Below, piece by piece: positions 1 to 64,000 of a stretch of 64,000 nt of DNA. The stretch's first letter is position 1. Each line of letters starts with the position of its first letter. The DNA is from Pelomonas sp. Root405 (lineage in GTDB: Bacteria; Pseudomonadota; Gammaproteobacteria; Burkholderiales; Burkholderiaceae_C): the NCBI RefSeq assembly GCF_001425165.1, contig NZ_LMDU01000001.1, positions 342,075 through 406,074 on the forward strand. The letters are read 5' to 3'. A program made the position numbers and the translations under genes. The notes beneath the pieces were generated by a model. The model was not told where the DNA came from, did not search any database, and saw only the letters and a program-made list of their open reading frames with translations.

Positions 1-13
1 CAGAATCCGTCCC

Positions 14-1417
14 ATGCGCTTTCAACCCGCCGCCCTTGTGCTCACCCTGCTGGCCGCCACGGCCCAGGCCCAATCCCCCGCCGACGACCTCAAGGCCATG
101 CTGGCCGAGGTCAGTCCTGCGCGCATCGAGGCGCGCATCCGCAAGCTGGCGGCTTTCGGCACGCGCCACACGCTGTCGGACATCGCCTCCGAGACGCGCG
201 GCATCGGGGCTGCGCGGCGCTGGATCACGGCCGAGCTGTCGGCCTGCGCCAAGGCGGCGGGCGGGCGGCTGCAGGTGGAAGAGCAAAGCTTCATCGAACC
301 CGCCGGCACGCGCATGCCGCAGCCGACGGAGCTGGTCAACATCGTCGCGACGCTGCCCGGTCGCGGCGCCAGCAAGGCGCGTGTGCTGGTTGTCAGCGGC
401 CACTATGACTCGCGCAACAGCGATGTGATGGACTCGCTTGGCGAGGCGCCCGGCGCCAACGACGACGCCTCGGGCACGGCGGCGGTCATGGAGCTGGCCT
501 GCGTGATGGCCAAGCGACAGTTCGACGCCACCCTCGTCTTCATGGCCGTGCCGGGCGAGGAGCAGGGCCTGCTCGGCGCCGCGCAATGGGCACGCGAGGC
601 GCGCGCCTCCGGCGTCAACGTCGAGGCCATGATCACCAACGACATCATCGGCAGCGCCACCGGCGACGCCGGCCAGCGCGACCCCAAGCGCATGCGCCTG
701 TTCGCCGACGGCCTCGATCCGCTCGTGCGCCTGCTGACCGCTGCCAGCGCCAACCGCCCGCCCAGCGAGGCCGATGCCCGGTCCGCCGCCGCGATGCAGG
801 CCGAGCTGCTGCCGCTGTTGCAGGCCGGCGGCAGCGAGGACCTGCCCACCCACCAGCTCGGCCGCCATCTGAAGGCTGCCGCCGAGGGCGCCATGCCCGG
901 TTTCACCGTGCAGCTCATCCAGCGCCGCGACCGCTATCTGCGCGGTGGCGATCACCTGCCCTTCCTGGAACGCGGCTATGCCGCCGTGCGCTTTTCCGAG
1001 CCCTTTGAGAACTTCGCTCACCAGCACCAGAACCCGCGCACCGAGAACGGCGTCGTCTACGGCGACCTGCCGGAGTTCGTCGACTTCGCCTATGTGGCCG
1101 ACGTGACGCGCGCCAATCTCGCCGGCCTGGCGACGTTGGCCTGGGCACCCGCGCCGCTCAGGGGCGTGCGGCTGGACGCGCGCGAGCTGACCAACGACTC
1201 CACGCTGGAATGGCAGGCCAGCGACGACCCCGAGGTGGCCGGCTACCGCGTGGTCTGGCGCGACACCGACGCGGCCACCTGGCAGCAGTTCAAGGACGTC
1301 GGCCGCACCACCCGCGTGACGCTGCCGGTGTCCAAGGACAACGTGGTCTTCGGTGTACAGGCGGTGTCGAAGAAGGGCTTCGCCGGTCTGGCGAGTTATA
1401 CGCTGCCCAGGCGCTGA
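14..1417 (+). CDS. Secreted M28-family zinc aminopeptidase
   Basis: This is a 467-residue metallopeptidase, probably exported. Residues 1-20 form a signal peptide ending in AQAQ. The di-zinc motifs of family M28 are present: His130 in SGHYDSR, Asp150 in GANDDASG, Glu182-Glu183 in VPGEEQG, a later TNDIIG aspartate and a C-terminal FAHQHQN histidine. After about residue 375 comes a fibronectin-III-like tail (WQASDDPEVAGYRVVWR). The family removes N-terminal amino acids from peptides; the substrate here cannot be told. The gene opens the window and is followed on the same strand by a sugar dehydrogenase, 55 bases after its stop. The start at 14 is supported by the signal peptide. Confidence 0.9.
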   Translation: MRFQPAALVLTLLAATAQAQSPADDLKAMLAEVSPARIEARIRKLAAFGTRHTLSDIASETRGIGAARRWITAELSACAKAAGGRLQVEEQSFIEPAGTRMPQPTELVNIVATLPGRGASKARVLVVSGHYDSRNSDVMDSLGEAPGANDDASGTAAVMELACVMAKRQFDATLVFMAVPGEEQGLLGAAQWAREARASGVNVEAMITNDIIGSATGDAGQRDPKRMRLFADGLDPLVRLLTAASANRPPSEADARSAAAMQAELLPLLQAGGSEDLPTHQLGRHLKAAAEGAMPGFTVQLIQRRDRYLRGGDHLPFLERGYAAVRFSEPFENFAHQHQNPRTENGVVYGDLPEFVDFAYVADVTRANLAGLATLAWAPAPLRGVRLDARELTNDSTLEWQASDDPEVAGYRVVWRDTDAATWQQFKDVGRTTRVTLPVSKDNVVFGVQAVSKKGFAGLASYTLPRR

Positions 1418-1472
1418 CGCGGCAATACTTGCTTACGACGTGTGGCGCGGCTTTGAACCATCATCCAGCGCC

Positions 1473-2663
1473 ATGCCCATGCTGCCCTACGCCCGGCTCG
1501 CTGCACTCGCCCTGCTGGCCGGGCTCACAGCCTGTGGTGGTGGCGGCGGGGGTGCCGATGCGCCGCCCGTGCCGACACCGGCGCCGCCCGCGTCTACCCC
1601 CGTTCCTCCCGCGCCCAGCGCGCCGCGCGCCACGGTGCAGGCGGCCACGCTGTCCAACCCCTGGGGCCTGGTCCAGCTGCCCGACGGCAGCTGGCTGGTC
1701 ACGCAGCGCAGCGGCAGCCTGGTGCGCGTGGCGGCCAACCTGGGCAGCAGCCAGCCGGTCAGCGGCGCGCCCGCCGTCAGCAGCGTCGGCCAGGGCGGCC
1801 TGCTCGACGTCGCGCTGGACCCCGACTTCGCCACCACGCCCTGGGTCTACCTCAACTATGCCGAGCCGGGCACCGGCGCCGACGCGGGCCGGGCCGGCAC
1901 GGCGGTCGCGCGCGCCCAGCTGGTGGGCAACGCGCTGCAGGGGCTGATGGTGATCTTCCGCCAGGCGCCCAAGGTGAGCGGCAGCGGGCATTACGGATCG
2001 CGCCTCGTCTTTGCGCGTGACAAGACGCTGTTCATCACGCTGGGTGAACGTCAGCTCGCGAGCCCGTCGCAAGACCTGCAGCAGACGCTTGGCAAGGTCG
2101 CGCGCATCAACCGTGACGGCAGCGTGCCGGCCGACAACCCCGTCTTCGCCGGCGGTGCGCGCGCCGGCATCTGGAGCCTGGGCCACCGCAACCCTCAGGG
2201 TGCAGCCCTGCATCCGGCCACGGGCGAACTCTGGGTCTGCGAGCACGGCCCTCAAGGCGGCGACGAGATCAACATCGCCCGCGCCGGCGCCAACTACGGT
2301 TGGCCCACCGTCACCTATGGCTGCAATTACGGTGAGCCGGTGGGCGACGGCTGCCGCCTCGGCAACGGCACACACGCGCCGCGCTTTGTCGAGCCGCTCA
2401 CCTTCTGGGTGCCCACCTCCATCGCGCCGGCCGGCATGGCCTTCTACAGCGGCGCGATGTTCCCGGAGTGGCAGGGCAACCTTTTCGTCGCGGCGCTGGC
2501 CGGCCAGGCGCTATGGCGGCTGACGCTGTCGGGCGACACGGTGGCCAGCCGCGAGCGCCTGTTTGCGGAGCTGGGCGAACGCATCCGCGACGTCAAGCCG
2601 GCAGCCGACGGGTCACTGCTGATGATCACGGACAGCGGCAAGCTGATCCGCGTTTCACGCTAA
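1473..2663 (+). CDS. PQQ-dependent aldose sugar dehydrogenase-like lipoprotein
   Basis: The protein of 396 residues belongs to the soluble glucose/aldose sugar dehydrogenase beta-propeller family (YliI/Asd-like), which oxidises sugars with PQQ. The frame is open from 1353, but the ATG at 1473 gives a clean lipoprotein signal (MPMLPYARLAALALLAGLTAC) with the cysteine at residue 20, so I chose it. A Gly-rich and Pro-rich linker follows. Family motifs include a GLLDVALDPDF-like segment, GHRNPQG, CEHGPQGGDEINI and a C-terminal IRDVKPAADGSL. The gene converges with the next gene, with only 5 bases between the two stops. No PQQ biosynthesis genes are in the window. Confidence 0.85.
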   Translation: MPMLPYARLAALALLAGLTACGGGGGGADAPPVPTPAPPASTPVPPAPSAPRATVQAATLSNPWGLVQLPDGSWLVTQRSGSLVRVAANLGSSQPVSGAPAVSSVGQGGLLDVALDPDFATTPWVYLNYAEPGTGADAGRAGTAVARAQLVGNALQGLMVIFRQAPKVSGSGHYGSRLVFARDKTLFITLGERQLASPSQDLQQTLGKVARINRDGSVPADNPVFAGGARAGIWSLGHRNPQGAALHPATGELWVCEHGPQGGDEINIARAGANYGWPTVTYGCNYGEPVGDGCRLGNGTHAPRFVEPLTFWVPTSIAPAGMAFYSGAMFPEWQGNLFVAALAGQALWRLTLSGDTVASRERLFAELGERIRDVKPAADGSLLMITDSGKLIRVSR

Positions 2664-2668
2664 CCGCG

Positions 2669-4909
2669 CTAGCAGGGCAGGCTGGCGACCTGCCCCGCGC
2701 AGGACTGACTGTCCAGCTGCAGCACCAGGCCATCGGGCATGCGCCCGGTGATGCGCAGCAGCTTGTAGTCGGAGGTGGCCAGCGCTGTGGTGCCCAGGGT
2801 GGGGGTGAACGCTGCAGTGGTTGCGCCGGCGGTCAGCTCCAGTTCGGCCAGCTTGCCGTTGCAGGCGGTGTCGGTGCAGAGCTGGGCACGGTTTACCGCC
2901 AGGTCGCGACGCGGGAAGGTCCAGCTCGGGCCATAGCTGACCTTGGCGTTGGCGGTGCCCTTCAAACTGGCCAGTGCGGTGGCCGATGCGGTCGCCAGCG
3001 CCGGCCAGGGCTGGCCGCTGTGGCTGGATGCCGCGATCGGCAGCAGGCCGGGCAGCTCCACGCTGATGGCCGGCCCGTCCGCGCCGGTGAGCGGCGTGGC
3101 GCAGGCGGCGTCGCCATAGAGCTCGATCTTCAGCGCGCGCCCGGCGCGCGCGAAGTTCCGCACCGTCGTGTCTCCCGCCGCGCCGGTGGGCACCTGCAGG
3201 GCGATGACATTGGCGCCGCGCGTCGCGCCCGTGGCGGGGTCGAGGCTGGGGGTTGCGTCGTTGCTGCTGACGCTCCACAGGCTGAGCATGCCGCCGCCGC
3301 CACGCTTGAACAGGGCCAGCGCGACGTCGGCGCCGCCGCTGTCCTTCTGGCTGACACGGGCACATTGCAGGGTGTCGCCGCCACTGACGCCGACGGCCGG
3401 AATGCTGATGTCCAGGTAGCGCGCATAACTGTCTGGCGCCGCGGCATCCACACGCCTGACCAGCACCAGGCGGGCGCTGGCGCTGGCCTGCACCTCCAAG
3501 CGGTTGCCCAGGAAGGCCCAGCCCGTGGGCCGCTTGACGGCGACCTGCTCCTGGCCCAGGCGACGCTGGTACCCCTTGCTGTTCTGGAAGACGAAGTTGA
3601 CGCGGCAGACCGGATCGCCGGCGTCGAAGTCGCAGCGTCCCAGCGTCGTCGGCAGCAGCTTGCCGCCGAACAGCACTTCGCCGTCGCCGAGCACGCCGCC
3701 CAGGCGCAGGCAGATGACCTGGGCGGCCTGGCCGCCACTGAAGGTCGTGCTCGGGTCGAGGCTGGCCCGCACGTTGGCGTCGAACACCGCGGTCAGGCCG
3801 GGCTGGCAGCTGGCATTGCTGGCCATGGCCGTGTTCATGCTGGCAAACAAGGCATCCAGGCCGATCAGGTCCACGGGCCCGGCGGCGGCATCGATGCTGA
3901 AGCTGCCCTGGGTGGTGCCGGGCTCCAGGTAGGCGGTGCCCGCCCCCAGTCGCGAACTCAGTGTGACGAAGGCCTTGGTGTCGAAGCCCAGGGCTACGGC
4001 AACGGCGTCCAGCACGCGGTCGTGACCGGTATGCAAGCCGGGCGTCAGTGCGCCGGCCAGCAGGTCGAAATCACTGGCCAGGCCGGCGTCGGCCAGGGCC
4101 GGCGCTAGGGCGGTGCGCAGCTGGGCGTGGGCGCTTGCCACGGCCTCGTTGGTCAGGCCCTGCGCCGCGCCGGTCATCAGCGTCTCGGGTGACTGACCGC
4201 TGGCAAGCACCGTGATGGCACTGGTCAGCGGTGTCAGGTTCAGCGTGCCGCCGTCGTTCGTCGCGCCCCAGACGCACAACGGCTTGTCGCCCACGCTGCC
4301 GCAGGCTTCCACGCGGAAGGGCCCCTGGCCGACCAGCGGCACGGGGCCGTAGGCACCCGTCGTGGCTGACACCGGGCGGCCGGTCGCGATCACCTTGCCG
4401 GTCGGATCCAGCACGCGCACCGTGGCGCCGCTCAAGCCCAGGCCGGCCGCGACGACGCCGGAGACCGGCGGTGGAGGAGGAGGCGGGGGCGGCGGGGGCG
4501 GCGGGGGCGTCGGCGTCGGCGCTGGCGCTGGCGCTGGCGCTGGCGCTGGCGCTGGCGCTGGTGACGGGCTGGGAGCGGGACTCGGCGCAGGGCTGGGGCT
4601 TGGTGCGGGGCTGGGGCTTGGCGCCGGAGAAGGGCTCGGGCTCGGGCTCGGAGCCGGGCTCGGCGATGGAGATGGACTGGGGGATGGGCTGGGCGAAGGA
4701 CTGGGTGTCGGCACCGGGACCGGCATGGGCAGCGGGCTGGGCGTGGCCACCGGGGGCGGCGGTGGCGGCACGTCGGGCGCGCCGCTGTCGCCGCCGCCGC
4801 CGCAGGCAGCGAGCGCCAGCGCCATGGGCCAGGCATAGGCCGACAGCCGGCGCGGCGCCGGCGGCAGGGTCAATGGGGGCAGGGCGGGGGAGTGGTCAGC
4901 GTCGGGCAT
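2669..4909 (-). CDS. Large lipoprotein with Pro-Ser/Pro-Ala repeat stalk
   Basis: This 746-residue protein has a lipoprotein signal (hydrophobic AYAWPMALAL then lipobox ALAAC, Cys about residue 35). Next comes a long low-complexity stalk of Pro-Ser and Pro-Ala dipeptides plus a polyproline run (roughly residues 45-150). Then there is a carboxypeptidase-regulatory-like segment (VSGVVAAGLGLSGATVRVLDPTG read in pieces) and about 570 residues I do not recognise. It is probably anchored at the outer membrane, with the stalk crossing the cell wall or periplasm. The stalk is encoded by tandem hexanucleotides. No good ribosome site is visible before 4909, so the start is uncertain by a few codons. 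The function is unknown. Confidence 0.75.
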   Translation of the reverse strand: MPDADHSPALPPLTLPPAPRRLSAYAWPMALALAACGGGGDSGAPDVPPPPPPVATPSPLPMPVPVPTPSPSPSPSPSPSPSPSPAPSPSPSPSPAPSPSPAPSPSPAPSPAPSPSPAPAPAPAPAPAPAPTPTPPPPPPPPPPPPPPVSGVVAAGLGLSGATVRVLDPTGKVIATGRPVSATTGAYGPVPLVGQGPFRVEACGSVGDKPLCVWGATNDGGTLNLTPLTSAITVLASGQSPETLMTGAAQGLTNEAVASAHAQLRTALAPALADAGLASDFDLLAGALTPGLHTGHDRVLDAVAVALGFDTKAFVTLSSRLGAGTAYLEPGTTQGSFSIDAAAGPVDLIGLDALFASMNTAMASNASCQPGLTAVFDANVRASLDPSTTFSGGQAAQVICLRLGGVLGDGEVLFGGKLLPTTLGRCDFDAGDPVCRVNFVFQNSKGYQRRLGQEQVAVKRPTGWAFLGNRLEVQASASARLVLVRRVDAAAPDSYARYLDISIPAVGVSGGDTLQCARVSQKDSGGADVALALFKRGGGGMLSLWSVSSNDATPSLDPATGATRGANVIALQVPTGAAGDTTVRNFARAGRALKIELYGDAACATPLTGADGPAISVELPGLLPIAASSHSGQPWPALATASATALASLKGTANAKVSYGPSWTFPRRDLAVNRAQLCTDTACNGKLAELELTAGATTAAFTPTLGTTALATSDYKLLRITGRMPDGLVLQLDSQSCAGQVASLPC
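4521..4561. repeat. Hexanucleotide tandem repeat (gctggc) coding Pro-Ala
   Basis: Nearly seven perfect copies of gctggc (plus-strand reading) lie inside the minus-strand lipoprotein gene and encode the (Pro-Ala)n part of its stalk. They are flanked by less regular ggcggg repeats (4470-4515, polyproline) and gg(g/c)ctc-type repeats (4562-4740, Pro-Ser). Since the unit is six bases, gain or loss of units changes stalk length without breaking the frame. Confidence 0.9.
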
Positions 4910-5028
4910 CCGGCCAGCCGCGGGCGCGGCACATCGGTCAGGGTCTGCTCGACTTTAGGCCGCCCTGCCCGCCGGTAATGGCCGGAACTGAGCCGCACCA
5001 CCGGCCAGTTGAGGCCTTCTACGGTCAA

Positions 5029-5517
<489 letters not shown>

Positions 5518-5735
5518 GCTTGCTCCTGATGCGGGCCGCGCGGAAACGCTGTGGCCTGGCTCTGTGAACGCCCCGCCCGCCGCAGTGGTTGTCCGTCGAA
5601 CCGGCTGTGCCGTGTAAACCTGCGTGGCTCGCTGTCAACGCGGTGTTGTCCTACGTTCTGACATGCGCCGTGCCGACGTTTTGACTACGCCGCCGGGCGT
5701 GATGCTTCTCAGTTGTCAAGTCGGAGTGAGCATCG

Positions 5736-8279
5736 ATGAGCGAAACGCTGCTGACGGGTGCGCCCGCAGGCGCCGCAGCGGCGTCCGCCGCGCAATTGGC
5801 GCTGGCGCAGAACGCACGTTTCCTGGCGCGCTGCAGCCGGTTGGCCGGCGTGGGCGCCTGGGAATGGCAACCTGACACCGCCAAGCTGACGCTGTCCGAC
5901 TCGGCTTGTGAACTGCTGGGCCTGCCACACGGACAGGTGCCGACGCTGGCGGCGCTGCTGCAGCGCTTTGGCCCCGATGGCGCGGCCATGCTGGACGCCG
6001 CGCTGCAGCGTGCGGCGGCTGAGGGCCAGGGCTGGGATGTCGAACTGTTCTGCGACGGCGCTGGCGCTGGCGGGAGACGGGCTTTGCGTGTCGTAGGCCG
6101 GCTCGACGACGACCGCGAGACGGAGACCGGAGGACGACGCATCGGCGTGGTCATGCTGGACGTGACCGAGCCGGCCGAGGTCCGCGCCGAGCTGGAGCGC
6201 GCCCTGGAGCGCCTGGCCTTGGCCACGCACAGCGGTGGCATCGGTGTGTGGGACCTCGACTTGCGGGTCGGCCATGTGGCGTGGGACGACGCGATGTGGA
6301 AGCTGCATGGCGAACCGCGGCGCGGCACGCGCGTCAGCCTGGCGCGCTGGCGCAGGTGCCTGCACCCGCAGGACCGCCGCGCCGCTGCGCAGGCGGTGCG
6401 CGATGCGCTGCGCGGCGGCCCGCAGCTGGAAGGCGAGTGGCGGGTTCGCTGGCCCGATGGCAGCGTGCACGTGTTGCGCAGCTCAGGCCGGGTGCTGCGT
6501 GATGGCGCGGGCCGGGCGCTGCGGCTGTCGGGCGTGTGCTGGGACGTCAGCGATGCACGCCGGCTGCAGCAGCAACTGGAGGAGCAGCGTGAGCTGCTTG
6601 AAGTGACGCTGCAGTCCATCGCCGACGCGGTGCTGACGACTGATGCGCTCGGCCGCGTCACCTGGCTCAACCCCGTGGCGCAGCGCTTGACGGGCTGGGC
6701 GGCCAGCGAGGCGCGTGGGCAGCCGTCCAGCCTGGTCTTTCAGCCGCAGCGCGAAGAGAACAATGAGCCGCTGGACGACCCGGTGCAGCGCTGCCTGGAC
6801 ACGGGCCGGCCGACGCGGTTGCCCACGGGCGCCGTGCTGCTCAGCCGCAGCGGCGAGCTGCATGCCGTGGAAGATTCGGTCGCGCCCATCCGCGACGCGG
6901 AGGGCCAGGTGCTGGGCGCGGTGCTGGTATTCCGCGACGTGACGCAGCAGCGTCGCCAGTTCGACGAGATCCGCTGGCGCGCCAGCCATGACGGGCTGAC
7001 CGGCCTGGTCAACCGCGCGGAATTCGGCCAGCGCCTGGCGCGCACGCTGGAACGGGCCAAGCGTGATGGCAGCCAGCACGCGCTGCTGGCCCTGGACCTG
7101 GACCGCTTCAAGCTCGTCAACGATCACTGCGGCCACGCCGCTGGCGACGAGGTGCTGCGCGAAGTGGCCCGGCGCCTGGAAGCCGGTGTGCGCGGCCGCG
7201 ACACGGTCGCCCGCCTGGGCGGCGACGAGTTCGCGGCCATCCTTGAAAACTGCTCGCAGGACGAAGCCGTCCACGTGGCGCAGAAGCTTTGCGATGCGAT
7301 GGACCAGTACCGCTATGTGCACGGCGAGCAGCGCTTTCGCATCGGCGCCAGCATCGGCGTGGCGCCGCTGGACGGGCGCTGGCCCGATGCCGACGTGGCG
7401 ATGCGCGAAGCCGATGCCTGCTGCATGCTGGCCAAGGAGCAGGGCCGCAACCGCGTCCAGCTGTGGGCACTGGACGACGTCACGCTGCGCGCTCACCAGA
7501 ACGAGCACCGCTGGGCAACCCGGCTGCAACAGGCGCTGGACGAGGACCGCTTCGAACTCGACCTGCAGCGTGTGCTGCCGGCCCAGGGCGAGGATGACGG
7601 CCGCCTGCGCGGCGAGCTGCTGCTGCGCCTGCGCGAGCGCGATGGCAGCCGGGTGATGCCCGGCGCCTTCATGCCCGCGGCCGAGCGCTTCCATCTGGCG
7701 CCGCGGCTGGACCGCTGGGTGCTCTGCCAGGCCGTCGAGCTGCTGCAGCGCGACGGCGGGCCCGACATCGCCTCGCTGTCGATCAATGTGTCGGCGCTGA
7801 CCTTGCAGGACGCGGCGTACCACGAGGAGGCGCGCACCTTGTTGACCGCGCTGGGGCCGCAACGCGCCAAGGCACTCTGCATGGAGATCACCGAGACGGC
7901 GGTCATCACCCAGCTCGGCGAAGCTGCGCGCTTCATCAAGCAGATGCAGGCGCTGGGCGCGCGGGTCGCACTGGACGACTTCGGCGCCGGCTCGGCGTCA
8001 TACGGTCACCTGAAGGCGCTGCCGGTGGATGTGCTCAAGATCGACGGCCAGTTCGTGCGCGGCGTGACCACCGACCCGCTGGACCAGGTCGCCGTGCGGA
8101 GCTTTGTGGACGTCGCCCGCACCCTGGGCCTGACCACCGTCGCCGAGTCCGTCGAGACGCCCGAGGCGCTGCTGGAGCTGGTGTGCCTGGGGGTGGGCGA
8201 GGTGCAGGGCTTCTTGCTGCACCGGCCGCAGCCGCTGGCCGAAGTTCTGGCCGGTGCCGAAGCGGCGGCGCCGGCGTGA
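5736..8279 (+). CDS. PAS-PAS-PAS-GGDEF-EAL cyclic-di-GMP signalling protein
   Basis: The 847-residue protein has no evident membrane segment. Three PAS-like sensor domains (about 30-145, 155-275, 285-405) precede a GGDEF domain (about 410-575, motif RLGGDEF near 494, DLDRFKLVNDHCGHAAGD intact) and an EAL domain (about 590-840). GGDEF domains make cyclic di-GMP and EAL domains hydrolyse it to pGpG. The GGDEF active site looks intact. In the EAL domain the signature reads Glu-Leu-Leu near 627, keeping the metal-binding Glu, and NVSAL, EITETA, DDFGAGSASYGHL, LKIDG and ESVET are present, so phosphodiesterase activity is plausible. It is monocistronic; the 218 bases upstream hold no gene. GGAG lies 9 bases before the ATG. 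Confidence 0.92.
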   Translation: MSETLLTGAPAGAAAASAAQLALAQNARFLARCSRLAGVGAWEWQPDTAKLTLSDSACELLGLPHGQVPTLAALLQRFGPDGAAMLDAALQRAAAEGQGWDVELFCDGAGAGGRRALRVVGRLDDDRETETGGRRIGVVMLDVTEPAEVRAELERALERLALATHSGGIGVWDLDLRVGHVAWDDAMWKLHGEPRRGTRVSLARWRRCLHPQDRRAAAQAVRDALRGGPQLEGEWRVRWPDGSVHVLRSSGRVLRDGAGRALRLSGVCWDVSDARRLQQQLEEQRELLEVTLQSIADAVLTTDALGRVTWLNPVAQRLTGWAASEARGQPSSLVFQPQREENNEPLDDPVQRCLDTGRPTRLPTGAVLLSRSGELHAVEDSVAPIRDAEGQVLGAVLVFRDVTQQRRQFDEIRWRASHDGLTGLVNRAEFGQRLARTLERAKRDGSQHALLALDLDRFKLVNDHCGHAAGDEVLREVARRLEAGVRGRDTVARLGGDEFAAILENCSQDEAVHVAQKLCDAMDQYRYVHGEQRFRIGASIGVAPLDGRWPDADVAMREADACCMLAKEQGRNRVQLWALDDVTLRAHQNEHRWATRLQQALDEDRFELDLQRVLPAQGEDDGRLRGELLLRLRERDGSRVMPGAFMPAAERFHLAPRLDRWVLCQAVELLQRDGGPDIASLSINVSALTLQDAAYHEEARTLLTALGPQRAKALCMEITETAVITQLGEAARFIKQMQALGARVALDDFGAGSASYGHLKALPVDVLKIDGQFVRGVTTDPLDQVAVRSFVDVARTLGLTTVAESVETPEALLELVCLGVGEVQGFLLHRPQPLAEVLAGAEAAAPA

Positions 8280-8287
8280 AGCCGCTT

Positions 8288-8656
8288 CTAGCGGCCTTGG
8301 CGCTGCGGTGCCTGGTCGACGACCCGCACCGGTTGATTGCGGTGGTCGGCGTCGACTGCCAGCGCGACCGCAGCGGGTGCAACATCACGGCCATCGGCCA
8401 CGGCAAGCAATGACACCTGCAGGCCGCGTGACAGATGGCCGTGCAAGGCCTGCAGACTGTCACCGGCCTTGTGCATGGCAGCGGTCATCTGCACGTCCAG
8501 CGGTCGCGCGTCCTGGACGGCCTTGAGGCCCGCGGTGGCTGCCAGCGCTGCAAATGCCACGACCAGAGCCGCAGCATGAAAGCGGCGGCTGTACAGAGAC
8601 GGTGACATCGCGTCGGCATCGCGCGACGCGGCGTGCATGGAATCGGGAAGCTGCAT
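8288..8656 (-). CDS. Small membrane-anchored hypothetical protein
   Basis: This 122-residue protein is not recognised. I chose the ATG at 8656 since it has a strong AGGAGG site five bases upstream; the open frame continues to 8749 without such a site. There is one hydrophobic helix at about residues 30-46 (AAALVVAFAALAATAGL), followed by a hydrophilic C-terminus of about 75 residues ending PQRQGR. The stop is 8 bases after the end of the opposing GGDEF-EAL gene, so the two converge. It lies just downstream of the histidine kinase gene (110 bases) and could be co-transcribed with it. Confidence 0.55.
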   Translation of the reverse strand: MQLPDSMHAASRDADAMSPSLYSRRFHAAALVVAFAALAATAGLKAVQDARPLDVQMTAAMHKAGDSLQALHGHLSRGLQVSLLAVADGRDVAPAAVALAVDADHRNQPVRVVDQAPQRQGR

Positions 8657-8766
8657 GGCCCCTCCTGGGTGATGTGCGGGCCACGCATCGCGCAGTTCCC
8701 TGACGCCAGTTTGGATGCGGGGCTCGTGCCGGCCTGTCGGCCCCGGCAAGCTCGCGCTGTAGGACT

Positions 8767-10251
8767 TCAGGCAGGCGGTTGAGGCAGCGGCGTCGCCGCG
8801 CCCAGTTCACCGGGCGCGGTGACCGGCGGCGTGTCCTGAGGCTCTGGCTCGACCAGCAGGGGCAGGCGCGCCAGCACCAGCGTGCCGCGGCCCGGTGCCG
8901 ACAGCAACTGTAGCGTGCCGCCGAGGCTTTCGATGCGGTAGCGCATGCCGAGCAGGCCATGGTGCCCGGCACCGACGGCCTCGGGATTGAAGCCCTGTCC
9001 GTCGTCGCGGATGTGCATCTGCAGCCAGCCGTCGGCCTCGCCGAGGTTGACGCGCACATGCTTGGCCTTGGCATGGCGCATCACATTCGTCAGCGCCTCC
9101 TGCACCAGGCGGTACAGCGCCAGACGGCCGGCCTCCTCGGTGGGCACGTCGGCCAGCTCCAGGCTGAGCTGCAGGCCCGAGCGCTGGGCGAACTCCTGGG
9201 TCAGGATCTCCAGCGCCGGGATCAGCCCGAGGTTGGACAGTGCCGAGGGCCGCAGGTCTTCGATGATGCGGCGCTTGAGCGCAATGCCCTGGTCGAGCAG
9301 CTCGCTCATGTGCTTGAGGCGTTCGTCGATCTCGGGCGCCGCCGTCTTGGTCATGCGGCGGATGCGGGCGACATCGAGCTTGGCGGCCGTCAGCAGCGCG
9401 CCGAGTTCGTCGTGCAGCTCGCGCGCCAGGTGGGCGCGCTCGTCCTCTCGCACCGTTTGCAAATGGCGGGCCAGCTCGGTCAGCTCGGCGGTGCGGCGCG
9501 CCACCTCGCGGTCGAGCCGGTCGCGCTCCTGCGCGAGCTCCTGGGCATGTTCGCGGCGCGCGGCATGCAGGGCCTCGTTGCGGCGCAGGAAAACGGCCAG
9601 GCCGAACAGGCTGAGGAGCGTCAGCCCATGCACGCCGATGCGGCCGTAGTTGAGGGAGCGGAAGACCGCATCGCGTTCGCTGGCGATCTGCGTCAGCTCA
9701 TGCTCGTCGAGCTGGGCGACCGCCTCGCGCACGGCCTGCATCTTTTCGCGGCCGATGTCGGACTCGACCAGCCCGCGCCATGCCGAGTCGGTGCCGTCAC
9801 GGTAGAGCTGGACGACCAGTTGCAGCTCCGAGAGCTTCTCGCCGGCACGCCGGCTGGCGTCGGCGACCAGCGCCTCCCATTCGGAGCTTGCGTACTGGCC
9901 ACGCAGCCGCGAGAGCACGGCGGGCAGCTCGCGCTCGGCAAGTTTCAGTGGCACCAGATAGTCGTCGCGCCCGGTCAGCAGGTAGCCGCGCTGGCCGGTC
10001 TCGGCGTCGGTCAGCAGCTCGCGCAGGCGCAGGCCGTCGTTGCGCGCCTGGTGGCGGGCCTGGGCCTGGCTCAACGCTGCGTCGGCACCCCAGAAAGCGG
10101 CTTCACTGACGCCCATGACGGCCGCGGCAGCCAGCGCCGCAAAACCCACAGCCAACCCCCGATTGCGGCTGGCGCCCTCCAACCAGGGATCGAGATGACG
10201 CAGCACGGGAAGCCGCTCAGGTGGCTGCGGCGGCAGGACGCGCTGATGCAT
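8767..10251 (-). CDS. CHASE3 sensor histidine kinase, NarX/DegS type
   Basis: The 494-residue kinase has two membrane helices (about 33-53 and 205-222) that bracket a periplasmic CHASE3-like domain (motif TDAETGQRGYLLTG at 81-94). A coiled segment leads to a HisKA_3 dimerisation domain with the phospho-acceptor His280 in LARELHDELG, and a HATPase_c domain follows (N-box NVMRHAKAKH, DDGQGF, GLLGMRYR). Kinases of this type pair with LuxR-type regulators, and one is encoded 1 kb away at 11263. The assigned start overlaps the upstream receiver gene by 35 bases and lacks a clear ribosome site, so a slightly later start is possible. Confidence 0.9.
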   Translation of the reverse strand: MHQRVLPPQPPERLPVLRHLDPWLEGASRNRGLAVGFAALAAAAVMGVSEAAFWGADAALSQAQARHQARNDGLRLRELLTDAETGQRGYLLTGRDDYLVPLKLAERELPAVLSRLRGQYASSEWEALVADASRRAGEKLSELQLVVQLYRDGTDSAWRGLVESDIGREKMQAVREAVAQLDEHELTQIASERDAVFRSLNYGRIGVHGLTLLSLFGLAVFLRRNEALHAARREHAQELAQERDRLDREVARRTAELTELARHLQTVREDERAHLARELHDELGALLTAAKLDVARIRRMTKTAAPEIDERLKHMSELLDQGIALKRRIIEDLRPSALSNLGLIPALEILTQEFAQRSGLQLSLELADVPTEEAGRLALYRLVQEALTNVMRHAKAKHVRVNLGEADGWLQMHIRDDGQGFNPEAVGAGHHGLLGMRYRIESLGGTLQLLSAPGRGTLVLARLPLLVEPEPQDTPPVTAPGELGAATPLPQPPA

Positions 10252-10627
10252 GTTCGGCCAGTTCGGCGCAATAGCTGATCAGGTCATCCAGTTCGCGGCT
10301 CTTGTCGAAGACGCGCTCGGCACCGAGGCTCGCGCAGCGGCGGCGCATCTCCTCGGTGGCGTAGTTGGTGAGAACGACGCGACGCGCCCGCAAGCCGAGT
10401 TGCTGGGCAGCTTGCAGCACGCCCAGCCCAGTGCCGGACCGCAGGAAGACATCGACGATGAAAAGGTCGGCGTTGGCGTCGGGGTCGCGGCTCATCCAGC
10501 GCACCGCGCCGGCCTCGTCCGCGACAGACCCGACAACCTCCACCTGGGCCAGCTCCTCCAGCGTCGCGATGAGGTTCTCAAGGATCACCGGACTGTCTTC
10601 GACGATGAAGGCTTTGAGTGCTGGCAT
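10217..10627 (-). CDS. Single-domain response regulator (CheY-like receiver)
   Basis: The 136-residue protein consists of one receiver domain and has no output domain. The acidic pair Glu10-Asp11, the phospho-acceptor Asp59 (FIVDV), Thr87 and Lys109 (FDKS) are all present. It is directly upstream of, and overlaps, the CHASE3 kinase gene, so they are probably co-transcribed. It may act as a phosphate sink or as a protein-binding switch for that kinase; this is inferred from position. The C-terminal ten residues are Ala-rich. Confidence 0.88.
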   Translation of the reverse strand: MPALKAFIVEDSPVILENLIATLEELAQVEVVGSVADEAGAVRWMSRDPDANADLFIVDVFLRSGTGLGVLQAAQQLGLRARRVVLTNYATEEMRRRCASLGAERVFDKSRELDDLISYCAELAEHASARPAAAAT

Positions 10628-10737
10628 GGCCCGACGGCGCGGTGGGGAGGATGAGGCTGAAGTATGAACCGCTTCAGCGTCGGCCCGGCATTGCCGGGAA
10701 CGCGTCGCGCTGTAGGACTTCTCCTAGGGAAAGGCCC

Positions 10738-11067
10738 TTAGGAGCCTTGTCGCACGACGATGTCGTTGCGCACCGCGACGACGCCGGAGGTCTCGCGAGC
10801 CAGCTTTTCGGCCATCGCGCGTTCCTCTTGCGACTTGGCAAAGCCCGACAACTGGACCGTGCCCTTCAGGGTCTCGACGCTGATGGCCATGGCGCTGACC
10901 GTCGTGTCGGCCGCGAACTTGGACTTGACCCGCGTGGTCAGCGCCGCATCGTCGATGTAGGCACCGACCGTCTCCTGATTGCGCGAAACGGCGCAGCCGC
11001 TGGTGGTGACCAGCGTGGCAGCAAGGGCGGTGGCGAAGGCGACGGTCAGGATGGATTTGTTGAGCAT
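10738..11067 (-). CDS. BON-domain lipoprotein (OsmY-like)
   Basis: The protein has 109 residues. The start at 11067 was chosen because AGGAGA precedes it by five bases and it yields a lipoprotein signal with the lipobox TSGC (Cys near residue 25). The frame is open further upstream to 11136. Residues about 40-107 form one BON domain (DDAALTTRVKSKFAAD ... GTVQLSGFAKSQEE ... VVAVRNDIVV), a fold linked to outer-membrane or envelope-stress proteins. It sits between the receiver gene (110 bases away) and the divergent LuxR regulator, which suggests it is a target or partner of this two-component system. Confidence 0.88.
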   Translation of the reverse strand: MLNKSILTVAFATALAATLVTTSGCAVSRNQETVGAYIDDAALTTRVKSKFAADTTVSAMAISVETLKGTVQLSGFAKSQEERAMAEKLARETSGVVAVRNDIVVRQGS

Positions 11068-11262
11068 TTGATTCTCCTGTTGTGAGGGCGCGACTCCTGA
11101 GGAGCCGCTGGAGGCGACTATCAGGCTCGCCCGCACTTTTCGGCATAGTCCCGGAGCGCTGTGCCCTGTCGGACGGCACTGGCGCCCGTGTAGGACTGAA
11201 ACCCTCGCGGCGGCTGCACCAGCCTGCTACGCTGCCGGCAAACTCTGACAAGCTGCTCAGCC

Positions 11263-11910
11263 ATGATTCGCATCGGCATCGTCGACGACCACGCCATTGT
11301 TCGCACCGGCCTGCGCCAATACCTGTCGGACCACGTCGACTTGCGTGTCACCGGCGAAGGCTCCAGCGGGCATGACGCGCTGGAGATGGCGCGCGCCGGT
11401 GACGTCGATGTGCTGCTGCTCGACATCTCCATGCCCGACCAGAGCGGCGTCGACGCGCTGGCCGCCATCAAGGCGCGCTTCCCCGAGCTGCCCGTGCTCA
11501 TCCTCAGCGGTTTCCCTGAGGCGCATTACGCGACGACGCTGCTGCGCCAGGGCGCCAGTGGCTACTTGAACAAGGAATGCGACCCCGAGGAGATCGCCAA
11601 CGCGATCCGCCAGGTGTCGCGCGGCCGCCGCTACATCAGCGCGGCCGTGGCCGAGCAGCTGGCCGACAACGTGGCCGGCGGCCCCGGCGGCGCGGCTTCG
11701 GACAAACCGCTGCACGAGGCGCTGTCCGAGCGCGAGTTCCAGGTCTTCCTGCGCCTGGCCCAGGGCGAGACCGTGGGGCATATCGCCGAGGCGCTGTTTC
11801 TCAGCGTCAAGACGGTCAGCACCTATCGCACGCGCGTGCTTGAGAAGCTCAAGCTGCAGACCAACAGCGATCTGACTTATTACGCGCTGAAGAACGGGCT
11901 GATTCAGTAA
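11263..11910 (+). CDS. LuxR/NarL-type response regulator
   Basis: The 215-residue regulator has an N-terminal receiver (Asp8-Asp9, phospho-acceptor Asp54 in LLLDISMP, Ser82, Lys104) and a C-terminal LuxR helix-turn-helix (about 148-212: LSEREFQVFLRLAQGETVGHIAEALFLSVKTVSTYRTRVLEKL read in parts). It probably receives phosphate from the CHASE3 kinase encoded on the other strand. It is divergent from the BON lipoprotein gene, and the 195 bases between them are the likely shared control region. No strong ribosome site is seen before the ATG. Confidence 0.92.
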   Translation: MIRIGIVDDHAIVRTGLRQYLSDHVDLRVTGEGSSGHDALEMARAGDVDVLLLDISMPDQSGVDALAAIKARFPELPVLILSGFPEAHYATTLLRQGASGYLNKECDPEEIANAIRQVSRGRRYISAAVAEQLADNVAGGPGGAASDKPLHEALSEREFQVFLRLAQGETVGHIAEALFLSVKTVSTYRTRVLEKLKLQTNSDLTYYALKNGLIQ

Positions 11911-12095
11911 GGCGGTTGCACACCGTCGGCCGGCCCGTCGACCCCCAGCGTCCAGGGCAGGGCGGACTCGTAACCCAATGCCGCCTCGGTGCTGGCAGCG
12001 GTCGTCGACAACCAGCGTGCCAGCGGGGCCCATGGCGGGCGCTGCGGGCTGGTTTCGAGGGCGTGGCTCAGCGGCAGTTGGGCGTCAATGGGCAT
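11904..12095 (-). CDS. Small hypothetical protein
   Basis: This is a 63-residue open frame starting MPIDAQLPLSHALE and ending DGPADGVQPPY. The ATG at 12095 has GGAG six bases upstream. The frame continues upstream to 12431, but that part reads like noise (Arg/Ala-rich), so only the short form is proposed. The last seven bases overlap the end of the convergent LuxR regulator. The composition (balanced Leu, Ser, Trp, Tyr) is more protein-like than neighbouring shadow frames. I do not recognise it. Confidence 0.4.
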   Translation of the reverse strand: MPIDAQLPLSHALETSPQRPPWAPLARWLSTTAASTEAALGYESALPWTLGVDGPADGVQPPY

Positions 12096-12211
12096 GTGCG
12101 GCTCCGGACTAAATTTCGCTGCCAGCATCGTCGTCAGTCGGTCGTCCACGTATCGGCGGGCGGCGCGGCGGTTTGTCGGACCTGGCTGACAAACCGGCTC
12201 AGAATGCCGGC

Positions 12212-12985
12212 GTGACCGTCTTCTTGCTTTCGCTTCGCATCGGCCTTTTCTGGTTGGCTCTGATTGCGCTGCCAGCGTGGGCCTGTGAAATGCGGGTGCG
12301 CTGGAACCCCGACCCGCCCTACAGCATGCGTGACGGCAGCGACCGCGTCGTCGGCCTGCAGGCCGAGCTTGTCGAGGAGGCGCTGGAGCGCATCGGCTGC
12401 CGCGCCGTCTGGGTGCAGCTGCCGTGGGCACGCGCCCTGGTCGAACTGCAGGCCGGCCGGCTTGACGTGCTGCCCGGCGCGCTGCGCCGACCAGAGCGCG
12501 AGGCCTATGCGCACTGGGCCGAACAGCATGTCGTGGTGCCCAACCGTCTGTACGTGCGGGCCAGCCAGCGTGCCGGCTTTGGCAACGCGACCCGCCTGCG
12601 CGACGTGCTCAAGCCGGGGCTCAAGCTCGGCGTGCAGATTGGCGTCGTCTACGGTCCGGAGTACGCCGCCCTGCTGGCCGAGCCCGACTTCCGCGCGCGG
12701 CTGACCCAGGCGGCGGCGCGCGGCAGCCTTTGGCAGATGCTGGAACTGGGCCGCGTCGACGGCGTGCTGGCCAGTGAAGCCAGCGCGCGGTGGGAGCTGG
12801 CCCGGCTGGGCCTGGTCGCGCAGATCGTGCCGACCGACGTGCTGCTGTCCGACGAGGCGGCCCAGATCATGTTCAGCAAGCGGTCGGTCGACGCCGCGCT
12901 GGTGCAGCGTTATCGACAAGCGGGCGCTGCGATGGAGAAGGACGGCACGCTGGCGCGCGTGGTGCGCAAGTACTTGGTTGACTAG
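12212..12985 (+). CDS. Periplasmic solute-binding protein, amino-acid type (SBP_bac_3)
   Basis: This is a 257-residue family-3 solute-binding protein. The GTG at 12212 gives a good signal peptide (MTVFLLSLRIGLFWLALIALPAWA); a TTG at 12173 would add 13 polar residues and is less likely. The mature part carries the typical WNPDPPYSMRDGSDRVVGLQAELVEEAL opening (read in parts) and LKLGVQIGVVYGPEY in the hinge region. Such proteins bind amino acids or act as stand-alone sensors. No permease or ATPase gene adjoins it, so it may be an orphan binding protein. It converges with the aidB-like gene, and the two stop codons overlap. Confidence 0.8.
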   Translation: MTVFLLSLRIGLFWLALIALPAWACEMRVRWNPDPPYSMRDGSDRVVGLQAELVEEALERIGCRAVWVQLPWARALVELQAGRLDVLPGALRRPEREAYAHWAEQHVVVPNRLYVRASQRAGFGNATRLRDVLKPGLKLGVQIGVVYGPEYAALLAEPDFRARLTQAAARGSLWQMLELGRVDGVLASEASARWELARLGLVAQIVPTDVLLSDEAAQIMFSKRSVDAALVQRYRQAGAAMEKDGTLARVVRKYLVD

Positions 12986-14574
12986 TCAGCCAATGCGGCG
13001 TCCAGCACCCGTGCCGCCTGCGGCAAAGCCAGTGTGCCGACCAGGCGCCCGTCGCTGCCAAAGCGGGTGGCGACAAAGGCATCCGCCGTGGTGGTGGACG
13101 ATTGCTCGCGCATCAGCACACCTTGCGCGCACAGCACCAGGCCCTGCGCGATGCGGCGGGCCTGGGCCTCCAGCGCGGAGGGATCGCCCTTCAGCAGGTG
13201 GCGCAGGGTTGCGGCCTCGGCACGCACCGGCGCATCGGCGCTGGCCTCAAAGTCATCCAGCAAGGCCATGGCCACATCGGGCTCGCGGGCCACGGCGCGC
13301 AGCACGTCCAAGGCCATCACATTGCCCGAACCTTCCCAGATGGAGTTGACCGGCGCCTCGCGGTAGAGCCGCGCCAGCACACCGTCTTCCACATAGCCAT
13401 TGCCGCCCAGCAGCTCCATGGCCTCGCCGGTGCACTCGATGGCGCGCTTGCAAACCCAGAGCTTGGTGGCCGGCGTCAGCAGCCGTTGCCAAGCCGGCTC
13501 GCCGTGCTCGAAGCCGTGCGCCAGCCGCAGCATCAGGCGCATGGCGGCCTCGCTTTCCAGTGCGAGGTCGGCCAGCACGGTCTGCATCAGCGGCTGCTCG
13601 GCCAGGCGCTTGCCGAATGCGAAACGCTCGCGGGCATTGTGCAAGGCCTGCACGAAGCCGGCGCGCAAGAGTGCTGCGCTGCCGATCACGCAGTTCAGCC
13701 GTGTGTAGCCGGCCATCTCGATCAGCGTCGGGATGCCGCGGCCCTCGTCACCCAGGCGCCGGGCCCATGCGCCATGGAACTCGACTTCGCTGCTGGCATT
13801 ACTGCGGTTGCCCAGCTTGTCCTTGAGCCGCATCACCCGCACCGCGTTGCGTGCGCCGTCGGGCGTGTAGCGCGGCAGCCAAAAGCAGGTCGGGCCAGCG
13901 GCGGTCCTGGCCAGCACGAGGTGGGCGTCGCTGGTGGGCGCTGAGAAGAACCATTTGTGGCCGGTGATCGCGTAACTGCCATCCGCCTGTTCGACGGCCT
14001 CGGTCGTCACGCGGCGCAGGTCGGAGCCGCCCTGCTTCTCGGTCATGCCCATGCCGACCCAGATCGACGGCTTCTCGGTCAGCGGACGGTCCAACGGGTC
14101 GTGCTCGCGGCTGAAGAACTTGTCGCGCAGCGGCGCGAACAGCTCGGGCTGCTTTTGCAACACCGGGATGGCCGCCTGCGTCATCGTCGCGGGGCAGAGC
14201 GATCCAGCCTCGACCTGCCCGTGCAGGTAGCAGCCGGCCGCGAATTGCGCCCAGCGGCCGGGCGTGTCGGTCGCGAACACATCGGCCACCAGCCCTTGAC
14301 GCCGGTACATCGCCAGCAGCGCTTGCCAGGCGGGGTGGAAGTCGACCGCGTCGATGCGGCGGCCGCGGGCGTCCAGCTGGCGCAGGACCGGACCGTGGCG
14401 GTTGGCGTCGCGGGCGAGCTGGGCGGTCTCGGCGCTGCCCAGCTCGGCGCCGTAGCGGGACAGCGGCTCGATGGCCTGCGGTGCGGCTTCGCGCAGGGCG
14501 GCCAGCAGCGCCGGGTCGGTGGTCAGCAGGTTCTGGCCGACCCATTCATCAACCAGGTTGTCTGCCGCAGTCAA
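12982..14574 (-). CDS. AidB-type acyl-CoA dehydrogenase
   Basis: This 530-residue flavoprotein is close to the AidB length and layout: an N-terminal extension with NLLTTDPALLAALREA and YGAELGS, the flavin-site segment MTEKQGGSDLRRV, TGHKWFFSAPTSD, the middle beta domain, and a C-terminal helical part with CTGEAMELLGGNGYVED and PVNSIWEGSGNVMALDVLRA. AidB is an adaptive-response protein that binds DNA and FAD; many relatives are annotated as isovaleryl-CoA dehydrogenases, and I cannot decide which activity applies. It is the last gene of a minus-strand run; its start overlaps the stop of the GGDEF gene by four bases (ATGA). Confidence 0.85.
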   Translation of the reverse strand: MTAADNLVDEWVGQNLLTTDPALLAALREAAPQAIEPLSRYGAELGSAETAQLARDANRHGPVLRQLDARGRRIDAVDFHPAWQALLAMYRRQGLVADVFATDTPGRWAQFAAGCYLHGQVEAGSLCPATMTQAAIPVLQKQPELFAPLRDKFFSREHDPLDRPLTEKPSIWVGMGMTEKQGGSDLRRVTTEAVEQADGSYAITGHKWFFSAPTSDAHLVLARTAAGPTCFWLPRYTPDGARNAVRVMRLKDKLGNRSNASSEVEFHGAWARRLGDEGRGIPTLIEMAGYTRLNCVIGSAALLRAGFVQALHNARERFAFGKRLAEQPLMQTVLADLALESEAAMRLMLRLAHGFEHGEPAWQRLLTPATKLWVCKRAIECTGEAMELLGGNGYVEDGVLARLYREAPVNSIWEGSGNVMALDVLRAVAREPDVAMALLDDFEASADAPVRAEAATLRHLLKGDPSALEAQARRIAQGLVLCAQGVLMREQSSTTTADAFVATRFGSDGRLVGTLALPQAARVLDAALAD

Positions 14575-15728
14575 TCGGCCACCCCGGGTTCGGCCATCAG
14601 CTGGCCGCGGCCGGCGCGCTGGGCCTCATAAAGCGCTGTCTCGGCGCGGCGCTGCAGATCCGCCAGGCCACGGTCACCGGGCCGCAGCTTGGCCCAGCCG
14701 GCACTGAACGACAGGTTCATGCCCAGCTCGCCCGGCGTGCGCGCGGCCAGCGCCGTGCGCAGGCGCGCATCCAGCGCCTGCGGCCCTTCGGGCAGGCAGC
14801 GCGCCATCAGCACGCCGAACTGCTCGTTGCCGATGCGACCGGCCAGGTCGCCCAGCCGCATCTGGGCCTGCACGCAGCTGCCGAACAGGGCCAGCGCGCG
14901 CTCGGCCATGTCCTCGCCCTGCTCGCCCTGCAGCGTCGCGAAATCGTCCAGGTCGAGCACGACCAGGGCCAGCGGCTCGTCGTAGCGCCGGGCCATTGAG
15001 ATGAGGTCGACGGAGCGCTTGGTGAAGGCGCTGCGGTCGCACAGGCCGGTCAGGCCGTCGGTCTGCGTGAGGCTCGCCAGCTCGGCCTCGATCTGGCCGC
15101 GCCAGGCCAGCAGCAGCATCGGCAGGGCCAGCAGCAGTGCGAGCTGGCCAGTCAGTGCCAGCAGCAGATCGGGCCCGGGGCCGTGGGCATCCAGCAGTGT
15201 GGTGGTAGCGCGGTAGAGCATCGCTGCCAGCAGCGGCAGCACGGCCGCCAGGCCCAGCAGCCGCCAGCGCCGGCTGTTCAGGCCCTGCAGCACGGCGCTG
15301 CGGCCGGGCAGCAACAGCGCGATACCCAGCCAGCCGAGCTGCGAGCCCAGCACGACGTCGGCCAGCGTCTGCGCGGCCATGCGGTCACTTCCCAGCAGCG
15401 CGTGGCCGGCGCCCAGGGCCAGCGGCGCCGCCGTCATGGCCCAGCGCCCGGGCCGCGGCGTCAGCCACAGGCCGAGCGCCCACCACAGCGCCGACAGGCC
15501 CAGGCTGACCCCCACGACGCCGACGCTCAGCAGGCCCTGCGGCGCGCTGAAGCGGTTGCCCAGCGCCGGGCTCAGCAGGGCCAGGCCGACCGCCACGGCG
15601 AGCATGCCGACCTGGGCCCAGCGCCCACCGGCATTGGCGCCGCGCCAGCCGACGAGGGTGATCAGCACCAGCGCCGCCGCCAGTGCCTGCATCGGCATCA
15701 GCGCGAAGAGGGCCTCGACAAAGCTCAT
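14571..15728 (-). CDS. Membrane protein with degenerate GGDEF domain
   Basis: The 385-residue protein has an N-terminal membrane part of about seven helices (residues 5-225) and a C-terminal GGDEF-fold domain (about 225-378; [26 protein letters not shown]). The signature reads Gly-Asn-Glu-Gln-Phe (GRIGNEQF near 299) instead of GG(D/E)EF, and the following FKxxND motif is also lost. Diguanylate cyclase activity is therefore unlikely; it may bind GTP or c-di-GMP, or act only by contact. It overlaps both neighbours by four bases (creA upstream, aidB-like gene downstream), so the three are translationally coupled. Confidence 0.88.
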
Positions 15729-16201
15729 CTCTTCACCGGGATCGCGGTCTCGCGGCCCACCGGCACGGCGGTGATGCTGTTCTGCGGCGAGCCGTCGATG
15801 AGGCGGTCCGAGTAGGTCAGGTAGACCAGCGTGTTGCGCGGCACGTCCACCATGCGCACGATGCGCAGCCGCTTGAAGACCAGCGAGATGCGCTCGCTGA
15901 ACACTTCTTCCTGGGCGGGCAAGGGCTGCTTGATGACGATGGGGCCGACCTGGCGACAGGCGATGGAGGCCTCGGCCTTGTCCTCGGCCAGCCCGATGGC
16001 GCCCTTGATGCCGCCGGTCTTGGCGCGCGACACATAGCAGGCCACGCCGCCCACCTTGGGGTCGTCATAGGCGTCGACGACGATCTTGTGATCGGGGCCG
16101 ATCAGCTTGAAAGCGGTGTCGACGGAGCCGATGGGCTCGGCCTGGGCGAGTGCCGTGGCGGCGAGCAGGGGGAGAAGGGCAAGGTGGGTCGCTGGCTTCA
16201 T
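15725..16201 (-). CDS. creA: CreA family periplasmic protein
   Basis: The 158-residue exported protein has a signal peptide (residues 1-21, ending AQA). The mature protein closely follows the conserved CreA sequence, including [53 protein letters not shown] and [10 protein letters not shown] (each under 20 residues apart from joins). CreA is widespread in proteobacteria, but its biochemical role is not established. It is the first gene of the creA - GGDEF - aidB-like run, overlapping the next start by four bases. Confidence 0.93.
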
Positions 16202-16210
16202 CGGCCCAGT

Positions 16211-17326
16211 CTAAAGCGCGCAGGCGCCCGCCGGGCTGGGCACCGGCGTCTGGCGCGGCATGAAGCGCGGCGCCTCGGGCCGGCTGACGTCGAAATGGCT
16301 GAGCTGGTCGCTGCGCTGGTTGCAGACATACATATGCGAGCCCGCGAGGCAGGCGCTGCGCGGGTAGCTGCCGTGTACCCAGTGGTGGTCCAGCAGCGTC
16401 GGGCTGCGTGCTTCGGCCAGCGAGATGACGGCGAGGCTGTCGTGCAGCCGGTTGAAGGCGTACAGGTGTTGGCCGCCGGGCGCGACGATCAGGTCGGACG
16501 CGTAGTTGGTGCCGGCGAAGCCGCCAGGCAGCACCGAAATTTCATCGAGCAGGCGCGGCCCGTCCGCCGTCAGCTCGACGGTCGACAGCGTGGACGACTC
16601 TTCCTGCAGCACGTAGACGATGCGCGGGTCAGCGGGGTGGAAGGCGAAGTGGCGCGGGCCGGACCCGGGGCTGAGGACGAGCTCCCGCGCCGCAACGGTG
16701 GGCGCGCCCGGCGCGAGCGGCCAGACGAGCACGCGGTCGCGGCCGAGGTCGGTGCCGACCAGCCATCGGGCATCGGGGCTGACTTGGATCATGTGGGCGT
16801 GCGGCGCCTCGTGGCCGCTGTTGGCTTGGCTGCCGGGCGGCGCCTTCGCCGCGCGTTGCGGGCCGGACCGGCAATCGGGCCCGGCGCAGCTGGGCCAGCT
16901 TTTGGCAGCCCCCAGGCGGCCATCGGCCTGCAGCGGCAGTGCGGCGAAGCGGGCATCGCCGTAATGCGCGACCCAGGCGTGGCCTGCGCTCAAGGACAGG
17001 TGGCAGGGCGAGCTGCCGCCGCTGGGTTCGCGATGTAGCAGGCTCAGGCCGCCCGTCGTGTCCTGCGTGTAGACGGCGATGTGGTGGGCGCCTTCCTCGG
17101 CGGCGTAGATGCGCTGACCGGCGCTCGCCAGCCAGCTCGGGTTGCCCGCATTGGGCGTGACGCCGAGCGGCCTCAATGCGCCGTCGGCGCCGATGGCGAA
17201 GCTGTACAGCCCCAAGCCCTGCGGCGCATAGGTGCCGACGTGCAGGAAGCGGTGCGATGGCGGGGCGGCGGCAAGTGCGGGCATGAGGTGCAAGGCAGGC
17301 AGGGTGAGCAGGTGGCGGCGGCGCAT
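16211..17326 (-). CDS. Lactonase-family beta-propeller protein (exported)
   Basis: The 371-residue protein belongs to the 7-bladed lactonase family (6-phosphogluconolactonase/carboxymuconate cyclase type). I chose the ATG at 17326, which yields an export signal with an Arg-rich start (MRRRHLLTLPALHLMPALAAA), perhaps a Tat signal. The frame runs open upstream to 17569 inside the previous gene. Family features: HVGTYAPQGLGLYSFAIGADG at the start, AHAHMIQVSPDARWLVGTDLG-type segments, GSGPRHFAFHP, VLQEESSTLS, and a late GSYPRSACLAGSHMYVCN-like blade. It begins 10 bases after the stop of the NagX-like gene, so they are probably co-transcribed. The export signal argues against a plain pentose-phosphate role. 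Confidence 0.8.
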   Translation of the reverse strand: MRRRHLLTLPALHLMPALAAAPPSHRFLHVGTYAPQGLGLYSFAIGADGALRPLGVTPNAGNPSWLASAGQRIYAAEEGAHHIAVYTQDTTGGLSLLHREPSGGSSPCHLSLSAGHAWVAHYGDARFAALPLQADGRLGAAKSWPSCAGPDCRSGPQRAAKAPPGSQANSGHEAPHAHMIQVSPDARWLVGTDLGRDRVLVWPLAPGAPTVAARELVLSPGSGPRHFAFHPADPRIVYVLQEESSTLSTVELTADGPRLLDEISVLPGGFAGTNYASDLIVAPGGQHLYAFNRLHDSLAVISLAEARSPTLLDHHWVHGSYPRSACLAGSHMYVCNQRSDQLSHFDVSRPEAPRFMPRQTPVPSPAGACAL

Positions 17327-17336
17327 CGGCGCTTCT

Positions 17337-18467
17337 CTAGAGTTTGAGCCGCACGCCCGCGCGCAGCAGCAGGCGCAGCAGCACGAGGACGGCGGCGAGG
17401 AAGACGACGCCACGCGCGATGCCGGCCCAGCCCGCGCCCAGCGCAGCGGGCCACTGCGCCTGCAGCAGCGCCAGCACGGCGCCGATGACGGAGGGCAGCA
17501 GATAGGCCAGCAACGGGTGGCGGGCGGCGTCGCCGAGCACGCGCATCGCGGCACGGCCGGGGGCGGCATCGGCCAGCGGGCGCAGTGCCAGGTAGACCAG
17601 CAGCGTGGCGCCCGCGCAGGCCAGGCCCCAGCTCGGCGTCGCGTTGATCTTGGAGAGCGGGAAGTGGTTGCGCAGGCTCAAGCCCACCGCCAGCAGCAGG
17701 AAGCCCAGCAGCAGCGCGGCGCGCGTGGCGCGGTCGGGCGCAAGCATGTGGTCGGGGTCGTGCAACAGCACGGCGGCGGCCAGGCCGGCCAGCACCAGCG
17801 CCGTGTGCGTGGCGTGCCCGCCGCCGCCGACGTACGGCGCGCCCCAGGCGAACCAGGCCACGCACGCCGCCATGCCCGCCAGCGCCAGCGGCACCCGCCC
17901 GCCGGGTGAGGCGAAGATGAACAGCAGCGCCGCCAGCCCGTAGGCCCAGCCGATGAGGCCGAGGATGCCCCACCAGTGCACGCCCATGCCGCCGGGGTAG
18001 ACGGCAGCCAGCGCGATCAGCAAGACGCCGCCCGCGCCGCGCCAGGGCCAGGCCAGCGGTGGCCCGCCGCGCACGCTGCCCCACACCAGGAAGATGCCGA
18101 GGAAGGCGCCCAGCAGCCAGGCCGGGGCGTTGAAGCCGGCCCGCGCCATTTCCGCGTTGACCATGAAGAGCCCGGTGACGATGAGCGCTGCGGTGCGCTC
18201 ACCCACCGCAAGCAGCGCGCCCCGCCGGCCGGCCTGCGCCAGCCGGGCCTGCAGCGCGAACGGCAGCGACATGCCGACGATGAACAGGAAGGCCGGGAAC
18301 ACCATGTCCACGAAGGTCATCGCGTCGGCGTCCGCCGGCACGTGCTTCATCCATGCCGGCAGACCCGCCACGCCGGCCCATTCGTTGACGAGGATCATCA
18401 CGGCGACAGTGAGGCCGCGCAGCAGGTCGATGCCCGGCTGGCGTGGCGCGTTGTGGGTTGCATTCAT
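17337..18467 (-). CDS. NagX-like membrane acyltransferase (DUF5009/DUF1624 type)
   Basis: The 376-residue integral membrane protein has about ten helices. The start at 18467 (MNATHNAPRQPG) places RQPGIDLLRGLTVAVMILVNEW at the N-terminus, the conserved opening of the heparan-alpha-glucosaminide acetyltransferase/NagX family. MTFVDMVFPAFLFIVGMSLPF follows in the family position. In GlcNAc and chitin-use clusters of other proteobacteria, NagX is thought to move or modify GlcNAc-type sugars; that role is carried over here because a chitinase and TonB receptor lie just upstream on the same strand. A rho-independent terminator for the upstream receptor gene sits directly before it, so this gene likely has its own promoter. 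Confidence 0.8.
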   Translation of the reverse strand: MNATHNAPRQPGIDLLRGLTVAVMILVNEWAGVAGLPAWMKHVPADADAMTFVDMVFPAFLFIVGMSLPFALQARLAQAGRRGALLAVGERTAALIVTGLFMVNAEMARAGFNAPAWLLGAFLGIFLVWGSVRGGPPLAWPWRGAGGVLLIALAAVYPGGMGVHWWGILGLIGWAYGLAALLFIFASPGGRVPLALAGMAACVAWFAWGAPYVGGGGHATHTALVLAGLAAAVLLHDPDHMLAPDRATRAALLLGFLLLAVGLSLRNHFPLSKINATPSWGLACAGATLLVYLALRPLADAAPGRAAMRVLGDAARHPLLAYLLPSVIGAVLALLQAQWPAALGAGWAGIARGVVFLAAVLVLLRLLLRAGVRLKL

Positions 18468-18485
18468 GGCCGCAGATTGCACAAC

Positions 18486-18515
18486 AAAAAAGGGCGACCC
18501 CCGTGAGGGTCGCCC
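18486..18515 (-). terminator. Rho-independent terminator after the TonB receptor gene
   Basis: A 9-bp perfect stem (gggcgaccc / gggtcgccc) with a 6-base loop lies at 18492-18515. On the minus strand it is followed by six T residues (plus-strand A run at 18486-18491). It lies 74 bases beyond the stop of the minus-strand TonB receptor gene and just before the NagX-like gene start. Confidence 0.9.
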
Positions 18516-18588
18516 AACGTGCGGCAGAAGCAGCTGCCACAACGAGGAACGTTGTCGACCCCGTATTGCGGGCCGAGAGCCGGAGGGG

Positions 18589-21387
18589 TCAATAGTTGTA
18601 CCGCAGCACGGCTTGGTAACGCTTGCCGGTGCGGTAGATGCCGCGGGTCAGCAACTCGGTCTTGGCGACGCCGGCCACGTCCGCGTAGTTGCGGTACTCG
18701 CTGTCCAGCAGATTCATCGCGTCCACGCCCAGGCTGAGCTGATCGGTCAGCTTCACGCTGGCGCTGGCTGCCAGATCCTTGCTGCCGTCGGTGATCAGGA
18801 AGTTGCCGCGATCGGCCTGCGTGTAGTACTTGGAGCGGTAGGTGTACGTCACGCGGGCGCTGAAGCGGTCGCTTTCATAGAACGGGCTGACGCTGTACTG
18901 GTGCTTGGAGTTGAACGGCAGGTGCGAGCCGGCTTGGGCTGCCTTGGCGTCCGAGAAGGTGTAGTTGGTCAGCGCGCCGAAGCCCCAGCCGATGTTGGCC
19001 TGCAAGGCCAGGCTCGCGCCCTTGATGGTGGCGCTGCCGGCGTTGTTCGGGCGCGAGACGGCGTAGGTGGCGTTCCTGCGTTCGAACTGGTTGTAGTGAA
19101 CTTCCGGCGTCGTCGTCACGAGCACGTAGTCGGTGACCTTCTTGTTGAAGATGGTGCCGGCCAGGATGGCGTTCCTGGCGAAGTACCACTCGGCCGAGAA
19201 GTCCAGGTTGGTGGATTTGTAAGGCTTGAGGTTGGGGTTGCCGCCGCCGCCGGAGAGCGTCTGGTCGCCGATCCACAGGTAGCTGGACATGTCGCCGTAG
19301 TTCGGGCGTGACATGACCTTGGCCGCCGACGCGCGCAGCACCAGGTCGTTGCGCAGTTCGTAGACCACGTTCAGGTTGGGCAGGATGTTGAGGTAGTTCT
19401 TCACCACATTGGTCTGCACATACTTGTCCGCCGGGCAGGCCTGCCCTGTGGACACGGTGCAGGCCCAGCCGCCGCTGTTGGAGGTGGTGTCCACGATGCG
19501 CACGCCGAAGTTGCCGCGCAGCGCGTCAAGGGCGTAGTCGGCCTGCACGTAGGCGGCGTCGACGACTTCCTTGACCGACCAGGTGTTGGCGACGAAGGAG
19601 GGATCGTTGAACGTGGCGGGCTGCGGCATGGTCTGCCACGGGGCGAGCCATTTGCCACTGGTGATGAAGCCGGCCAGCGCTTCACCGTCGATGGTGTAGC
19701 GGTTGTTCAGGTCGCCGACGTTGCCGAAGCCGCTGAGATAGTTGCCCGGCAGTTGCTTCGGAGAGAACTGGCTGGCCTTGGCATCGCCATAGCCCCTCAC
19801 CGCAGCCAGCGACACGCCGCCCATCGTCTGCGTGGTGTTGTGCTCGCGGTGCTTGGCGCCGAAGCGCAGCTGGTAGATGGGCCCGTCGAACTTCAGGCCG
19901 CCGTCCACCTGCATGAACTCTTCCTTGTCCACCGTCGGCTTGAAGACGATGTTGCCGCCCCAGCCGGTGTTCCAGGTGGGCAGGGCCGGGTCCGCGCCCC
20001 AGCCGCCGTCGATCTGGAAGGCGGTCGGGTCCTTCAGCGGGTTCGCGCCGGTGATGTTCAGCTTGGGCGTGCCGCTGCTGATGTCGTAGCTGTAGTCGGT
20101 CCAGTTCAGGAACTCGCCGAAGACCTGCAGCTTGGTGCCGCCGGTGGCCTTGGAGGCGCCGACGTGGAAGGAGGCGAACCAGCGGTCGTCCTTGTAGTTG
20201 CCCTTGAGGTCGTAGGACTTGGTGTCCACCGTGGCCTTGCGGTCGATCAGGTCGTACACCATCAGCGCGTTCTTGAACGTGCCCTTGGTGATGACGCCGC
20301 CATCCACGGCCAGGTCGGTCATCTTCATAAGGCCGTTGTAGGCGTTGCCCGGGAAGGCGAACATCGAGTGGCTGCGGTTGTCGTAGCCGGCCTTCACATT
20401 CAGGGCGTTGAACTCGAAGTCGAGCTTGTCGTTGGCGCGGGCCTGCAGCGACAGCGACAGCGTGTCGCGCTTGCGCATCTGCTCGAAGTAGTGCGCGCTG
20501 ATGGAGTTGGGGCCGACGGCGTTCGGGTTGGCCAGCAGCGTGGTGGCGCAGCTGCCCACGCAGGTGGCCGGCTTCGTCGGTTGGCTGCCGTCCGGGTTGG
20601 GGGGGACGGACCAGTCGGTCGGCAGGTTGTTGATGGAGCCACCACCGCCGCTGCCGTTGATGTAGTTGCTGCCCTTCACGGTGCCGTACGCCTCAAGGCC
20701 GTCGCGGCGGATGCCCTCTTCCGAGCGCTGGGCCGAGAAGATGACCCCGAAGGTCTTGGCCTCGTTGCGCCAGCCCACCAGGCCGGCCAAGGTGGGCTCG
20801 CCCTTGCCGATGCGATCGTTGTAGAGAAAGCCGACCGAAGCCGCCAGCGTGAACGCCTTTTGATCCAGCGGCTTGCGGGTGGAGATGTTCACCGTGCCGC
20901 CGATGGAGCCTTCGTCGAGCCAGGCTTCGGGCGACTTGTAGACCTCGACCTTGTTGATCAGCTGCGGTGCCAGCAGCGAGTAGTTGAAGGTGCGGCCGGG
21001 CTGGTCGGCGATGAACCAGTCGGCCGAGGCGATCGTCTGGCCATTGATCAGCGTGCGGTTGAGGGCGGGGTCGGTGCCCAGGATGGACACCTTCTCGCCC
21101 TGACCGAAGGCCTTGTCGATGGTGACGCCGGGGATCGTGGTCAGTGCCTCGGCGACGTTGGTGGCGGGCAGCTTGCCCACGTCTTCTGCGGTGATGACGT
21201 CGACGATGGCGTCGGCATTGCGCTTGGTCTGCAGGGACTTCTCCATGCTGGCGCGGATGCCGGTGACGACGACGGCCTCCAGGGTTTCCTTCTTCGGGGC
21301 CTCCTGTGCCAGCGCCGGCAGCGCCAGGCTCAACAGCACGGCGGCCGCGATGGCGGTCTGGGGGTGGATGGACTTCTTCTCTCGCAT
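18589..21387 (-). CDS. TonB-dependent receptor, Xanthomonas/Caulobacter glycan type
   Basis: The 932-residue outer-membrane receptor has a signal peptide (about residues 1-28, ending ALAQ), then an N-terminal plug with EAVVVTGIRASMEKSLQTKR and NVAEALTTIPGVTIDK, and a C-terminal 22-strand barrel closing in YQAVLRYNY with a terminal aromatic. RASMEKSLxxKR and IVDVITAEDVGKLPATNVAEAL mark the TonB-Xanth-Caul subfamily, which often imports oligosaccharides, including chitin fragments. I chose the ATG at 21387 (GGAG nine bases upstream); an in-frame GTG at 21417 would overlap the chitinase stop. The GH19 chitinase gene directly upstream supports chito-oligosaccharide uptake. It ends at a strong terminator. 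Confidence 0.93.
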   Translation of the reverse strand: MREKKSIHPQTAIAAAVLLSLALPALAQEAPKKETLEAVVVTGIRASMEKSLQTKRNADAIVDVITAEDVGKLPATNVAEALTTIPGVTIDKAFGQGEKVSILGTDPALNRTLINGQTIASADWFIADQPGRTFNYSLLAPQLINKVEVYKSPEAWLDEGSIGGTVNISTRKPLDQKAFTLAASVGFLYNDRIGKGEPTLAGLVGWRNEAKTFGVIFSAQRSEEGIRRDGLEAYGTVKGSNYINGSGGGGSINNLPTDWSVPPNPDGSQPTKPATCVGSCATTLLANPNAVGPNSISAHYFEQMRKRDTLSLSLQARANDKLDFEFNALNVKAGYDNRSHSMFAFPGNAYNGLMKMTDLAVDGGVITKGTFKNALMVYDLIDRKATVDTKSYDLKGNYKDDRWFASFHVGASKATGGTKLQVFGEFLNWTDYSYDISSGTPKLNITGANPLKDPTAFQIDGGWGADPALPTWNTGWGGNIVFKPTVDKEEFMQVDGGLKFDGPIYQLRFGAKHREHNTTQTMGGVSLAAVRGYGDAKASQFSPKQLPGNYLSGFGNVGDLNNRYTIDGEALAGFITSGKWLAPWQTMPQPATFNDPSFVANTWSVKEVVDAAYVQADYALDALRGNFGVRIVDTTSNSGGWACTVSTGQACPADKYVQTNVVKNYLNILPNLNVVYELRNDLVLRASAAKVMSRPNYGDMSSYLWIGDQTLSGGGGNPNLKPYKSTNLDFSAEWYFARNAILAGTIFNKKVTDYVLVTTTPEVHYNQFERRNATYAVSRPNNAGSATIKGASLALQANIGWGFGALTNYTFSDAKAAQAGSHLPFNSKHQYSVSPFYESDRFSARVTYTYRSKYYTQADRGNFLITDGSKDLAASASVKLTDQLSLGVDAMNLLDSEYRNYADVAGVAKTELLTRGIYRTGKRYQAVLRYNY

Positions 21388-21410
21388 GGTCGTTTTCTCC
21401 GGGTGGGTTT

Positions 21411-22139
21411 TCAGCACCCCAGCGGGTGCATGAGCGGGACGCCGAACAGCTCACTGGCGTGTTTGTAGAAGTCGCTGCGGCGGGCGTTCTTGCGCAGCGC
21501 GTCGGGATCGGTGGGCTTGTCGCATTCCAGCGGGCCGTTGATGGCGCGCGTGGTGGCGCCAAAACCGGCGCCGCTGCGCAGCGCGGCATGCGCGGTCTGG
21601 GTCGATTCGCCGGGCTGCGTCATCCAGTACCACAGCGCCGTGCGCCAGGCGACGGTGGAGTCGCGCGCGACGCGGTCGGGGTCGCTCCACAGGTCGATGC
21701 CGAGGAAATCACCCGCGGCCTTGTACTGGTAGTTCCAGCTCAGCTGGATGGGGCCGCGGCCGTAGTACTGCTGGCCGGGCGCGCAGGACAGGCGGGCGTC
21801 GTTGCGGCAGTACTTGTCCCAGTTGGCGCGCTTGTATTCACGCTGGGCGCGCAGCTGGTCGGACTCGTGCGCGATCTGGCCCAGGAAGGCCGCCATCTCC
21901 TGGCGGCGCTGCGTCTCGTTGCCCCAGCTGGTAAAGCCGGGCGTCTGGCGCACCGCCTCGACAAAACCCTCGTAGCTGTAGAAGGCGATGCGCTCCGGGA
22001 ACAGCTGGTCGAACTGAGCGCGGCTGGGCACGAAGGCCAGGTCAGCGGCCGCGGCGGACGGCGCCGACAGCGCCAACAGCAGTGACAAGGACAGGCAGAG
22101 TCGGGCGAGAACGGAAGTCATGCGCAGGAGCAGGTGCAT
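21411..22139 (-). CDS. Secreted GH19 chitinase-like glycoside hydrolase
   Basis: The protein of about 242 residues is exported, with a signal peptide ending SAAAA near residue 33. The catalytic domain shows GH19 hallmarks: the segment FLGQIAHESDQL with the general-acid Glu, the YYGRGPIQLSWNYQYKAAG motif, WYWMTQ, and GATTRAINGPLECDK. Family members cut chitin, chitosan or occasionally peptidoglycan by inversion. No chitin-binding module is attached. Two close ATGs (22139, 22121) and a TTG (22142) are possible starts; none has a clear ribosome site. It is the first gene before the TonB receptor (24 bases between them), so secreted cleavage and uptake would be co-expressed. Confidence 0.88.
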   Translation of the reverse strand: MHLLLRMTSVLARLCLSLSLLLALSAPSAAAADLAFVPSRAQFDQLFPERIAFYSYEGFVEAVRQTPGFTSWGNETQRRQEMAAFLGQIAHESDQLRAQREYKRANWDKYCRNDARLSCAPGQQYYGRGPIQLSWNYQYKAAGDFLGIDLWSDPDRVARDSTVAWRTALWYWMTQPGESTQTAHAALRSGAGFGATTRAINGPLECDKPTDPDALRKNARRSDFYKHASELFGVPLMHPLGC

Positions 22140-22191
22140 CAAGAATGGAGCGACTGTCTGCCGGGCCGCCTACACGCTGCTTCAACGACTT

Positions 22192-22208
22192 GTTAAGGCC
22201 GCCTTAAC
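22192..22208. promoter_or_regulatory. Inverted repeat GTTAAGG-CCG-CCTTAAC, possible response-regulator operator
   Basis: This is a perfect 7-bp inverted repeat with a 3-base spacer in the 93-base divergent region between the GH19 gene and the OmpR-type regulator gene. It lies 25 bases before the regulator ATG. TTAA-containing repeats are common targets of QseB/PmrA-type regulators, so autoregulation is a reasonable guess; it could also affect the chitinase gene. Confidence 0.5.
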
Positions 22209-22232
22209 GCGGATGTCACTAAAGTCGGCCTC

Positions 22233-22895
22233 ATGCGAATCTGCCTGCTTGAGGACGATCTGGAACTGGGGCGCTCGCTGCAGGCCCTGCTGCAGAACGC
22301 CGACCATGAAGTGATGTGGCTGCGCCGCATCGCCGATGCCAAGCTGTGGGTGGGCGAGGGCGGTTTCGACGCCGTCGTCATGGACCTGGGCCTGCCCGAT
22401 GGCGACGGCATGGAACTGCTGCGCCAGCTGCGCCGCCAGCAGCGCAAGCTGCCGCTGATCGTCATCACCGCGCGCGACGCCATCGAGGACCGGCTGGACG
22501 GCCTGGACGGCGGCGCCGACGACTACCTCGTCAAGCCCTTTGCCGGCTCCGAGCTGCTGGCGCGGCTGCGCGCCGTGGTGCGGCGCAGCCAGGGCGACGC
22601 CGCCGAGGCCGGCGCCGCCGAATGGCAGCTGCGCGACCTGGTGCTGGACGAGCCGCGCATGGAAGTGCGCCGCGGGCTGGAGCGCGTGCCGCTGTCGCGC
22701 ACCGAATTCAGCATCCTGCTGACGCTGATCAAGCTGCCCGACCGCGTCGTCACCCGCCGCCAGCTGGAGAACCGTGCGCCCTGCCAGATGGACGGCCGCA
22801 GCCTCGACGTGCACATCTCCAACCTGCGCCGCAAGATCGGCGAGGGCTATATCCGCACGGTGCGCGGCGTGGGCTACCTGGTCGAACGCGAGTGA
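22233..22895 (+). CDS. OmpR/QseB-type response regulator
   Basis: The 220-residue regulator has an N-terminal receiver (Glu7-Asp8-Asp9, phospho-acceptor Asp51 in VVMDLGLP, Thr in VITARD, Lys in LVKPF) and a C-terminal winged-helix domain (about 128-217: LSRTEFSILLTLIKLPDRVV, LDVHISNLRRKIG, YIRTVRGVGYLV). It is followed after 10 bases by its kinase gene. The stimulus is not evident. A TTAA-type inverted repeat lies in its promoter region. Confidence 0.93.
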   Translation: MRICLLEDDLELGRSLQALLQNADHEVMWLRRIADAKLWVGEGGFDAVVMDLGLPDGDGMELLRQLRRQQRKLPLIVITARDAIEDRLDGLDGGADDYLVKPFAGSELLARLRAVVRRSQGDAAEAGAAEWQLRDLVLDEPRMEVRRGLERVPLSRTEFSILLTLIKLPDRVVTRRQLENRAPCQMDGRSLDVHISNLRRKIGEGYIRTVRGVGYLVERE

Positions 22896-22905
22896 GCGTG
22901 GTCCG

Positions 22906-24282
22906 GTGAGCCCTACACCGCAGCGCTCGCTGTTCAAGCGCAGCCTGGGCGCCATGTTCGCCGTGCTCTTCATGATCTGGCTGTTCCTGGTCGCACGCGA
23001 GCTCATCGACATCCGCGTGCTGCAGGTCAGGAACGGCCAGGCCGAGAACATGCTGTGGGCCGAGCTGGCGCTGGAGCGCTCGCGCGACACGCATGCCGAT
23101 GCGGCGCAGCTGCAGGAGGCGTTGCTGCACCTCGAGGGCATGCGCGCCCGCGAGTGGCGCCTCAAGGGCCACCGCACGCCGTTCCGCCTGCTGCAGGTGC
23201 TCAGGCGCGACGAGCTGCTGGCCGAGCTGACCCCTGACCTGACCGGCCGCGACCGCGTGCTGCCGCAGGAATCGGTGCCGGGCCAGGACGACCGCTGGCT
23301 CTACACCGAGGTGCGCGACGACGCGCGCGAACTGGTCGTGCGCCGCTGGCAGGAGCGGCCCGGCGACTGGCACTTCAGCCTCGCCGGCCTCAGCTACTAC
23401 GCCCGCCCGCTGCTGTACGGCCTGCCGCTGCTGGCGCTGCCGCTGTGGCTGCTGTTCCGCCTCGGCTTTGCGCCGCTGCAGCGCATCGGCGCGCAGATCT
23501 CCCAGCGCTCGGCGCAAGACCTGACACCGCTGCCCGCCACGCGCTACGTGGAGCTGGCGCCGCTCGTCAACGCCGTCAACTCGCTGATGGCGCGGCTGCA
23601 GCAGCGCCTGGACCGCGAGCACGAGTTCCTGGCCGACGCGGCGCATGAGCTTAAGACGCCGCTGGCCGTCATCCAGCTCAACTCCGAGGAGCTGGACCAG
23701 GCCGACCCGCGCGCCCGCGACGAGGCCCGCGAGCGTCTGCGGCTGGGCGTGCAGCGCGCCACGCACACGGTGCACCAGCTGCTGGCGCTGGCTCGCTCGG
23801 GCGCCGACGCGCTGGACCTCAGCAAGGGCCGCCATGACCTCGTCGACCTCGTGCGCGAACGTGTCGCGCTGGCCGTGGGCCTGGCCATGCAGCGGCGCAT
23901 CGAGCTGGAACTGGTGGCGCCCGAGGAGCTGCCCATGTGGCTGAACCGCGAGTCGCTGTGCAGCCTGGTCGACAACCTCGTCGACAACGCCATCAAGTAC
24001 TCGCCGCTGGGTGGCCATGTGACGGTGGCGCTGGTGGAAGCTGGCGACACGGTCGAGCTGACCGTCAGCGACGCCGGCCCGGGCATCCCGCCCGAGTTGC
24101 GCGAGCGCGTCTTCGAGCGCTTCGTGCGCCTGGCCGGCGACCAGCAATGCCATGGCAGCGGACTGGGCCTGACCATCGTCGAGCGGGCGGCGGCTCAGCA
24201 TGGGGCAACCGTCGAGCTACTGGACGGGTCCAGTGGCCGCGGGCTGACGGTGAAGGTCTGCTTTCCGCGGGCGGAGGCTTGA
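22906..24282 (+). CDS. Sensor histidine kinase partner of the OmpR-type regulator
   Basis: The 458-residue kinase starts with a GTG at 22906, ten bases after the regulator stop; the open frame before it only overlaps the regulator gene. There are membrane helices at about 14-32 and 168-186, bracketing a periplasmic region of about 135 residues without a known fold. A HAMP-like linker is followed by the HisKA domain with His247 in DAAHELKTPL, and HATPase_c with DNLVDNAIKYSP, DAGPGIP and GSGLGLTIVERAA. All catalytic boxes are intact. It forms a two-gene operon with the regulator. Confidence 0.92.
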   Translation: MSPTPQRSLFKRSLGAMFAVLFMIWLFLVARELIDIRVLQVRNGQAENMLWAELALERSRDTHADAAQLQEALLHLEGMRAREWRLKGHRTPFRLLQVLRRDELLAELTPDLTGRDRVLPQESVPGQDDRWLYTEVRDDARELVVRRWQERPGDWHFSLAGLSYYARPLLYGLPLLALPLWLLFRLGFAPLQRIGAQISQRSAQDLTPLPATRYVELAPLVNAVNSLMARLQQRLDREHEFLADAAHELKTPLAVIQLNSEELDQADPRARDEARERLRLGVQRATHTVHQLLALARSGADALDLSKGRHDLVDLVRERVALAVGLAMQRRIELELVAPEELPMWLNRESLCSLVDNLVDNAIKYSPLGGHVTVALVEAGDTVELTVSDAGPGIPPELRERVFERFVRLAGDQQCHGSGLGLTIVERAAAQHGATVELLDGSSGRGLTVKVCFPRAEA

Positions 24283-24331
24283 GGGGCGCTGCTACTGCCC
24301 GAGTCGACGAATATCGGCCTAAAGTGCCGCC

Positions 24332-27300
24332 ATGCTTCTCGATGCAGCATCTTTCATTGCCGCGGCGGCCAGCCTATCTACGCGGCAGATCAAGCAAGCC
24401 GGGCAACGATACACACCCGGCATCGAACCAGGTGCACCAAACCTCAAAATTGAGGCGCTGTCGACAGCCCTCGACAACGTAGCCTGCGGAGCCGCCGCAC
24501 GAGCCAGATTCGACGCCGTCCTTGAGCAGGTTTCAGAGGGATGGAAGCGCGCCAAGGGCAGTAGTCAGCGAGCTGCGGAGATCGAGTCGCTGACGGCGGC
24601 TGCGACCGCGTTCATCCCAGCAATGATGAGCAGGATGCTCTCGCAGGACGCCGCCGTGGGCGATGTTTGGTCGACGCACCTGTCCGGGATCGAATCGCTG
24701 CTGCTCGAGGATGGCGCCTACTGGCGGGCGGAGGAAGCAAAGCTAGGTCCCGATGATGGGAACTACTCGTCGGCGCGCAACACCATTCGCGGCCACATTC
24801 ATTCGATTGGCACGTGTTTGAGCGTGGTGCGCGACGAACTCGAATATGCAGGCAGTTCTTCGTTCAAGCTGCTGTACGGTCCGAACCTACTCATCGCTGG
24901 GGAATGGGGCACTGGCAAGACGCACCTGCTTTGCGATGTCACCACTGAGCGCCTTGGACGCGCGGCACCCACGATCCTGGTGCTCGCTAAGAACTTCCAG
25001 GGCGACGTGTTGGCAGATATTGGCGCCCAGATGGCCGCCGGCATCTCGTTGGAAGATCAGTTCGCATGTCTGAACGAGGTGGCGGGCAACGCGGTGGAAC
25101 GTGCGCTTGTGATCGTTGACGGCATCAATGAAGGGCGGCGCCGCGAGTGGCGTCAGGCTGTTGCCGCACTGCTGTCCCTCGCGGCCGCACACCCGAACGT
25201 TGGGTTGGTCGTGTCATGCCGCACGCCGTTTGAGCCGATTGCAATTGACAAGGCGGACCTTCCCAAGTTTTACCGGCTGCAGCACTACGGCTTCGATGAC
25301 CAGGAGTTCGACGCACAGGCGGCCTTCTTCCAGCACTACCAGTTGCCGCTTCCGGAGGTCCCGCTGCTGGATCGGGAGTTTTCTCGCCCGCTCACGCTGA
25401 AGCTCATCTGTCAGTCGCTTCAAGAGCTGACAGATTCAAAGAAGGCGAAAGGATTTGTCGGCATCGCTTCAGGGCAGCGTGGGATGACGTTCGTCCTGGA
25501 GGCGTTTGTCAAACGGATCGGCGCGTCGGTCGAGAGCGAGTTCGGGTTGAAGAGCAAGGGGTGCTGGCTCTTACTGAAGGGTGACGACCAGTTCGCCGAT
25601 CAACATACTGCCGGCTTCGCTCCGTGCATGGCCGCGAAACTGCGCGGCTATTTACTTCCATCCGAGGTAGATGGGATCGTGGCCGCGAGCTACCCCGCAA
25701 TGTCGCCCTCCAAGCGCCGGCAGCTCATTGAGGCCATGCGCACGAACGGCCTGATCGAAGAAGACGCCATTTGGTACTCAACCAAGACCGGCGCGCACAA
25801 GACAAGGGTGGTCTTCAGGCTCCCTTACCAGCGCTTCAGCGACCACCTCGTCGCGAGACATTTGCTGAGCGCCTACCTCGATGCGACGTCCGCCGACACC
25901 ATCAAGCAGAGCTTCGTCGGCGAGTCGCCTCTCGCCCGGATATTCCGCCTGTCCAAGGGGCACTACCGCCAGTACGAGGAGCCGGGCTGGGCTCAGGCGC
26001 TCATCACAGAGTTCGCTGAAAGGGCTGGCAAGCTGCCGCCCAAGGAGCGGGAGTTGTTTTTCGCGCTGCCAAAGTCGGCGCAGGACTGGACCGCCTATTT
26101 CGAACCGTTCATCGAGGGACTCTTCTGGCGCAATCCCAAGGCGTTCACAGAAGGAACCGTCGCGGCCCTGAACAAGTACCTGGGCGCCAGCGGAGGATCG
26201 TGGGACCGGGTCATGGATGCCTTGGCCGCCGTCTCAACAAAGCCTAACCACCCATTCCACGCCAGCCGCCTCTATAAGTACCTCGCACAGTATCCGATGG
26301 CCAACCGCGATCTGCGGTGGTCCGAGTACCTGCGGAGGAGGTATGCGTCACCGACCATCCACCGACTGCTGACTTGGGCGGAGAAGCTCGAAGGTGTGAG
26401 CATGAGCCGCGCCTCAGCTGCGGAGCTGGTCGCCCTCCTCTCCTTGGTCCTCACGACCGTTGTCCGCAGGGACCGCGACTTGGCCACCAAAGCGCTTGTC
26501 CTGATTGGCGAGCGCTTCCCGGACGTACTGTTCGCGCACGCCCTGGTGACTTTGGACTTCAACGATCCGTACGTCCCAGAACGCATGCTGGCAGCAGCGT
26601 ATGGCACGACACTGTCGCTGGTTGACTCGGACAAGGTGCCGGACTTCAAGGACCATCTCGGCGGCCTCGCCGAGATGCTCTACCGCCAGTTGTTCGCGCC
26701 CCGTGCGAGGCACAGCACGCACCACACCCTCATGCGGGACTACGCGCTGGGCATCATCGAAGTCGCCCAGCGCGCTGGCTGCGTAAAACTGCCGAAGACA
26801 TCAGCGCGTCATCTCAGCCGACCATTTCCCAGCATCCGGTCGTCCTTTGCGGGAAATGGCGTGCCCGATGCTGCGGTTACTGATGCCATCGGGCACGCCA
26901 TACAGATGGACTTCGGCAACTACACCATCGGCAGGCTCATCCCCAAGCGGGCGAACTACGATCACAAGCACCCCGAGTACCTCCGCGTGCGCTCAATGAT
27001 CGAACGGCGCATGTTCGACCTCGGCTACAGAGAAAAGCTGTTCAAGGACGTCGAGCACGACCTCGGCAGGAACTCTTGGAACTCAAAGGACGAGCACAAG
27101 GTTGATCGGTACGGAAAGAAGTATTCGTGGATCGCCTACTTCGAGATGTGGGGCGAGCGGGCTGCGCATCGGAAGCTGCCCGACTGGAAACAAGACCATC
27201 GGACTTCAGACTGCGGTATCGACCCGACATTCCCAAAGCGTCCGCCTGACTGGTCGCCGCCTATGCCTGACCTGTGTGGCGAACCAAGAGCCTCTACCGA

Positions 27301-28216
27301 GGAATGGGTGGCCAGTGGCTATACGCCAGACTGGCGATCGCTGCTTGTAGTCCCTGAGATCAACGGCTACCGGGGCGATTGGGTGCTCGTCGAGGGCTAT
27401 GTCAACGGCGATGACCACGCTCACGACCGGCAGATGTGGGGCTTCCTACGCGGAGTGTTTGCGAGCCGTAAGGATGTCGAGACTCTACGACGCAAGTACG
27501 ACGCAGTTGCCTTTCAGGGCAGTGATCGGATTCCGGAATCAGCGTCCGAGTACTACGTCTATGGCGCAGAGCCCGGCCATAGAAACAACTATGGGCACAA
27601 CCTGTATCAAGCCAATGGCAAGTACCGTCGGCAGACGCAACGCGCCTTCGACGAGTACGTGGAGGACCCCGGGCCGCCGCGGAGGCGCTCATTCACGATA
27701 AAGATCGCCTCAATGGCCAAGACTGGCATCGCGCTGGACAAGGAGATCCTGCACGAATTCGACATCCCGATTAGGCGCCTTGTGCCGGGCGTGCGGCTTG
27801 AGTTGCCATCTATGAAGTTTGCCTGGGAGTCCTATCACTCCGTGCACAACGCCTTCTCAAGCTTCAGCCTGCCCGCGCCAAGCCTCATACAGCGCCTCGG
27901 CCTCTTTTGCCGCGACCGCCAGATCGACTTTTTCGATGCGACCAGGCAGCCCGCCACGCTCTTCCGTGAGGCCGGCGATGGCTGGAAGGGAGACCGGCAC
28001 GCGCTGCTGTACGTCCGGGCAGATTTGCTACGGCGATACCTTGCCGAGACTCGCCAGGTGCTTGTTTGGTGCAACTGGGGGGAGCGTGACTGGCTGGAAA
28101 AGATGGACGGGGTCGATGTGCGTGCCAATCCGGCGAGGCAGCGTGTTTACCAGGATCAATCACATATCCACAGATCGTTCATGCAGTGGTCGGCCAAAGA
28201 CTCAACGATCGTGTAG
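24332..28216 (+). CDS. Large STAND-like P-loop NTPase, candidate antiphage/conflict protein
   Basis: This is a 1294-residue soluble protein. An in-frame TAA 12 bases before the ATG rules out a longer N-terminus. Residues 1-180 are mainly helical with no nuclease motif that I recognise. The NTPase core has Walker A GEWGTGKT (190-197), Walker B ALVIVDGINEG (258-268), and an Arg near 297 (VSCRTP). FSRPLTLKLICQSL (350-363) matches the proline-containing motif after the ATPase core of STAND proteins. A long helical region (about 470-850) follows, then a C-terminal part with DFGNYTIGRLI, DRYGKKYSWIAYFEMWG (about 924-940) and WRSLLVVPEINGY. This layout resembles AVAST (Avs)-type defence NTPases, where the C-terminus senses phage proteins. 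The gene is single, with lower G+C and more A/T-ending codons than its neighbours, suggesting transfer. The function is inferred, not shown. Confidence 0.7.
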   Translation: MLLDAASFIAAAASLSTRQIKQAGQRYTPGIEPGAPNLKIEALSTALDNVACGAAARARFDAVLEQVSEGWKRAKGSSQRAAEIESLTAAATAFIPAMMSRMLSQDAAVGDVWSTHLSGIESLLLEDGAYWRAEEAKLGPDDGNYSSARNTIRGHIHSIGTCLSVVRDELEYAGSSSFKLLYGPNLLIAGEWGTGKTHLLCDVTTERLGRAAPTILVLAKNFQGDVLADIGAQMAAGISLEDQFACLNEVAGNAVERALVIVDGINEGRRREWRQAVAALLSLAAAHPNVGLVVSCRTPFEPIAIDKADLPKFYRLQHYGFDDQEFDAQAAFFQHYQLPLPEVPLLDREFSRPLTLKLICQSLQELTDSKKAKGFVGIASGQRGMTFVLEAFVKRIGASVESEFGLKSKGCWLLLKGDDQFADQHTAGFAPCMAAKLRGYLLPSEVDGIVAASYPAMSPSKRRQLIEAMRTNGLIEEDAIWYSTKTGAHKTRVVFRLPYQRFSDHLVARHLLSAYLDATSADTIKQSFVGESPLARIFRLSKGHYRQYEEPGWAQALITEFAERAGKLPPKERELFFALPKSAQDWTAYFEPFIEGLFWRNPKAFTEGTVAALNKYLGASGGSWDRVMDALAAVSTKPNHPFHASRLYKYLAQYPMANRDLRWSEYLRRRYASPTIHRLLTWAEKLEGVSMSRASAAELVALLSLVLTTVVRRDRDLATKALVLIGERFPDVLFAHALVTLDFNDPYVPERMLAAAYGTTLSLVDSDKVPDFKDHLGGLAEMLYRQLFAPRARHSTHHTLMRDYALGIIEVAQRAGCVKLPKTSARHLSRPFPSIRSSFAGNGVPDAAVTDAIGHAIQMDFGNYTIGRLIPKRANYDHKHPEYLRVRSMIERRMFDLGYREKLFKDVEHDLGRNSWNSKDEHKVDRYGKKYSWIAYFEMWGERAAHRKLPDWKQDHRTSDCGIDPTFPKRPPDWSPPMPDLCGEPRASTEEWVASGYTPDWRSLLVVPEINGYRGDWVLVEGYVNGDDHAHDRQMWGFLRGVFASRKDVETLRRKYDAVAFQGSDRIPESASEYYVYGAEPGHRNNYGHNLYQANGKYRRQTQRAFDEYVEDPGPPRRRSFTIKIASMAKTGIALDKEILHEFDIPIRRLVPGVRLELPSMKFAWESYHSVHNAFSSFSLPAPSLIQRLGLFCRDRQIDFFDATRQPATLFREAGDGWKGDRHALLYVRADLLRRYLAETRQVLVWCNWGERDWLEKMDGVDVRANPARQRVYQDQSHIHRSFMQWSAKDSTIV

Positions 28217-28310
28217 CAACGGGGCCCATGGATGCGTCCGATATCCGGCCGCTCGATGAGCGAAAAAGGGACCGGCAGCGGTGGGTGGCTGCTTCACCCG
28301 TAACCGCGGT

Positions 28311-28541
28311 CAGCGGGTGGATCAGGATGCGGTCCACGTCGTCGGCGTGCATCTGGAAGTGGGAGGCGCCGCCCGGCTGCAGCCGCGTGACGGCCCCGGG
28401 TTCGCTGACGCCCCAGTCGCGCGCAATGTCGGCCAGCCTGCGGCTAGCCAGGTCGGGGGGCGCCTCGCTCCACGTCAGGCGGATGGGCGTGAGGCCATCG
28501 ACCAAGTCCTCGCGCCGCACCGTGGAGCCGGCCGGGTCGAG
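28311..28541 (-). pseudogene. Fragment of a second D-aminoacylase gene
   Basis: About 77 codons on the minus strand read AGSTVRREDLVDGLTPIRL, TWSEAPPDLASRRLADIARD and LQPGGASHFQMHADDVDRIL. They match residues of about 275-350 of the intact D-aminoacylase gene downstream (its copy lies at roughly 29588-29812). The two stretches look about 85% alike by eye. Similarity ends abruptly on both sides: no start, no metal-site motifs, and unrelated sequence beyond. It is a remnant of a paralogue or of a duplication, and it fills most of the otherwise gene-free 361 bases between the STAND-like gene and the DUF1993 gene. Confidence 0.8.
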
Positions 28542-28577
28542 GTCGTGCGGTAGGTCGGGGCGAACGCAGTTGCCTGC

Positions 28578-29087
28578 TCAGTACGCGCCCATGTAGTCCT
28601 TCTTGCCGATCTGGATGCCGTTGTGGCGCAGGATGGCGTAGACGGTGGTGATGTGGAAGAAAAACTGCGGCAGTCCGTAGTGGGCCAGGTAAGCGCGGCC
28701 GCTGAACTTCCTCTCCTTGGGCGTGCCAGGGCGCAAGACGATCTCGCGCTCTTCGGCGGCTTCGAACTGTGCGGGCTGCAGGCTGTCCAGGAACAGCAGG
28801 CTTTCCTCCAGCATGGCGGTCAGGTCGGCGAAGGTCTTCTCCTGTCCGTCATTGGCGGGAACGGCCACCCCCGCAAGACGGGCGCTGACGCCACGCGCAA
28901 AGTCAGCCGCGATCTGCACCTGCTTTAGCAAGGGAAACATGTCGGGGAAGAGCCGCGCCTGCAAGTAGGCCGCAGGCTCGATGGCGTGAGCGGTGGCATG
29001 GGTGTCAGCCTTTGCCAGCACGGCCTTCATGGCAGTCAGCATCTGCTTGAAGACGGGAACCGATTGCGTGTACATGGTCGAGGTCAT
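28578..29087 (-). CDS. DUF1993 family protein
   Basis: The 169-residue protein has the usual length for the family. The start at 29087 (MTSTMYTQSVPVFKQML) has AGGA upstream; the open frame continues to 29237, but that part lacks similarity to the family. Typical features: MYTQSVPVFKQML at the N-terminus, LFPDMFPLLKQVQIAADFARG, and a late LPQFFFHITTVYAILRHNG then IGKKDYMG. This is a DinB-like helical-bundle fold of unknown function. The gene lies between the D-aminoacylase fragment and the intact D-aminoacylase gene, all on the same strand. Confidence 0.85.
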   Translation of the reverse strand: MTSTMYTQSVPVFKQMLTAMKAVLAKADTHATAHAIEPAAYLQARLFPDMFPLLKQVQIAADFARGVSARLAGVAVPANDGQEKTFADLTAMLEESLLFLDSLQPAQFEAAEEREIVLRPGTPKERKFSGRAYLAHYGLPQFFFHITTVYAILRHNGIQIGKKDYMGAY

Positions 29088-29217
29088 GTCTGTTGTCCTG
29101 TTAGGGCGTTGAACTTGGCGCGGATGAGGCGGCCGTGAGCAGCCAGTCCGCGCAGCTTGAATCGTGGAGAAGGGCCACGTTCGCAAGCGCGCATCATCGC
29201 CGCCCGTTGCGGGGGCG

Positions 29218-30642
29218 CTATTGGGCCGACTTGGCAAGCACCCGCCCGGCGCGCGCGAGTGGCGTGTGGCCGTCCAGTGCCAGTTCGCCGTTCACCCACA
29301 CGGCCGCGATGCCGGCGGCCGGCGTCGTCGGTTCGCCGTAGTCGGCTCGGTCTGCCAGTCGCTCGGCGTCGAACAAGACCAGGTCCGCCGCCGCCCCTTC
29401 GCGCAGCACGCCGCGGTCTAGCAGTCCGAAGCGCTGCGCCGTCAGCCCCGTCATCTTGTGCACCGCCTGCGCCAGCGTCAGCAGGCCGCGCTCGCGGCCG
29501 TAGTGCGCCCAGACGCGCGGGAACGCGCCCCACAGGCGCGGGTGGGGGAAGCGGTCGTGCGGCAGGCCGTCGGAGCCGATCATGGCCAGCGGGTGGGTGA
29601 GGATGCGGTCGACATCGTCGGCGTGCATCTGGAAATAGCAGGCGCCGCCCGGCTGCAGCCGCGCCACGGCCTCGGGTTCGCTACACGCCCAGTCGAGCGC
29701 AATATCGGCCAGCCAGCGGCCGGCCAGTTCGGGGTGGGCCTCGCTCCACGTCAGGCGGATGGGCGTGAGGCCATCGGCCAGGTCCTCGCGCAGCACCGTG
29801 GAGCCGGCGACGTAGGGGTAGACGTCCAGCCCCAGCGACTGGCGTTCGGCCAGCCGCTCGATCAGCGCCAGCGTCTGCAGGCTGCGGCCCCATTGCGCGC
29901 GGCCGGCGCATTTGTGGTGGGAGATGACCAGGGGCAGGCCGGCGGCGTGCGCGCAGTCGGCGGCCTCGGTGATGGCGTCGAGCACATCGGCCATCTCGTT
30001 GCGCAGGTGCACGGCATACACGCCGCCGTGGCGGGCGGCGATGCGGGCCAGAGCCAGCAGCTCCGTGGCGTCGGCCGCGGCGGCGGGGGCGTAGAAGGTG
30101 CCCGAAGACAGGCCGGCTGCGCCCTGCTCCATGGCCTCGTCGAGCAGGGCGCACATGGCGTCGCGCTCGGCATCGGTCGCCGGGCGGTTGAGGTCGCGCA
30201 TGCAGCGCAGCCGCAGCGCCGTGTGGCCGACCAGGCCGACCGCATTGACGGCCGGCCGCGCGGCGTCAGCGGCCGCGCGCCAGTCGGCAAACGACGCATG
30301 CCGGAACTGCTCGCGCGCGAGCAGGTTCATCGGCGGCGGCGGGTCGGCCGTTACCAGCGGCGCCAGCGAGATGCCGCAGTTGCCGGTGACGACGGTGGTC
30401 ACGCCCTGCGTCAGCTTCGGCAGCATGCCGGGCGACGTGATCAGCGCCGCGTCGTCGTGACTGTGGGCGTCGATGAAGCCGGGCGCCAGCACGAGGCCGC
30501 TGCAGTCGCGCCGCGGCACGGCCGGGTCAACCTGCAGTGCCGTGCCGAGGGCCGCGATGCGCTCGCCGGCTATCAGCAGATCACCGACCCAACCCGGCGC
30601 GCCACTGCCATCGACGATCAGCGCGCCCTGCAGCAACAGCAT
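29218..30642 (-). CDS. N-acyl-D-amino-acid deacylase (D-aminoacylase)
   Basis: This is a 474-residue amidohydrolase that removes acyl groups from N-acyl-D-amino acids. The metal-site motif is HSHDD (His60, His62, Asp63; usual form HxHDD), with the bridging Cys89 in TGNCG and later His residues in HLRNE and ISHHKCAG. The C-terminus shows GLLDRGVLREGAAADLVLFD, the typical end of the family barrel. It is translationally coupled to the upstream deaminase gene by a one-base stop/start overlap, so N-acyl-D-amino acids can be deacylated and then deaminated by the same operon. A broken copy of its middle part lies at 28311-28541. Confidence 0.92.
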   Translation of the reverse strand: MLLLQGALIVDGSGAPGWVGDLLIAGERIAALGTALQVDPAVPRRDCSGLVLAPGFIDAHSHDDAALITSPGMLPKLTQGVTTVVTGNCGISLAPLVTADPPPPMNLLAREQFRHASFADWRAAADAARPAVNAVGLVGHTALRLRCMRDLNRPATDAERDAMCALLDEAMEQGAAGLSSGTFYAPAAAADATELLALARIAARHGGVYAVHLRNEMADVLDAITEAADCAHAAGLPLVISHHKCAGRAQWGRSLQTLALIERLAERQSLGLDVYPYVAGSTVLREDLADGLTPIRLTWSEAHPELAGRWLADIALDWACSEPEAVARLQPGGACYFQMHADDVDRILTHPLAMIGSDGLPHDRFPHPRLWGAFPRVWAHYGRERGLLTLAQAVHKMTGLTAQRFGLLDRGVLREGAAADLVLFDAERLADRADYGEPTTPAAGIAAVWVNGELALDGHTPLARAGRVLAKSAQ

Positions 30643-31916
30643 CAGCTGAACTGCGTCGTGATCGCGTCGACGACGCGGTCATCCTCGTCCACGACGGCCA
30701 TCCACGCCCATTTGTCGAAGGTCGTGCACGGGTGGGACGGCCCCAGCGCGACGCGCTCACCAACGGCCGGGCCATCGGTCTCGGCCGGGTCCCAGCGCAG
30801 GTAGGCGTGTTGGTCGTTCAGCCCCGTCACCTGCCACCCCTTGGGCACTTTCCGCCTGCCACCAACAAGATGCCACACGGGCACCGGCCAGCCCTGGTCG
30901 AAGGACACGTCGCGTCGGCCCGCGTTCAGCAGCGCCAGCCCGGGCTCAGGCGCGGACAGCACCTGTGTCCACACCTCCAGCGCCGGCTGCAGGCTGGGCG
31001 CGCCGAGTGGCGTCCCCATGCGCTCGTCCATGGCCTGCATGTAGCGGCCGTAGTGCGCGTGGTCGTGGCAGATGTAGCAGCCCGAGCGCAGCAGGCCGAT
31101 GCGATTCGGCCGGCTCTGCAGCACCGGCGCGACAAGGTCGAACAGCGCCGAGCCGCCACCGCTCAGCCACAGCGGCTGCACGTCAATCAGCCCCTCGGCC
31201 TCGATGTCGGCCAGCAGCGCCTCGACGCGCGCCTGCCATTGCTGCATCAGCGCCCGGTCGGGCGCGGTCTCGCCGACCACTTGGAGGCCCTCGTAGAAGC
31301 CGATGCCGCGCAGCCGCAGCGCGGGGTGGGCTTTTAGCGCGCGAGCGAGCGCCAGCGCCGGGCCGTGCTCGCGCAGGCCGCAGCGCTTGTCGCCCAGCTC
31401 GATCAGCACGTCCAGCTTGGCCTCGCCCGCACCCAGCTGCGTCCAGTGCGCGGCCAGCAGGTCCAGCTGCGCCTGCGAGTCGACAAAGAAGGCCAGCTCT
31501 AGGCCGGCGTGGCGGCGCCGCAGGTCCAGCAGCTCGGCCAGGTCCGCCGCGCTGATGACCTGGTTGGCAATCAGCGCCCGCCGCGCACCGGCGGCCAGGC
31601 CCAGGCGCAGCTGGTGCACGTTGGCAAACGTCAGCCCCCAGGCGCCGGCGTCGAGCTGGCGGCGGAACAGCTGCGGGCTCATCGTCGTCTTGCCATGCGG
31701 CGCCAGCTGCACGCCGCGCTCGGCGGCGAAGTCCTGCATCCACTGGATGTTGTGCGCGAGCGCTGCCTGCCGCACGACGGCCAGCGGCGTCGGCAGCTCA
31801 TCGAGCCGCCAGCCGCGCTGCGCCACATCGGCCAGCGCCACGGGCGGCTGCAGTGCCGGAAAGCCCTTCAGCCAGGGGCCCAGCCAGCCAGGGCGCGGCG
31901 TGTCGTCGTCTTGCAT
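30642..31916 (-). CDS. PLP-dependent D-amino-acid deaminase (D-serine dehydratase-like, DSD type)
   Basis: The 424-residue enzyme has the alanine-racemase-type barrel and the D-serine dehydratase-like C-terminal domain. The likely PLP lysine is Lys76 in APHGKTTMSPQ. The likely zinc site is the C-terminal PSHPCTTFDKW (His and Cys). Relatives eliminate ammonia from D-serine or D-threonine, or are annotated as amino-acid deaminases. It is the first gene of the operon with D-aminoacylase, and divergent from a RidA gene 83 bases away. Release of reactive enamine/imine intermediates by such enzymes explains the RidA neighbour. Confidence 0.88.
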   Translation of the reverse strand: MQDDDTPRPGWLGPWLKGFPALQPPVALADVAQRGWRLDELPTPLAVVRQAALAHNIQWMQDFAAERGVQLAPHGKTTMSPQLFRRQLDAGAWGLTFANVHQLRLGLAAGARRALIANQVISAADLAELLDLRRRHAGLELAFFVDSQAQLDLLAAHWTQLGAGEAKLDVLIELGDKRCGLREHGPALALARALKAHPALRLRGIGFYEGLQVVGETAPDRALMQQWQARVEALLADIEAEGLIDVQPLWLSGGGSALFDLVAPVLQSRPNRIGLLRSGCYICHDHAHYGRYMQAMDERMGTPLGAPSLQPALEVWTQVLSAPEPGLALLNAGRRDVSFDQGWPVPVWHLVGGRRKVPKGWQVTGLNDQHAYLRWDPAETDGPAVGERVALGPSHPCTTFDKWAWMAVVDEDDRVVDAITTQFS

Positions 31917-31999
31917 GCGGCCATCATCGCGCCGCTGTCTGAAGACCGTCTAAAGGCGGCCCTTGCGCGCGGCGGCCGAGCCCACCAGACTGCCGCGCC

Positions 32000-32392
32000 A
32001 TGACCCAACTGACCTTCCTCGGCGCCGAGCCCACCGCCAGCGACCGCCAGCCCCGCCCGCTGTCCCCCGCCGTGCGGGCCGGCGACTTTGTCTATGTCTC
32101 CGGCCAGGTGCCGGTCGACGCCAGCGGCCAGATCGTCGACGGCGGCATCGAGGCGCAGACGCGCCAGGTGTTCGCCAACCTCGAAGCGGCGCTGGCCCTG
32201 GCCGGGGCCACGCTGGCCGATGTGTGCAAGACGACGGTCTGGCTGGAAGACGCGCGTGACTTCGGCGCCTTCAACCGCGTCTACATGGGCTACTTCCCGG
32301 ATGGCAAACCGGCACGCTCCACCGTCGAGTCGCGGCTGATGATCCCGGCGAAGGTGGAGATCGACGTGGTGGCCTACCGGCCATTGGCTTAG
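32000..32392 (+). CDS. RidA-type reactive enamine/imine deaminase
   Basis: The 130-residue protein is of the YjgF/YER057c/UK114 family. The key residues of active RidA are present: Arg106 in KPARSTVES and Glu120 in KVEIDVVAY. RidA hydrolyses 2-aminoacrylate and similar imines formed by PLP-dependent dehydratases. The gene is divergent from the D-amino-acid deaminase, which would make such intermediates from D-serine. The last four bases overlap the end of the convergent DUF1579-like gene. Confidence 0.9.
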   Translation: MTQLTFLGAEPTASDRQPRPLSPAVRAGDFVYVSGQVPVDASGQIVDGGIEAQTRQVFANLEAALALAGATLADVCKTTVWLEDARDFGAFNRVYMGYFPDGKPARSTVESRLMIPAKVEIDVVAYRPLA

Positions 32393-32901
32393 GCAGCAGC
32401 CAGGCCGGCGCGGCGGTAGTTGACCTCGACGGCGAGGGCTTCCTCGCCGGCCGGCGTGATGTTGAACATGCGGATGTCCAGGTGCTCGGCGTCGGGCTGC
32501 GTCAGCTCGGTGCGCCAGCCCCAGCGCGGGCCGCCGGCCCCATCGCCATAACTGCCCAGTGCGCCAAAGCGGCCGTCTTCCACCTTGCCGGTGCTGAACA
32601 TGATGGACGTGCCGGTGCCGAAGCTCTCGCCCCAGGCGCATTCAAAGGCCTGGTCGTCGAGGTGGTAGGCCCACAGCGCGACGCCCTCGAAGAGCTCGCC
32701 GCTGCAGCGGCCCTCGTACTCGTGCAGCAGGAAACGGCCGCCGGCGAGGAGCCGGATGCGGCCACGCTGCACCGACTCGTCGGCCAGCTTGCCCGGCTCG
32801 AACCAGAGGCGGAACCGGCCCTCCCACTCGCCGGCCATTGCGGCCAGCCGATGATGCGTGCCGCCGGGTGCGGCGGAACGCAGGAATGCTTCTTTGCTCA
32901 T
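32389..32901 (-). CDS. DUF1579-like lipocalin-type protein
   Basis: The 170-residue cytoplasmic protein shows repeated beta-strand patterns typical of DUF1579/heme-binding-like barrels: LAAMAGEWEGRFRLWFEPG, LLAGGRFLLHEYEG, ELFEGVALWAYHLDDQAFECAW (read in parts), and a middle TGTSIMFSTGKVEDGRF. The function is unknown for the family. It converges with the ridA gene with a four-base overlap and is read away from the VOC gene. Confidence 0.7.
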   Translation of the reverse strand: MSKEAFLRSAAPGGTHHRLAAMAGEWEGRFRLWFEPGKLADESVQRGRIRLLAGGRFLLHEYEGRCSGELFEGVALWAYHLDDQAFECAWGESFGTGTSIMFSTGKVEDGRFGALGSYGDGAGGPRWGWRTELTQPDAEHLDIRMFNITPAGEEALAVEVNYRRAGLAAA

Positions 32902-33035
32902 GACGCTTCCTCTGGTGACAAACGCCGCCGGCCGGTGTGCCGACGGCGAGGCTGTGTCATCGTAGTGGGGCGCTGCGGTGCGGGCCAGATGCGCTCGGTT
33001 GTGCCGTCAGCAGATCAGGTTCTTCAGGAGTTCTC

Positions 33036-33413
33036 ATGTTCGACCATGTCAAGTTTGGCGTCAGCGACTACGCGGCCAGCAAGGCCTTCTTCCAGCAGGC
33101 GCTCCAACCGCTCGGCGTGGGGGTGGCGTCTGAAGGGCCGCCGAGCTACGGCGTCGAGCTGGCCAAGGGTGAGGCGTCGGTGTGCCTGTTCCAGACGGCC
33201 GAGGCGCCGGCTCATCTGCACCTGGCGTTCAAGGCCGAGAGCCGCCAGCAGGTCGACGCCTTCTACCGCGCCGCATTGGCTGCGGGCGGCAAGGACCACG
33301 GCGCGCCTGGGCTGCGGCCCAAGTACCACGCCAACTACTACGCTGCTTTTGTCATCGGCCCCGACGGGCACAACATCGAAGCCGTCTGCCACGAACCCGA
33401 GGCGGGGGCCTGA
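33036..33413 (+). CDS. VOC/glyoxalase-fold protein
   Basis: The 125-residue protein has one vicinal-oxygen-chelate domain: [20 protein letters not shown] at the start, [21 protein letters not shown] in the centre, and [21 protein letters not shown] at the end with the usual metal-ligand Glu. AGGAG lies five bases before the ATG. Substrates of these small VOC proteins are mostly unknown. The DUF2200 gene starts two bases after its stop, so they form an operon. Confidence 0.88.
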
Positions 33414-33415
33414 CC

Positions 33416-33766
33416 ATGGTTGCCCACCGGATCTTCTCGACGCCCTTCGCCAAGGTCTACCCGATGTACGTGCAGAAGGCCGAGCGCAAGGGCCGCACGC
33501 AGGCCGAGGTCGACCAGGCGATCTGCTGGCTGACCGGCTACGACGCTGCGGGGCTGCAGCGCCAGATCGAGCGGCAGGTCAACTTCGAGACCTTCTTCGC
33601 CGAAGCACCCGCCCTGCATCCCCATGCGGCCCTGATCAAGGGCGTGATCTGCGGCATTCGCGTGGAGGACATCGAGGAGCCGCTGATGCAGAAGCTGCGC
33701 TGGCTGGACAAGCTGGTCGACGAGATCGCCAAGGGCAAGGCGATGGAGAAGGTGCTGCGCGGCTAG
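33416..33766 (+). CDS. DUF2200 family protein
   Basis: The 116-residue protein matches the DUF2200 pattern: [20 protein letters not shown] at the N-terminus, [30 protein letters not shown], and the C-terminal [20 protein letters not shown] then [14 protein letters not shown] end. Its function is not known. It follows the VOC gene immediately and ends four bases into the convergent LysR gene. Confidence 0.9.
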
Positions 33767-34671
33767 CGCCCAGGCAGCGTCGCCATCAACTCGTCGACCC
33801 AGCCGATGAAGGCGCGCAGCCGCGGGCTGACATGGCGGGTGGGTGGATAGGCCAGGTGCATGGCCATCGGCTCGATCTGCCAGTCGTCGAACAGCCGCAC
33901 CAGCTCCCCGCGCGCCGCATGCGGCTCGGCCATGTAGCGCGGCAGCCAGAGCACGCCCATGCCGGCCAGGCCGGCGGCGAGATAGGCATTGCCATCATCG
34001 GCCGAGACGACGTGGCGGCCCTCGACAGTCAACATCTCGTCACCCCGCCGCATCGGCATGGCTGCGACCTTGCCGCTGCTGGAGCGCAGGAAGCCGACGA
34101 TGCGGTGGTGCGTGCCCGCCAGCTCGCGCGGATGTGCCGGCGTGCCCGCGTGCTGCAGATAGCCGGGCGCGGCATAGACGCCCAGCGGCAGCTCACCCAC
34201 ACGCCGCGCGATGAGCGACGGCACCGTGACCTCGCCGCCGCGCAGCACGCAATCCACGTTGTCACCGATGACGTCCACCACGCGGTCGCTGACGCCCATG
34301 TCGAGCTGGATGTCGGGGTAGCGGCGGTGGAAGTCGGGCAGCGCGGGCATCAGAACCAGCCGCGCGAAGGGGCTGGGCACGTCCACGCGGAGGCGGCCCG
34401 CCGGCGCGCCCGCATCACCGCTCAGATCGCTGTCCGCCTCGGCCAGGTCGGACAGCACGCGCACGATGCGCTCGTAGTAGGTCGCGCCCTCGGTGGTCAC
34501 CGTCACCTGGCGTGTCGTGCGGTGCAGCAGCTTCACCCGCAGCCGCGCTTCCAGCTGCTGCACCAGCTGCGTCACGGTCGTCTTGCTCATGTGCAGCGTC
34601 AGAGCGGCCTTGGTGAAGCTGCCGGCCTCCACCACGCGGACGAAGGCCTGCAGCGCGTCGAATCGGTCCAT
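33763..34671 (-). CDS. LysR-family transcriptional regulator
   Basis: The 302-residue regulator has an N-terminal winged helix-turn-helix (residues 1-60: [20 protein letters not shown] then [14 protein letters not shown] and [12 protein letters not shown]) and a periplasmic-binding-type effector domain, of the CrgA/DsdC-like group common in Burkholderiales. I chose the ATG at 34671, preceded by AGGAA. It is divergent from a Rid-family gene, with a perfect 19-base inverted repeat in between, so it most likely controls that gene and itself. Confidence 0.92.
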
Positions 34672-34683
34672 CGGGGTTCCTGT

Positions 34684-34702
34684 TGTTTGGCCCGGCCAAA
34701 CA
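34684..34702. promoter_or_regulatory. LysR operator candidate, perfect 9-bp inverted repeat
   Basis: TGTTTGGCC-C-GGCCAAACA is a perfect inverted repeat with a single central base. It lies 13 bases upstream of the LysR start and 88 bases upstream of the divergent Rid gene. A further half-site-like TGTTTG follows at 34703-34709, and TGTTTA at 34721. The arrangement (palindrome close to the regulator, facing its target) is typical for LysR recognition sites. Confidence 0.7.
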
Positions 34703-34789
34703 GTGTTTGTGCGCCTTGGCTGTTTATCGACCGGCGCGGCGTCCCTAGAGTTTGCGTCCTCGACACCCCATGCTTTCAAGGAGCACCCC

Positions 34790-35200
34790 ATGACTCAACG
34801 CGACGTCGTCTTTCCCCCCGGCCGCCAGGCCCTCTACGAGCTTCATCGCTACTCGCCGGCGGTGCGCGCCAACGGCCTGCTGTTCGTGTCGGGCCAGGTT
34901 GGCAGCCGCGAGGACGGTTCGCCCGAGCCGGATTTCGAGGCCCAGGTGCGGCTGGCATTCGCCAACCTCAAGGCCGTGCTGGCCGCGGCCGGCTGCAGCC
35001 TGGATGACCTGGTCGACGTGACCACCTTCCATACCGATCCCGAGCGCCAGTTCGAGACCGTGCTCAAGGTGAAGGACGAGATGTTCACGCAGGCGCCGTA
35101 TCCGAACTGGACGGCGGTTGGGGTCAACTGGCTTGCAGGGTTTGATTTCGAGATCAAGGTGGTTGCGAGACTGCCCGATGCGCTTGGCGCGGTTGCCTGA
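34790..35200 (+). CDS. Rid-family protein lacking the catalytic arginine
   Basis: This 136-residue protein of the YjgF/Rid fold starts at 34790 with AAGGAG six bases upstream. The fold motifs are present (NGLLFVSGQVG, VRLAFANLKAVLAAAGCSLD, VDVTTFHTD). At the place of the RidA arginine it reads PYPNWTAVGVNWL, so the Arg needed for imine deamination is absent; Rid subgroups without it have other, mostly unknown, functions. It is divergent from a LysR regulator that probably controls it. Confidence 0.88.
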   Translation: MTQRDVVFPPGRQALYELHRYSPAVRANGLLFVSGQVGSREDGSPEPDFEAQVRLAFANLKAVLAAAGCSLDDLVDVTTFHTDPERQFETVLKVKDEMFTQAPYPNWTAVGVNWLAGFDFEIKVVARLPDALGAVA

Positions 35201-35218
35201 CCCGGCATGCTGGTGACG

Positions 35219-35593
35219 TTAGCGGGCCTTGGCTTGGTTGTGGGTCACCGCCGCCTTGATCAACGCCTTAAACGCTGGCGCATCCACCTCATCCGTCGGC
35301 CCGAAGTCGATGGCCCGCCGGACCTTGCCGTCCAGGCTCGAATTGAACAGCCCCTTCGGGTCGTCCAGCGCCGCCCCATGCGCCAAGGTCAGCTTGACCT
35401 TGGCCTTGTAGGTCTCGCCGGTGCACAGGATGCCGGCGCACTCCCACACAGGGCCGTCCCATTTCCAACTCTCGACGACGCCCTCATCGGCCGCGAGGAT
35501 GAGCTCGCGCAGGCGCTTCAGCGTGTCGGCGCGCCAGTCGCCCAGGCCGGCGATCTTGGCGGTGATGAGTTGGGCGGGGGAGTCGGCGGCCAT
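35219..35593 (-). CDS. DUF1801 (YdhG-like) protein
   Basis: The 124-residue protein matches DUF1801: LRELILAADEGVVESWKWDG then PVWECAGILCTGETYKAKVK, LTLAHGAALDDPKGLFN, and KVRRAIDFGPTDEVDAPAFK near the end. The ATG at 35593 has GGAG five bases upstream; the open frame upstream (to 36046) is the shadow of the hexosaminidase gene. The function is unknown. Confidence 0.88.
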   Translation of the reverse strand: MAADSPAQLITAKIAGLGDWRADTLKRLRELILAADEGVVESWKWDGPVWECAGILCTGETYKAKVKLTLAHGAALDDPKGLFNSSLDGKVRRAIDFGPTDEVDAPAFKALIKAAVTHNQAKAR

Positions 35594-35706
35594 GGCATCT
35601 CCGGTGCATGAAAGTGATGACCGTCGCATTCTGGCGTTCTCGTTCTTGAGACAACCTTCAGATGGGCTTGAGATAGCCCCTAGCCATGCCGGCAGAAGAT
35701 CGCCGC

Positions 35707-37854
35707 ATGCCGACTGCCCCGCTCGCCGACGCTCTGCTGCCCACGCCGCAAGCCCTGACCCTGCTGCCCGGCATGGGGCCTGCGGTGGCCGGCTTGCGGG
35801 GCGTGCCGTTGGGGTGGCGGGCGCTGCTGCCGACGGACGAATCGGCCGGCGCGGCGCGGCTGGTGTTGCCCCATCTGGCGCCGCGGCTGCCGCACCTCGG
35901 GGATGACGAGTCCTTCCAGCTGCGCCTGGCGGCCGATGCTGTCCATGTACAGGCGGCCACGCCGGCCGGCGTGCAGCATGGCCTGCATGCCCTATCGCAG
36001 CTTTGGCATGCGGCCCGCACGGCCGGTGCCGCGACGCTGCCCGCACTGCAGATCGACGACGAACCCTGCCACCCCTGGCGCGGCCTGCTGGTGGATGTGG
36101 CGCGCCGACCGCTGCCCTTAGCCGCGCTGCAGCGCCTGCTCGACGGCATGGCCGCGGCGCGGCTCAACGTGCTGCACTGGCATCTGACGGACGATCAGGC
36201 CTGGCGGCTCGAATCGGCGCGCTACCCGCTGCTGCAACAGCGCGCCAGCGGCGGCTTCTTCTACACGCTGGACCAGGCGCGCCGACTGGTGGACGAAGCG
36301 GCCGTGCGCGGCATCCGCGTCGTGCCGGAGCTGGACCTGCCCGGCCACTGCTGGGCGCTGGGGCTGGCCTACCCAGAGCTGCTGTGTGCGCCGGCGCCGA
36401 CCGAGGCGCAGCGCGGCTTCGGCGTCTTTGGCGCCGCGGTGAACCCCGACAGCGACGCGCTTTACGAGGTCCTCGACGGCGTGCTGGGCGAGTGGGCCGA
36501 GGTCTTCCCCGACCCTTTCATCCATCTCGGTGGCGACGAGCTGGAGCCTGCTGCCTGGACGCGGCTGGCCGAGCAGCGTGGCGGCAGCCTTGCGGCGCTG
36601 CAGGCTGCCTATCTAGCCCGCGTCGGCGCGCTGCTGCAGCGGCATGGTCGCAAGCTGGTCGCCTGGGACGAGATGGGCCAGTCGACCGCGCTGCCACCGG
36701 GCACGCTGCTGCAATGCTGGCGCGGCGAAGAGGCGCTGCGTCTGGCGCCATCGGGCCTGTCCGGGCGGCTGCGCAGCGCAGGCTTCTATTTGGACCAGAT
36801 CCACCCCGCGGCCTACCACTGGCGCCGCACGATGCAGCCGCCGGCCAGACCGAGTGCGCCTGCGGCGGGCGCCCAGGCCTGGGCGCTGCAGGCGACCGTC
36901 GGCACCTGGCAAGTCGAAGGCCAGCTGTGGCTGAGCGGCGCTGAGGCGCGGCTGCACCTGCGCAGCAGCGGCACGCTGGACGAATGGCTGGCGCCGCGCG
37001 TCATGCCAGGCGCGGTGCCGTGGCGGCTGCAAGTCGACAGCGACCTGGGCGAGCTGGAGTTTTGGGGGCCGCTTGGCGACAGCGGCGGCGGCTGGCTGCG
37101 CGTGGGTGCGCTGCGCCAGCCCTGCGACTGGCAGCCGCTGGTGGACGAGGCCCCGGCCTGGCCGGCAGCCCCCGCCGCCGGGGCGCCGGTGTCCATGTTG
37201 GGTGGCGAGGCCGCGCTGTGGGCGGAACTGGTGGAAGAACCGCAGCTGGCACTGCGCTGCTGGCCGCGCGCGCTGGCTGTGGCCGAGCGGCTGTGGAGCG
37301 ACCCGGCGGACGACAGGGCCCTGACGCAACGGCTCGCGGCCACGCAGCGCTGGCTGGTCGACACCGGCCGCATCGATGCCGACCCTGCCGCGCCGCTGTT
37401 CGCCGCGCTGTGCCCCGACCCCGCCGACCGCGCGCTGCTGCGGTCGCTGGCGCTGTGGCTGGAGCCCGGCGCCGGCTATGCGCGCCAGCATGCCAAGAAG
37501 CGCGCCCAGGCCTACACGCAGGACGAAGCGCTCAACCGGCTGGCCGACGCGCTGCCGGCCGAGAGCCCGCTGATGGCCGCGCTGCGCGATGCCCCATCGT
37601 GGCTGGCGGTGTTGACCGAAGCCCGCCAGCAGCTGCCCGCCTGGCGCGCGATGCTCGCCGCATCGCCCATGCTGGCACCGGCGCTGCCGCTGCTGGACGT
37701 GCTGGCCGATCTGTTCGCGTTGGGCGACTCACTGTGGACGGGCCACAAGCCCGCCGACGCGCAGCGGCGCCTGCATCACGCCGCCGCCCTCGTCGACGAG
37801 ATGCTGCCCGCCCTGGTGCAGCCGCTGCAGCGACAGCTGGACGCGCTCGCATGA
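35707..37854 (+). CDS. GH20 beta-N-acetylhexosaminidase, cytoplasmic
   Basis: This protein of about 715 residues belongs to glycoside hydrolase family 20, which removes terminal GlcNAc by substrate-assisted catalysis. HPWRGLLVDVARRPLPLAAL starts the barrel, LNVLHWHLTDDQAWRLE follows, and the catalytic Asp-Glu pair lies in HLGGDELEPAAW (Asp277-Glu278 from this start). There is no signal peptide, so it acts on imported sugars. After about residue 475 lies a long unfamiliar C-terminal region. Starts at 35686 and 35707 are both possible; the second has AGAAGA upstream. Its stop overlaps the solute-binding gene start by four bases, and it heads a probable operon with an ABC importer. Confidence 0.9.
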   Translation: MPTAPLADALLPTPQALTLLPGMGPAVAGLRGVPLGWRALLPTDESAGAARLVLPHLAPRLPHLGDDESFQLRLAADAVHVQAATPAGVQHGLHALSQLWHAARTAGAATLPALQIDDEPCHPWRGLLVDVARRPLPLAALQRLLDGMAAARLNVLHWHLTDDQAWRLESARYPLLQQRASGGFFYTLDQARRLVDEAAVRGIRVVPELDLPGHCWALGLAYPELLCAPAPTEAQRGFGVFGAAVNPDSDALYEVLDGVLGEWAEVFPDPFIHLGGDELEPAAWTRLAEQRGGSLAALQAAYLARVGALLQRHGRKLVAWDEMGQSTALPPGTLLQCWRGEEALRLAPSGLSGRLRSAGFYLDQIHPAAYHWRRTMQPPARPSAPAAGAQAWALQATVGTWQVEGQLWLSGAEARLHLRSSGTLDEWLAPRVMPGAVPWRLQVDSDLGELEFWGPLGDSGGGWLRVGALRQPCDWQPLVDEAPAWPAAPAAGAPVSMLGGEAALWAELVEEPQLALRCWPRALAVAERLWSDPADDRALTQRLAATQRWLVDTGRIDADPAAPLFAALCPDPADRALLRSLALWLEPGAGYARQHAKKRAQAYTQDEALNRLADALPAESPLMAALRDAPSWLAVLTEARQQLPAWRAMLAASPMLAPALPLLDVLADLFALGDSLWTGHKPADAQRRLHHAAALVDEMLPALVQPLQRQLDALA

Positions 37855-39062
37855 AGCGCTTTGCGCTCATCGCGCTGCTGCTCGCCGGCAGCGCGCGCGC
37901 CGCCGACCTGGAGCTGCTGCACGGCTGGACCTCGGGCAGCGAGGCGGCCATGGTGGCCGAGCTGAACGCTGCGGCCAAACGCGGCGGTGTCGACCTGAAG
38001 ACGACCGCCGTGGCCGGCGCGTCCAACGCCAACACGCTGCTGAAGGCGCGCTTCCTGTCCGGCCACCCGCCGACGCTGGCGCAGACCGACAAGCCGCTGC
38101 GCATCTGGGCCGAGGCCGTGCCGCTGGCCGACCTCGGGCCGGGTGTGAATGCGCAGTTCGCGGCCCTGCCGCATGCGGTGGCCGCCGAGCTGCGCGACGG
38201 CGGCAAGAAGCCCGCCGCCATCCCGCTGAACGTGCACCGCCTGAACACGCTGTGGAGCAACCTGCGCCTGCTGCGCGCGCACGGGCTGGCCGTGCCGCAG
38301 GGCTGGGACGAGTTCCACCGCACTGCCGAGGCCTTACGCCGCGCCGGCGTGCTGCCGCTGGCCATCGGCAGCTCGGCCGGGCAGAAGCTCAGCCTCTTCG
38401 TCGCCGTGGTGCTGGGCCGCGAGGGGCGCGACTTCTTCGAGCGCGCGCTGGTGCAGGCCGACCCGGCGCTGCTGGCCAGCGCACGCATGGCCGCGCTGTT
38501 GCAGGAGTTCCGCCGGCTCAAAAGCTACACCGACGCGGGCCAGGTCAGCCGCGACTGGGCGGGCGCCACGGCCTTGCTGCTGCAGGGCCGCGCCGCCTTC
38601 CAGTTCACCGGCGACTGGGCCAATGGCGAATTCCTGAAAGCCGGCTGGCAGGCCGGGCAGGACTACGACTGCACGGCCGCGCCCGGCCACGCCGGCCTGC
38701 ATTACTTCGAGTTCGACCGGCTGGTGTTCTTCGCGCAGCCCGCGCGACTGGGCGCGCAGCGGCGCCTGGCGGCGCTGCTGCTGCAGCCGCAGACGTCGGC
38801 CCGGCTGGCGCAGATCAAGGGCGGTATCCCGGTGCGGTCCGACGCGGACCTGGCCGGCTTCAATGCCTGCGCGCAGCGTTCGGCCGCTGACTTCCGCGCC
38901 GGCGAGACGCGCGGAGAGCTGGTGCTGGCGCTGAGCGCGCGCCTGGGCGAGAGCGCCTATGGCGGCCTGCGCGACGTGTTGTCGGCCTACTGGGCCAGCG
39001 AGCGCATGACGGTGCAGCAGGCGCAGACGCGGCTTGCGCAAGCCCTGCGGCAGGTGGACTGA
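37851..39062 (+). CDS. Carbohydrate ABC transporter solute-binding protein
   Basis: The 403-residue family-1 solute-binding protein has a signal peptide (residues 1-18, ending SARAAD). LELLHGWTSGSEAAMVAEL is the typical opening of sugar-binding ABC proteins, and TGDWANGEFLKAG plus GGIPVRSDADL lie near the usual ligand-closing region. It probably binds di- or oligosaccharides in the periplasm. It is coupled by four bases to the GH20 gene before it and by one base to the permease gene after it, so GlcNAc-containing oligosaccharides are the likely cargo. Confidence 0.9.
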   Translation: MKRFALIALLLAGSARAADLELLHGWTSGSEAAMVAELNAAAKRGGVDLKTTAVAGASNANTLLKARFLSGHPPTLAQTDKPLRIWAEAVPLADLGPGVNAQFAALPHAVAAELRDGGKKPAAIPLNVHRLNTLWSNLRLLRAHGLAVPQGWDEFHRTAEALRRAGVLPLAIGSSAGQKLSLFVAVVLGREGRDFFERALVQADPALLASARMAALLQEFRRLKSYTDAGQVSRDWAGATALLLQGRAAFQFTGDWANGEFLKAGWQAGQDYDCTAAPGHAGLHYFEFDRLVFFAQPARLGAQRRLAALLLQPQTSARLAQIKGGIPVRSDADLAGFNACAQRSAADFRAGETRGELVLALSARLGESAYGGLRDVLSAYWASERMTVQQAQTRLAQALRQVD

Positions 39063-39925
39063 TGTCGGAGCGCCGTACCGCACTCGCCTGCCTGATCCCG
39101 CTGCTGCTGATCGGCGCGGTCTTCTTCTACGGCTTCCTGCTGTGGACGGGCTGGCTGTCGCTGACGCGCTCCAACCTGCTGCCCAGCGCCGAGTTCATCG
39201 GCCTCAAGCAGTACGAGCGCCTGCTGCTGGACCCGCGCTGGCAGGCGGCGCTGTGGAATCTGCTGCGCTTCGGGATCGGCTTCGTCGCGCTGCCGCTGCT
39301 GATCGGCCTCGGTCTGGCGCTGCTACTGGACCAGAAGCTGCGCGGCGAGGGCGCGCTGCGCTGGGTGTGGCTGCACCCGATGGCGCTGTCGATGGTCGTG
39401 ACCGGCAGCGCCTGGCGCTGGCTGATGGACCCGGAGCAGGGCGTCGCCGAGGCCGTGCGCGGCTGGGGCTGGACAAGCTTTCGCTGGGACTGGCTGGCGC
39501 AGGAGGAGATGGCGGTCTATGCGCTGGTCGTGGCCGCCGTGTGGCAGATCAGCGGCTTCGTCATGGCCATCTTCCTGGCGGGGCTGCGTGGCATCGACGA
39601 GTCCATGCTGCAGGCCGCGCGGCTGGATGGCGCACAGGGCTGGAAGCTGCTGCGACGCGTCATCCTGCCGCAGCTCGGGCCCAGCCTGTTCTCGGCGCTG
39701 CTGGTGCTGCTGCCGGCGGCGATCAAGACTTTCGACCTGGTCGTCGTGCTGACGGAGGGCGGGCCCGGCCAGGCCAGCGAGCTGCCGGCCTTCTACATGT
39801 TCCAGATGGCCTTCGAGCGCAGCCGCCTGGGCCTGGGCGCGGCCAGCGCGATGGTGCTGGTGATGATGGTGCTGAGCATTGCCTTGCCTTACGCGGTGGT
39901 GCGCTCGCGAAAGAGCACCGCATGA
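39062..39925 (+). CDS. Carbohydrate ABC transporter permease (MalF/UgpA type)
   Basis: The 287-residue inner-membrane permease has six helices, the first at about 8-30. The EAA loop reads MLQAARLDGAQGWKLLRRVILP, the contact site for the ATPase. The start overlaps the previous stop by one base and the stop overlaps the next start by four bases. Together with the neighbouring permease it forms the membrane channel of the importer. Confidence 0.92.
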   Translation: MSERRTALACLIPLLLIGAVFFYGFLLWTGWLSLTRSNLLPSAEFIGLKQYERLLLDPRWQAALWNLLRFGIGFVALPLLIGLGLALLLDQKLRGEGALRWVWLHPMALSMVVTGSAWRWLMDPEQGVAEAVRGWGWTSFRWDWLAQEEMAVYALVVAAVWQISGFVMAIFLAGLRGIDESMLQAARLDGAQGWKLLRRVILPQLGPSLFSALLVLLPAAIKTFDLVVVLTEGGPGQASELPAFYMFQMAFERSRLGLGAASAMVLVMMVLSIALPYAVVRSRKSTA

Positions 39926-40731
39926 AAAGACTGACGCTCTATCTGCTGGCCATGCTGGCGGCCCTGGTGATCGCCCTGCCGCTGTTGCTGATGCTGATGA
40001 ACAGCTTCAAGGGCGCGGCCGAGGCGCAGCAGGGCTTCCTGGCATTGCCGAGTGATCCGAGCTTCGCCGCATGGCGCCTGGCCTGGGAGAAGCTGCACGG
40101 CAGCTTTGGCATTAGTCTGATGCTGGCTGTGCCGGCGGTGGGGCTGTCGGCGCTGCTGGCGGCCGTCAACGGCTTCGTGCTGTGCAAGTACCGCTTCCGC
40201 GGCGAGCGCTGGGTGGGGCTGCTGCTGGTGCTGGCCTTCTTCCTGCCGATCAAGGTCTATCTGCTGCCGCTGGCCATCACGATGGCACGGCTGGGGCTGG
40301 ATCGGTCGCTGGGGTTGCTCATCGCCATCCACGTCATCTACAGCCTGCCGCTGGCGCTGTTCTTCCGCAACCACTTCCTGGCCTTCCCTGACGAACTGCT
40401 GCAGGCCGCGCGGCTGGACGGCGCGGGCTTCTGGCGGCTGCTGTGGCGCGTCGTGCTGCCGCTGTCCCGGCCCATCTTCGTCGTCGTGCTGATCCTGCAG
40501 TTCACGACGATCTGGAATGAATACCTGTTCGGGCTGGTGTTCGGGCCCGAGGACGCGCGGCCCATCACGGCGGCGCTGGCGCAGCTGAGCGCCCAGACGG
40601 AGACCGGCGCGCGCGCCTACCCGCTGGAGATGGCCGCGGCGCTGCTGGCGGCGGCGCCGACGCTGGTGGTCTACCTGCTGGCCGGGCGGCACTTCACGCG
40701 CGGCCTGGTGGCGGGCGCTGTCAAAGGCTAA
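39922..40731 (+). CDS. Carbohydrate ABC transporter permease (MalG/UgpE type)
   Basis: The 269-residue permease has six helices and the EAA loop ELLQAARLDGAGFWRLLWRV. NSFKGAAEAQQG after the first helix and FTTIWNEYLFGLVF near the end are typical of the MalG group. Overlap with the first permease implies coupled translation. It is the last gene before an 80-base gap that holds a short tandem repeat. Confidence 0.92.
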   Translation: MKRLTLYLLAMLAALVIALPLLLMLMNSFKGAAEAQQGFLALPSDPSFAAWRLAWEKLHGSFGISLMLAVPAVGLSALLAAVNGFVLCKYRFRGERWVGLLLVLAFFLPIKVYLLPLAITMARLGLDRSLGLLIAIHVIYSLPLALFFRNHFLAFPDELLQAARLDGAGFWRLLWRVVLPLSRPIFVVVLILQFTTIWNEYLFGLVFGPEDARPITAALAQLSAQTETGARAYPLEMAAALLAAAPTLVVYLLAGRHFTRGLVAGAVKG

Positions 40732-40745
40732 GAACTCAATGCAAC

Positions 40746-40769
40746 CACAGAGACACAGAGGCACAGAGG
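40746..40769. repeat. Tandem 8-mer CACAGAG(A/G), three copies
   Basis: Three direct copies, CACAGAGA, CACAGAGG and CACAGAGG, lie in the gap between the permease and ATPase genes. Their purine-rich, lower-G+C composition stands out against the surroundings. The same CCACAGAGACACAGAG-type motif is, as I recall, dispersed between genes in many environmental bacterial genomes, with no established function. Confidence 0.8.
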
Positions 40770-40811
40770 AAATGCAAGGGGCTGCTTCTCCGTGGCATTC
40801 ACTCAACTGAT

Positions 40812-41909
<1,098 letters not shown>

Positions 41910-41983
41910 GCGCCAAGGCGGGGCGGGCCGAGCGGGCAAGCCGTCTAGACTCGCAGCCCGCTTCCGCTCCTCGCCCACCGTCC

Positions 41984-42982
41984 GTGAGAACCCCGTTTCT
42001 GGCGCTGCTGTTCGCGCTGTCGTTAGAGCCAGTGACCGCCCTGGCCCAGTTGCCCTCGTTGACGCTGGAGCAACTGCCCCGGCCCACCATGCCGCCCGGC
42101 GAACGCGGCCCCGTCGTGCCCGCGCAGGTGGAGCGTTGGCGCCAGGAGGCCAAGGCGCTGGAGTACGGCGACGGCGTCAAGCGCGACGAGGTCGCCGCGG
42201 CCAAGCTGTATTGCCGCGCGGCGCGTTATGGCGATGCGGAGGCGCAATTCAGCCTGGGCTGGATGCTGACGAATGCACGCGGCATCCAGCGCAACGACGC
42301 CGAGGCCGCCCACATGTTTGCCGCCGCCGCCGAGCAGGGTATGGACCAGGCGCAGAACATGCTGGCGCGCATGGGCGGCACGCCGCTGGGCGACCCGCCG
42401 CCCTGCCTGCGTCCGCCGGAGACCGACCCGCCCGTGGCCGTGGCGCCGCCGCCGGTTCGTGGCGCCAAGCCGCCTGTGTCGTTGTGGGCCTCGTTGCCGC
42501 TGCCCGACCGTGCGCCGGCCGCCATCGTCAACTACGTCAAGCTGCTGGCACCCGAGTACCAGCTGGCCCCCGCGCTGGTGCTGGCGGTGATGGCACAGGA
42601 GTCCAACTTCGACCCGCTGGCCGAGTCGCCCAAGAAGGCCATGGGGCTGATGCAGCTGATCCCCGAGACGGCCGCGCGCTTTCGCGTCACGCGCATCACC
42701 GACCCGTCGCAGAACATCCGCGGCGGCATGGCCTATCTGCGCTGGCTGCTGGCCTATTTCGAGGGCGACGTCATGCTGGCCCTGGCCGCCTACAACGCCG
42801 GCGAGGGCGCGGTGGACCGCTACCTGGGCGTGCCGCCCTATGCCGAGACGCGCCTGTATGTGCGCAAGATCATGGCGGCTACCGGCGGCCAGCGCCTGCA
42901 TCCCTTCGACCCGAAGGTGACGGGCGCGTCGCCCATGCTGCTGCGGGTCAAGGCCGCGATGCAGGCCATCCAAGCACGTTGA
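41984..42982 (+). CDS. Lytic transglycosylase with Sel1-like repeats
   Basis: The 332-residue periplasmic enzyme starts with a GTG and has a signal peptide (residues 1-21, ending ALAQ). Two Sel1-like repeats (about 55-130: EYGDGVKRDEVAAAKLYCRA, AEAQFSLGWMLTNARGIQRN) are followed by a Pro-rich linker and an SLT domain. The catalytic Glu206 lies in VMAQESNFDPLA; KKAMGLMQLIPETA and ALAAYNAGEGAVDRY are standard. It would cut peptidoglycan glycan strands to 1,6-anhydro products. The combination suggests a cell-wall enzyme with its own protein-interaction part. Confidence 0.92.
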   Translation: MRTPFLALLFALSLEPVTALAQLPSLTLEQLPRPTMPPGERGPVVPAQVERWRQEAKALEYGDGVKRDEVAAAKLYCRAARYGDAEAQFSLGWMLTNARGIQRNDAEAAHMFAAAAEQGMDQAQNMLARMGGTPLGDPPPCLRPPETDPPVAVAPPPVRGAKPPVSLWASLPLPDRAPAAIVNYVKLLAPEYQLAPALVLAVMAQESNFDPLAESPKKAMGLMQLIPETAARFRVTRITDPSQNIRGGMAYLRWLLAYFEGDVMLALAAYNAGEGAVDRYLGVPPYAETRLYVRKIMAATGGQRLHPFDPKVTGASPMLLRVKAAMQAIQAR

Positions 42983-42998
42983 AGCCATCGGACACCGC

Positions 42999-44402
42999 AT
43001 GCTCAAGCCCATCGCCCTTGCCGCAGTCGGCCTCTTTGGCCAGGCTCAGGCCGGCCCCGAACAACAGGCCCAGGCCCTGCTGGATGCGCTGCGCGAGGTG
43101 AGCGGCGTGGCGGGCATGTCCGCCGCGGTCTGGCAGGACGGCAAACTGCGCTGGCAGGGCGGCAGTGGCTGGCGCGACGCCGAGCAGCGCCTGCCGGTGC
43201 AGAGCGACACGCGCTTTCGCCTGGCCAGTGTCTCCAAGCTTTTTGCGGCGGTTGCCGTGGCCCAGCTGAAGGCCGAGGGCAAGCTTGATGTCGACAAGCC
43301 GGTGGGCGCGCTGCTGCCGGGCCTGGAGCCGGCGCTGGCCGCGCTGACGCCGCGTTTGCTGGCCGCCCATCTGAGCGGCATGCCGCACTACGAATGGCGC
43401 GACGCTGGCCGCGGCAGCGTGCACCACGCGACGGCGCGTGACTCGCTCGGCCATCTGAAGGATCGGCAGTTGCAGACGCCGCCGGGCAGCCGCTACCTGT
43501 ACTCATCCTGGGGCTACACCCTGCTGGCTGCCGCGGCCGAGGCGGCGGCGGGCCAGTCATATCTGCAGTTGTTGGCCGAGAAGGTCGCGCCGGGCCTGGC
43601 TATCGGGCCGGATCAGACGGGCCAGGCGCCGGGCATGTCCAAGGCCTATGACTTTGCGGCCACCGGCTGGCAGCTAGCGCCGGCGCACGACTTCAGCTAC
43701 AGCTGGGGCGGCGCCGGGCTGTCCGCCAGCGCGCCGGCCCTGGCCGAATGGGCCGGGCGGCTGCTGCAGGGCCGCATTGTCGATGCCGCGACGCGTGACT
43801 GGCTATGGCAGCCGGTGCTAGACGATGCCGGCAAGCCGGTCGGTGAGCGCAGTTTCAAGATGGGCTTCGGCTGGCGGCTCGACACCGACCTGCAGGGGCA
43901 GAAAGTCGTCCACCACGCCGGTTCCACGCTGGGCGCGCGCAGCGTGCTGCTGCTTTGGCCCCAGGGCGACGACGCTGGCACCAGCGTCAGCCTGCTGTCC
44001 AACGTGATGTGGACTTCGTCCATCGAGCGCAGCGCCGAGCTGCTGAGCGCGCCGCTGCGCCGACCCGTGCCGGGTCTTGTGCCGCAGGCCTGCCCGCTCA
44101 AGGCCAGCCGCTTCGAGGGCGAGTTGAACGGCGCCGCGCTGGAGGGCAAGGCCAGCTTCAGGCGTGATGCCAACGGCCTGTGCCGCGGTGAGCTGAGCTT
44201 GCCACCGGCGCTGGCCAAGGTCGTCAACCTGGGGCCGCAGCCGGCGGCCGAGCGCCTGCTGGTCGTCGGCCTGCAGGGCGACATGGCGCGGGCCGCGGTG
44301 GTCACGCCCATCGGGCTTGCCGACTGGCGGTCCCAGGCCGACGGCAGCATCAGCGTCGACGGCGTGGCCGGGCGCCGCCTGGTGCTCAGGCTCAAGGAAT
44401 AG
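42999..44402 (+). CDS. Serine hydrolase of the beta-lactamase/esterase (class C) family
   Basis: The 467-residue protein is exported (signal peptide 1-18). The nucleophile motif SVSK lies at 77-80, the second motif is YSSWGY (the usual YxN Asn replaced by Ser) and the third is HHAGST. Such proteins include esterases, D-aminopeptidases and penicillin-binding-like enzymes; true beta-lactamase action cannot be assumed. After about residue 365 is a lipocalin-like C-terminal domain. It starts 16 bases after the lytic transglycosylase stop, so the pair may be co-transcribed for cell-wall turnover. Confidence 0.88.
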   Translation: MLKPIALAAVGLFGQAQAGPEQQAQALLDALREVSGVAGMSAAVWQDGKLRWQGGSGWRDAEQRLPVQSDTRFRLASVSKLFAAVAVAQLKAEGKLDVDKPVGALLPGLEPALAALTPRLLAAHLSGMPHYEWRDAGRGSVHHATARDSLGHLKDRQLQTPPGSRYLYSSWGYTLLAAAAEAAAGQSYLQLLAEKVAPGLAIGPDQTGQAPGMSKAYDFAATGWQLAPAHDFSYSWGGAGLSASAPALAEWAGRLLQGRIVDAATRDWLWQPVLDDAGKPVGERSFKMGFGWRLDTDLQGQKVVHHAGSTLGARSVLLLWPQGDDAGTSVSLLSNVMWTSSIERSAELLSAPLRRPVPGLVPQACPLKASRFEGELNGAALEGKASFRRDANGLCRGELSLPPALAKVVNLGPQPAAERLLVVGLQGDMARAAVVTPIGLADWRSQADGSISVDGVAGRRLVLRLKE

Positions 44403-44501
44403 GTGGCCCGGCGTGAGAAAAGTCATGGCGCGGTGCCGGCTACCTACGGCAGTAGCCTCGGGTTGCACCCATCGTGCGGACTTCGCCCGAACTGACTGAC
44501 G

Positions 44502-45653
44502 ATGGAGCCCCTTCACGCCGACACCCTGCTGCGCGTCTTCCAGCTGGTCACGACCATGCTGGCCCTGGCGACGCTGGGCGGCGCCTGGCACGTCAAGGGC
44601 GAGCGTGCGCTGTGGTTCTGGGCCGGTGCCTTTGCCGCGGCGGCGCTGACACAGGCGGCCCGGGCCCTGGCCATCGCGGTGGAACTGCCGCGCGTTTTCT
44701 GGGTCGTCGGCCACAACGGCGGACTGATCTCGGCCTTGCTGCTGCTGCTTGGCCTGCGCGTCTACCTCGGCCGGCCGCTGGACTGGCGCTGGCCGGTCGC
44801 CTTCACCGGCCTGACCTGCATCGGCTCGTTCACGCTGACGGCCTGGCTCGGCCAATTCTGGCCCTCGCTGACGCTGACGCTGCTGGCCACTGCGGCGCTG
44901 ACCATTCCGGCCGCCCATGCCGCGCTGCAAGCCTGGCGAGAGCAGCGCGGCTTCCCGATGCTGCTGCTGGCTGCGGACCTGATCATCTGCGCGATGGTCG
45001 AGGTGGCGCGCGGCCTGGCTGTCAGCCCATTGATCGCGGAGACCCGCGTGCAGCTGATGCAGTACAACGCCATCGGCCTGCTCGCCACCATCGGGCTTGT
45101 CATCGGCCAGGCCCTGGCCATGCTGCTGCTCTTGCAGGACCGAGCGCTGCGCCAGATTGAGCGCCTCATCGAAGTCGACGTGCTGACCGGCCTGCTGAAC
45201 CGGCGCGGTTTTGACGAGCGCCTGCGCCGCCTGCTGCAGCGCGATGACGCGCACCCGCCGGTGCTGGCTCTGCTGGACGTGGACCACTTCAAACGCATCA
45301 ACGACACACACGGCCATGCGGTGGGCGACGCCGTGCTCAGCGGCATCGGCGAGCGCCTGCGCGACACGCTGCGGCCGCTGGACCTGGCCGTGCGCCTGGG
45401 CGGCGAAGAGTTCGCGGTGATCTGGGCCCAGCCCGAGGCGGGCGGTGACATGCGCCTGGGCGAACGCGTGCGCACCGCCATCGCCTGCCAACCCTTCATG
45501 ACCACGGCGGGCCCGCTCGCCGTGACGGTCAGCGTCGGCGTGGCGCGGGCGCACGGCGTGCAGGAAGCACCCGAGGCGCTGTTCAGCCGCGCGGATGCGG
45601 CGCTTTACGAAGCCAAGCGCAAGGGGCGGGATCGGGTGTTGCTGGCGGCGTGA
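44502..45653 (+). CDS. Membrane-bound diguanylate cyclase
   Basis: The 383-residue protein has six or seven N-terminal helices (about 8-210) and a C-terminal GGDEF domain. The active site is intact: LLDVDHFKRINDTHGHAVGD and RLGGEEFAVIW (GGEEF at 300-304). The inhibitory RxxD site five residues before is not evident, as position -5 region reads DLAVRLGG. It makes cyclic di-GMP from two GTP. The 99 bases before it hold no gene; no strong ribosome site is visible. Confidence 0.92.
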   Translation: MEPLHADTLLRVFQLVTTMLALATLGGAWHVKGERALWFWAGAFAAAALTQAARALAIAVELPRVFWVVGHNGGLISALLLLLGLRVYLGRPLDWRWPVAFTGLTCIGSFTLTAWLGQFWPSLTLTLLATAALTIPAAHAALQAWREQRGFPMLLLAADLIICAMVEVARGLAVSPLIAETRVQLMQYNAIGLLATIGLVIGQALAMLLLLQDRALRQIERLIEVDVLTGLLNRRGFDERLRRLLQRDDAHPPVLALLDVDHFKRINDTHGHAVGDAVLSGIGERLRDTLRPLDLAVRLGGEEFAVIWAQPEAGGDMRLGERVRTAIACQPFMTTAGPLAVTVSVGVARAHGVQEAPEALFSRADAALYEAKRKGRDRVLLAA

Positions 45654-45665
45654 GGGCTGGTGCAG

Positions 45666-46826
45666 CTACAGGTCGGCCAGCGCCTGCGCGATGCCATCCA
45701 CACCAATCACCTCCACGCCATTCTTCAGCGGGAAGGGCCGCGCAATCGGCGCCACGACAAAGGCGGCGTCCAGCTTCAGGTCGTCGATGGCGACCCAGAA
45801 GCCTTTGCTGACGGCGGGTGCAGAAGAGAACTTGATCTCGAAGCCGATGGTGCGTTGGCCCGTGCTGACAACGACATCCATCTCGGTGCCGGCCGCCGTG
45901 CGATAGAAGCCCAACTGCGCGCCCTGCGGCAGCGCTGCGGCGATCTGTTCGATGACGAAGCCTTCCCACGATGCGCCGACGATGGGGTTGCCCTGCAGCA
46001 TGTCGAGGTTCTGGATGCCCAGCAGCGCATGCAGCAGGCCGCTGTCACGCACATAGACCTTGGGTGATTTGACGAGGCGCTTGCCAATGTTGACGAGGTG
46101 GGGCTCCAGGCGGCGCAGCATCAGCGCATCGGCCAGGGTGTCGAGGTATCGCTTGACCGTCGTGTGCGCCACGCCCCCGAGCGACTCGCCAAGCATGGAC
46201 GCATTGAACTGCTGGCCCTGCAGGTGTGCCAGCATGCGCCAGAAGCGGTGCATGCTCTCGGAAGCCACCCGCACGCCCATCTGCGCGAGGTCCCGCAGCA
46301 GAAAGCTGGCGATGAAATCCCGCCGCCACTCAAATGAAGCCGCCTCGTCCGGCGCCAGCAGGCTCAGCGGAAAGCCACCGCGCAGCCACAGCTGCTGCAG
46401 CGTGGCCAGGTCGTTGGGCATCTCGGCCGCCAGCACCGGCGGCAGCTCCAGATAGCTGATGCGGCCGGCCAGGCTCTCGCTCTTTTGGCGCAGCAGCGCG
46501 CCCGAGGCGGAGCCGAGCAGCAGGAAACGCCCCGGGCGACGTTCGGCATCGATCTCGGGGCGCAGCGCGAGGAACAGCTCGGGCATGAGCTGCACCTCAT
46601 CCAGGACGACGAGACTGTCGCGGTAACGCCGGAAGAAGAGTTCGGGTTCCGCGAGCTGGGCTTGGTCGGAGGCGCGCTCCAGGTCCAGCACCACGGTGCC
46701 GGGTTGCCCGCCCGCAACGGCGCGGGCCAGTGTGCTCTTGCCGACCTGCCGCGGGCCAAGCAGTAATACGGCGGGGGCACGGGTCAGGCGGTCGGCCAGG
46801 CGAGCTTGTGCCCTGCGATCAATCAT
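45666..46826 (-). CDS. AAA ATPase with DUF4143 domain
   Basis: The 386-residue protein of the archaeal-type ATPase/DUF4143 group has Walker A GPRQVGKST (24-32), Walker B SLVVLDEVQLMPELF, and LLLGSASGALLRQKSESLAGR. The C-terminal DUF4143 part has YVRDSGLLHALLGI, VGASWEGFVIEQI and GTEMDVVV with GFEIKFS, which resembles a PD-(D/E)xK nuclease fold. Its role is unknown; such genes are scattered between genomes, often as mobile or conflict-related singletons. The start codon lies within an imperfect inverted repeat that might be an autoregulatory site. Confidence 0.88.
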   Translation of the reverse strand: MIDRRAQARLADRLTRAPAVLLLGPRQVGKSTLARAVAGGQPGTVVLDLERASDQAQLAEPELFFRRYRDSLVVLDEVQLMPELFLALRPEIDAERRPGRFLLLGSASGALLRQKSESLAGRISYLELPPVLAAEMPNDLATLQQLWLRGGFPLSLLAPDEAASFEWRRDFIASFLLRDLAQMGVRVASESMHRFWRMLAHLQGQQFNASMLGESLGGVAHTTVKRYLDTLADALMLRRLEPHLVNIGKRLVKSPKVYVRDSGLLHALLGIQNLDMLQGNPIVGASWEGFVIEQIAAALPQGAQLGFYRTAAGTEMDVVVSTGQRTIGFEIKFSSAPAVSKGFWVAIDDLKLDAAFVVAPIARPFPLKNGVEVIGVDGIAQALADL

Positions 46827-46868
46827 CCTTGAATTTTGAGCGTAGACCGATCAATTTGCAAGGATGAC
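46821..46868. promoter_or_regulatory. Imperfect inverted repeat over the DUF4143 gene start
   Basis: The arms are AATCATCCTTGAATTTTGA (46821-46839) and TCAATTTGCAAGGATGACT (46850-46868). Inside them CATCCTTG and CAAGGATG pair perfectly. The repeat is A/T-rich for this genome and covers the start codon of the DUF4143 gene in the 62-base gap after the icmF stop. It has no T tract, so a repressor site or 5' hairpin is more likely than a terminator. Confidence 0.5.
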
Positions 46869-46888
46869 TTATGGGTAGCTGGACTGCC

Positions 46889-49800
46889 TCACATGCTGCG
46901 CCGGTACTGCCCTCCGACCTCGAACAGCGCGCCGGTGATCTGGCCCAGTGAGCAGACCCGAACGGCCTCCATCAGCACATCGAACACATTCCTGTTCTCG
47001 ATGACCGCCTGCTGCAGTCGCGCCAGCATCGCGGGCGACTCGGCTGCATGGCGGGCCTGGAACTCGGCCAGGCGCGTCAGCTGAGACTGCTTCTCCTCGT
47101 CGGTCGAGCGCGCCAGCTCGATGTGCTCCGGCACTGTCTCGCCATTCGGGTTGCGGAAGGTGTTGACGCCGATGATGGGGTACTCGCCGGTGTGCTTCAG
47201 CATTTCGTAGTGCATGGACTCTTCCTGGATGCGGCCACGCTGGTAGCCGGTCTCCATCGCGCCGAGCACGCCGCCGCGTTCGCTGATGCGCTCGAACTCG
47301 GACAGCACCGCCTCTTCGACCAGCTCGGTCAGCTCGTCGATGATGAAGGCGCCCTGTGACGGGTTCTCGTTCTTGGCCAGGCCCCACTCGCGATTGATGA
47401 CGAGCTGGATGGCCATCGCGCGGCGCACGCTCTCGTCAGTGGGTGTCGTGATCGCCTCGTCGTAGGCGTTGGTGTGCAGCGAGTTGCAGTTGTCGTAGAC
47501 GGCGATCAGCGCCTGTAGCGTGGTGCGGATGTCGTTGAAGGCGATCTCCTGCGCATGCAGGCTGCGGCCGGAGGTCTGCACGTGGTACTTCAACTTCTGA
47601 GAGCGCTCGTTGGCGCCATAGCGGTCGCGCATCGCGATGGCCCAGATGCGGCGGGCGACGCGGCCTAGCACGGTGTACTCGGGGTCCATGCCGTTGCTGA
47701 AGAAGAAGCTCAGGTTGGGCGCGAAGTCGTCGATGTGCATGCCGCGCGCCAGATAAGCCTCCACGAAGGTGAAGCCATTCGACAGCGTCAGCGCGAGCTG
47801 GCTGATCGGGTTCGCGCCGGCTTCGGCAATGTGATAACCGGAGATCGACACCGAGTAGAAGTTGCGCACGTTGTGATGCACGAAATACTCGGCGATGTCG
47901 CCCATCACCTTCAGCGAGAACTCGGTCGAGAAGATGCAGGTGTTCTGGCCCTGGTCTTCCTTCAGGATGTCGGCCTGCACGGTGCCGCGCACATTGGCCA
48001 GCACCCAGTCCTTGATCTTGGCGGCCTCGTCGGCGGTCGGTTCGCGGCCGTTGTCGGCGCGGAACTTCGCGAGGTTTTGGTCGATGGCCGTGTTCATGAA
48101 CATGGCCAGGATCGACGGTGCCGGGCCGTTGATCGTCATCGACACCGAGGTGGTCGGGCTGCACAGGTCGAAGCCGTCGTACAGCACCTTCATGTCGTCC
48201 AGCGTCGCGATGCTCACGCCGCTGTTGCCGACCTTGCCGTAAATATCCGGCCGCGGCGCGGGGTCGGCGCCGTAGAGCGTGACCGAGTCGAAGGCCGTGG
48301 ACAGGCGCTTGGCCGGCATGCCCTCGCTGACCAGCTTGAAGCGGCGGTTGGTGCGGAAGGCGTCGCCTTCGCCGGCGAACATGCGCGTCGGGTCCTCGCC
48401 CTCGCGCTTGAAGGCGAACACGCCCGCCGCGTACGGGAAGCTGCCGGGCACGTTCTCCAGCATCAGCCACTTCAGCAGCTCGCCGTGGCACTCGTAGGTC
48501 GGCAGCACGACCTTGCGGATCTTGGTGCCGGACAGGCTCTGCGTGACCAGTGCGGTGCGGATCTCCTTGTCGCGGATCTTCACGACGTATTCGTCGCCGG
48601 CGTAGGCCTTGACCATATCGGGCCACTGCTGCAGCAGCTGGCGGGCGTCGCCGTCGAGCTTGGTGCGGCGCTGCTCGGCCAGGTCGCCCAATGCCGTGCG
48701 GGCGCCTTGCTTGTCCGGGTTGGCGGCTTCCAGCATCGCGCGGCTGGCTTCCAGTTGCTGGATCTCGCGGGCCAGTGCCGCCTGCTTGCGGGCGCGGGCC
48801 TTGTAGCTGCGCACGGTGTCGCTGTTGTCGGCCAGGTAGCGCACGCGCGCGGCGGGGACGATGGGGGTCTGGTGGGTGCTGTGGCGCGTGTCGACGCGTG
48901 GCAGGCGCCCTTCGCTGAAAGGGATGCCGAGGTCGGCGAGGCGGACCTTCAACGCCTGGTACAGCGCCGTCACGCCGTCGTCGTTGAAGCGGCTGGCCAT
49001 GGTGCCAAACACCGGCATCGTGTCCGGCATCACCGTGAACGCCTCGCGATTGCGCTGCACCTGCTTGGAGACATCGCGCAGCGCGTCCAGCGAACCCTTG
49101 CGGTCGAACTTGTTGATAGCCACGAACTCGGCGAAGTCCAGCATGTCGATCTTCTCGAGCTGGCTGGCGGCGCCGAACTCGGGCGTCATGACGTACATGG
49201 GCACGTTGACCAGCGGCACGATGGCCGCGTCGCCCTGGCCGATGCCCGAGGTCTCGACGATGACGAGGTCGAAGCCCGCCACCTTGGCGGCGGCGATGAC
49301 GTCGGGAAGCGCAGGGGAGATCTCCGAGCCGAAGTCGCGCGTCGCCAGCGAGCGCATGAAGACGCGTGCACCGCCGCCCCAGGGGCTGATCGCGTTCATG
49401 CGGATGCGGTCGCCCAGCAGCGCGCCGCCGCTCTTGCGGCGCGAGGGGTCGATGGAAATCAGTGCCACGCGCAGCGCATCGCCCTGGTCCAGGCGCAGTC
49501 GGCGGATCAGCTCGTCGGTCAGGCTGGACTTGCCGGCGCCGCCGGTGCCGGTGATGCCCAGCACGGGCGTCTTGATGCGCTTGGCTTGGTCGCGCAGCGC
49601 GTCGACGATGCCGGCATCAGCCTTGCCGTTCTCCAGCGCGGTCAGCAACTGGGCGAGGGACCGCCAGGCCGATTCGGAATGGCCGGTGATGGCGGACAAG
49701 GACTTGGGCGCATGCACGCTGAAGTCCTGGTCAGCCTTCATGACCATCTCGCCGATCATGCCTGCCAAGCCCATGCGCTGGCCGTCCTCGGGGCTGAAGA

Positions 49801-50179
49801 TGCGCACGCCGTGCTCGGCCAGCTCGCGGATCTCGGCCGGCACGATGACGCCGCCGCCGCCGCCGAACACCTGGATGTGCTCGCCGCCGCGCTCCTTCAG
49901 CAGCTGCACCATGTACTTGAAGTACTCGACATGACCGCCCTGGTAGGAGCTGATGGCAATGCCTTGTGCATCCTCCTGCAGCGCCGCGGTGACGACCTCG
50001 TCCACCGAGCGGTTGTGCCCAAGGTGGATGACCTCGGCACCCATGCCCTGCAGGATGCGCCGCATGATGTTGATGGCGGCGTCATGCCCGTCGAACAGGC
50101 TGGCGGCGGTGACGAAACGGACCTTGTGGGTCGGGCGGTACTCGGCCAGCGCCTTGTAGTCGCTAGAGAGGTCGGTCAT
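46889..50179 (-). CDS. icmF: Fused isobutyryl-CoA mutase IcmF
   Basis: The 1096-residue enzyme has three parts. The B12-binding domain (about 20-150) carries [10 protein letters not shown] with the cobalt-ligand His32, then SSYQGGH and GGGGGVI. The central MeaI-type G-protein chaperone (about 200-420) has [17 protein letters not shown] (P-loop 210-218). The TIM-barrel mutase domain holds [20 protein letters not shown] and [13 protein letters not shown], which mark IcmF rather than methylmalonyl-CoA mutase. It interconverts isobutyryl-CoA and n-butyryl-CoA, and related enzymes also act on isovaleryl-/pivalyl-CoA. GGAGA precedes the ATG. A LiuR-like palindrome lies 40 bases upstream. Confidence 0.96.
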
Positions 50180-50218
50180 GGCGTGTCTCCTTGATCGGAG
50201 CAGATTCTAGGTCGCCAA

Positions 50219-50234
50219 TTGACGTTAACGTCAA
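50219..50234. promoter_or_regulatory. LiuR-like operator upstream of icmF
   Basis: TTGACGTTAACGTCAA is a perfect 16-base palindrome, 40 bases before the icmF start. It differs by one base from the palindrome at 52008 before isovaleryl-CoA dehydrogenase. The shape matches, as I recall it, the site of LiuR, the MerR-type repressor of leucine/isovalerate degradation in proteobacteria. Confidence 0.8.
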
Positions 50235-50248
50235 CCAGATGCCGGGCG

Positions 50249-50276
50249 AAAAAAAGGCCGCCCACAGTGGGCGGCC
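50249..50276 (-). terminator. Rho-independent terminator after the Bax inhibitor-1 family gene
   Basis: A 9-bp stem (ggccgccca / tgggcggcc) with a 3-base loop lies at 50256-50276, flanked by seven A on the plus strand (50249-50255). On the minus strand this is a G/C stem followed by a T tract. It lies 24 bases beyond the stop of the Bax inhibitor-1 family gene and insulates icmF from it. Confidence 0.92.
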
Positions 50277-50299
50277 TTCGGCAGCGACCGACTGGTGCT

Positions 50300-50983
50300 T
50301 CAGTCGGTCGAGCTGCCGTAGCCAAACAGGCTCAGCAGGCTCGTGAACAGGTTGAAGATGGACACGAATAGGCTGACGGTGGCCAGCACATAGTTGGTCT
50401 CGCCGCCGTTCACGATCTGCTGGGTCTCGTACATGATCAGGCCAGCCGACAGCAAGGCGACGACGGCCGAGACCGTCAGCGCCAGCGCCGGGATCTGGAA
50501 GAAGATGGCCGCTAGGCCAGCCAGCAATGCGACGATCATGCCGGCGAACAGGAAACCGCCCATCCATGACAGGTCACGCTTGGTCGTCGTTGCATACGCC
50601 GACAGCGCCAGGAATACCGCGCCCGTCGCGCCCAGGGCGAGCATGACGGCCTGGCCGCCGGACGGCAGCGACAGCGTGCGGGTCAACAGGGGGCCGAGCG
50701 TCCAGCCCATGAAGCCTGTCAGCGCGAACACCAGGCCTACCGCAGCGCCGCTGTTCTTGAGCTTGTGGATGCCGAACAGCAGGCCGAAGTAGGCGACCAG
50801 CGTCAGGACGATGCCGGGCGCCGGCAGGCTGAAAGCGACGGCGGCCCAGGCAACGGCGGCACTGAACAGCAGCGTTAGCGACAACAAGGCATAGGTGTTG
50901 CGCAGCACGCGGTGGGCGGTGCTGCGGTCGACCGCGCCGCCGTAAGGCGTCGCAATCGCAAGGGTACGGGTCTGGTTTTGCAT
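50300..50983 (-). CDS. Bax inhibitor-1 family membrane protein (YccA/YbhL type)
   Basis: The 227-residue inner-membrane protein has seven helices. I chose the ATG at 50983 because AGGAGG lies five bases upstream. Family features: an early VLRNTYALLSLTLLFSAAVA, GFMGWTLGPLLTRTL, GFLFAGMIVALLAGL and the C-terminal MYETQQIVNGGETNYVLATV followed by SLFVSIFNLFTSLL. E. coli YccA modulates the FtsH protease; the role here is not known. It is divergent from nhaR (106 bases) and ends in a strong terminator. Confidence 0.92.
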   Translation of the reverse strand: MQNQTRTLAIATPYGGAVDRSTAHRVLRNTYALLSLTLLFSAAVAWAAVAFSLPAPGIVLTLVAYFGLLFGIHKLKNSGAAVGLVFALTGFMGWTLGPLLTRTLSLPSGGQAVMLALGATGAVFLALSAYATTTKRDLSWMGGFLFAGMIVALLAGLAAIFFQIPALALTVSAVVALLSAGLIMYETQQIVNGGETNYVLATVSLFVSIFNLFTSLLSLFGYGSSTD

Positions 50984-51089
50984 GCGGGCCTCCTGAGCCA
51001 TCAACAAGGCCGTCACAGTAGTCGGCCAAGCCCGCAAGAAAAAGCAGAAAATCGAGAAGCGTTACTTCTCAATAACTTGGTGTTAGTCC

Positions 51090-51986
51090 ATGAGCCTGAG
51101 CTTCAGTTATCGCCATCTCTACTACTTCTGGGCCGTGGCCAAGGAGGGCGGCCTGACGCGCGCCGCGGAGCGCCTGGGCCTGTCGGTACAGACCGTGTCG
51201 ACGCAGGTGCGTGAGCTGGAGCAGTCGCTGGGCGCCGCGCTGTTGAAGCCGGCCGGCCGCGGCCTGACCTTGACCGACGCGGGCCAGGCCGCGCTGCAGA
51301 TGGCCGAGCAGATCTTCGCCCTGGGCGAGGCCCTGCCCGAGCGCGTGCGCGACGCCGCGAGCGCGCCGGCGGTGCGGCTGGCCGTCGGCATCTCGGACGG
51401 CCTGCCCAAGCTGGTGGTGCAACGCCTGCTTGAACCCATCATCGACACCCCGCACCTGCGCCTGCTCTGCCACGAGGACGAGTTCGACGACCTGCTCGGC
51501 GACCTGGCATTGCACCGCCTGGACGTCGTGCTGGCCGACCGGCCCGCCCCGCCCAACCCCAACCTGCGGGTCTACAGCCACGCGCTGGGCAGCTCGCCCA
51601 TGGCTTGGTTCGCCAGCGCGCGCTGGGCGCCGGCGGCGGCGCGCGACTTTCCCGCGTCACTGGCGGACGTGCCGCTGCTGCTGCCCACCGCGCATGCGGC
51701 CGTGCGACCACGGCTGGACCATTGGCTGGAGCGCCACGGCGTGCGCGCGCGCATCGCCGGCGAATTCGAGGACAGCGCGCTGCTGGCCACGTTTGGCGCG
51801 GCGGGCATGGGTGTCTTCCCCGCCGCGGCGCTGATGAGCGACAAGCTGGTGGACCGCGACGGCCTGGTGCGCGTGGGCGACTGCCTCGGTGTCGAGGAGG
51901 CCTTCTACGCCGTCGGCACCGACAAGAAGATCGCCCATCCGCTGGTGCGCCGCCTGCTGCCCCAGCCGGCCTACGCCGCCGGTTGA
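51090..51986 (+). CDS. nhaR: NhaR-type LysR transcriptional activator
   Basis: The 298-residue regulator opens with [20 protein letters not shown] and the helix-turn-helix [20 protein letters not shown], typical of Nha[21 protein letters not shown] follows, then the effector domain with [12 protein letters not shown] near the end. NhaR activates the sodium/proton antiporter gene nhaA and other genes in response to sodium. No nhaA is in the window; the divergent Bax inhibitor-1 family gene may be a target. Confidence 0.87.
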
Positions 51987-52007
51987 ATCGCCCTCCGCTT
52001 GCTACAG

Positions 52008-52023
52008 TTGACGTTTACGTCAA
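52008..52023. promoter_or_regulatory. LiuR-like operator upstream of isovaleryl-CoA dehydrogenase
   Basis: TTGACGTTTACGTCAA is a near-perfect palindrome with one central mismatch, 62 bases before the ivd start and 22 bases after the nhaR stop. It is the same motif as the one upstream of icmF, so both genes probably answer to one regulator. Confidence 0.8.
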
Positions 52024-52084
52024 CCAAAACGCGCCCGCCGCCTGGCTACCCGCCGGGCCGACCGGGCGGAAAGGAGACTTGCCC

Positions 52085-53263
52085 ATGAATCTGCCCGGCC
52101 TCAACTTCCAGCTCGGCGAAGACATCGACGCGCTGCGTGACGCGGTGCGCGCGTTTGCCGATGAAGAGATCGCCCCGCGTGCCGCCGAGATCGACCGCAG
52201 CGATCAGTTCCCCATGGACCTGTGGCGCAAGATGGGCGAGCTGGGCGTGTTGGGCATCACTGTGCCGGAGCAGTACGGCGGCGCGGACATGGGTTACCTG
52301 GCGCACATGATCGCGATGGAAGAGATCAGCCGCGCGAGTGCGTCGGTGGGTCTGTCCTACGGCGCGCACAGCAACCTGTGCGTGAACCAGATCAAGCGCA
52401 ACGGCAATGACGCGCAGCGCGCCAAATACCTGCCCAAGCTGATCAGCGGCGAGCATGTCGGTGCGCTGGCGATGAGCGAGCCCGGCGCAGGCTCCGACGT
52501 GCTGTCGATGAAGCTGCGCGCTGAGGACAAGGGCGGCTATTTCGTCCTCAACGGCAGCAAGATGTGGATCACCAACGGCCCCGATGCCGACACGCTGGTC
52601 GTCTATGCCAAGAGCGAGCCGGAGCTGGGCGCGCGCGGCGTGACGGCTTTCCTGATCGAGAAGGGCATGAAAGGCTTCAGCATTGCGCAGAAGCTCGACA
52701 AGCTCGGCATGCGCGGCTCGCACACCGGAGAGCTGGTGTTCCAGGACGTCGAGGTGCCGGCCGAGAACGTGCTGGGCGCCGTGAATGGTGGCGCCAAGGT
52801 GCTGATGTCGGGCCTGGACTACGAGCGCGCCGTGCTGACCGGCGGGCCGCTCGGCATCATGCAGAGCGTGATGGACAACGTCGTGCCCTATATCCACGAC
52901 CGCAAGCAGTTTGGCCAGAGCATCGGCGAGTTCCAGCTCATCCAGGGCAAGGTGGCAGACATGTACACCGTGCTGCAGGCCGCGCGCAGCTTTGCGTACA
53001 CGGTGGCCAAGAACCTCGACATGTTGGGCGCCGAGCATGTGCGCCAGGTGCGCAAGGACTGTGCCTCGGTCATCCTGTGGACGGCCGAGAAGGCGACGTG
53101 GATGGCCGGCGAGGGCGTGCAGATCTTTGGCGGCAACGGCTATATCAACGAGTACCCGCTCGGGCGGTTGTGGCGCGATGCCAAGCTCTACGAGATCGGC
53201 GCAGGTACGTCGGAGATCCGCCGCATGCTGATCGGCCGCGAGCTCTTTGCAGAGACGATGTAA
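52085..53263 (+). CDS. liuA: Isovaleryl-CoA dehydrogenase
   Basis: The 392-residue acyl-CoA dehydrogenase oxidises isovaleryl-CoA to 3-methylcrotonyl-CoA in leucine breakdown. Typical motifs are [38 protein letters not shown] and [19 protein letters not shown]. The catalytic Glu247 lies in GLDYERAVL, the position specific to isovaleryl-CoA dehydrogenases rather than the C-terminal Glu of other members. GGAGA precedes the ATG at 52085. A LiuR-like site lies upstream; the other liu genes are not adjacent, as a carbonic anhydrase gene follows after 23 bases. Confidence 0.94.
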
Positions 53264-53286
53264 CTCCCCGCAGAGACAATGCCGGC

Positions 53287-53961
53287 ATGACGATCACCAA
53301 CCACGAACTGCAGGATCTCCTCGACAACAACAAGCGCTGGGCGGCCGAGACCGAGGCCCGTGAACCGGGCTTCTTCTCGCGCCTGCTCAAGCAGCAGACA
53401 CCCCAATACCTGTGGATCGGCTGCGCGGACAGCCGCGTGCCCGCCAACGAGCTGGTCGACCTGCTGCCGGGCGAGCTGTTCGTGCATCGCAACGTTGCCA
53501 ACGTGGTGGTGCATTCGGACCTGAACTGCCTGTCCGTCATGCAGTTCGCGGTTGACCACCTGAAGGTCAAGCACGTCATCGTCGTTGGCCACAGCAACTG
53601 CGGCGGCGTGCGCGCGGCGCTGTACGACCTGCGCGTCGGCCTGGTGGAGAACTGGATTCGCCACGTGCAGGATGTGCGCCGCATGCACCAGGACTGGCTG
53701 GACGGCGTGCTCGAATCCCAGCGCGTCGATGCGCTGTGCGAGCTGAACGTGCTGGAGCAAGCCCGCAACGCCTGCCACACCACCGTCGTGCAAGACGCCT
53801 GGGCACGCGGCCAGGAGATCGTCGTGCATGGCTGGGTCTATGGCCTGCACAACGGACTGCTGGAGGACCTGGCGCTGACGGCAGCGTGTGCCGAGGATGT
53901 CGAGCCGTCTTATCGCCGCGCGCTGGCCAACGTCAAGTCCCGCTACGCCACGGCCGCTTGA
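53287..53961 (+). CDS. can: Beta-class carbonic anhydrase
   Basis: This 224-residue zinc enzyme interconverts carbon dioxide and bicarbonate. The zinc ligands are Cys46 and Asp48 (CADSR pair), His102 and Cys105 in VVGHSNCGG. HRNVANVVVHSDLN and WVYGLHNGLLEDL are family marks. It starts 23 bases after the isovaleryl-CoA dehydrogenase stop on the same strand. Bicarbonate supply to the downstream biotin-dependent methylcrotonyl-CoA carboxylase would explain this pairing in leucine catabolism; this is inferred from position only. Confidence 0.94.
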   Translation: MTITNHELQDLLDNNKRWAAETEAREPGFFSRLLKQQTPQYLWIGCADSRVPANELVDLLPGELFVHRNVANVVVHSDLNCLSVMQFAVDHLKVKHVIVVGHSNCGGVRAALYDLRVGLVENWIRHVQDVRRMHQDWLDGVLESQRVDALCELNVLEQARNACHTTVVQDAWARGQEIVVHGWVYGLHNGLLEDLALTAACAEDVEPSYRRALANVKSRYATAA

Positions 53962-53985
53962 ACCCTGGCCGCTAGAGTCGGGGGC

Positions 53986-55737
53986 ATGTTCCCGACGCAG
54001 CTGACCGACTCACGCGCATTCGAGATCGCCCAGGCCCTGCTGGGCGGCTTTGACCGCCACTACCGGCTCTTCCGCGCCACGTCGGCCGAGGCCAAGGCCC
54101 GCTTCGAGCGCGGCGACTGGCATGGCCAGCAGCGCGCGCAGGCGCTGCGCATCGAGTTCTACGACGCCCGCGTGGCCGAGGCCATCGCGCTGCTGGAGAG
54201 CCGCTTCAACGCCGCCGCGCTGCCGATGGACGTTTGGCAGCAGGTCAAGCTGCACTACATCGGCCTGCTGACCAACCATCGCCAGCCCGAGCTCGCCGAG
54301 ACCTTCTTCAACTCGGTGTGCACGCGCATCCTGCACCACGCTTACTTCCACAACGCCTTTATCTTCGTGCGCCCGGCCATCTCGACCGAGTACATCGAGA
54401 ACGACGAACCCGCCGCGCTGCCCACCTACCGGGCCTACTACCCAGCGCCAGGCAAACTGCGCGAGACCTTGCAGCGCGTCATCACCAACTTCCAGCTGAA
54501 CGGCGAGTTCGTCGACCTCGGCGGCGATGTCGACCGCGTGCTCACTGCCGTGAGTCAGCGGCTCGGCGAATTCCGGCGGCGCGCCAACTTCCAGCTGCAG
54601 GTGCTGTCCAGCCTGTTCTACCGCAACAAGGGTGCCTACGTCGTCGGCAGGATCATCAACGGCTTCACCGAGACGCCGTTCGCACTGCCCATCCTGCGCA
54701 AGGAAGGCGACGGCCGCTTCTTCATCGACGCGGCCCTGTTCGGCGAGGACGACCTGCTGGCCCTTTTCAGCTTTGCGCGCGCCTACTTCCTCGTCGACAT
54801 GGAGGTGCCCAGCGCCTACGTGCAGTTCCTGCGTTCGATGATGCCGCGCAAGCCCCGCTCCGAGATTTACTCGGCGCTGGGCCTGCAGAAGCAAGGCAAG
54901 AACCTCTACTACCGCGACTTCCTCTATCACCTGCGCCATTCGAGCGACAGGTTCCGCATCGCGCCCGGCATCAAGGGCATGGTGATGCTGGTGTTCGACC
55001 TGCCGAGCTGGCCCTTTGTCTTCAAGGTCATCAAGGACTTCTATCCGCCCCAAAAGGACACCACGCGCGAGCTGATCAAGGCGAAGTACCTGCTCGTGAA
55101 AGCACACGACCGCGTCGGCCGCATGGCCGACACGCTGGAGTACACGCGCGTGGCCTTCCCGCGCCACCGCTTCGACGATGAGCTGATCGCCGAGTTGAAG
55201 CATTTCTGCCCCAGCCTGCTGGAGGAGAACGGCGACGACCTCGTCATTAGGCATGTCTACATCGAGCGCCGCATGGTGCCGCTCAACATCTATCTGCAGG
55301 ACGCCACGCCCGAGCAGTTGGAGCGCGTCGTCGTCGAATACGGCAATGCGATCAAGGACCTGGTGGCCGCCAACATCTTCCCCGGCGACATGCTGTGGAA
55401 GAACTTTGGCGTCACCCGCCACGGCAAGGTCGTCTTCTACGACTACGACGAGATCGAGTACCTGACCGACTGCAACTTCCGCCGTGTGCCCGAGCCGCGC
55501 AACGAGGAGGAGGAGATGTCGGGCGAGGTCTGGTACACGGTCGGCCCGCGCGATGTTTTTCCCGAGACTTTCGCGCCCTTCCTGCTCGGCAACCCCCAGG
55601 TGCGCGAAGCCTTCATGCGCCATCACGCCGATCTGTTGGATGCCAGCTTTTGGCAAGGGCACAAGGCCCGCATCCAGGCGGGGCATGTGCACGACGTGTT
55701 CCCGTACGACCCGGCGCGGCGCTTTGCCGTGGCTTGA
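53986..55737 (+). CDS. aceK: Isocitrate dehydrogenase kinase/phosphatase AceK
   Basis: This 583-residue bifunctional enzyme phosphorylates and dephosphorylates isocitrate dehydrogenase to divert carbon to the glyoxylate shunt. The N-terminal regulatory half is followed by the kinase-like half with [34 protein letters not shown] (the ATP-binding Lys), [15 protein letters not shown] and [17 protein letters not shown] (metal-binding Asp), as in E. coli AceK. It starts 24 bases after the carbonic anhydrase stop. Isocitrate lyase and malate synthase genes are not in the window. Confidence 0.97.
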
Positions 55738-55822
55738 GCGGCGCGGCCCTGTCCGACAAGCGCCGAGTCATCTGGCGCCCACAATCCCGCGGCCGCAGCC
55801 CTTTGTCCCTGGAGACAGCCGC

Positions 55823-56407
55823 ATGATCTTCGACGCCATCCGCGAAAGCCACGACCTGCAACGCGACCTGTGCCGCAAGCTCACCGCGTCGCGCGGCGAC
55901 ATGGCGGTGCGCCAGTTGCTGTTCCTGCAGCTCAAGGTCGAACTGATGGCGCATGCCGCGGCCGAGGAGCGCTACCTCTATGTGCCCTTGCTGATGGAGG
56001 ACGGCGGCCTGGATGCGTCCCGGCATGCGCTGCACGAGCATCACCAGGTCGACGAACTGCTTGAAGACCTGTCGGTGCGCGACAAGCAGCAGGACGGCTG
56101 GATCGCGACCGCCAAGCAGCTCAGCTTCAAGGTGCGCCACCACCTCAAGGAAGAAGAAGCCAAGTTCTTCCACGTCGCTGGCCGCCTGCTGTCAGACACC
56201 AAGAAGCAACAGCTCGCCGGCAAGTACACGAGGGAGATCGTGCGCATGCGCAAGCACTACGCGGCCGAGTACCAGTCCGTGGCGGTGTCTGCGGCGACGG
56301 GGCTGGTCAAGCCCGCCAAGCCCGCAGCCGACCGGCCGGCAACGCGCGGCAATGCCAGCGCTGGCGCGCTGCTGCGCGGCAAGGCCAAGCCCCGCCGCAC
56401 GCGCTGA
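55823..56407 (+). CDS. Hemerythrin-like HHE domain protein
   Basis: The 194-residue protein has one HHE cation-binding domain (about 1-125) with candidate di-iron ligands His10, His44, Glu48, His71/His74, His107 and Glu111. The C-terminus (about 145-194) is Lys/Arg/Ala/Pro-rich, similar to the basic tails of Burkholderiales proteins of this kind. It may bind oxygen or nitric oxide or act in iron handling; this is not settled. GGAG lies ten bases before the ATG. It follows aceK by 85 bases. Confidence 0.88.
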   Translation: MIFDAIRESHDLQRDLCRKLTASRGDMAVRQLLFLQLKVELMAHAAAEERYLYVPLLMEDGGLDASRHALHEHHQVDELLEDLSVRDKQQDGWIATAKQLSFKVRHHLKEEEAKFFHVAGRLLSDTKKQQLAGKYTREIVRMRKHYAAEYQSVAVSAATGLVKPAKPAADRPATRGNASAGALLRGKAKPRRTR

Positions 56408-56495
56408 GGCCGGCGCATGACGTATTCCCCAATGACGTCAGCCACGGGTCCTTCGTTAAGGTTCGGCGGCGCGCGTTTGCGCGAGGGAGCAGAAC

Positions 56496-56744
56496 ATGTC
56501 CAACGGATCCGGCGGTGGAAACGGTGCGGTGTGGATCGCGTTGATCGGTCTTGTCACGACGGTATCGGGCGGTGTGTTCGCCAACTGGGACCGCTTGTTC
56601 CCGCAGCAGCAGGAGCAGATCCTGGAAGAGTATCCGCCTGGAGCCGGCGCCGCCGAGGCTGAAGTGGCGGCGCCGGAGGACGCGGCGTCCGCGTCCGATG
56701 AAGCGGAGAGCGAAGAAGCGGCCGCCTCCGCTTCAAGCGCTTGA
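56496..56744 (+). CDS. Small single-helix membrane protein with acidic tail
   Basis: The 82-residue protein starts MSNGSGGGNGAVWIALIGLV, with one membrane helix at about 11-30 and then an Ala/Glu-rich acidic tail (about 50-82). GGGAG lies six bases upstream of the ATG, and the composition supports a real gene. I do not recognise a family. It converges with the M16 peptidase gene. A G/C hairpin without T tract lies at 56770-56785. Confidence 0.6.
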   Translation: MSNGSGGGNGAVWIALIGLVTTVSGGVFANWDRLFPQQQEQILEEYPPGAGAAEAEVAAPEDAASASDEAESEEAAASASSA

Positions 56745-56794
56745 ATCCACAGCGGCAGACGATCAAGACCGGGCCCGAAGGCCCGGCGTAGCTC

Positions 56795-58219
56795 TTACGG
56801 CTTGACCGTCGCGAACTCGCCAAACGCCTTCAACTGCTCGGCAATCTTGGCCGCGTCACCGACCACGACCCAGCTCTGCTCGTCCGGGTTGAAGTACTTC
56901 TTGCCCACGGCCTGGACTTCGGCCGCCGTGACCTTCTGAATGGCCGGCACGAAGTTGCCGAGGAACTCGGCCGGCAGGCCCACCAGCCAGTTGCTGGCCA
57001 GCTGCCGCGCCACGGAGCCTTGCAGCTGCGTGCTGACCAGGTAGCTGCCCGCCATGTAGCGCTTGTTCATGCCCAGCTCGGCCTCGGGCACGGGCTCGGT
57101 GCCGATGCGGCGGTACTCGTTGATGTACTCGGTCATCGAGGCGGCCGTCACCTCGTTGCGCACGTCGGCGCCGCCGGTGATGGCGCCACCGACCCGCCAG
57201 GACACGCCGCCAGCGCGGGCGCCATAGGTGTAGCCCTTCTCCTCGCGCAAGTTTTGGTTGATGCGGCTGGAGAAGCCCTGGCCGAGGATGGTGCTGGCCA
57301 GGCGCAGGGCGACCTGCTCGTCGCCGCTGGCCGCCATGCCGGGGCGGCCCAGGCGCAGCGTGGCCTGCACGCTGCCGGGGCGTTCCAGCAGCAGGCGCTG
57401 CACGGGGGCGGTGGCTGGCGGCGGGGTCAGCTCGGGGACAGCCTCGCCGCTGGTCTTCCAGTCGCCGAAGGCGTCGCGCGCCAGCTTCAGCGCCGCGGCC
57501 GAATCGATGCGGCCGGTGATGACGAGCAACGCGCGGTCGGGGCGGAAGCGCCGTGCATGCTCGGCGCGCAGACCTGCGGCCGTGACGGCATTGATGGCCG
57601 CTTCGGTCTCCTGCGTGCGGCCATAGGCGTGGCCGCCGTAGATGGCGCCGTCCAGCGCCTTGGCGGCGCGGAAGGCCGGCTGCGTGCTGGCGGCCTTCAG
57701 GCCCTGCAGCGCATTGGTCTTGGCGAGCTGTACCTCGCCGTCCGGGAAAGCGGGCTGACGCGCCACTTCGGCCAACAGCTTGGCCATGGCACCGGCGTGC
57801 GAGGCCAACGCATTGCCGGCGACGCTGATGCCGTCGTTGCTGGCTGACGCACCGACCGCGCCGCCCATGGCCTGGGCGGCTTCGGCGATCTGCTTGGAAC
57901 TGCGTTGCGTCGTGCCCTCGGACAGCAGGCCGGCCAGCAGCTTGGCGCGGCCGGGCGCGTCGGGCGCATCGGCGCCGAAGCCCGCGCCGCGCACGGCCAG
58001 CACGTAGTCGACGCGCGGAATTCCATTGCGCGGCACCACCCAGACCTGCAGGCCGTTGGGCAGCGTCTGCTGGGTGATCTTGGGCACGGCCAGCGGTTTG
58101 TCCTTGCCGAACGGCGGCAACTCGGCGGGCGTTTTCACGGTGGCGGCCTGCACGGCGCCGGCGATGGCGACAGCGGCGGCAAGGAGGCCGAGGCGGAAAG
58201 CGGGAGTGATGTTTTTCAT
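56795..58219 (-). CDS. M16 peptidase-family subunit without active site
   Basis: The 474-residue exported protein has a signal peptide (residues 1-25, ending VQAA). The fold is that of family M16 (insulinase/processing peptidase), but at the place of HxxEH it reads GRAKLLAGLLSEGT, so zinc binding is lost. NLREEKGYTYGARAGGVSWR in the second half is the usual substrate-binding Arg/Tyr region. It should form a heterodimer with the active subunit encoded 13 bases upstream, as seen for other bacterial M16 pairs. Confidence 0.9.
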   Translation of the reverse strand: MKNITPAFRLGLLAAAVAIAGAVQAATVKTPAELPPFGKDKPLAVPKITQQTLPNGLQVWVVPRNGIPRVDYVLAVRGAGFGADAPDAPGRAKLLAGLLSEGTTQRSSKQIAEAAQAMGGAVGASASNDGISVAGNALASHAGAMAKLLAEVARQPAFPDGEVQLAKTNALQGLKAASTQPAFRAAKALDGAIYGGHAYGRTQETEAAINAVTAAGLRAEHARRFRPDRALLVITGRIDSAAALKLARDAFGDWKTSGEAVPELTPPPATAPVQRLLLERPGSVQATLRLGRPGMAASGDEQVALRLASTILGQGFSSRINQNLREEKGYTYGARAGGVSWRVGGAITGGADVRNEVTAASMTEYINEYRRIGTEPVPEAELGMNKRYMAGSYLVSTQLQGSVARQLASNWLVGLPAEFLGNFVPAIQKVTAAEVQAVGKKYFNPDEQSWVVVGDAAKIAEQLKAFGEFATVKP

Positions 58220-58232
58220 GACAGCTCCGACA

Positions 58233-59684
58233 TCAAGGTTGGGAAGCCGGCTTGGTCGGCGCGGGCGCTGACGCGGCCGAAGCCGCGGCGGCAGGCGCGG
58301 CCAGCATCCCGGCGGGCTTGCGGTCGATGACCGAGCGATTGGCCTGGGTCAGGTAGGTGGCGGCCACCCGCTGCACGTCGGCCGACGTGACGCCCTCGAT
58401 CCAGCCCGGCACCTTGTTGACGACGTTCGCGTCGCCCCACAGCGCCTGCAGCTTGGCCAGGCGGTCGGCACGCAGCAGGAACATCTCCAGGCTGTTGTAC
58501 CAGTCGGCCAGCAGGGCAGTCTTGAGGTTCTTCAGCGTCGCGTCGTCCACGCCGTCCTTGACGACGCGGGCCACCTCCTCGTCGATGCCGGCCAGCAGCG
58601 CGTCGGCATTGGTCGTCGGCTTGTAGAGTGCGAACACGGTGAACAGGCTGGGGCCGTCGTACTCCCAGATGCTGGTCAGGCCGTAGAGCGAGTTGACGTT
58701 CAGCGCCAGCTCGCGGCCCTTGACCAAGCCCTGGTAGAGGCGCGAGGCGTCGCCGCCCGCCAGCAGCTGACCCAAGACGGCGAAAGGCGCCTGGTCCTTG
58801 CTGGCGCGGTCCGGCAGCTTCCAGGCGGCGGCAATGGCCGGTACCTGGGCCAGCTTGTCGGGCTGCGTCAGGCGGCGTTCCTTGGTGTTGAGGCCTTCGC
58901 TGAAATCGGTGGGTTTGGGCGTCGGCCGTGCAGCGATCTTGCCGAAATACTTCTCGGCCAGCGCGAAACCCTGGGCCGGCGTCACGTCGCCGGCAATGGA
59001 CAGCACCGCGTTGTTCGGGCCATAGAAATCGCGGTGGAAGGCGCGCACGTCGTCCAGGTTGGCGTTCTCCAGGTCGACGAAGCTGCCGTAGCCGTCGTGG
59101 GCGTTCTCCCACTTGTCGAAGGCCAGGGCCGAGATGTCCAGCCACATGAAGCCGCCATAGGGCTGGTTCTGCACGTTGACGCGGATCTCCTCCTTCACGA
59201 CGTCCTGCTGGTTCTTCAGCGTCGTGGGGTTGAAGTCCAGCGTCGTCATGCGGTCGGCCTCCAGCCACAGCATGGTCTCCAGCGCCGACGACGGCGCGGT
59301 CTCGATGTAGTTGGTGAAGTCGGGCCGCGTCGAGCCGTTGTTGTTGCCGCCGCCGGAGGTGATGACCTGGTCGAACACGCCCTTGGGTGCCTTGGGCGTC
59401 CCCTGGAACATCAGGTGCTCGAACAGGTGGGCGAAGCCGGTGCGGTTCTTCGGCTCCAGCCGCATGCCGACCTTGTAGACGACGCTGATGCCCACGGTCG
59501 GGCTGCTGGCGTCGGGCGAGATGACGACGGTCAGGCCGTTGGCCAGTTTCTTGGTGTGGACGGGAATCTGCCAACGGTCAGTCTGGGCGGCATCCTTGGG
59601 CGCAGCGGCGGTGGGGCCGGCGGCGAACGCGAGCGTTGCGGCGCTGATCGCGCCCAGCACTGCGCGGCGGGTGGTCTTCAACAT
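58233..59684 (-). CDS. M16 zinc peptidase, catalytic subunit
   Basis: The 483-residue exported protein starts at 59684 (AGGAGA upstream) and has an Arg-Arg-containing signal (MLKTTRRAVLGAISAATLAF then AAGPTAAA). The inverted zinc motif HLFEH lies at 86-90 in RTGFAHLFEHLMFQGT, and the third ligand Glu is expected in KEEIRVNVQNQPYGG about 80 residues later. It degrades small peptides in the periplasm. It forms an operon with the inactive partner subunit downstream. The C-terminus ends in an Ala/Pro-rich tail. Confidence 0.92.
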   Translation of the reverse strand: MLKTTRRAVLGAISAATLAFAAGPTAAAPKDAAQTDRWQIPVHTKKLANGLTVVISPDASSPTVGISVVYKVGMRLEPKNRTGFAHLFEHLMFQGTPKAPKGVFDQVITSGGGNNNGSTRPDFTNYIETAPSSALETMLWLEADRMTTLDFNPTTLKNQQDVVKEEIRVNVQNQPYGGFMWLDISALAFDKWENAHDGYGSFVDLENANLDDVRAFHRDFYGPNNAVLSIAGDVTPAQGFALAEKYFGKIAARPTPKPTDFSEGLNTKERRLTQPDKLAQVPAIAAAWKLPDRASKDQAPFAVLGQLLAGGDASRLYQGLVKGRELALNVNSLYGLTSIWEYDGPSLFTVFALYKPTTNADALLAGIDEEVARVVKDGVDDATLKNLKTALLADWYNSLEMFLLRADRLAKLQALWGDANVVNKVPGWIEGVTSADVQRVAATYLTQANRSVIDRKPAGMLAAPAAAASAASAPAPTKPASQP

Positions 59685-59766
59685 GGGGTCTCCTGTGCGG
59701 GAACGGGCCGCAGTTTCCACTCTTTCTAATGGTGTGCCGCTCGGCACACAGGGAAATCCCCGGGCC

Positions 59767-60123
59767 CTAACTCACCCCCGACGAGGCCGGCGCGGCCTTG
59801 TCAACGGTTGAGCGCGAGTCGAAGTCGAAGCGCTGCGTGAAAACGTGCTCCCCCGGCTGGCAGCTTGCCTGGCGCAGTGCCTGCTCGATGGCCATGACCA
59901 TCGCCCGCTGTGGACGCCGTTCGACGACGCCCTTCAGCCCGCTGATCTGCACCGCGACGACGCGCCCCCCCTTGACCTGGGCCGTGGCGAGGTAGGCCGC
60001 CTGGCCTTGCCATTCCAGCCCGGGCACCTTGGGTGGCGGCACCTCGCAAATCGGCGCAGCTTGCTGGGCCTGAACGCAGGTGGCCAGCAGCATCGCCGCC
60101 AGGCCGGTCAGGAAGGTGTTCAT
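59767..60123 (-). CDS. Small exported protein, TonB C-terminus-like
   Basis: The 118-residue protein has a signal peptide (residues 1-19, ending VQAQ). The mature part, with YLATAQVKGGRVVAVQISG and RAMVMAIEQALRQASCQPG, weakly resembles the TonB C-terminal fold, and two cysteines could form a disulphide. GGAGT precedes the ATG by four bases. It stands alone, 83 bases upstream of the M16 operon on the same strand. The function is unknown. Confidence 0.65.
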   Translation of the reverse strand: MNTFLTGLAAMLLATCVQAQQAAPICEVPPPKVPGLEWQGQAAYLATAQVKGGRVVAVQISGLKGVVERRPQRAMVMAIEQALRQASCQPGEHVFTQRFDFDSRSTVDKAAPASSGVS

Positions 60124-60270
60124 GGCTACTCCTCGCCGACAGCCGGCGTGCGCAGCAGCCTAACCGCCCTGTCGCGGTGAATAGTCACCCCGCTGATCCC
60201 TGCTCCGGGGTCTTTTGCGTCCTTGTTGGGGAGCCGGCATGTCGCCGCGCTTCAACCACCGGAGACCATC

Positions 60271-60894
60271 ATGGCCGCATTGCCCGTCACCATCGCCCTG
60301 ACCAAGATCAAGTGCCTCATCGAGACCGACGAGATCGGTGCCGATGAGCCCTATGTGCTCGTCACCGCCGTTGACCTCAGCAACCCGCTGCTGCCCAACG
60401 CCGAGGTCACGCTCTACGGCCCCTGGGGCGATGTCGACGCGGGCGAGACCCGCACGACCCAGCCGCTGCAGCCCGGCATCAACCCCAGCGACATGCCCTT
60501 CATCATCTGGCGCCGCAATGCCTGGGGCCCGTCCGGCAGCGCCAAGGTCATCGCCAACCCGGCCCACGCCATCATTCTCGTGTCGATGATGGAGCACGAC
60601 GACGGCAAGCCCGGCACCGCACGCGAACTGACCAAGGGCGCCTTCGTCAGCTCGCTGGCCGCCTCGGTCGGCATGACGCGGGCGCAGCGTGTCGACAAGC
60701 TCAAGGCCGACATCAACGGCGCGCTCGGCATCCCGACAGGCTTTCCCAACTTCGATGACCGCGTCGGCTCCACCAAGGAGTTCGCGCTCAGCGCCAACCT
60801 GCTCAACGTCGCCGCCGGCCCGAAGAACAAGACGCTGACCATCGTCGGCGATGGCGGCAAGTACGCGGTGACCTTGCAGGTCAAGAAGGGCTGA
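60271..60894 (+). CDS. Conserved-looking hypothetical protein
   Basis: The 207-residue protein has no signal peptide or membrane helix. The ATG at 60271 has GGAG seven bases upstream. The N-terminal half is rich in beta strands (VTIALTKIKCLIETDEIGAD, EPYVLVTAVDLSN, EVTLYGPWGDVDAGET), like a C2 or similar sandwich domain. The second half has VSMMEHDDGKPGTARELTKG and a helical stretch, and the end is again strand-like. I cannot assign a family. Confidence 0.65.
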   Translation: MAALPVTIALTKIKCLIETDEIGADEPYVLVTAVDLSNPLLPNAEVTLYGPWGDVDAGETRTTQPLQPGINPSDMPFIIWRRNAWGPSGSAKVIANPAHAIILVSMMEHDDGKPGTARELTKGAFVSSLAASVGMTRAQRVDKLKADINGALGIPTGFPNFDDRVGSTKEFALSANLLNVAAGPKNKTLTIVGDGGKYAVTLQVKKG

Positions 60895-60988
60895 CCTGGC
60901 GACGGCTGCGGCGGCCCTCTAGGCCACGAGGCTAAGGCTGTGCTAAGCCTGCGGCATCAGCATCGGCCGATCACTTCGGAGCCCCTCG

Positions 60989-61120
60989 ATGCCCACACCA
61001 GCCCCGTCACCGCCGCTGCCGGCGCCGCGCCCGGTCGTCTCCTTCGCCCGCATGCTGGTGCTGGCGCAGCGGCGCTTTCGCCAGCAGCAGCAGGGTCACG
61101 CTGCCGCGCTGCCCGCCTAG
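60989..61120 (+). CDS. Possible 43-residue small protein
   Basis: This short frame encodes MPTPAPSPPLPAPRPVVSFA then RMLVLAQRRFRQQQQGHAAALPA. GGAG lies seven bases before the ATG, which is better placed than chance alone would suggest. It fills the 226-base gap between the hypothetical gene and the convergent hybrid kinase, ending one base before the kinase stop. The sequence is Pro-rich then basic, with no known family. It could be a real small protein or a chance frame. Confidence 0.3.
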   Translation: MPTPAPSPPLPAPRPVVSFARMLVLAQRRFRQQQQGHAAALPA

Positions 61121-63094
61121 CTATCGGCGCGACCGCCTGGTGGCGAGCGCGCTGTCCAGCGCTTCCATCAGCCGCCTGGGTTCCAACGGTTTGGTCAGGT
61201 AGCGGAAGTAGCCGGCGGCCAGCCCCGCGGCTGCGGCTTCGGGCATGGCGTTGGCGGTCAGCGCAATGATGGGGATCTGGGCCGTGCGCGGGTCCAGCCG
61301 CAGGATGGACTGAGCCTCGCGGCCGCTCATGCGCGGCATGTTGTTGTCCATCAGGATGACGTCGGGCAGATGCTGCCGCGCCATCTCGACGCCGCGCTGG
61401 CCGTCGTGGGCCGACAGCAGCCGGATGCCGCCGCGCGCCATCAGCAGCTCCTCGACGAGCTGGCGGCTGGCGGGGTTGTCCTCCACATACAGCACCGTGG
61501 CCTCGGCCTGGCCCGCGCGCGGCGCCGCGGTCAGGCCCGACAGGTCGCCCCAGTCGGTCTCGGCGTGCGGCAGCGCCGGCAGCTCGCTGGCCAGCAGGTC
61601 GACCCAGAAGACGCTGCCTTCGCCCGGCTGGCTCTGCACGCCGATGCTGCCGCCCATCAGCTCGACGAGGCGCTGCGTGACGACCAGGCCGATGCCCGTG
61701 CCCTGCTCCGGCCCGCCTTCCTGGCCCAGCCGGTTGAAGGGCTGGAACAGCGCCTGCACCTGCTCGGGCGCCAGGCCGGCGCCGGTGTCCTTGACGGAGA
61801 TGCGTACCTGCTGCGGCCCCAGGTGGATGCAGTCCACCCACACCGAACCGTTGGGGCGGTTGTACTTGATGGCATTGCTGACCAGGTTGAGCAGCACCTG
61901 CTTGAGCCGCATGCGGTCGGCCAGCGCGACGCAGCCGCTGCTGCTGGCGAAATGCGTGGCGATGCCGCGCTGGCTGGCCAGCGGGTCGATCATCGTGCGG
62001 CAGTCGTCCAGCACGTCGTCGAGCCGCACCGGCTCGACCGACAGCTCGACATGCCCGCTCTCGATGCGGGCGAGGTTGAGGATCTCGTTGATCAGCGTCA
62101 GCAGGTGCTTGCCCGCGCCGACGATGTGATCGACGAACTCCTGGCGCCGCTCGGGCTTGGCCTCGACGATGTTGGTGCCCAGCAGCTGGCCAAAGCCGAT
62201 GATGGCGTTCAGCGGCGTGCGCAGCTCGTGGCTCATGCTCGACAGGAACTCCGACTTGGCTCGGTTGGCTTTCTCGGCCGTGGCGGTGGCCAGCTTGAGT
62301 TCATCGTTGGAGGCTTCGAGCTGGGCGGTGCGCTCGCGCACCCGCGCCTCCAGCTGCTCGTTCAGGCGCAGCACTTCGCGCGAATGGCGTTCGATCTCGG
62401 CCAGCATGCCGTTGAAGGAATCGGCCAGCACGCCGACCTCGTCCTGGGTGACCTTCGGCGCGCGGCGCGAATAGTCCTGGCGCTGCATGACGTCGCGCGC
62501 CACGTCGCTGATGGCCAGGATGGGCTGCACGACGGCGCGTTGCAGCCGCGACGACAGCAGCAGCGCGATGCCCAGGGCCACGGCGGCGACGATGGCCGCA
62601 ATGCCCAGATAGCTCAGCACGCGGTCATAAAGCGCGTATTCGGCGCGCAGGTAGACGCTGCCGATGGTGCGCCCGTCCTGCACGATGGGCAGGGCCACGG
62701 CGATGTCGCGCTCGACCCGCTCCACGCGCTCCCCGCGCTGCACGGCGCGCACGTCGGCCCGGGCCGGCAGGGCCGCCGCGGAGCCTTCTGCGGCGTAGGA
62801 CGCGAACATCTCGCCCTTGCTGCCATACACCGCCGCGGCACGCACGCGCGGCTGGGTGCGCAACAGCGCCAGGTTCTCGCGGGCCACCTTGACATCGTCG
62901 AACTCCAGCGCCGGCGCGGTTGAATGGCCGAGCAACTCGGCCTGGGCCTTCAGGTCCGCCGTCCAGCCCGCGTGATAGGCGTGCAGGTCATAGGCCACCA
63001 TCGCGCTCAGCGCGACCAGCAAGGCCACCAGCGACGTCAGCATCGTGACGCCGAGCAGTCGGCGTTGAAGGGACAGCTTGAACATCCGCATCAC
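61121..63094 (-). CDS. Hybrid sensor histidine kinase with receiver domain
   Basis: The 657-residue protein has membrane helices at about 13-35 and 160-182 with a periplasmic CHASE8-like sensor (about 36-158). A HAMP domain (about 183-235) is followed by a coiled coil, HisKA with His289 in SSMSHELRTPLNAIIGFGQL, HATPase_c (NLVSNAIKYNRP, DTGAGLAPE, GTGIGLVVTQRLVELMGG) and a C-terminal receiver with Asp583 in VILMDNNMPRMSG. There is no separate response regulator gene in view. The start overlaps the YfiR-like gene stop by four bases, so its periplasmic sensor may respond to that protein. Confidence 0.93.
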   Translation of the reverse strand: MMRMFKLSLQRRLLGVTMLTSLVALLVALSAMVAYDLHAYHAGWTADLKAQAELLGHSTAPALEFDDVKVARENLALLRTQPRVRAAAVYGSKGEMFASYAAEGSAAALPARADVRAVQRGERVERVERDIAVALPIVQDGRTIGSVYLRAEYALYDRVLSYLGIAAIVAAVALGIALLLSSRLQRAVVQPILAISDVARDVMQRQDYSRRAPKVTQDEVGVLADSFNGMLAEIERHSREVLRLNEQLEARVRERTAQLEASNDELKLATATAEKANRAKSEFLSSMSHELRTPLNAIIGFGQLLGTNIVEAKPERRQEFVDHIVGAGKHLLTLINEILNLARIESGHVELSVEPVRLDDVLDDCRTMIDPLASQRGIATHFASSSGCVALADRMRLKQVLLNLVSNAIKYNRPNGSVWVDCIHLGPQQVRISVKDTGAGLAPEQVQALFQPFNRLGQEGGPEQGTGIGLVVTQRLVELMGGSIGVQSQPGEGSVFWVDLLASELPALPHAETDWGDLSGLTAAPRAGQAEATVLYVEDNPASRQLVEELLMARGGIRLLSAHDGQRGVEMARQHLPDVILMDNNMPRMSGREAQSILRLDPRTAQIPIIALTANAMPEAAAAGLAAGYFRYLTKPLEPRRLMEALDSALATRRSRR

Positions 63095-63645
63095 CTACCT
63101 TCGACCCGCCGAGCCACGCCCAGCAGGCGTGCGCTGATCTTCAGGCCGCTTTGCGATGCCGCCGGCAACAAGATGTCAAAGCGCACCTTGTCGTTGACAA
63201 CGATGAAATTGACCATGCCGGTGCTCGGGGTCGCATCGAGCTCGGTGATGGTCAGCACCGGCCGGCCGCGTGCCGCGGCGACGATAGCCGCGGCGTGCGC
63301 CGACATCGCCCGTGTGACGAAGACGGCATGCAGCCCATCGGGCAGCTCGGGGCGGTGCAGCGGGTGAACCTCGATGGGCCGGCCGCCGACGGAACTCGCC
63401 GCGGCGGTGCGGCGGAACTCTTCCAGCACCGCCTCGCTGCCCAGCAGGCCGATACGGAAGGGATCGCCGGCTCCACCCATGACCTGCGCGGGCCATTCGA
63501 CGTAGTTGCCGAACTTGCAGACAAAGGCGGCCTTGACCTGGTACTCCACCAGGTTCTCCTCGGCAGCCGGGGCCGGTGTGGGCGCAGCCAGGGCTGCCAG
63601 CGGCGCCAGCAGCAGCTTTCGACGAGCGAGCAGGGCCGGCGCCAT
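63091..63645 (-). CDS. YfiR-like periplasmic protein (DUF4154)
   Basis: The 184-residue exported protein has a signal peptide (residues 1-27, ending PAPA). YQVKAAFVCKFGNYVEWPAQ is the hallmark of the YfiR/DUF4154 family, with RIGLLGSEAVLEEFRR, FVTRAMSAHAAAIVAAARGR and MVNFIVVNDKVRFDI (ending in GVARRVEG). In Pseudomonas, YfiR represses the membrane cyclase YfiN. Here it lies between a TonB-type receptor and a hybrid kinase, coupled to both by overlapping stop and start codons, suggesting a periplasmic link between the two. Confidence 0.9.
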   Translation of the reverse strand: MAPALLARRKLLLAPLAALAAPTPAPAAEENLVEYQVKAAFVCKFGNYVEWPAQVMGGAGDPFRIGLLGSEAVLEEFRRTAAASSVGGRPIEVHPLHRPELPDGLHAVFVTRAMSAHAAAIVAAARGRPVLTITELDATPSTGMVNFIVVNDKVRFDILLPAASQSGLKISARLLGVARRVEGR

Positions 63646-64000
63646 CAGTCGAAGCGCAGGCGCACTTGCAGCGCCAGGCTGCGGCGGAACTCGCTGCGCG
63701 TCTCGACGGGCGTGAACTCGCCATGGCCACCAAGCAGGTTGCTGGCGGTCAGCGCGATGTCGGCGTCGGCGCCGAGGCGCGCGCCCAGGCGCAGGTCGAC
63801 GGCTGTGTAGGCCGGGACCTCGGGCGTGCGCAGCGCCGAGACATGGCGCAGCGTGAGGTCGAACTCGGCGTCGCGCGGCAGGTTGAAGGCGGCGCGCAGC
63901 CGCCACATCCGCCGCGGCATCGCGCCCTCGGCGGCCGACACGGACGACGCGTTGTCAGCGCTGCCGGGCTTGAGCGCCAGCCGCGGGCGCAACAGCGTCA
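63645..64000 (-). CDS. TonB-dependent receptor, C-terminal part (cut by window end)
   Basis: About 118 codons remain; the gene continues beyond the window edge on the minus strand. The visible part is the end of an outer-membrane barrel: strands FDLTLRHVSALRTPEVPAYT, AVDLRLGARLGADADIALTA with SNLLGGHGEF, and a final strand ending VRLRFD with the C-terminal-strand pattern of receptor barrels. The stop overlaps the YfiR-like gene start by one base. The cargo is not evident from this piece. Confidence 0.75.
   Translation of the reverse strand, partial: TLLRPRLALKPGSADNASSVSAAEGAMPRRMWRLRAAFNLPRDAEFDLTLRHVSALRTPEVPAYTAVDLRLGARLGADADIALTASNLLGGHGEFTPVETRSEFRRSLALQVRLRFD

What the first reader, a model, noticed from the sequence alone, without database searches (positions are those of the whole stretch)
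24332..28216. Solitary 1294-residue STAND-like NTPase, candidate new antiphage or conflict gene
Seen: Walker A GEWGTGKT, Walker B ALVIVDGINEG, the post-core FSRPLTLKLICQSL motif, a long helical middle and a large C-terminus with DRYGKKYSWIAYFEMWG. It has no partner gene, no nuclease motif I can see in residues 1-180, and visibly lower G+C than both flanks. Known: Avs/NACHT-type STAND proteins sense phage proteins through C-terminal repeats and fire an N-terminal effector. Inference: this is a one-gene defence protein whose N-terminal 180 residues may be an effector not yet described.
Basis: partly seen in the sequence, partly recalled or inferred. Interest (0 to 1): 0.82.

Follow-up and report, generated by a model that had tools for sequence, protein, structure and literature searches.

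The report
Phage-sensor ATPase lacking its effector
This gene encodes a relative of the bacterial antiphage immune receptor Avs2 that, like the rest of a large family found in bacteria and archaea, lacks the usual killing domain at its front end, so if it defends cells it must do so in a way not yet worked out.

Summary
The ORF and motifs are real (24332-28216, 1294 aa). It is a STAND ATPase of the Avs2 kind: PADLOC Avs2 E=1.4e-160; family profile against solved EcAvs2 (9o4e) E=4e-149. Profile position 12 aligns to EcAvs2 residue 170, so the N-terminal effector region is absent. Among the nearest relatives fetched, 0 of 240 carry the nuclease motif, against 119 of 120 in a nuclease-bearing sister family. 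The sampled effector-less rows form one clade (91/97) across five bacterial phyla and haloarchaea; dN/dS is about 0.12. No recurring neighbour (35 loci), no second Avs2-like gene in 23 of 24 carrier genomes, no free-standing Avs2-type nuclease found. The gene is sporadic and sits between genes that abut in a relative; another relative holds a different defence candidate there. Methylase genes lie within 10 kb in 8 of 24 genomes, 0.45 expected. Most likely an effector-less, possibly self-sufficient phage sensor; antiphage role and output are untested. No structure prediction was obtained. New variant of a known kind.

The parts
24332..28216 (+). effector-less Avs2-like STAND ATPase gene, 1294 aa
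24332..24841 (+). residues 1-170: region that in EcAvs2 follows the effector; begins 23 residues before the AGQRYTPGIEPGAPN motif; no effector domain
   Evidence: relatively variable (mean entropy 1.11 for 26-170, family mean 0.85)
24899..24922 (+). Walker A GEWGTGKT (190-197); GxWGTGK is a signature of the effector-less family
   Evidence: 235 of 240 against 0 of 120 in the sister family
25103..25135 (+). Walker B region ALVIVDGINEG (258-268)
25379..25420 (+). post-core motif FSRPLTLKLICQSL (350-363)
25562..25582 (+). family-specific CW..LKG element (411-417)
26012..28213 (+). residues 561-1294: C-terminal half homologous to the EcAvs2 C-terminal half, presumed sensor; lacks the EcAvs2 stretch 990-1094
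   Evidence: profile of residues 600-1294
27104..27154 (+). DRYGKKYSWIAYFEMWG (925-941), conserved with Avs2
27623..27781 (+). hypervariable stretch, residues 1098-1150
28308..28543 (-). remnant of a D-aminoacylase gene, 86-89% identical to the intact gene downstream
28578..29237 (-). DUF1993 gene, low GC3, absent from this place in three relatives; part of the insert
22233..24282 (+). response regulator and histidine kinase genes, left flank, conserved in relatives
29218..30642 (-). intact D-aminoacylase gene (name by eye), right flank, conserved in relatives

Best explanation
A horizontally acquired, single-gene antiphage receptor of the Avs2 kind whose lineage has no N-terminal effector. 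The conserved C-terminal half binds a conserved phage protein, ATP-dependent assembly through the intact NTPase core follows, and the assembled protein itself is the working device, most likely by capturing or blocking the phage protein that it senses. Shown by computation: Avs2 kinship, absence of the effector in the relatives sampled, purifying selection, sporadic presence as a solitary gene, linkage to DNA-methylase genes. Inferred: antiphage role, phage ligand, assembly, and above all the output step, which is the weakest link.
For: Avs2 homology of both halves. Effector absent: 25 of 26 loci with a whole frame start 19-51 residues before the motif arginine, 213 of the 215 motif-bearing among 240 proteins start at most 60 residues before the motif, nuclease motif 0 of 240 and 0 of 26 loci against 119 of 120 sisters. 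dN/dS 0.11-0.12. No family adjacent to the gene in more than 2 of 35 loci; one Avs2-like gene only in 23 of 24 carrier genomes and in the own genome. Spread over five bacterial phyla and haloarchaea, which makes a fixed host partner less likely. N6-methylase matches within 10 kb in 8 of 24 genomes, 0.45 expected. Same insertion site carries a PADLOC candidate (PDC-S06) in one relative. NTPase core and C-terminal half conserved.
Against: No experiment. Capture alone would not obviously need the strictly conserved ATP site. The helical region 1-170 is variable but under selection (dN/dS 0.15-0.16) and could hide a function. No structure model was obtained. EcAvs2 990-1094 is missing here, so the ligand need not be the Avs2 ligand. 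Some copies are broken: L011, L013, L014, L019. The window's own neighbourhood is not an obvious defence island.
Confidence: 0.45

Rival explanations
1. Sensor with an effector in trans: on ligand binding the ATPase assembles and switches on a host-encoded or unlinked enzyme that docks on region 1-170, where relatives carry their fused effector.
For: The ATP site and post-core motif are kept, as expected of a switch with an output; region 1-170 is among the more variable parts, as a docking surface may be. Another Avs2-like gene, L062, starts just before the motif too and has close neighbours (99 aa overlapping upstream, 212 aa 6 bases downstream).
Against: No recurring neighbour in 35 loci; Avs2-type nuclease profile found in 1 of 25 genomes only, inside a second Avs2-like gene. 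The search for the sister family's nuclease type (0 of 25) had no positive control and shows nothing. Partners of another kind were not searched for.
Confidence: 0.28
2. Cryptic effector: residues 1-170, or another part of the protein, have an enzymatic or pore activity of their own that sequence methods do not see.
For: Region 1-170 is under selection (dN/dS 0.15-0.16) and has no Pfam or PHROG match for its first 174 residues.
Against: The region aligns with the post-effector region of EcAvs2. Clade-specific invariant residues lie largely in 192-428 and the C-terminal half, only N37 in 1-170. The first 20 residues are not strongly hydrophobic or amphipathic in 6 sequences looked at.
Confidence: 0.15
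3. Not a defence protein: a STAND regulator or stress sensor linked to the neighbouring two-component system.
For: It lies 49 bases downstream of a histidine kinase gene.
Against: No DNA-binding domain in Pfam search; the kinase neighbour recurs at no other locus in adjacent position; sporadic; methylase linkage.
Confidence: 0.08
4. Decaying or selfish remnant of a full-length Avs2 gene without present function.
For: Effector absent; some copies broken.
Against: Open frame of 1294 codons, dN/dS about 0.12, hundreds of relatives of the same length.
Confidence: 0.04

Closest known systems
Avs2 / AVAST type 2 (EcAvs2, PDB 9o4e; V. parahaemolyticus WP_077284313, L036)
   Same: Homologous NTPase core, middle and C-terminal half; GKKY.WIAY.E and RYTP motifs
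   Different: No N-terminal effector region (EcAvs2 1-169) and no counterpart of EcAvs2 990-1094; 442 bits in NCBI's Avs2 model, cut-off 1000; PADLOC profile matched to position 955 of 1504 only in the best stretch
Nuclease-bearing sister family (L038, L096; P0241-P0360, about 1344 aa)
   Same: Groups with the effector-less clade at 100/98; L038 shares the short spacing in the C-terminal half
   Different: 119 of 120 carry a nuclease-like motif before the core and 0 of 120 have GxWGTGK
bNACHT clade 14 (bNACHT02, bNACHT12)
   Same: STAND antiphage proteins that, per a passage of PMC12169576, lack readily discernible effector domains
   Different: NACHT model scores only 13.6 bits here, cut-off 26.7; NACHT search of the own genome did not list this gene
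Avs4 (PDB 8dgf)
   Same: Indirect: the N-terminal nuclease profile of relatives matches Avs4 residues 5-98, E=5e-4; that domain is missing here
   Different: No match of the family profiles to Avs4 at the limits used

Membership tests
Avs2 (AVAST type 2) | Homologous STAND NTPase core and middle region | tested here: met
   9o4e 170-959, E=4e-149; PDLC02164 E=1.4e-160
Avs2 (AVAST type 2) | N-terminal effector domain before the RYTP motif | tested here: not met
   Only 25 residues before the motif arginine; EcAvs2 1-169 unmatched; nuclease motif 0 of 240 relatives. One canonical-motif relative, L062, also lacks it
Avs2 (AVAST type 2) | Score above NCBI's curated cut-off for the Avs2 equivalog | tested here: not met
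   441.9 bits, cut-off 1000
Avs2 (AVAST type 2) | Avs2-type C-terminal half | tested here: inconclusive
   Three aligned pieces, total E=1e-42, the third weak on its own; 990-1094 absent
Avs2 (AVAST type 2) | Recognition of a phage packaging protein and antiphage protection | not testable with these tools
   Needs experiments; the property is quoted for Avs1-4 from a passage of PMC12931631
bNACHT clade 14 | NACHT module above the Pfam cut-off | tested here: not met
   13.6 bits, cut-off 26.7
bNACHT clade 14 | C-terminal SNaCT domain | not tested
   No model of it was compared by name
Avs5 | N-terminal Sir2-like effector domain (per PMC12931631 passage) | tested here: not met
   No Sir2 match in Pfam
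Housekeeping STAND protein | Present in most close relatives | tested here: not met
   1 of 60 genomes, the own one

The most novel reading that the evidence does not exclude
A whole class of prokaryotic NLR-type receptors, shared by bacteria and archaea, that defends as a single protein with neither a fused nor a partner effector: the ligand-triggered ATPase assembly is itself the antiviral device.
Probability: 0.42. Interest if true: 0.82.

Novelty: new variant of a known kind. Interest (0 to 1): 0.62.

Why it matters
The working rule for Avs and bacterial NLR-like proteins is sensor, ATPase switch, N-terminal effector. A family with hundreds of members that keeps switch and C-terminal half under selection, has no effector, and occurs as a single gene in several phyla and in haloarchaea departs from that rule. 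It gives a clean system to ask whether the ATPase assembly alone can stop a phage, or which host factor it uses. The precedent of effector-less bNACHT clade 14 has no known mechanism in the passages seen. Annotation is also affected: PADLOC's models score these genes as Avs2, NCBI's Avs2 model does not.

Tried and rejected
Rejected or weakened: (1) a new effector in residues 1-180. (2) A start-codon error hiding an effector: the frame opens only 3 codons upstream and relatives start at about the same place. (3) A linked partner: ORFs of 35 loci clustered, selected neighbours annotated, adjacent ORFs listed with a hydropathy score; no family is adjacent in more than 2 of 35 loci. (4) A full-length Avs2-like helper in the same genome; Avs families unlike Avs2 were not searched for as such. 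(5) A free-standing nuclease of the Avs2 type: one search found it in 1 of 25 genomes, inside the second Avs2-like gene of G812. For the sister family's nuclease type one search gave 0 of 25, but the tool warns that an empty answer without a positive control shows nothing. (6) NACHT-like hits in the own genome: 7; the 3 read (L054, L055, L058) look, by eye, like two transcription regulators and a helicase; 4 were not read. (7) Phage carriage: three scans of viral contigs gave one and the same contig; phage records gave one match over a 190-residue stretch. (8) A report in print of effector-less Avs: none seen in searches of an open-licence library that does not hold the 2022 Avs paper, so this is weak.

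Led nowhere: structure prediction (both jobs interrupted), so no fold search was made. The alignment held one wrongly placed row (L095) and was remade without it as A8. One search crashed on a file name and was rerun.

Caveats and dropped rows. Genes at loci were called by longest ORF, so starts may be too long and short flanking ORFs spurious. L025 has 121 residues before the motif arginine; its near relative P0162 starts 15 residues before the motif, so I take L025's start as over-long. In the tree the 48 rows were picked by me; L062 was labelled 'full' for its canonical motif although it starts 23 residues before it; counted as effector-less it would need a further change. L040, also 'full', has a truncated start. 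25 of 240 proteins failed the motif pattern: 22 begin within or after it, 3 (P0025, P0153, P0233) have variant forms. Searches list the best 120 of 400, 679 and 963 hits, so the sets of 240 and 120 are the nearest relatives only. Searches used the genomes of 24 of the 33 loci; I left out nine with short contigs or incomplete genes, after neighbours had been seen; one of the nine, L018, also lies near a type I restriction gene.
Full report
OBSERVATION. The ORF 24332-28216 (+) encodes 1294 residues; the open frame is only 3 codons longer upstream. GC3 is 0.751, against 0.88-0.93 in 8 of 9 other genes measured, the exception being the adjoining DUF1993 gene at 0.789. Nothing in Pfam passes its cut-off.

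WHAT IT IS. PADLOC's Avs2 profile PDLC02164 matches at E=1.4e-160, best stretch residues 17-836 to profile positions 181-955 of 1504. NCBI's Avs2 equivalog model gives 442 bits, cut-off 1000. By single sequence the only convincing solved relative is 9o4e, AVAST type 2 Avs2, E=1.5e-56. A 30-row profile of residues 1-845 aligns positions 12-846 to 9o4e residues 170-959, E=4e-149; a 27-row profile of residues 600-1294 aligns in pieces to 9o4e 744-989, 1095-1326 and, weakly, 1352-1446, E=1e-42. So both halves are Avs2-like, EcAvs2 1-169 has no counterpart, and neither has 990-1094.

THE EFFECTOR IS MISSING IN THE FAMILY. In 7 such sequences D47, G49, E51, Q65 and K67 are invariant and their profile matches the N-terminus of Avs4 (8dgf) at E=5e-4; that this is the PD-(D/E)xK nuclease pattern is recalled, not tested. 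The N-terminus of the V. parahaemolyticus and E. coli Avs2 is of another kind. In our family the protein starts just before the motif: 25 of 26 loci with a whole frame have 19-51 residues before the arginine; the 26th, L025, has 121, while its near relative P0162 starts 15 before the motif. Of 240 database relatives 215 match the motif pattern, 213 of these start at most 60 residues before it and none more than 130. Control: 119 of 120 sister proteins have the nuclease-like motif in their first 220 residues with Walker A at a median offset of 329; in our family 0 of 240, Walker A at 191; 0 of the 26 loci. The relatives listed are 62-90% identical over 92-100% of the query; those come from a profile of nine distant members from Bacteroidia, Acidobacteria, Actinobacteria, Pseudomonadota and haloarchaea.

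ONE CLADE, WITH A CAVEAT. On residues 170-830 of 48 chosen sequences the 34 effector-less rows form one side of a branch (91/97; one change in 93% of bootstrap trees), and the nuclease-bearing L038 and L096, on long branches, join them at 100/98. L062, labelled full for its canonical motif, also starts just before that motif, so absence of the effector seems to have arisen at least twice. Signatures of the family: GxWGTGK (235 of 240; 0 of 120 sisters) and, among 34 against 14 rows, N37, Q329, R352, Q382, C411-W412 and K416-G417. Whether the effector was lost or was never there cannot be told without a root.

ALIVE. dN/dS is 0.122, 0.115 and 0.108 against L021, L013 (first 769 codons) and L030; residues 1-170 alone give 0.163, 0.151 and 0.145. 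Against this, some copies are broken: L011 and L014 are split, L013 lacks residues 770-1083 and changes frame, L019 has an internal stop.

ALONE. Clustering the ORFs around 35 loci (33 genome contigs, one viral contig, the window) finds no family adjacent to the gene in more than 2 loci. Upstream neighbours that could be named differ: DUF3987, YgjP-like metallopeptidase, SF1-type helicase, class II tRNA synthetase, N6-methylase, phage integrase, transposase-like integrase core, a PDC-M21B candidate; others had no match. Of 24 carrier genomes (of 33 loci) 23 have only this copy and one, G812, a second Avs2-like gene; the own genome has one. A profile of the Avs2-type nuclease matches 1 of 25 genomes, inside that second gene of G812. 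A two-row profile of the sister family's N-terminus matches 0 of 25, without positive control.

MOBILE, AND NEAR DEFENCE GENES. The own genome is the only one of 60 with the gene. In the order 8 of 399 genomes match: the own copy, five with Avs2-like or STAND-like genes at low identity, and two marginal short matches, one of them 27 residues at 67%. In the phylum 24 of 398 match; of eight loci whose N-terminus could be read (L090-L097), L090 (1294 aa) is effector-less and seven have an N-terminal domain. In three same-genus relatives with an 87%-identical kinase the gene is absent. In G014 the kinase stop codon abuts the D-aminoacylase gene. In G015 the gap of about 4.3 kb holds a glutathione-S-transferase-like gene, a GreA/B-like gene and an 805-aa AAA_13 gene that PADLOC scores as its candidate PDC-S06 with 889 bits. 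In G007 a gap of about 3.3 kb holds a fragment with an integrase N-terminal domain and an ASCH-domain gene. In the window the insert holds the STAND gene, a 236-base D-aminoacylase remnant and the DUF1993 gene. N6-methylase matches lie within 10 kb of the gene in 8 of 24 genomes, 0.45 expected, Poisson P 3e-8, a rough figure.

HOW IT MIGHT WORK. Shown: ATP site, post-core motif and most of the C-terminal half are conserved; in 114 family members the variable parts are 1098-1150 (entropy 1.89), the last 34 residues (1.25), the first 25 (1.28) and 26-170 (1.11), against a mean of 0.85. A conserved C-terminal half suggests a conserved ligand. From print: Avs1-4 recognise terminase, portal or another phage protein and kill through nucleases (passage of PMC12931631). 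Inferred: this protein binds a conserved phage protein and assembles. The output is open. Because the gene occurs alone in several phyla and in haloarchaea, and no partner was found, I favour an output that needs none, the assembly capturing or blocking its ligand; an effector in trans is the main rival. Effector-less defence has a precedent in bNACHT clade 14 (passage of PMC12169576), a different STAND family.

NOVELTY. Avs2 kinship is visible to annotation libraries. The absence of the effector in this family was not found described in the searches made (open-licence papers only). Papers were seen as search listings, except passages of PMC12931631, PMC12169576 and PMC10907252. I file it as a new variant of a known kind and not as a member of Avs2, because two defining features (effector domain, NCBI cut-off) were tested and not met. 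The confidence in the specific output mechanism is lower than in the class: I would put the class (effector-less Avs2-like receptor with a defence role) at about 0.8.

Noticed in passing
window 24283-29217; L087, L088, L089: The place between the histidine kinase and D-aminoacylase genes is variable in the genus: empty in G014, different cargo in G015 (with a PDC-S06 candidate), G007 (integrase fragment, ASCH gene) and the window.
   Followed up: partly
window 24283-24290 and 29212-29219: The 8-base word GGGGCGCT occurs at both borders of the insert, just after the kinase stop and at the D-aminoacylase end; possible target duplication, but an 8-base match in G+C-rich DNA may be chance.
   Followed up: no
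   Followed up: partly
L038, L096; P0241-P0360: A widespread sister family of about 1344 aa with a nuclease-like N-terminus (GVEF...GWQCKW), annotated in the sources seen as hypothetical protein or ATPase.
   Followed up: partly
L002 (IMG/VR contig, 42 kb): The only viral-collection contig with the family; PHROG matches upstream are integrase, ParB-like and primase-like genes; no structural gene was seen in the 8 proteins tested.
   Followed up: partly
L008 and L009, 43 bases downstream of the gene: A shared 71-aa ORF ending in GYARVSTT, which looks by eye like the start of a serine recombinase.
   Followed up: no
L041 (Paraburkholderia largidicola plasmid, NZ_AP023177): Only the C-terminal part of a family member (residues 910-1294, 61%) remains, just downstream of IS66 transposase genes.
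   Followed up: no
   Followed up: no
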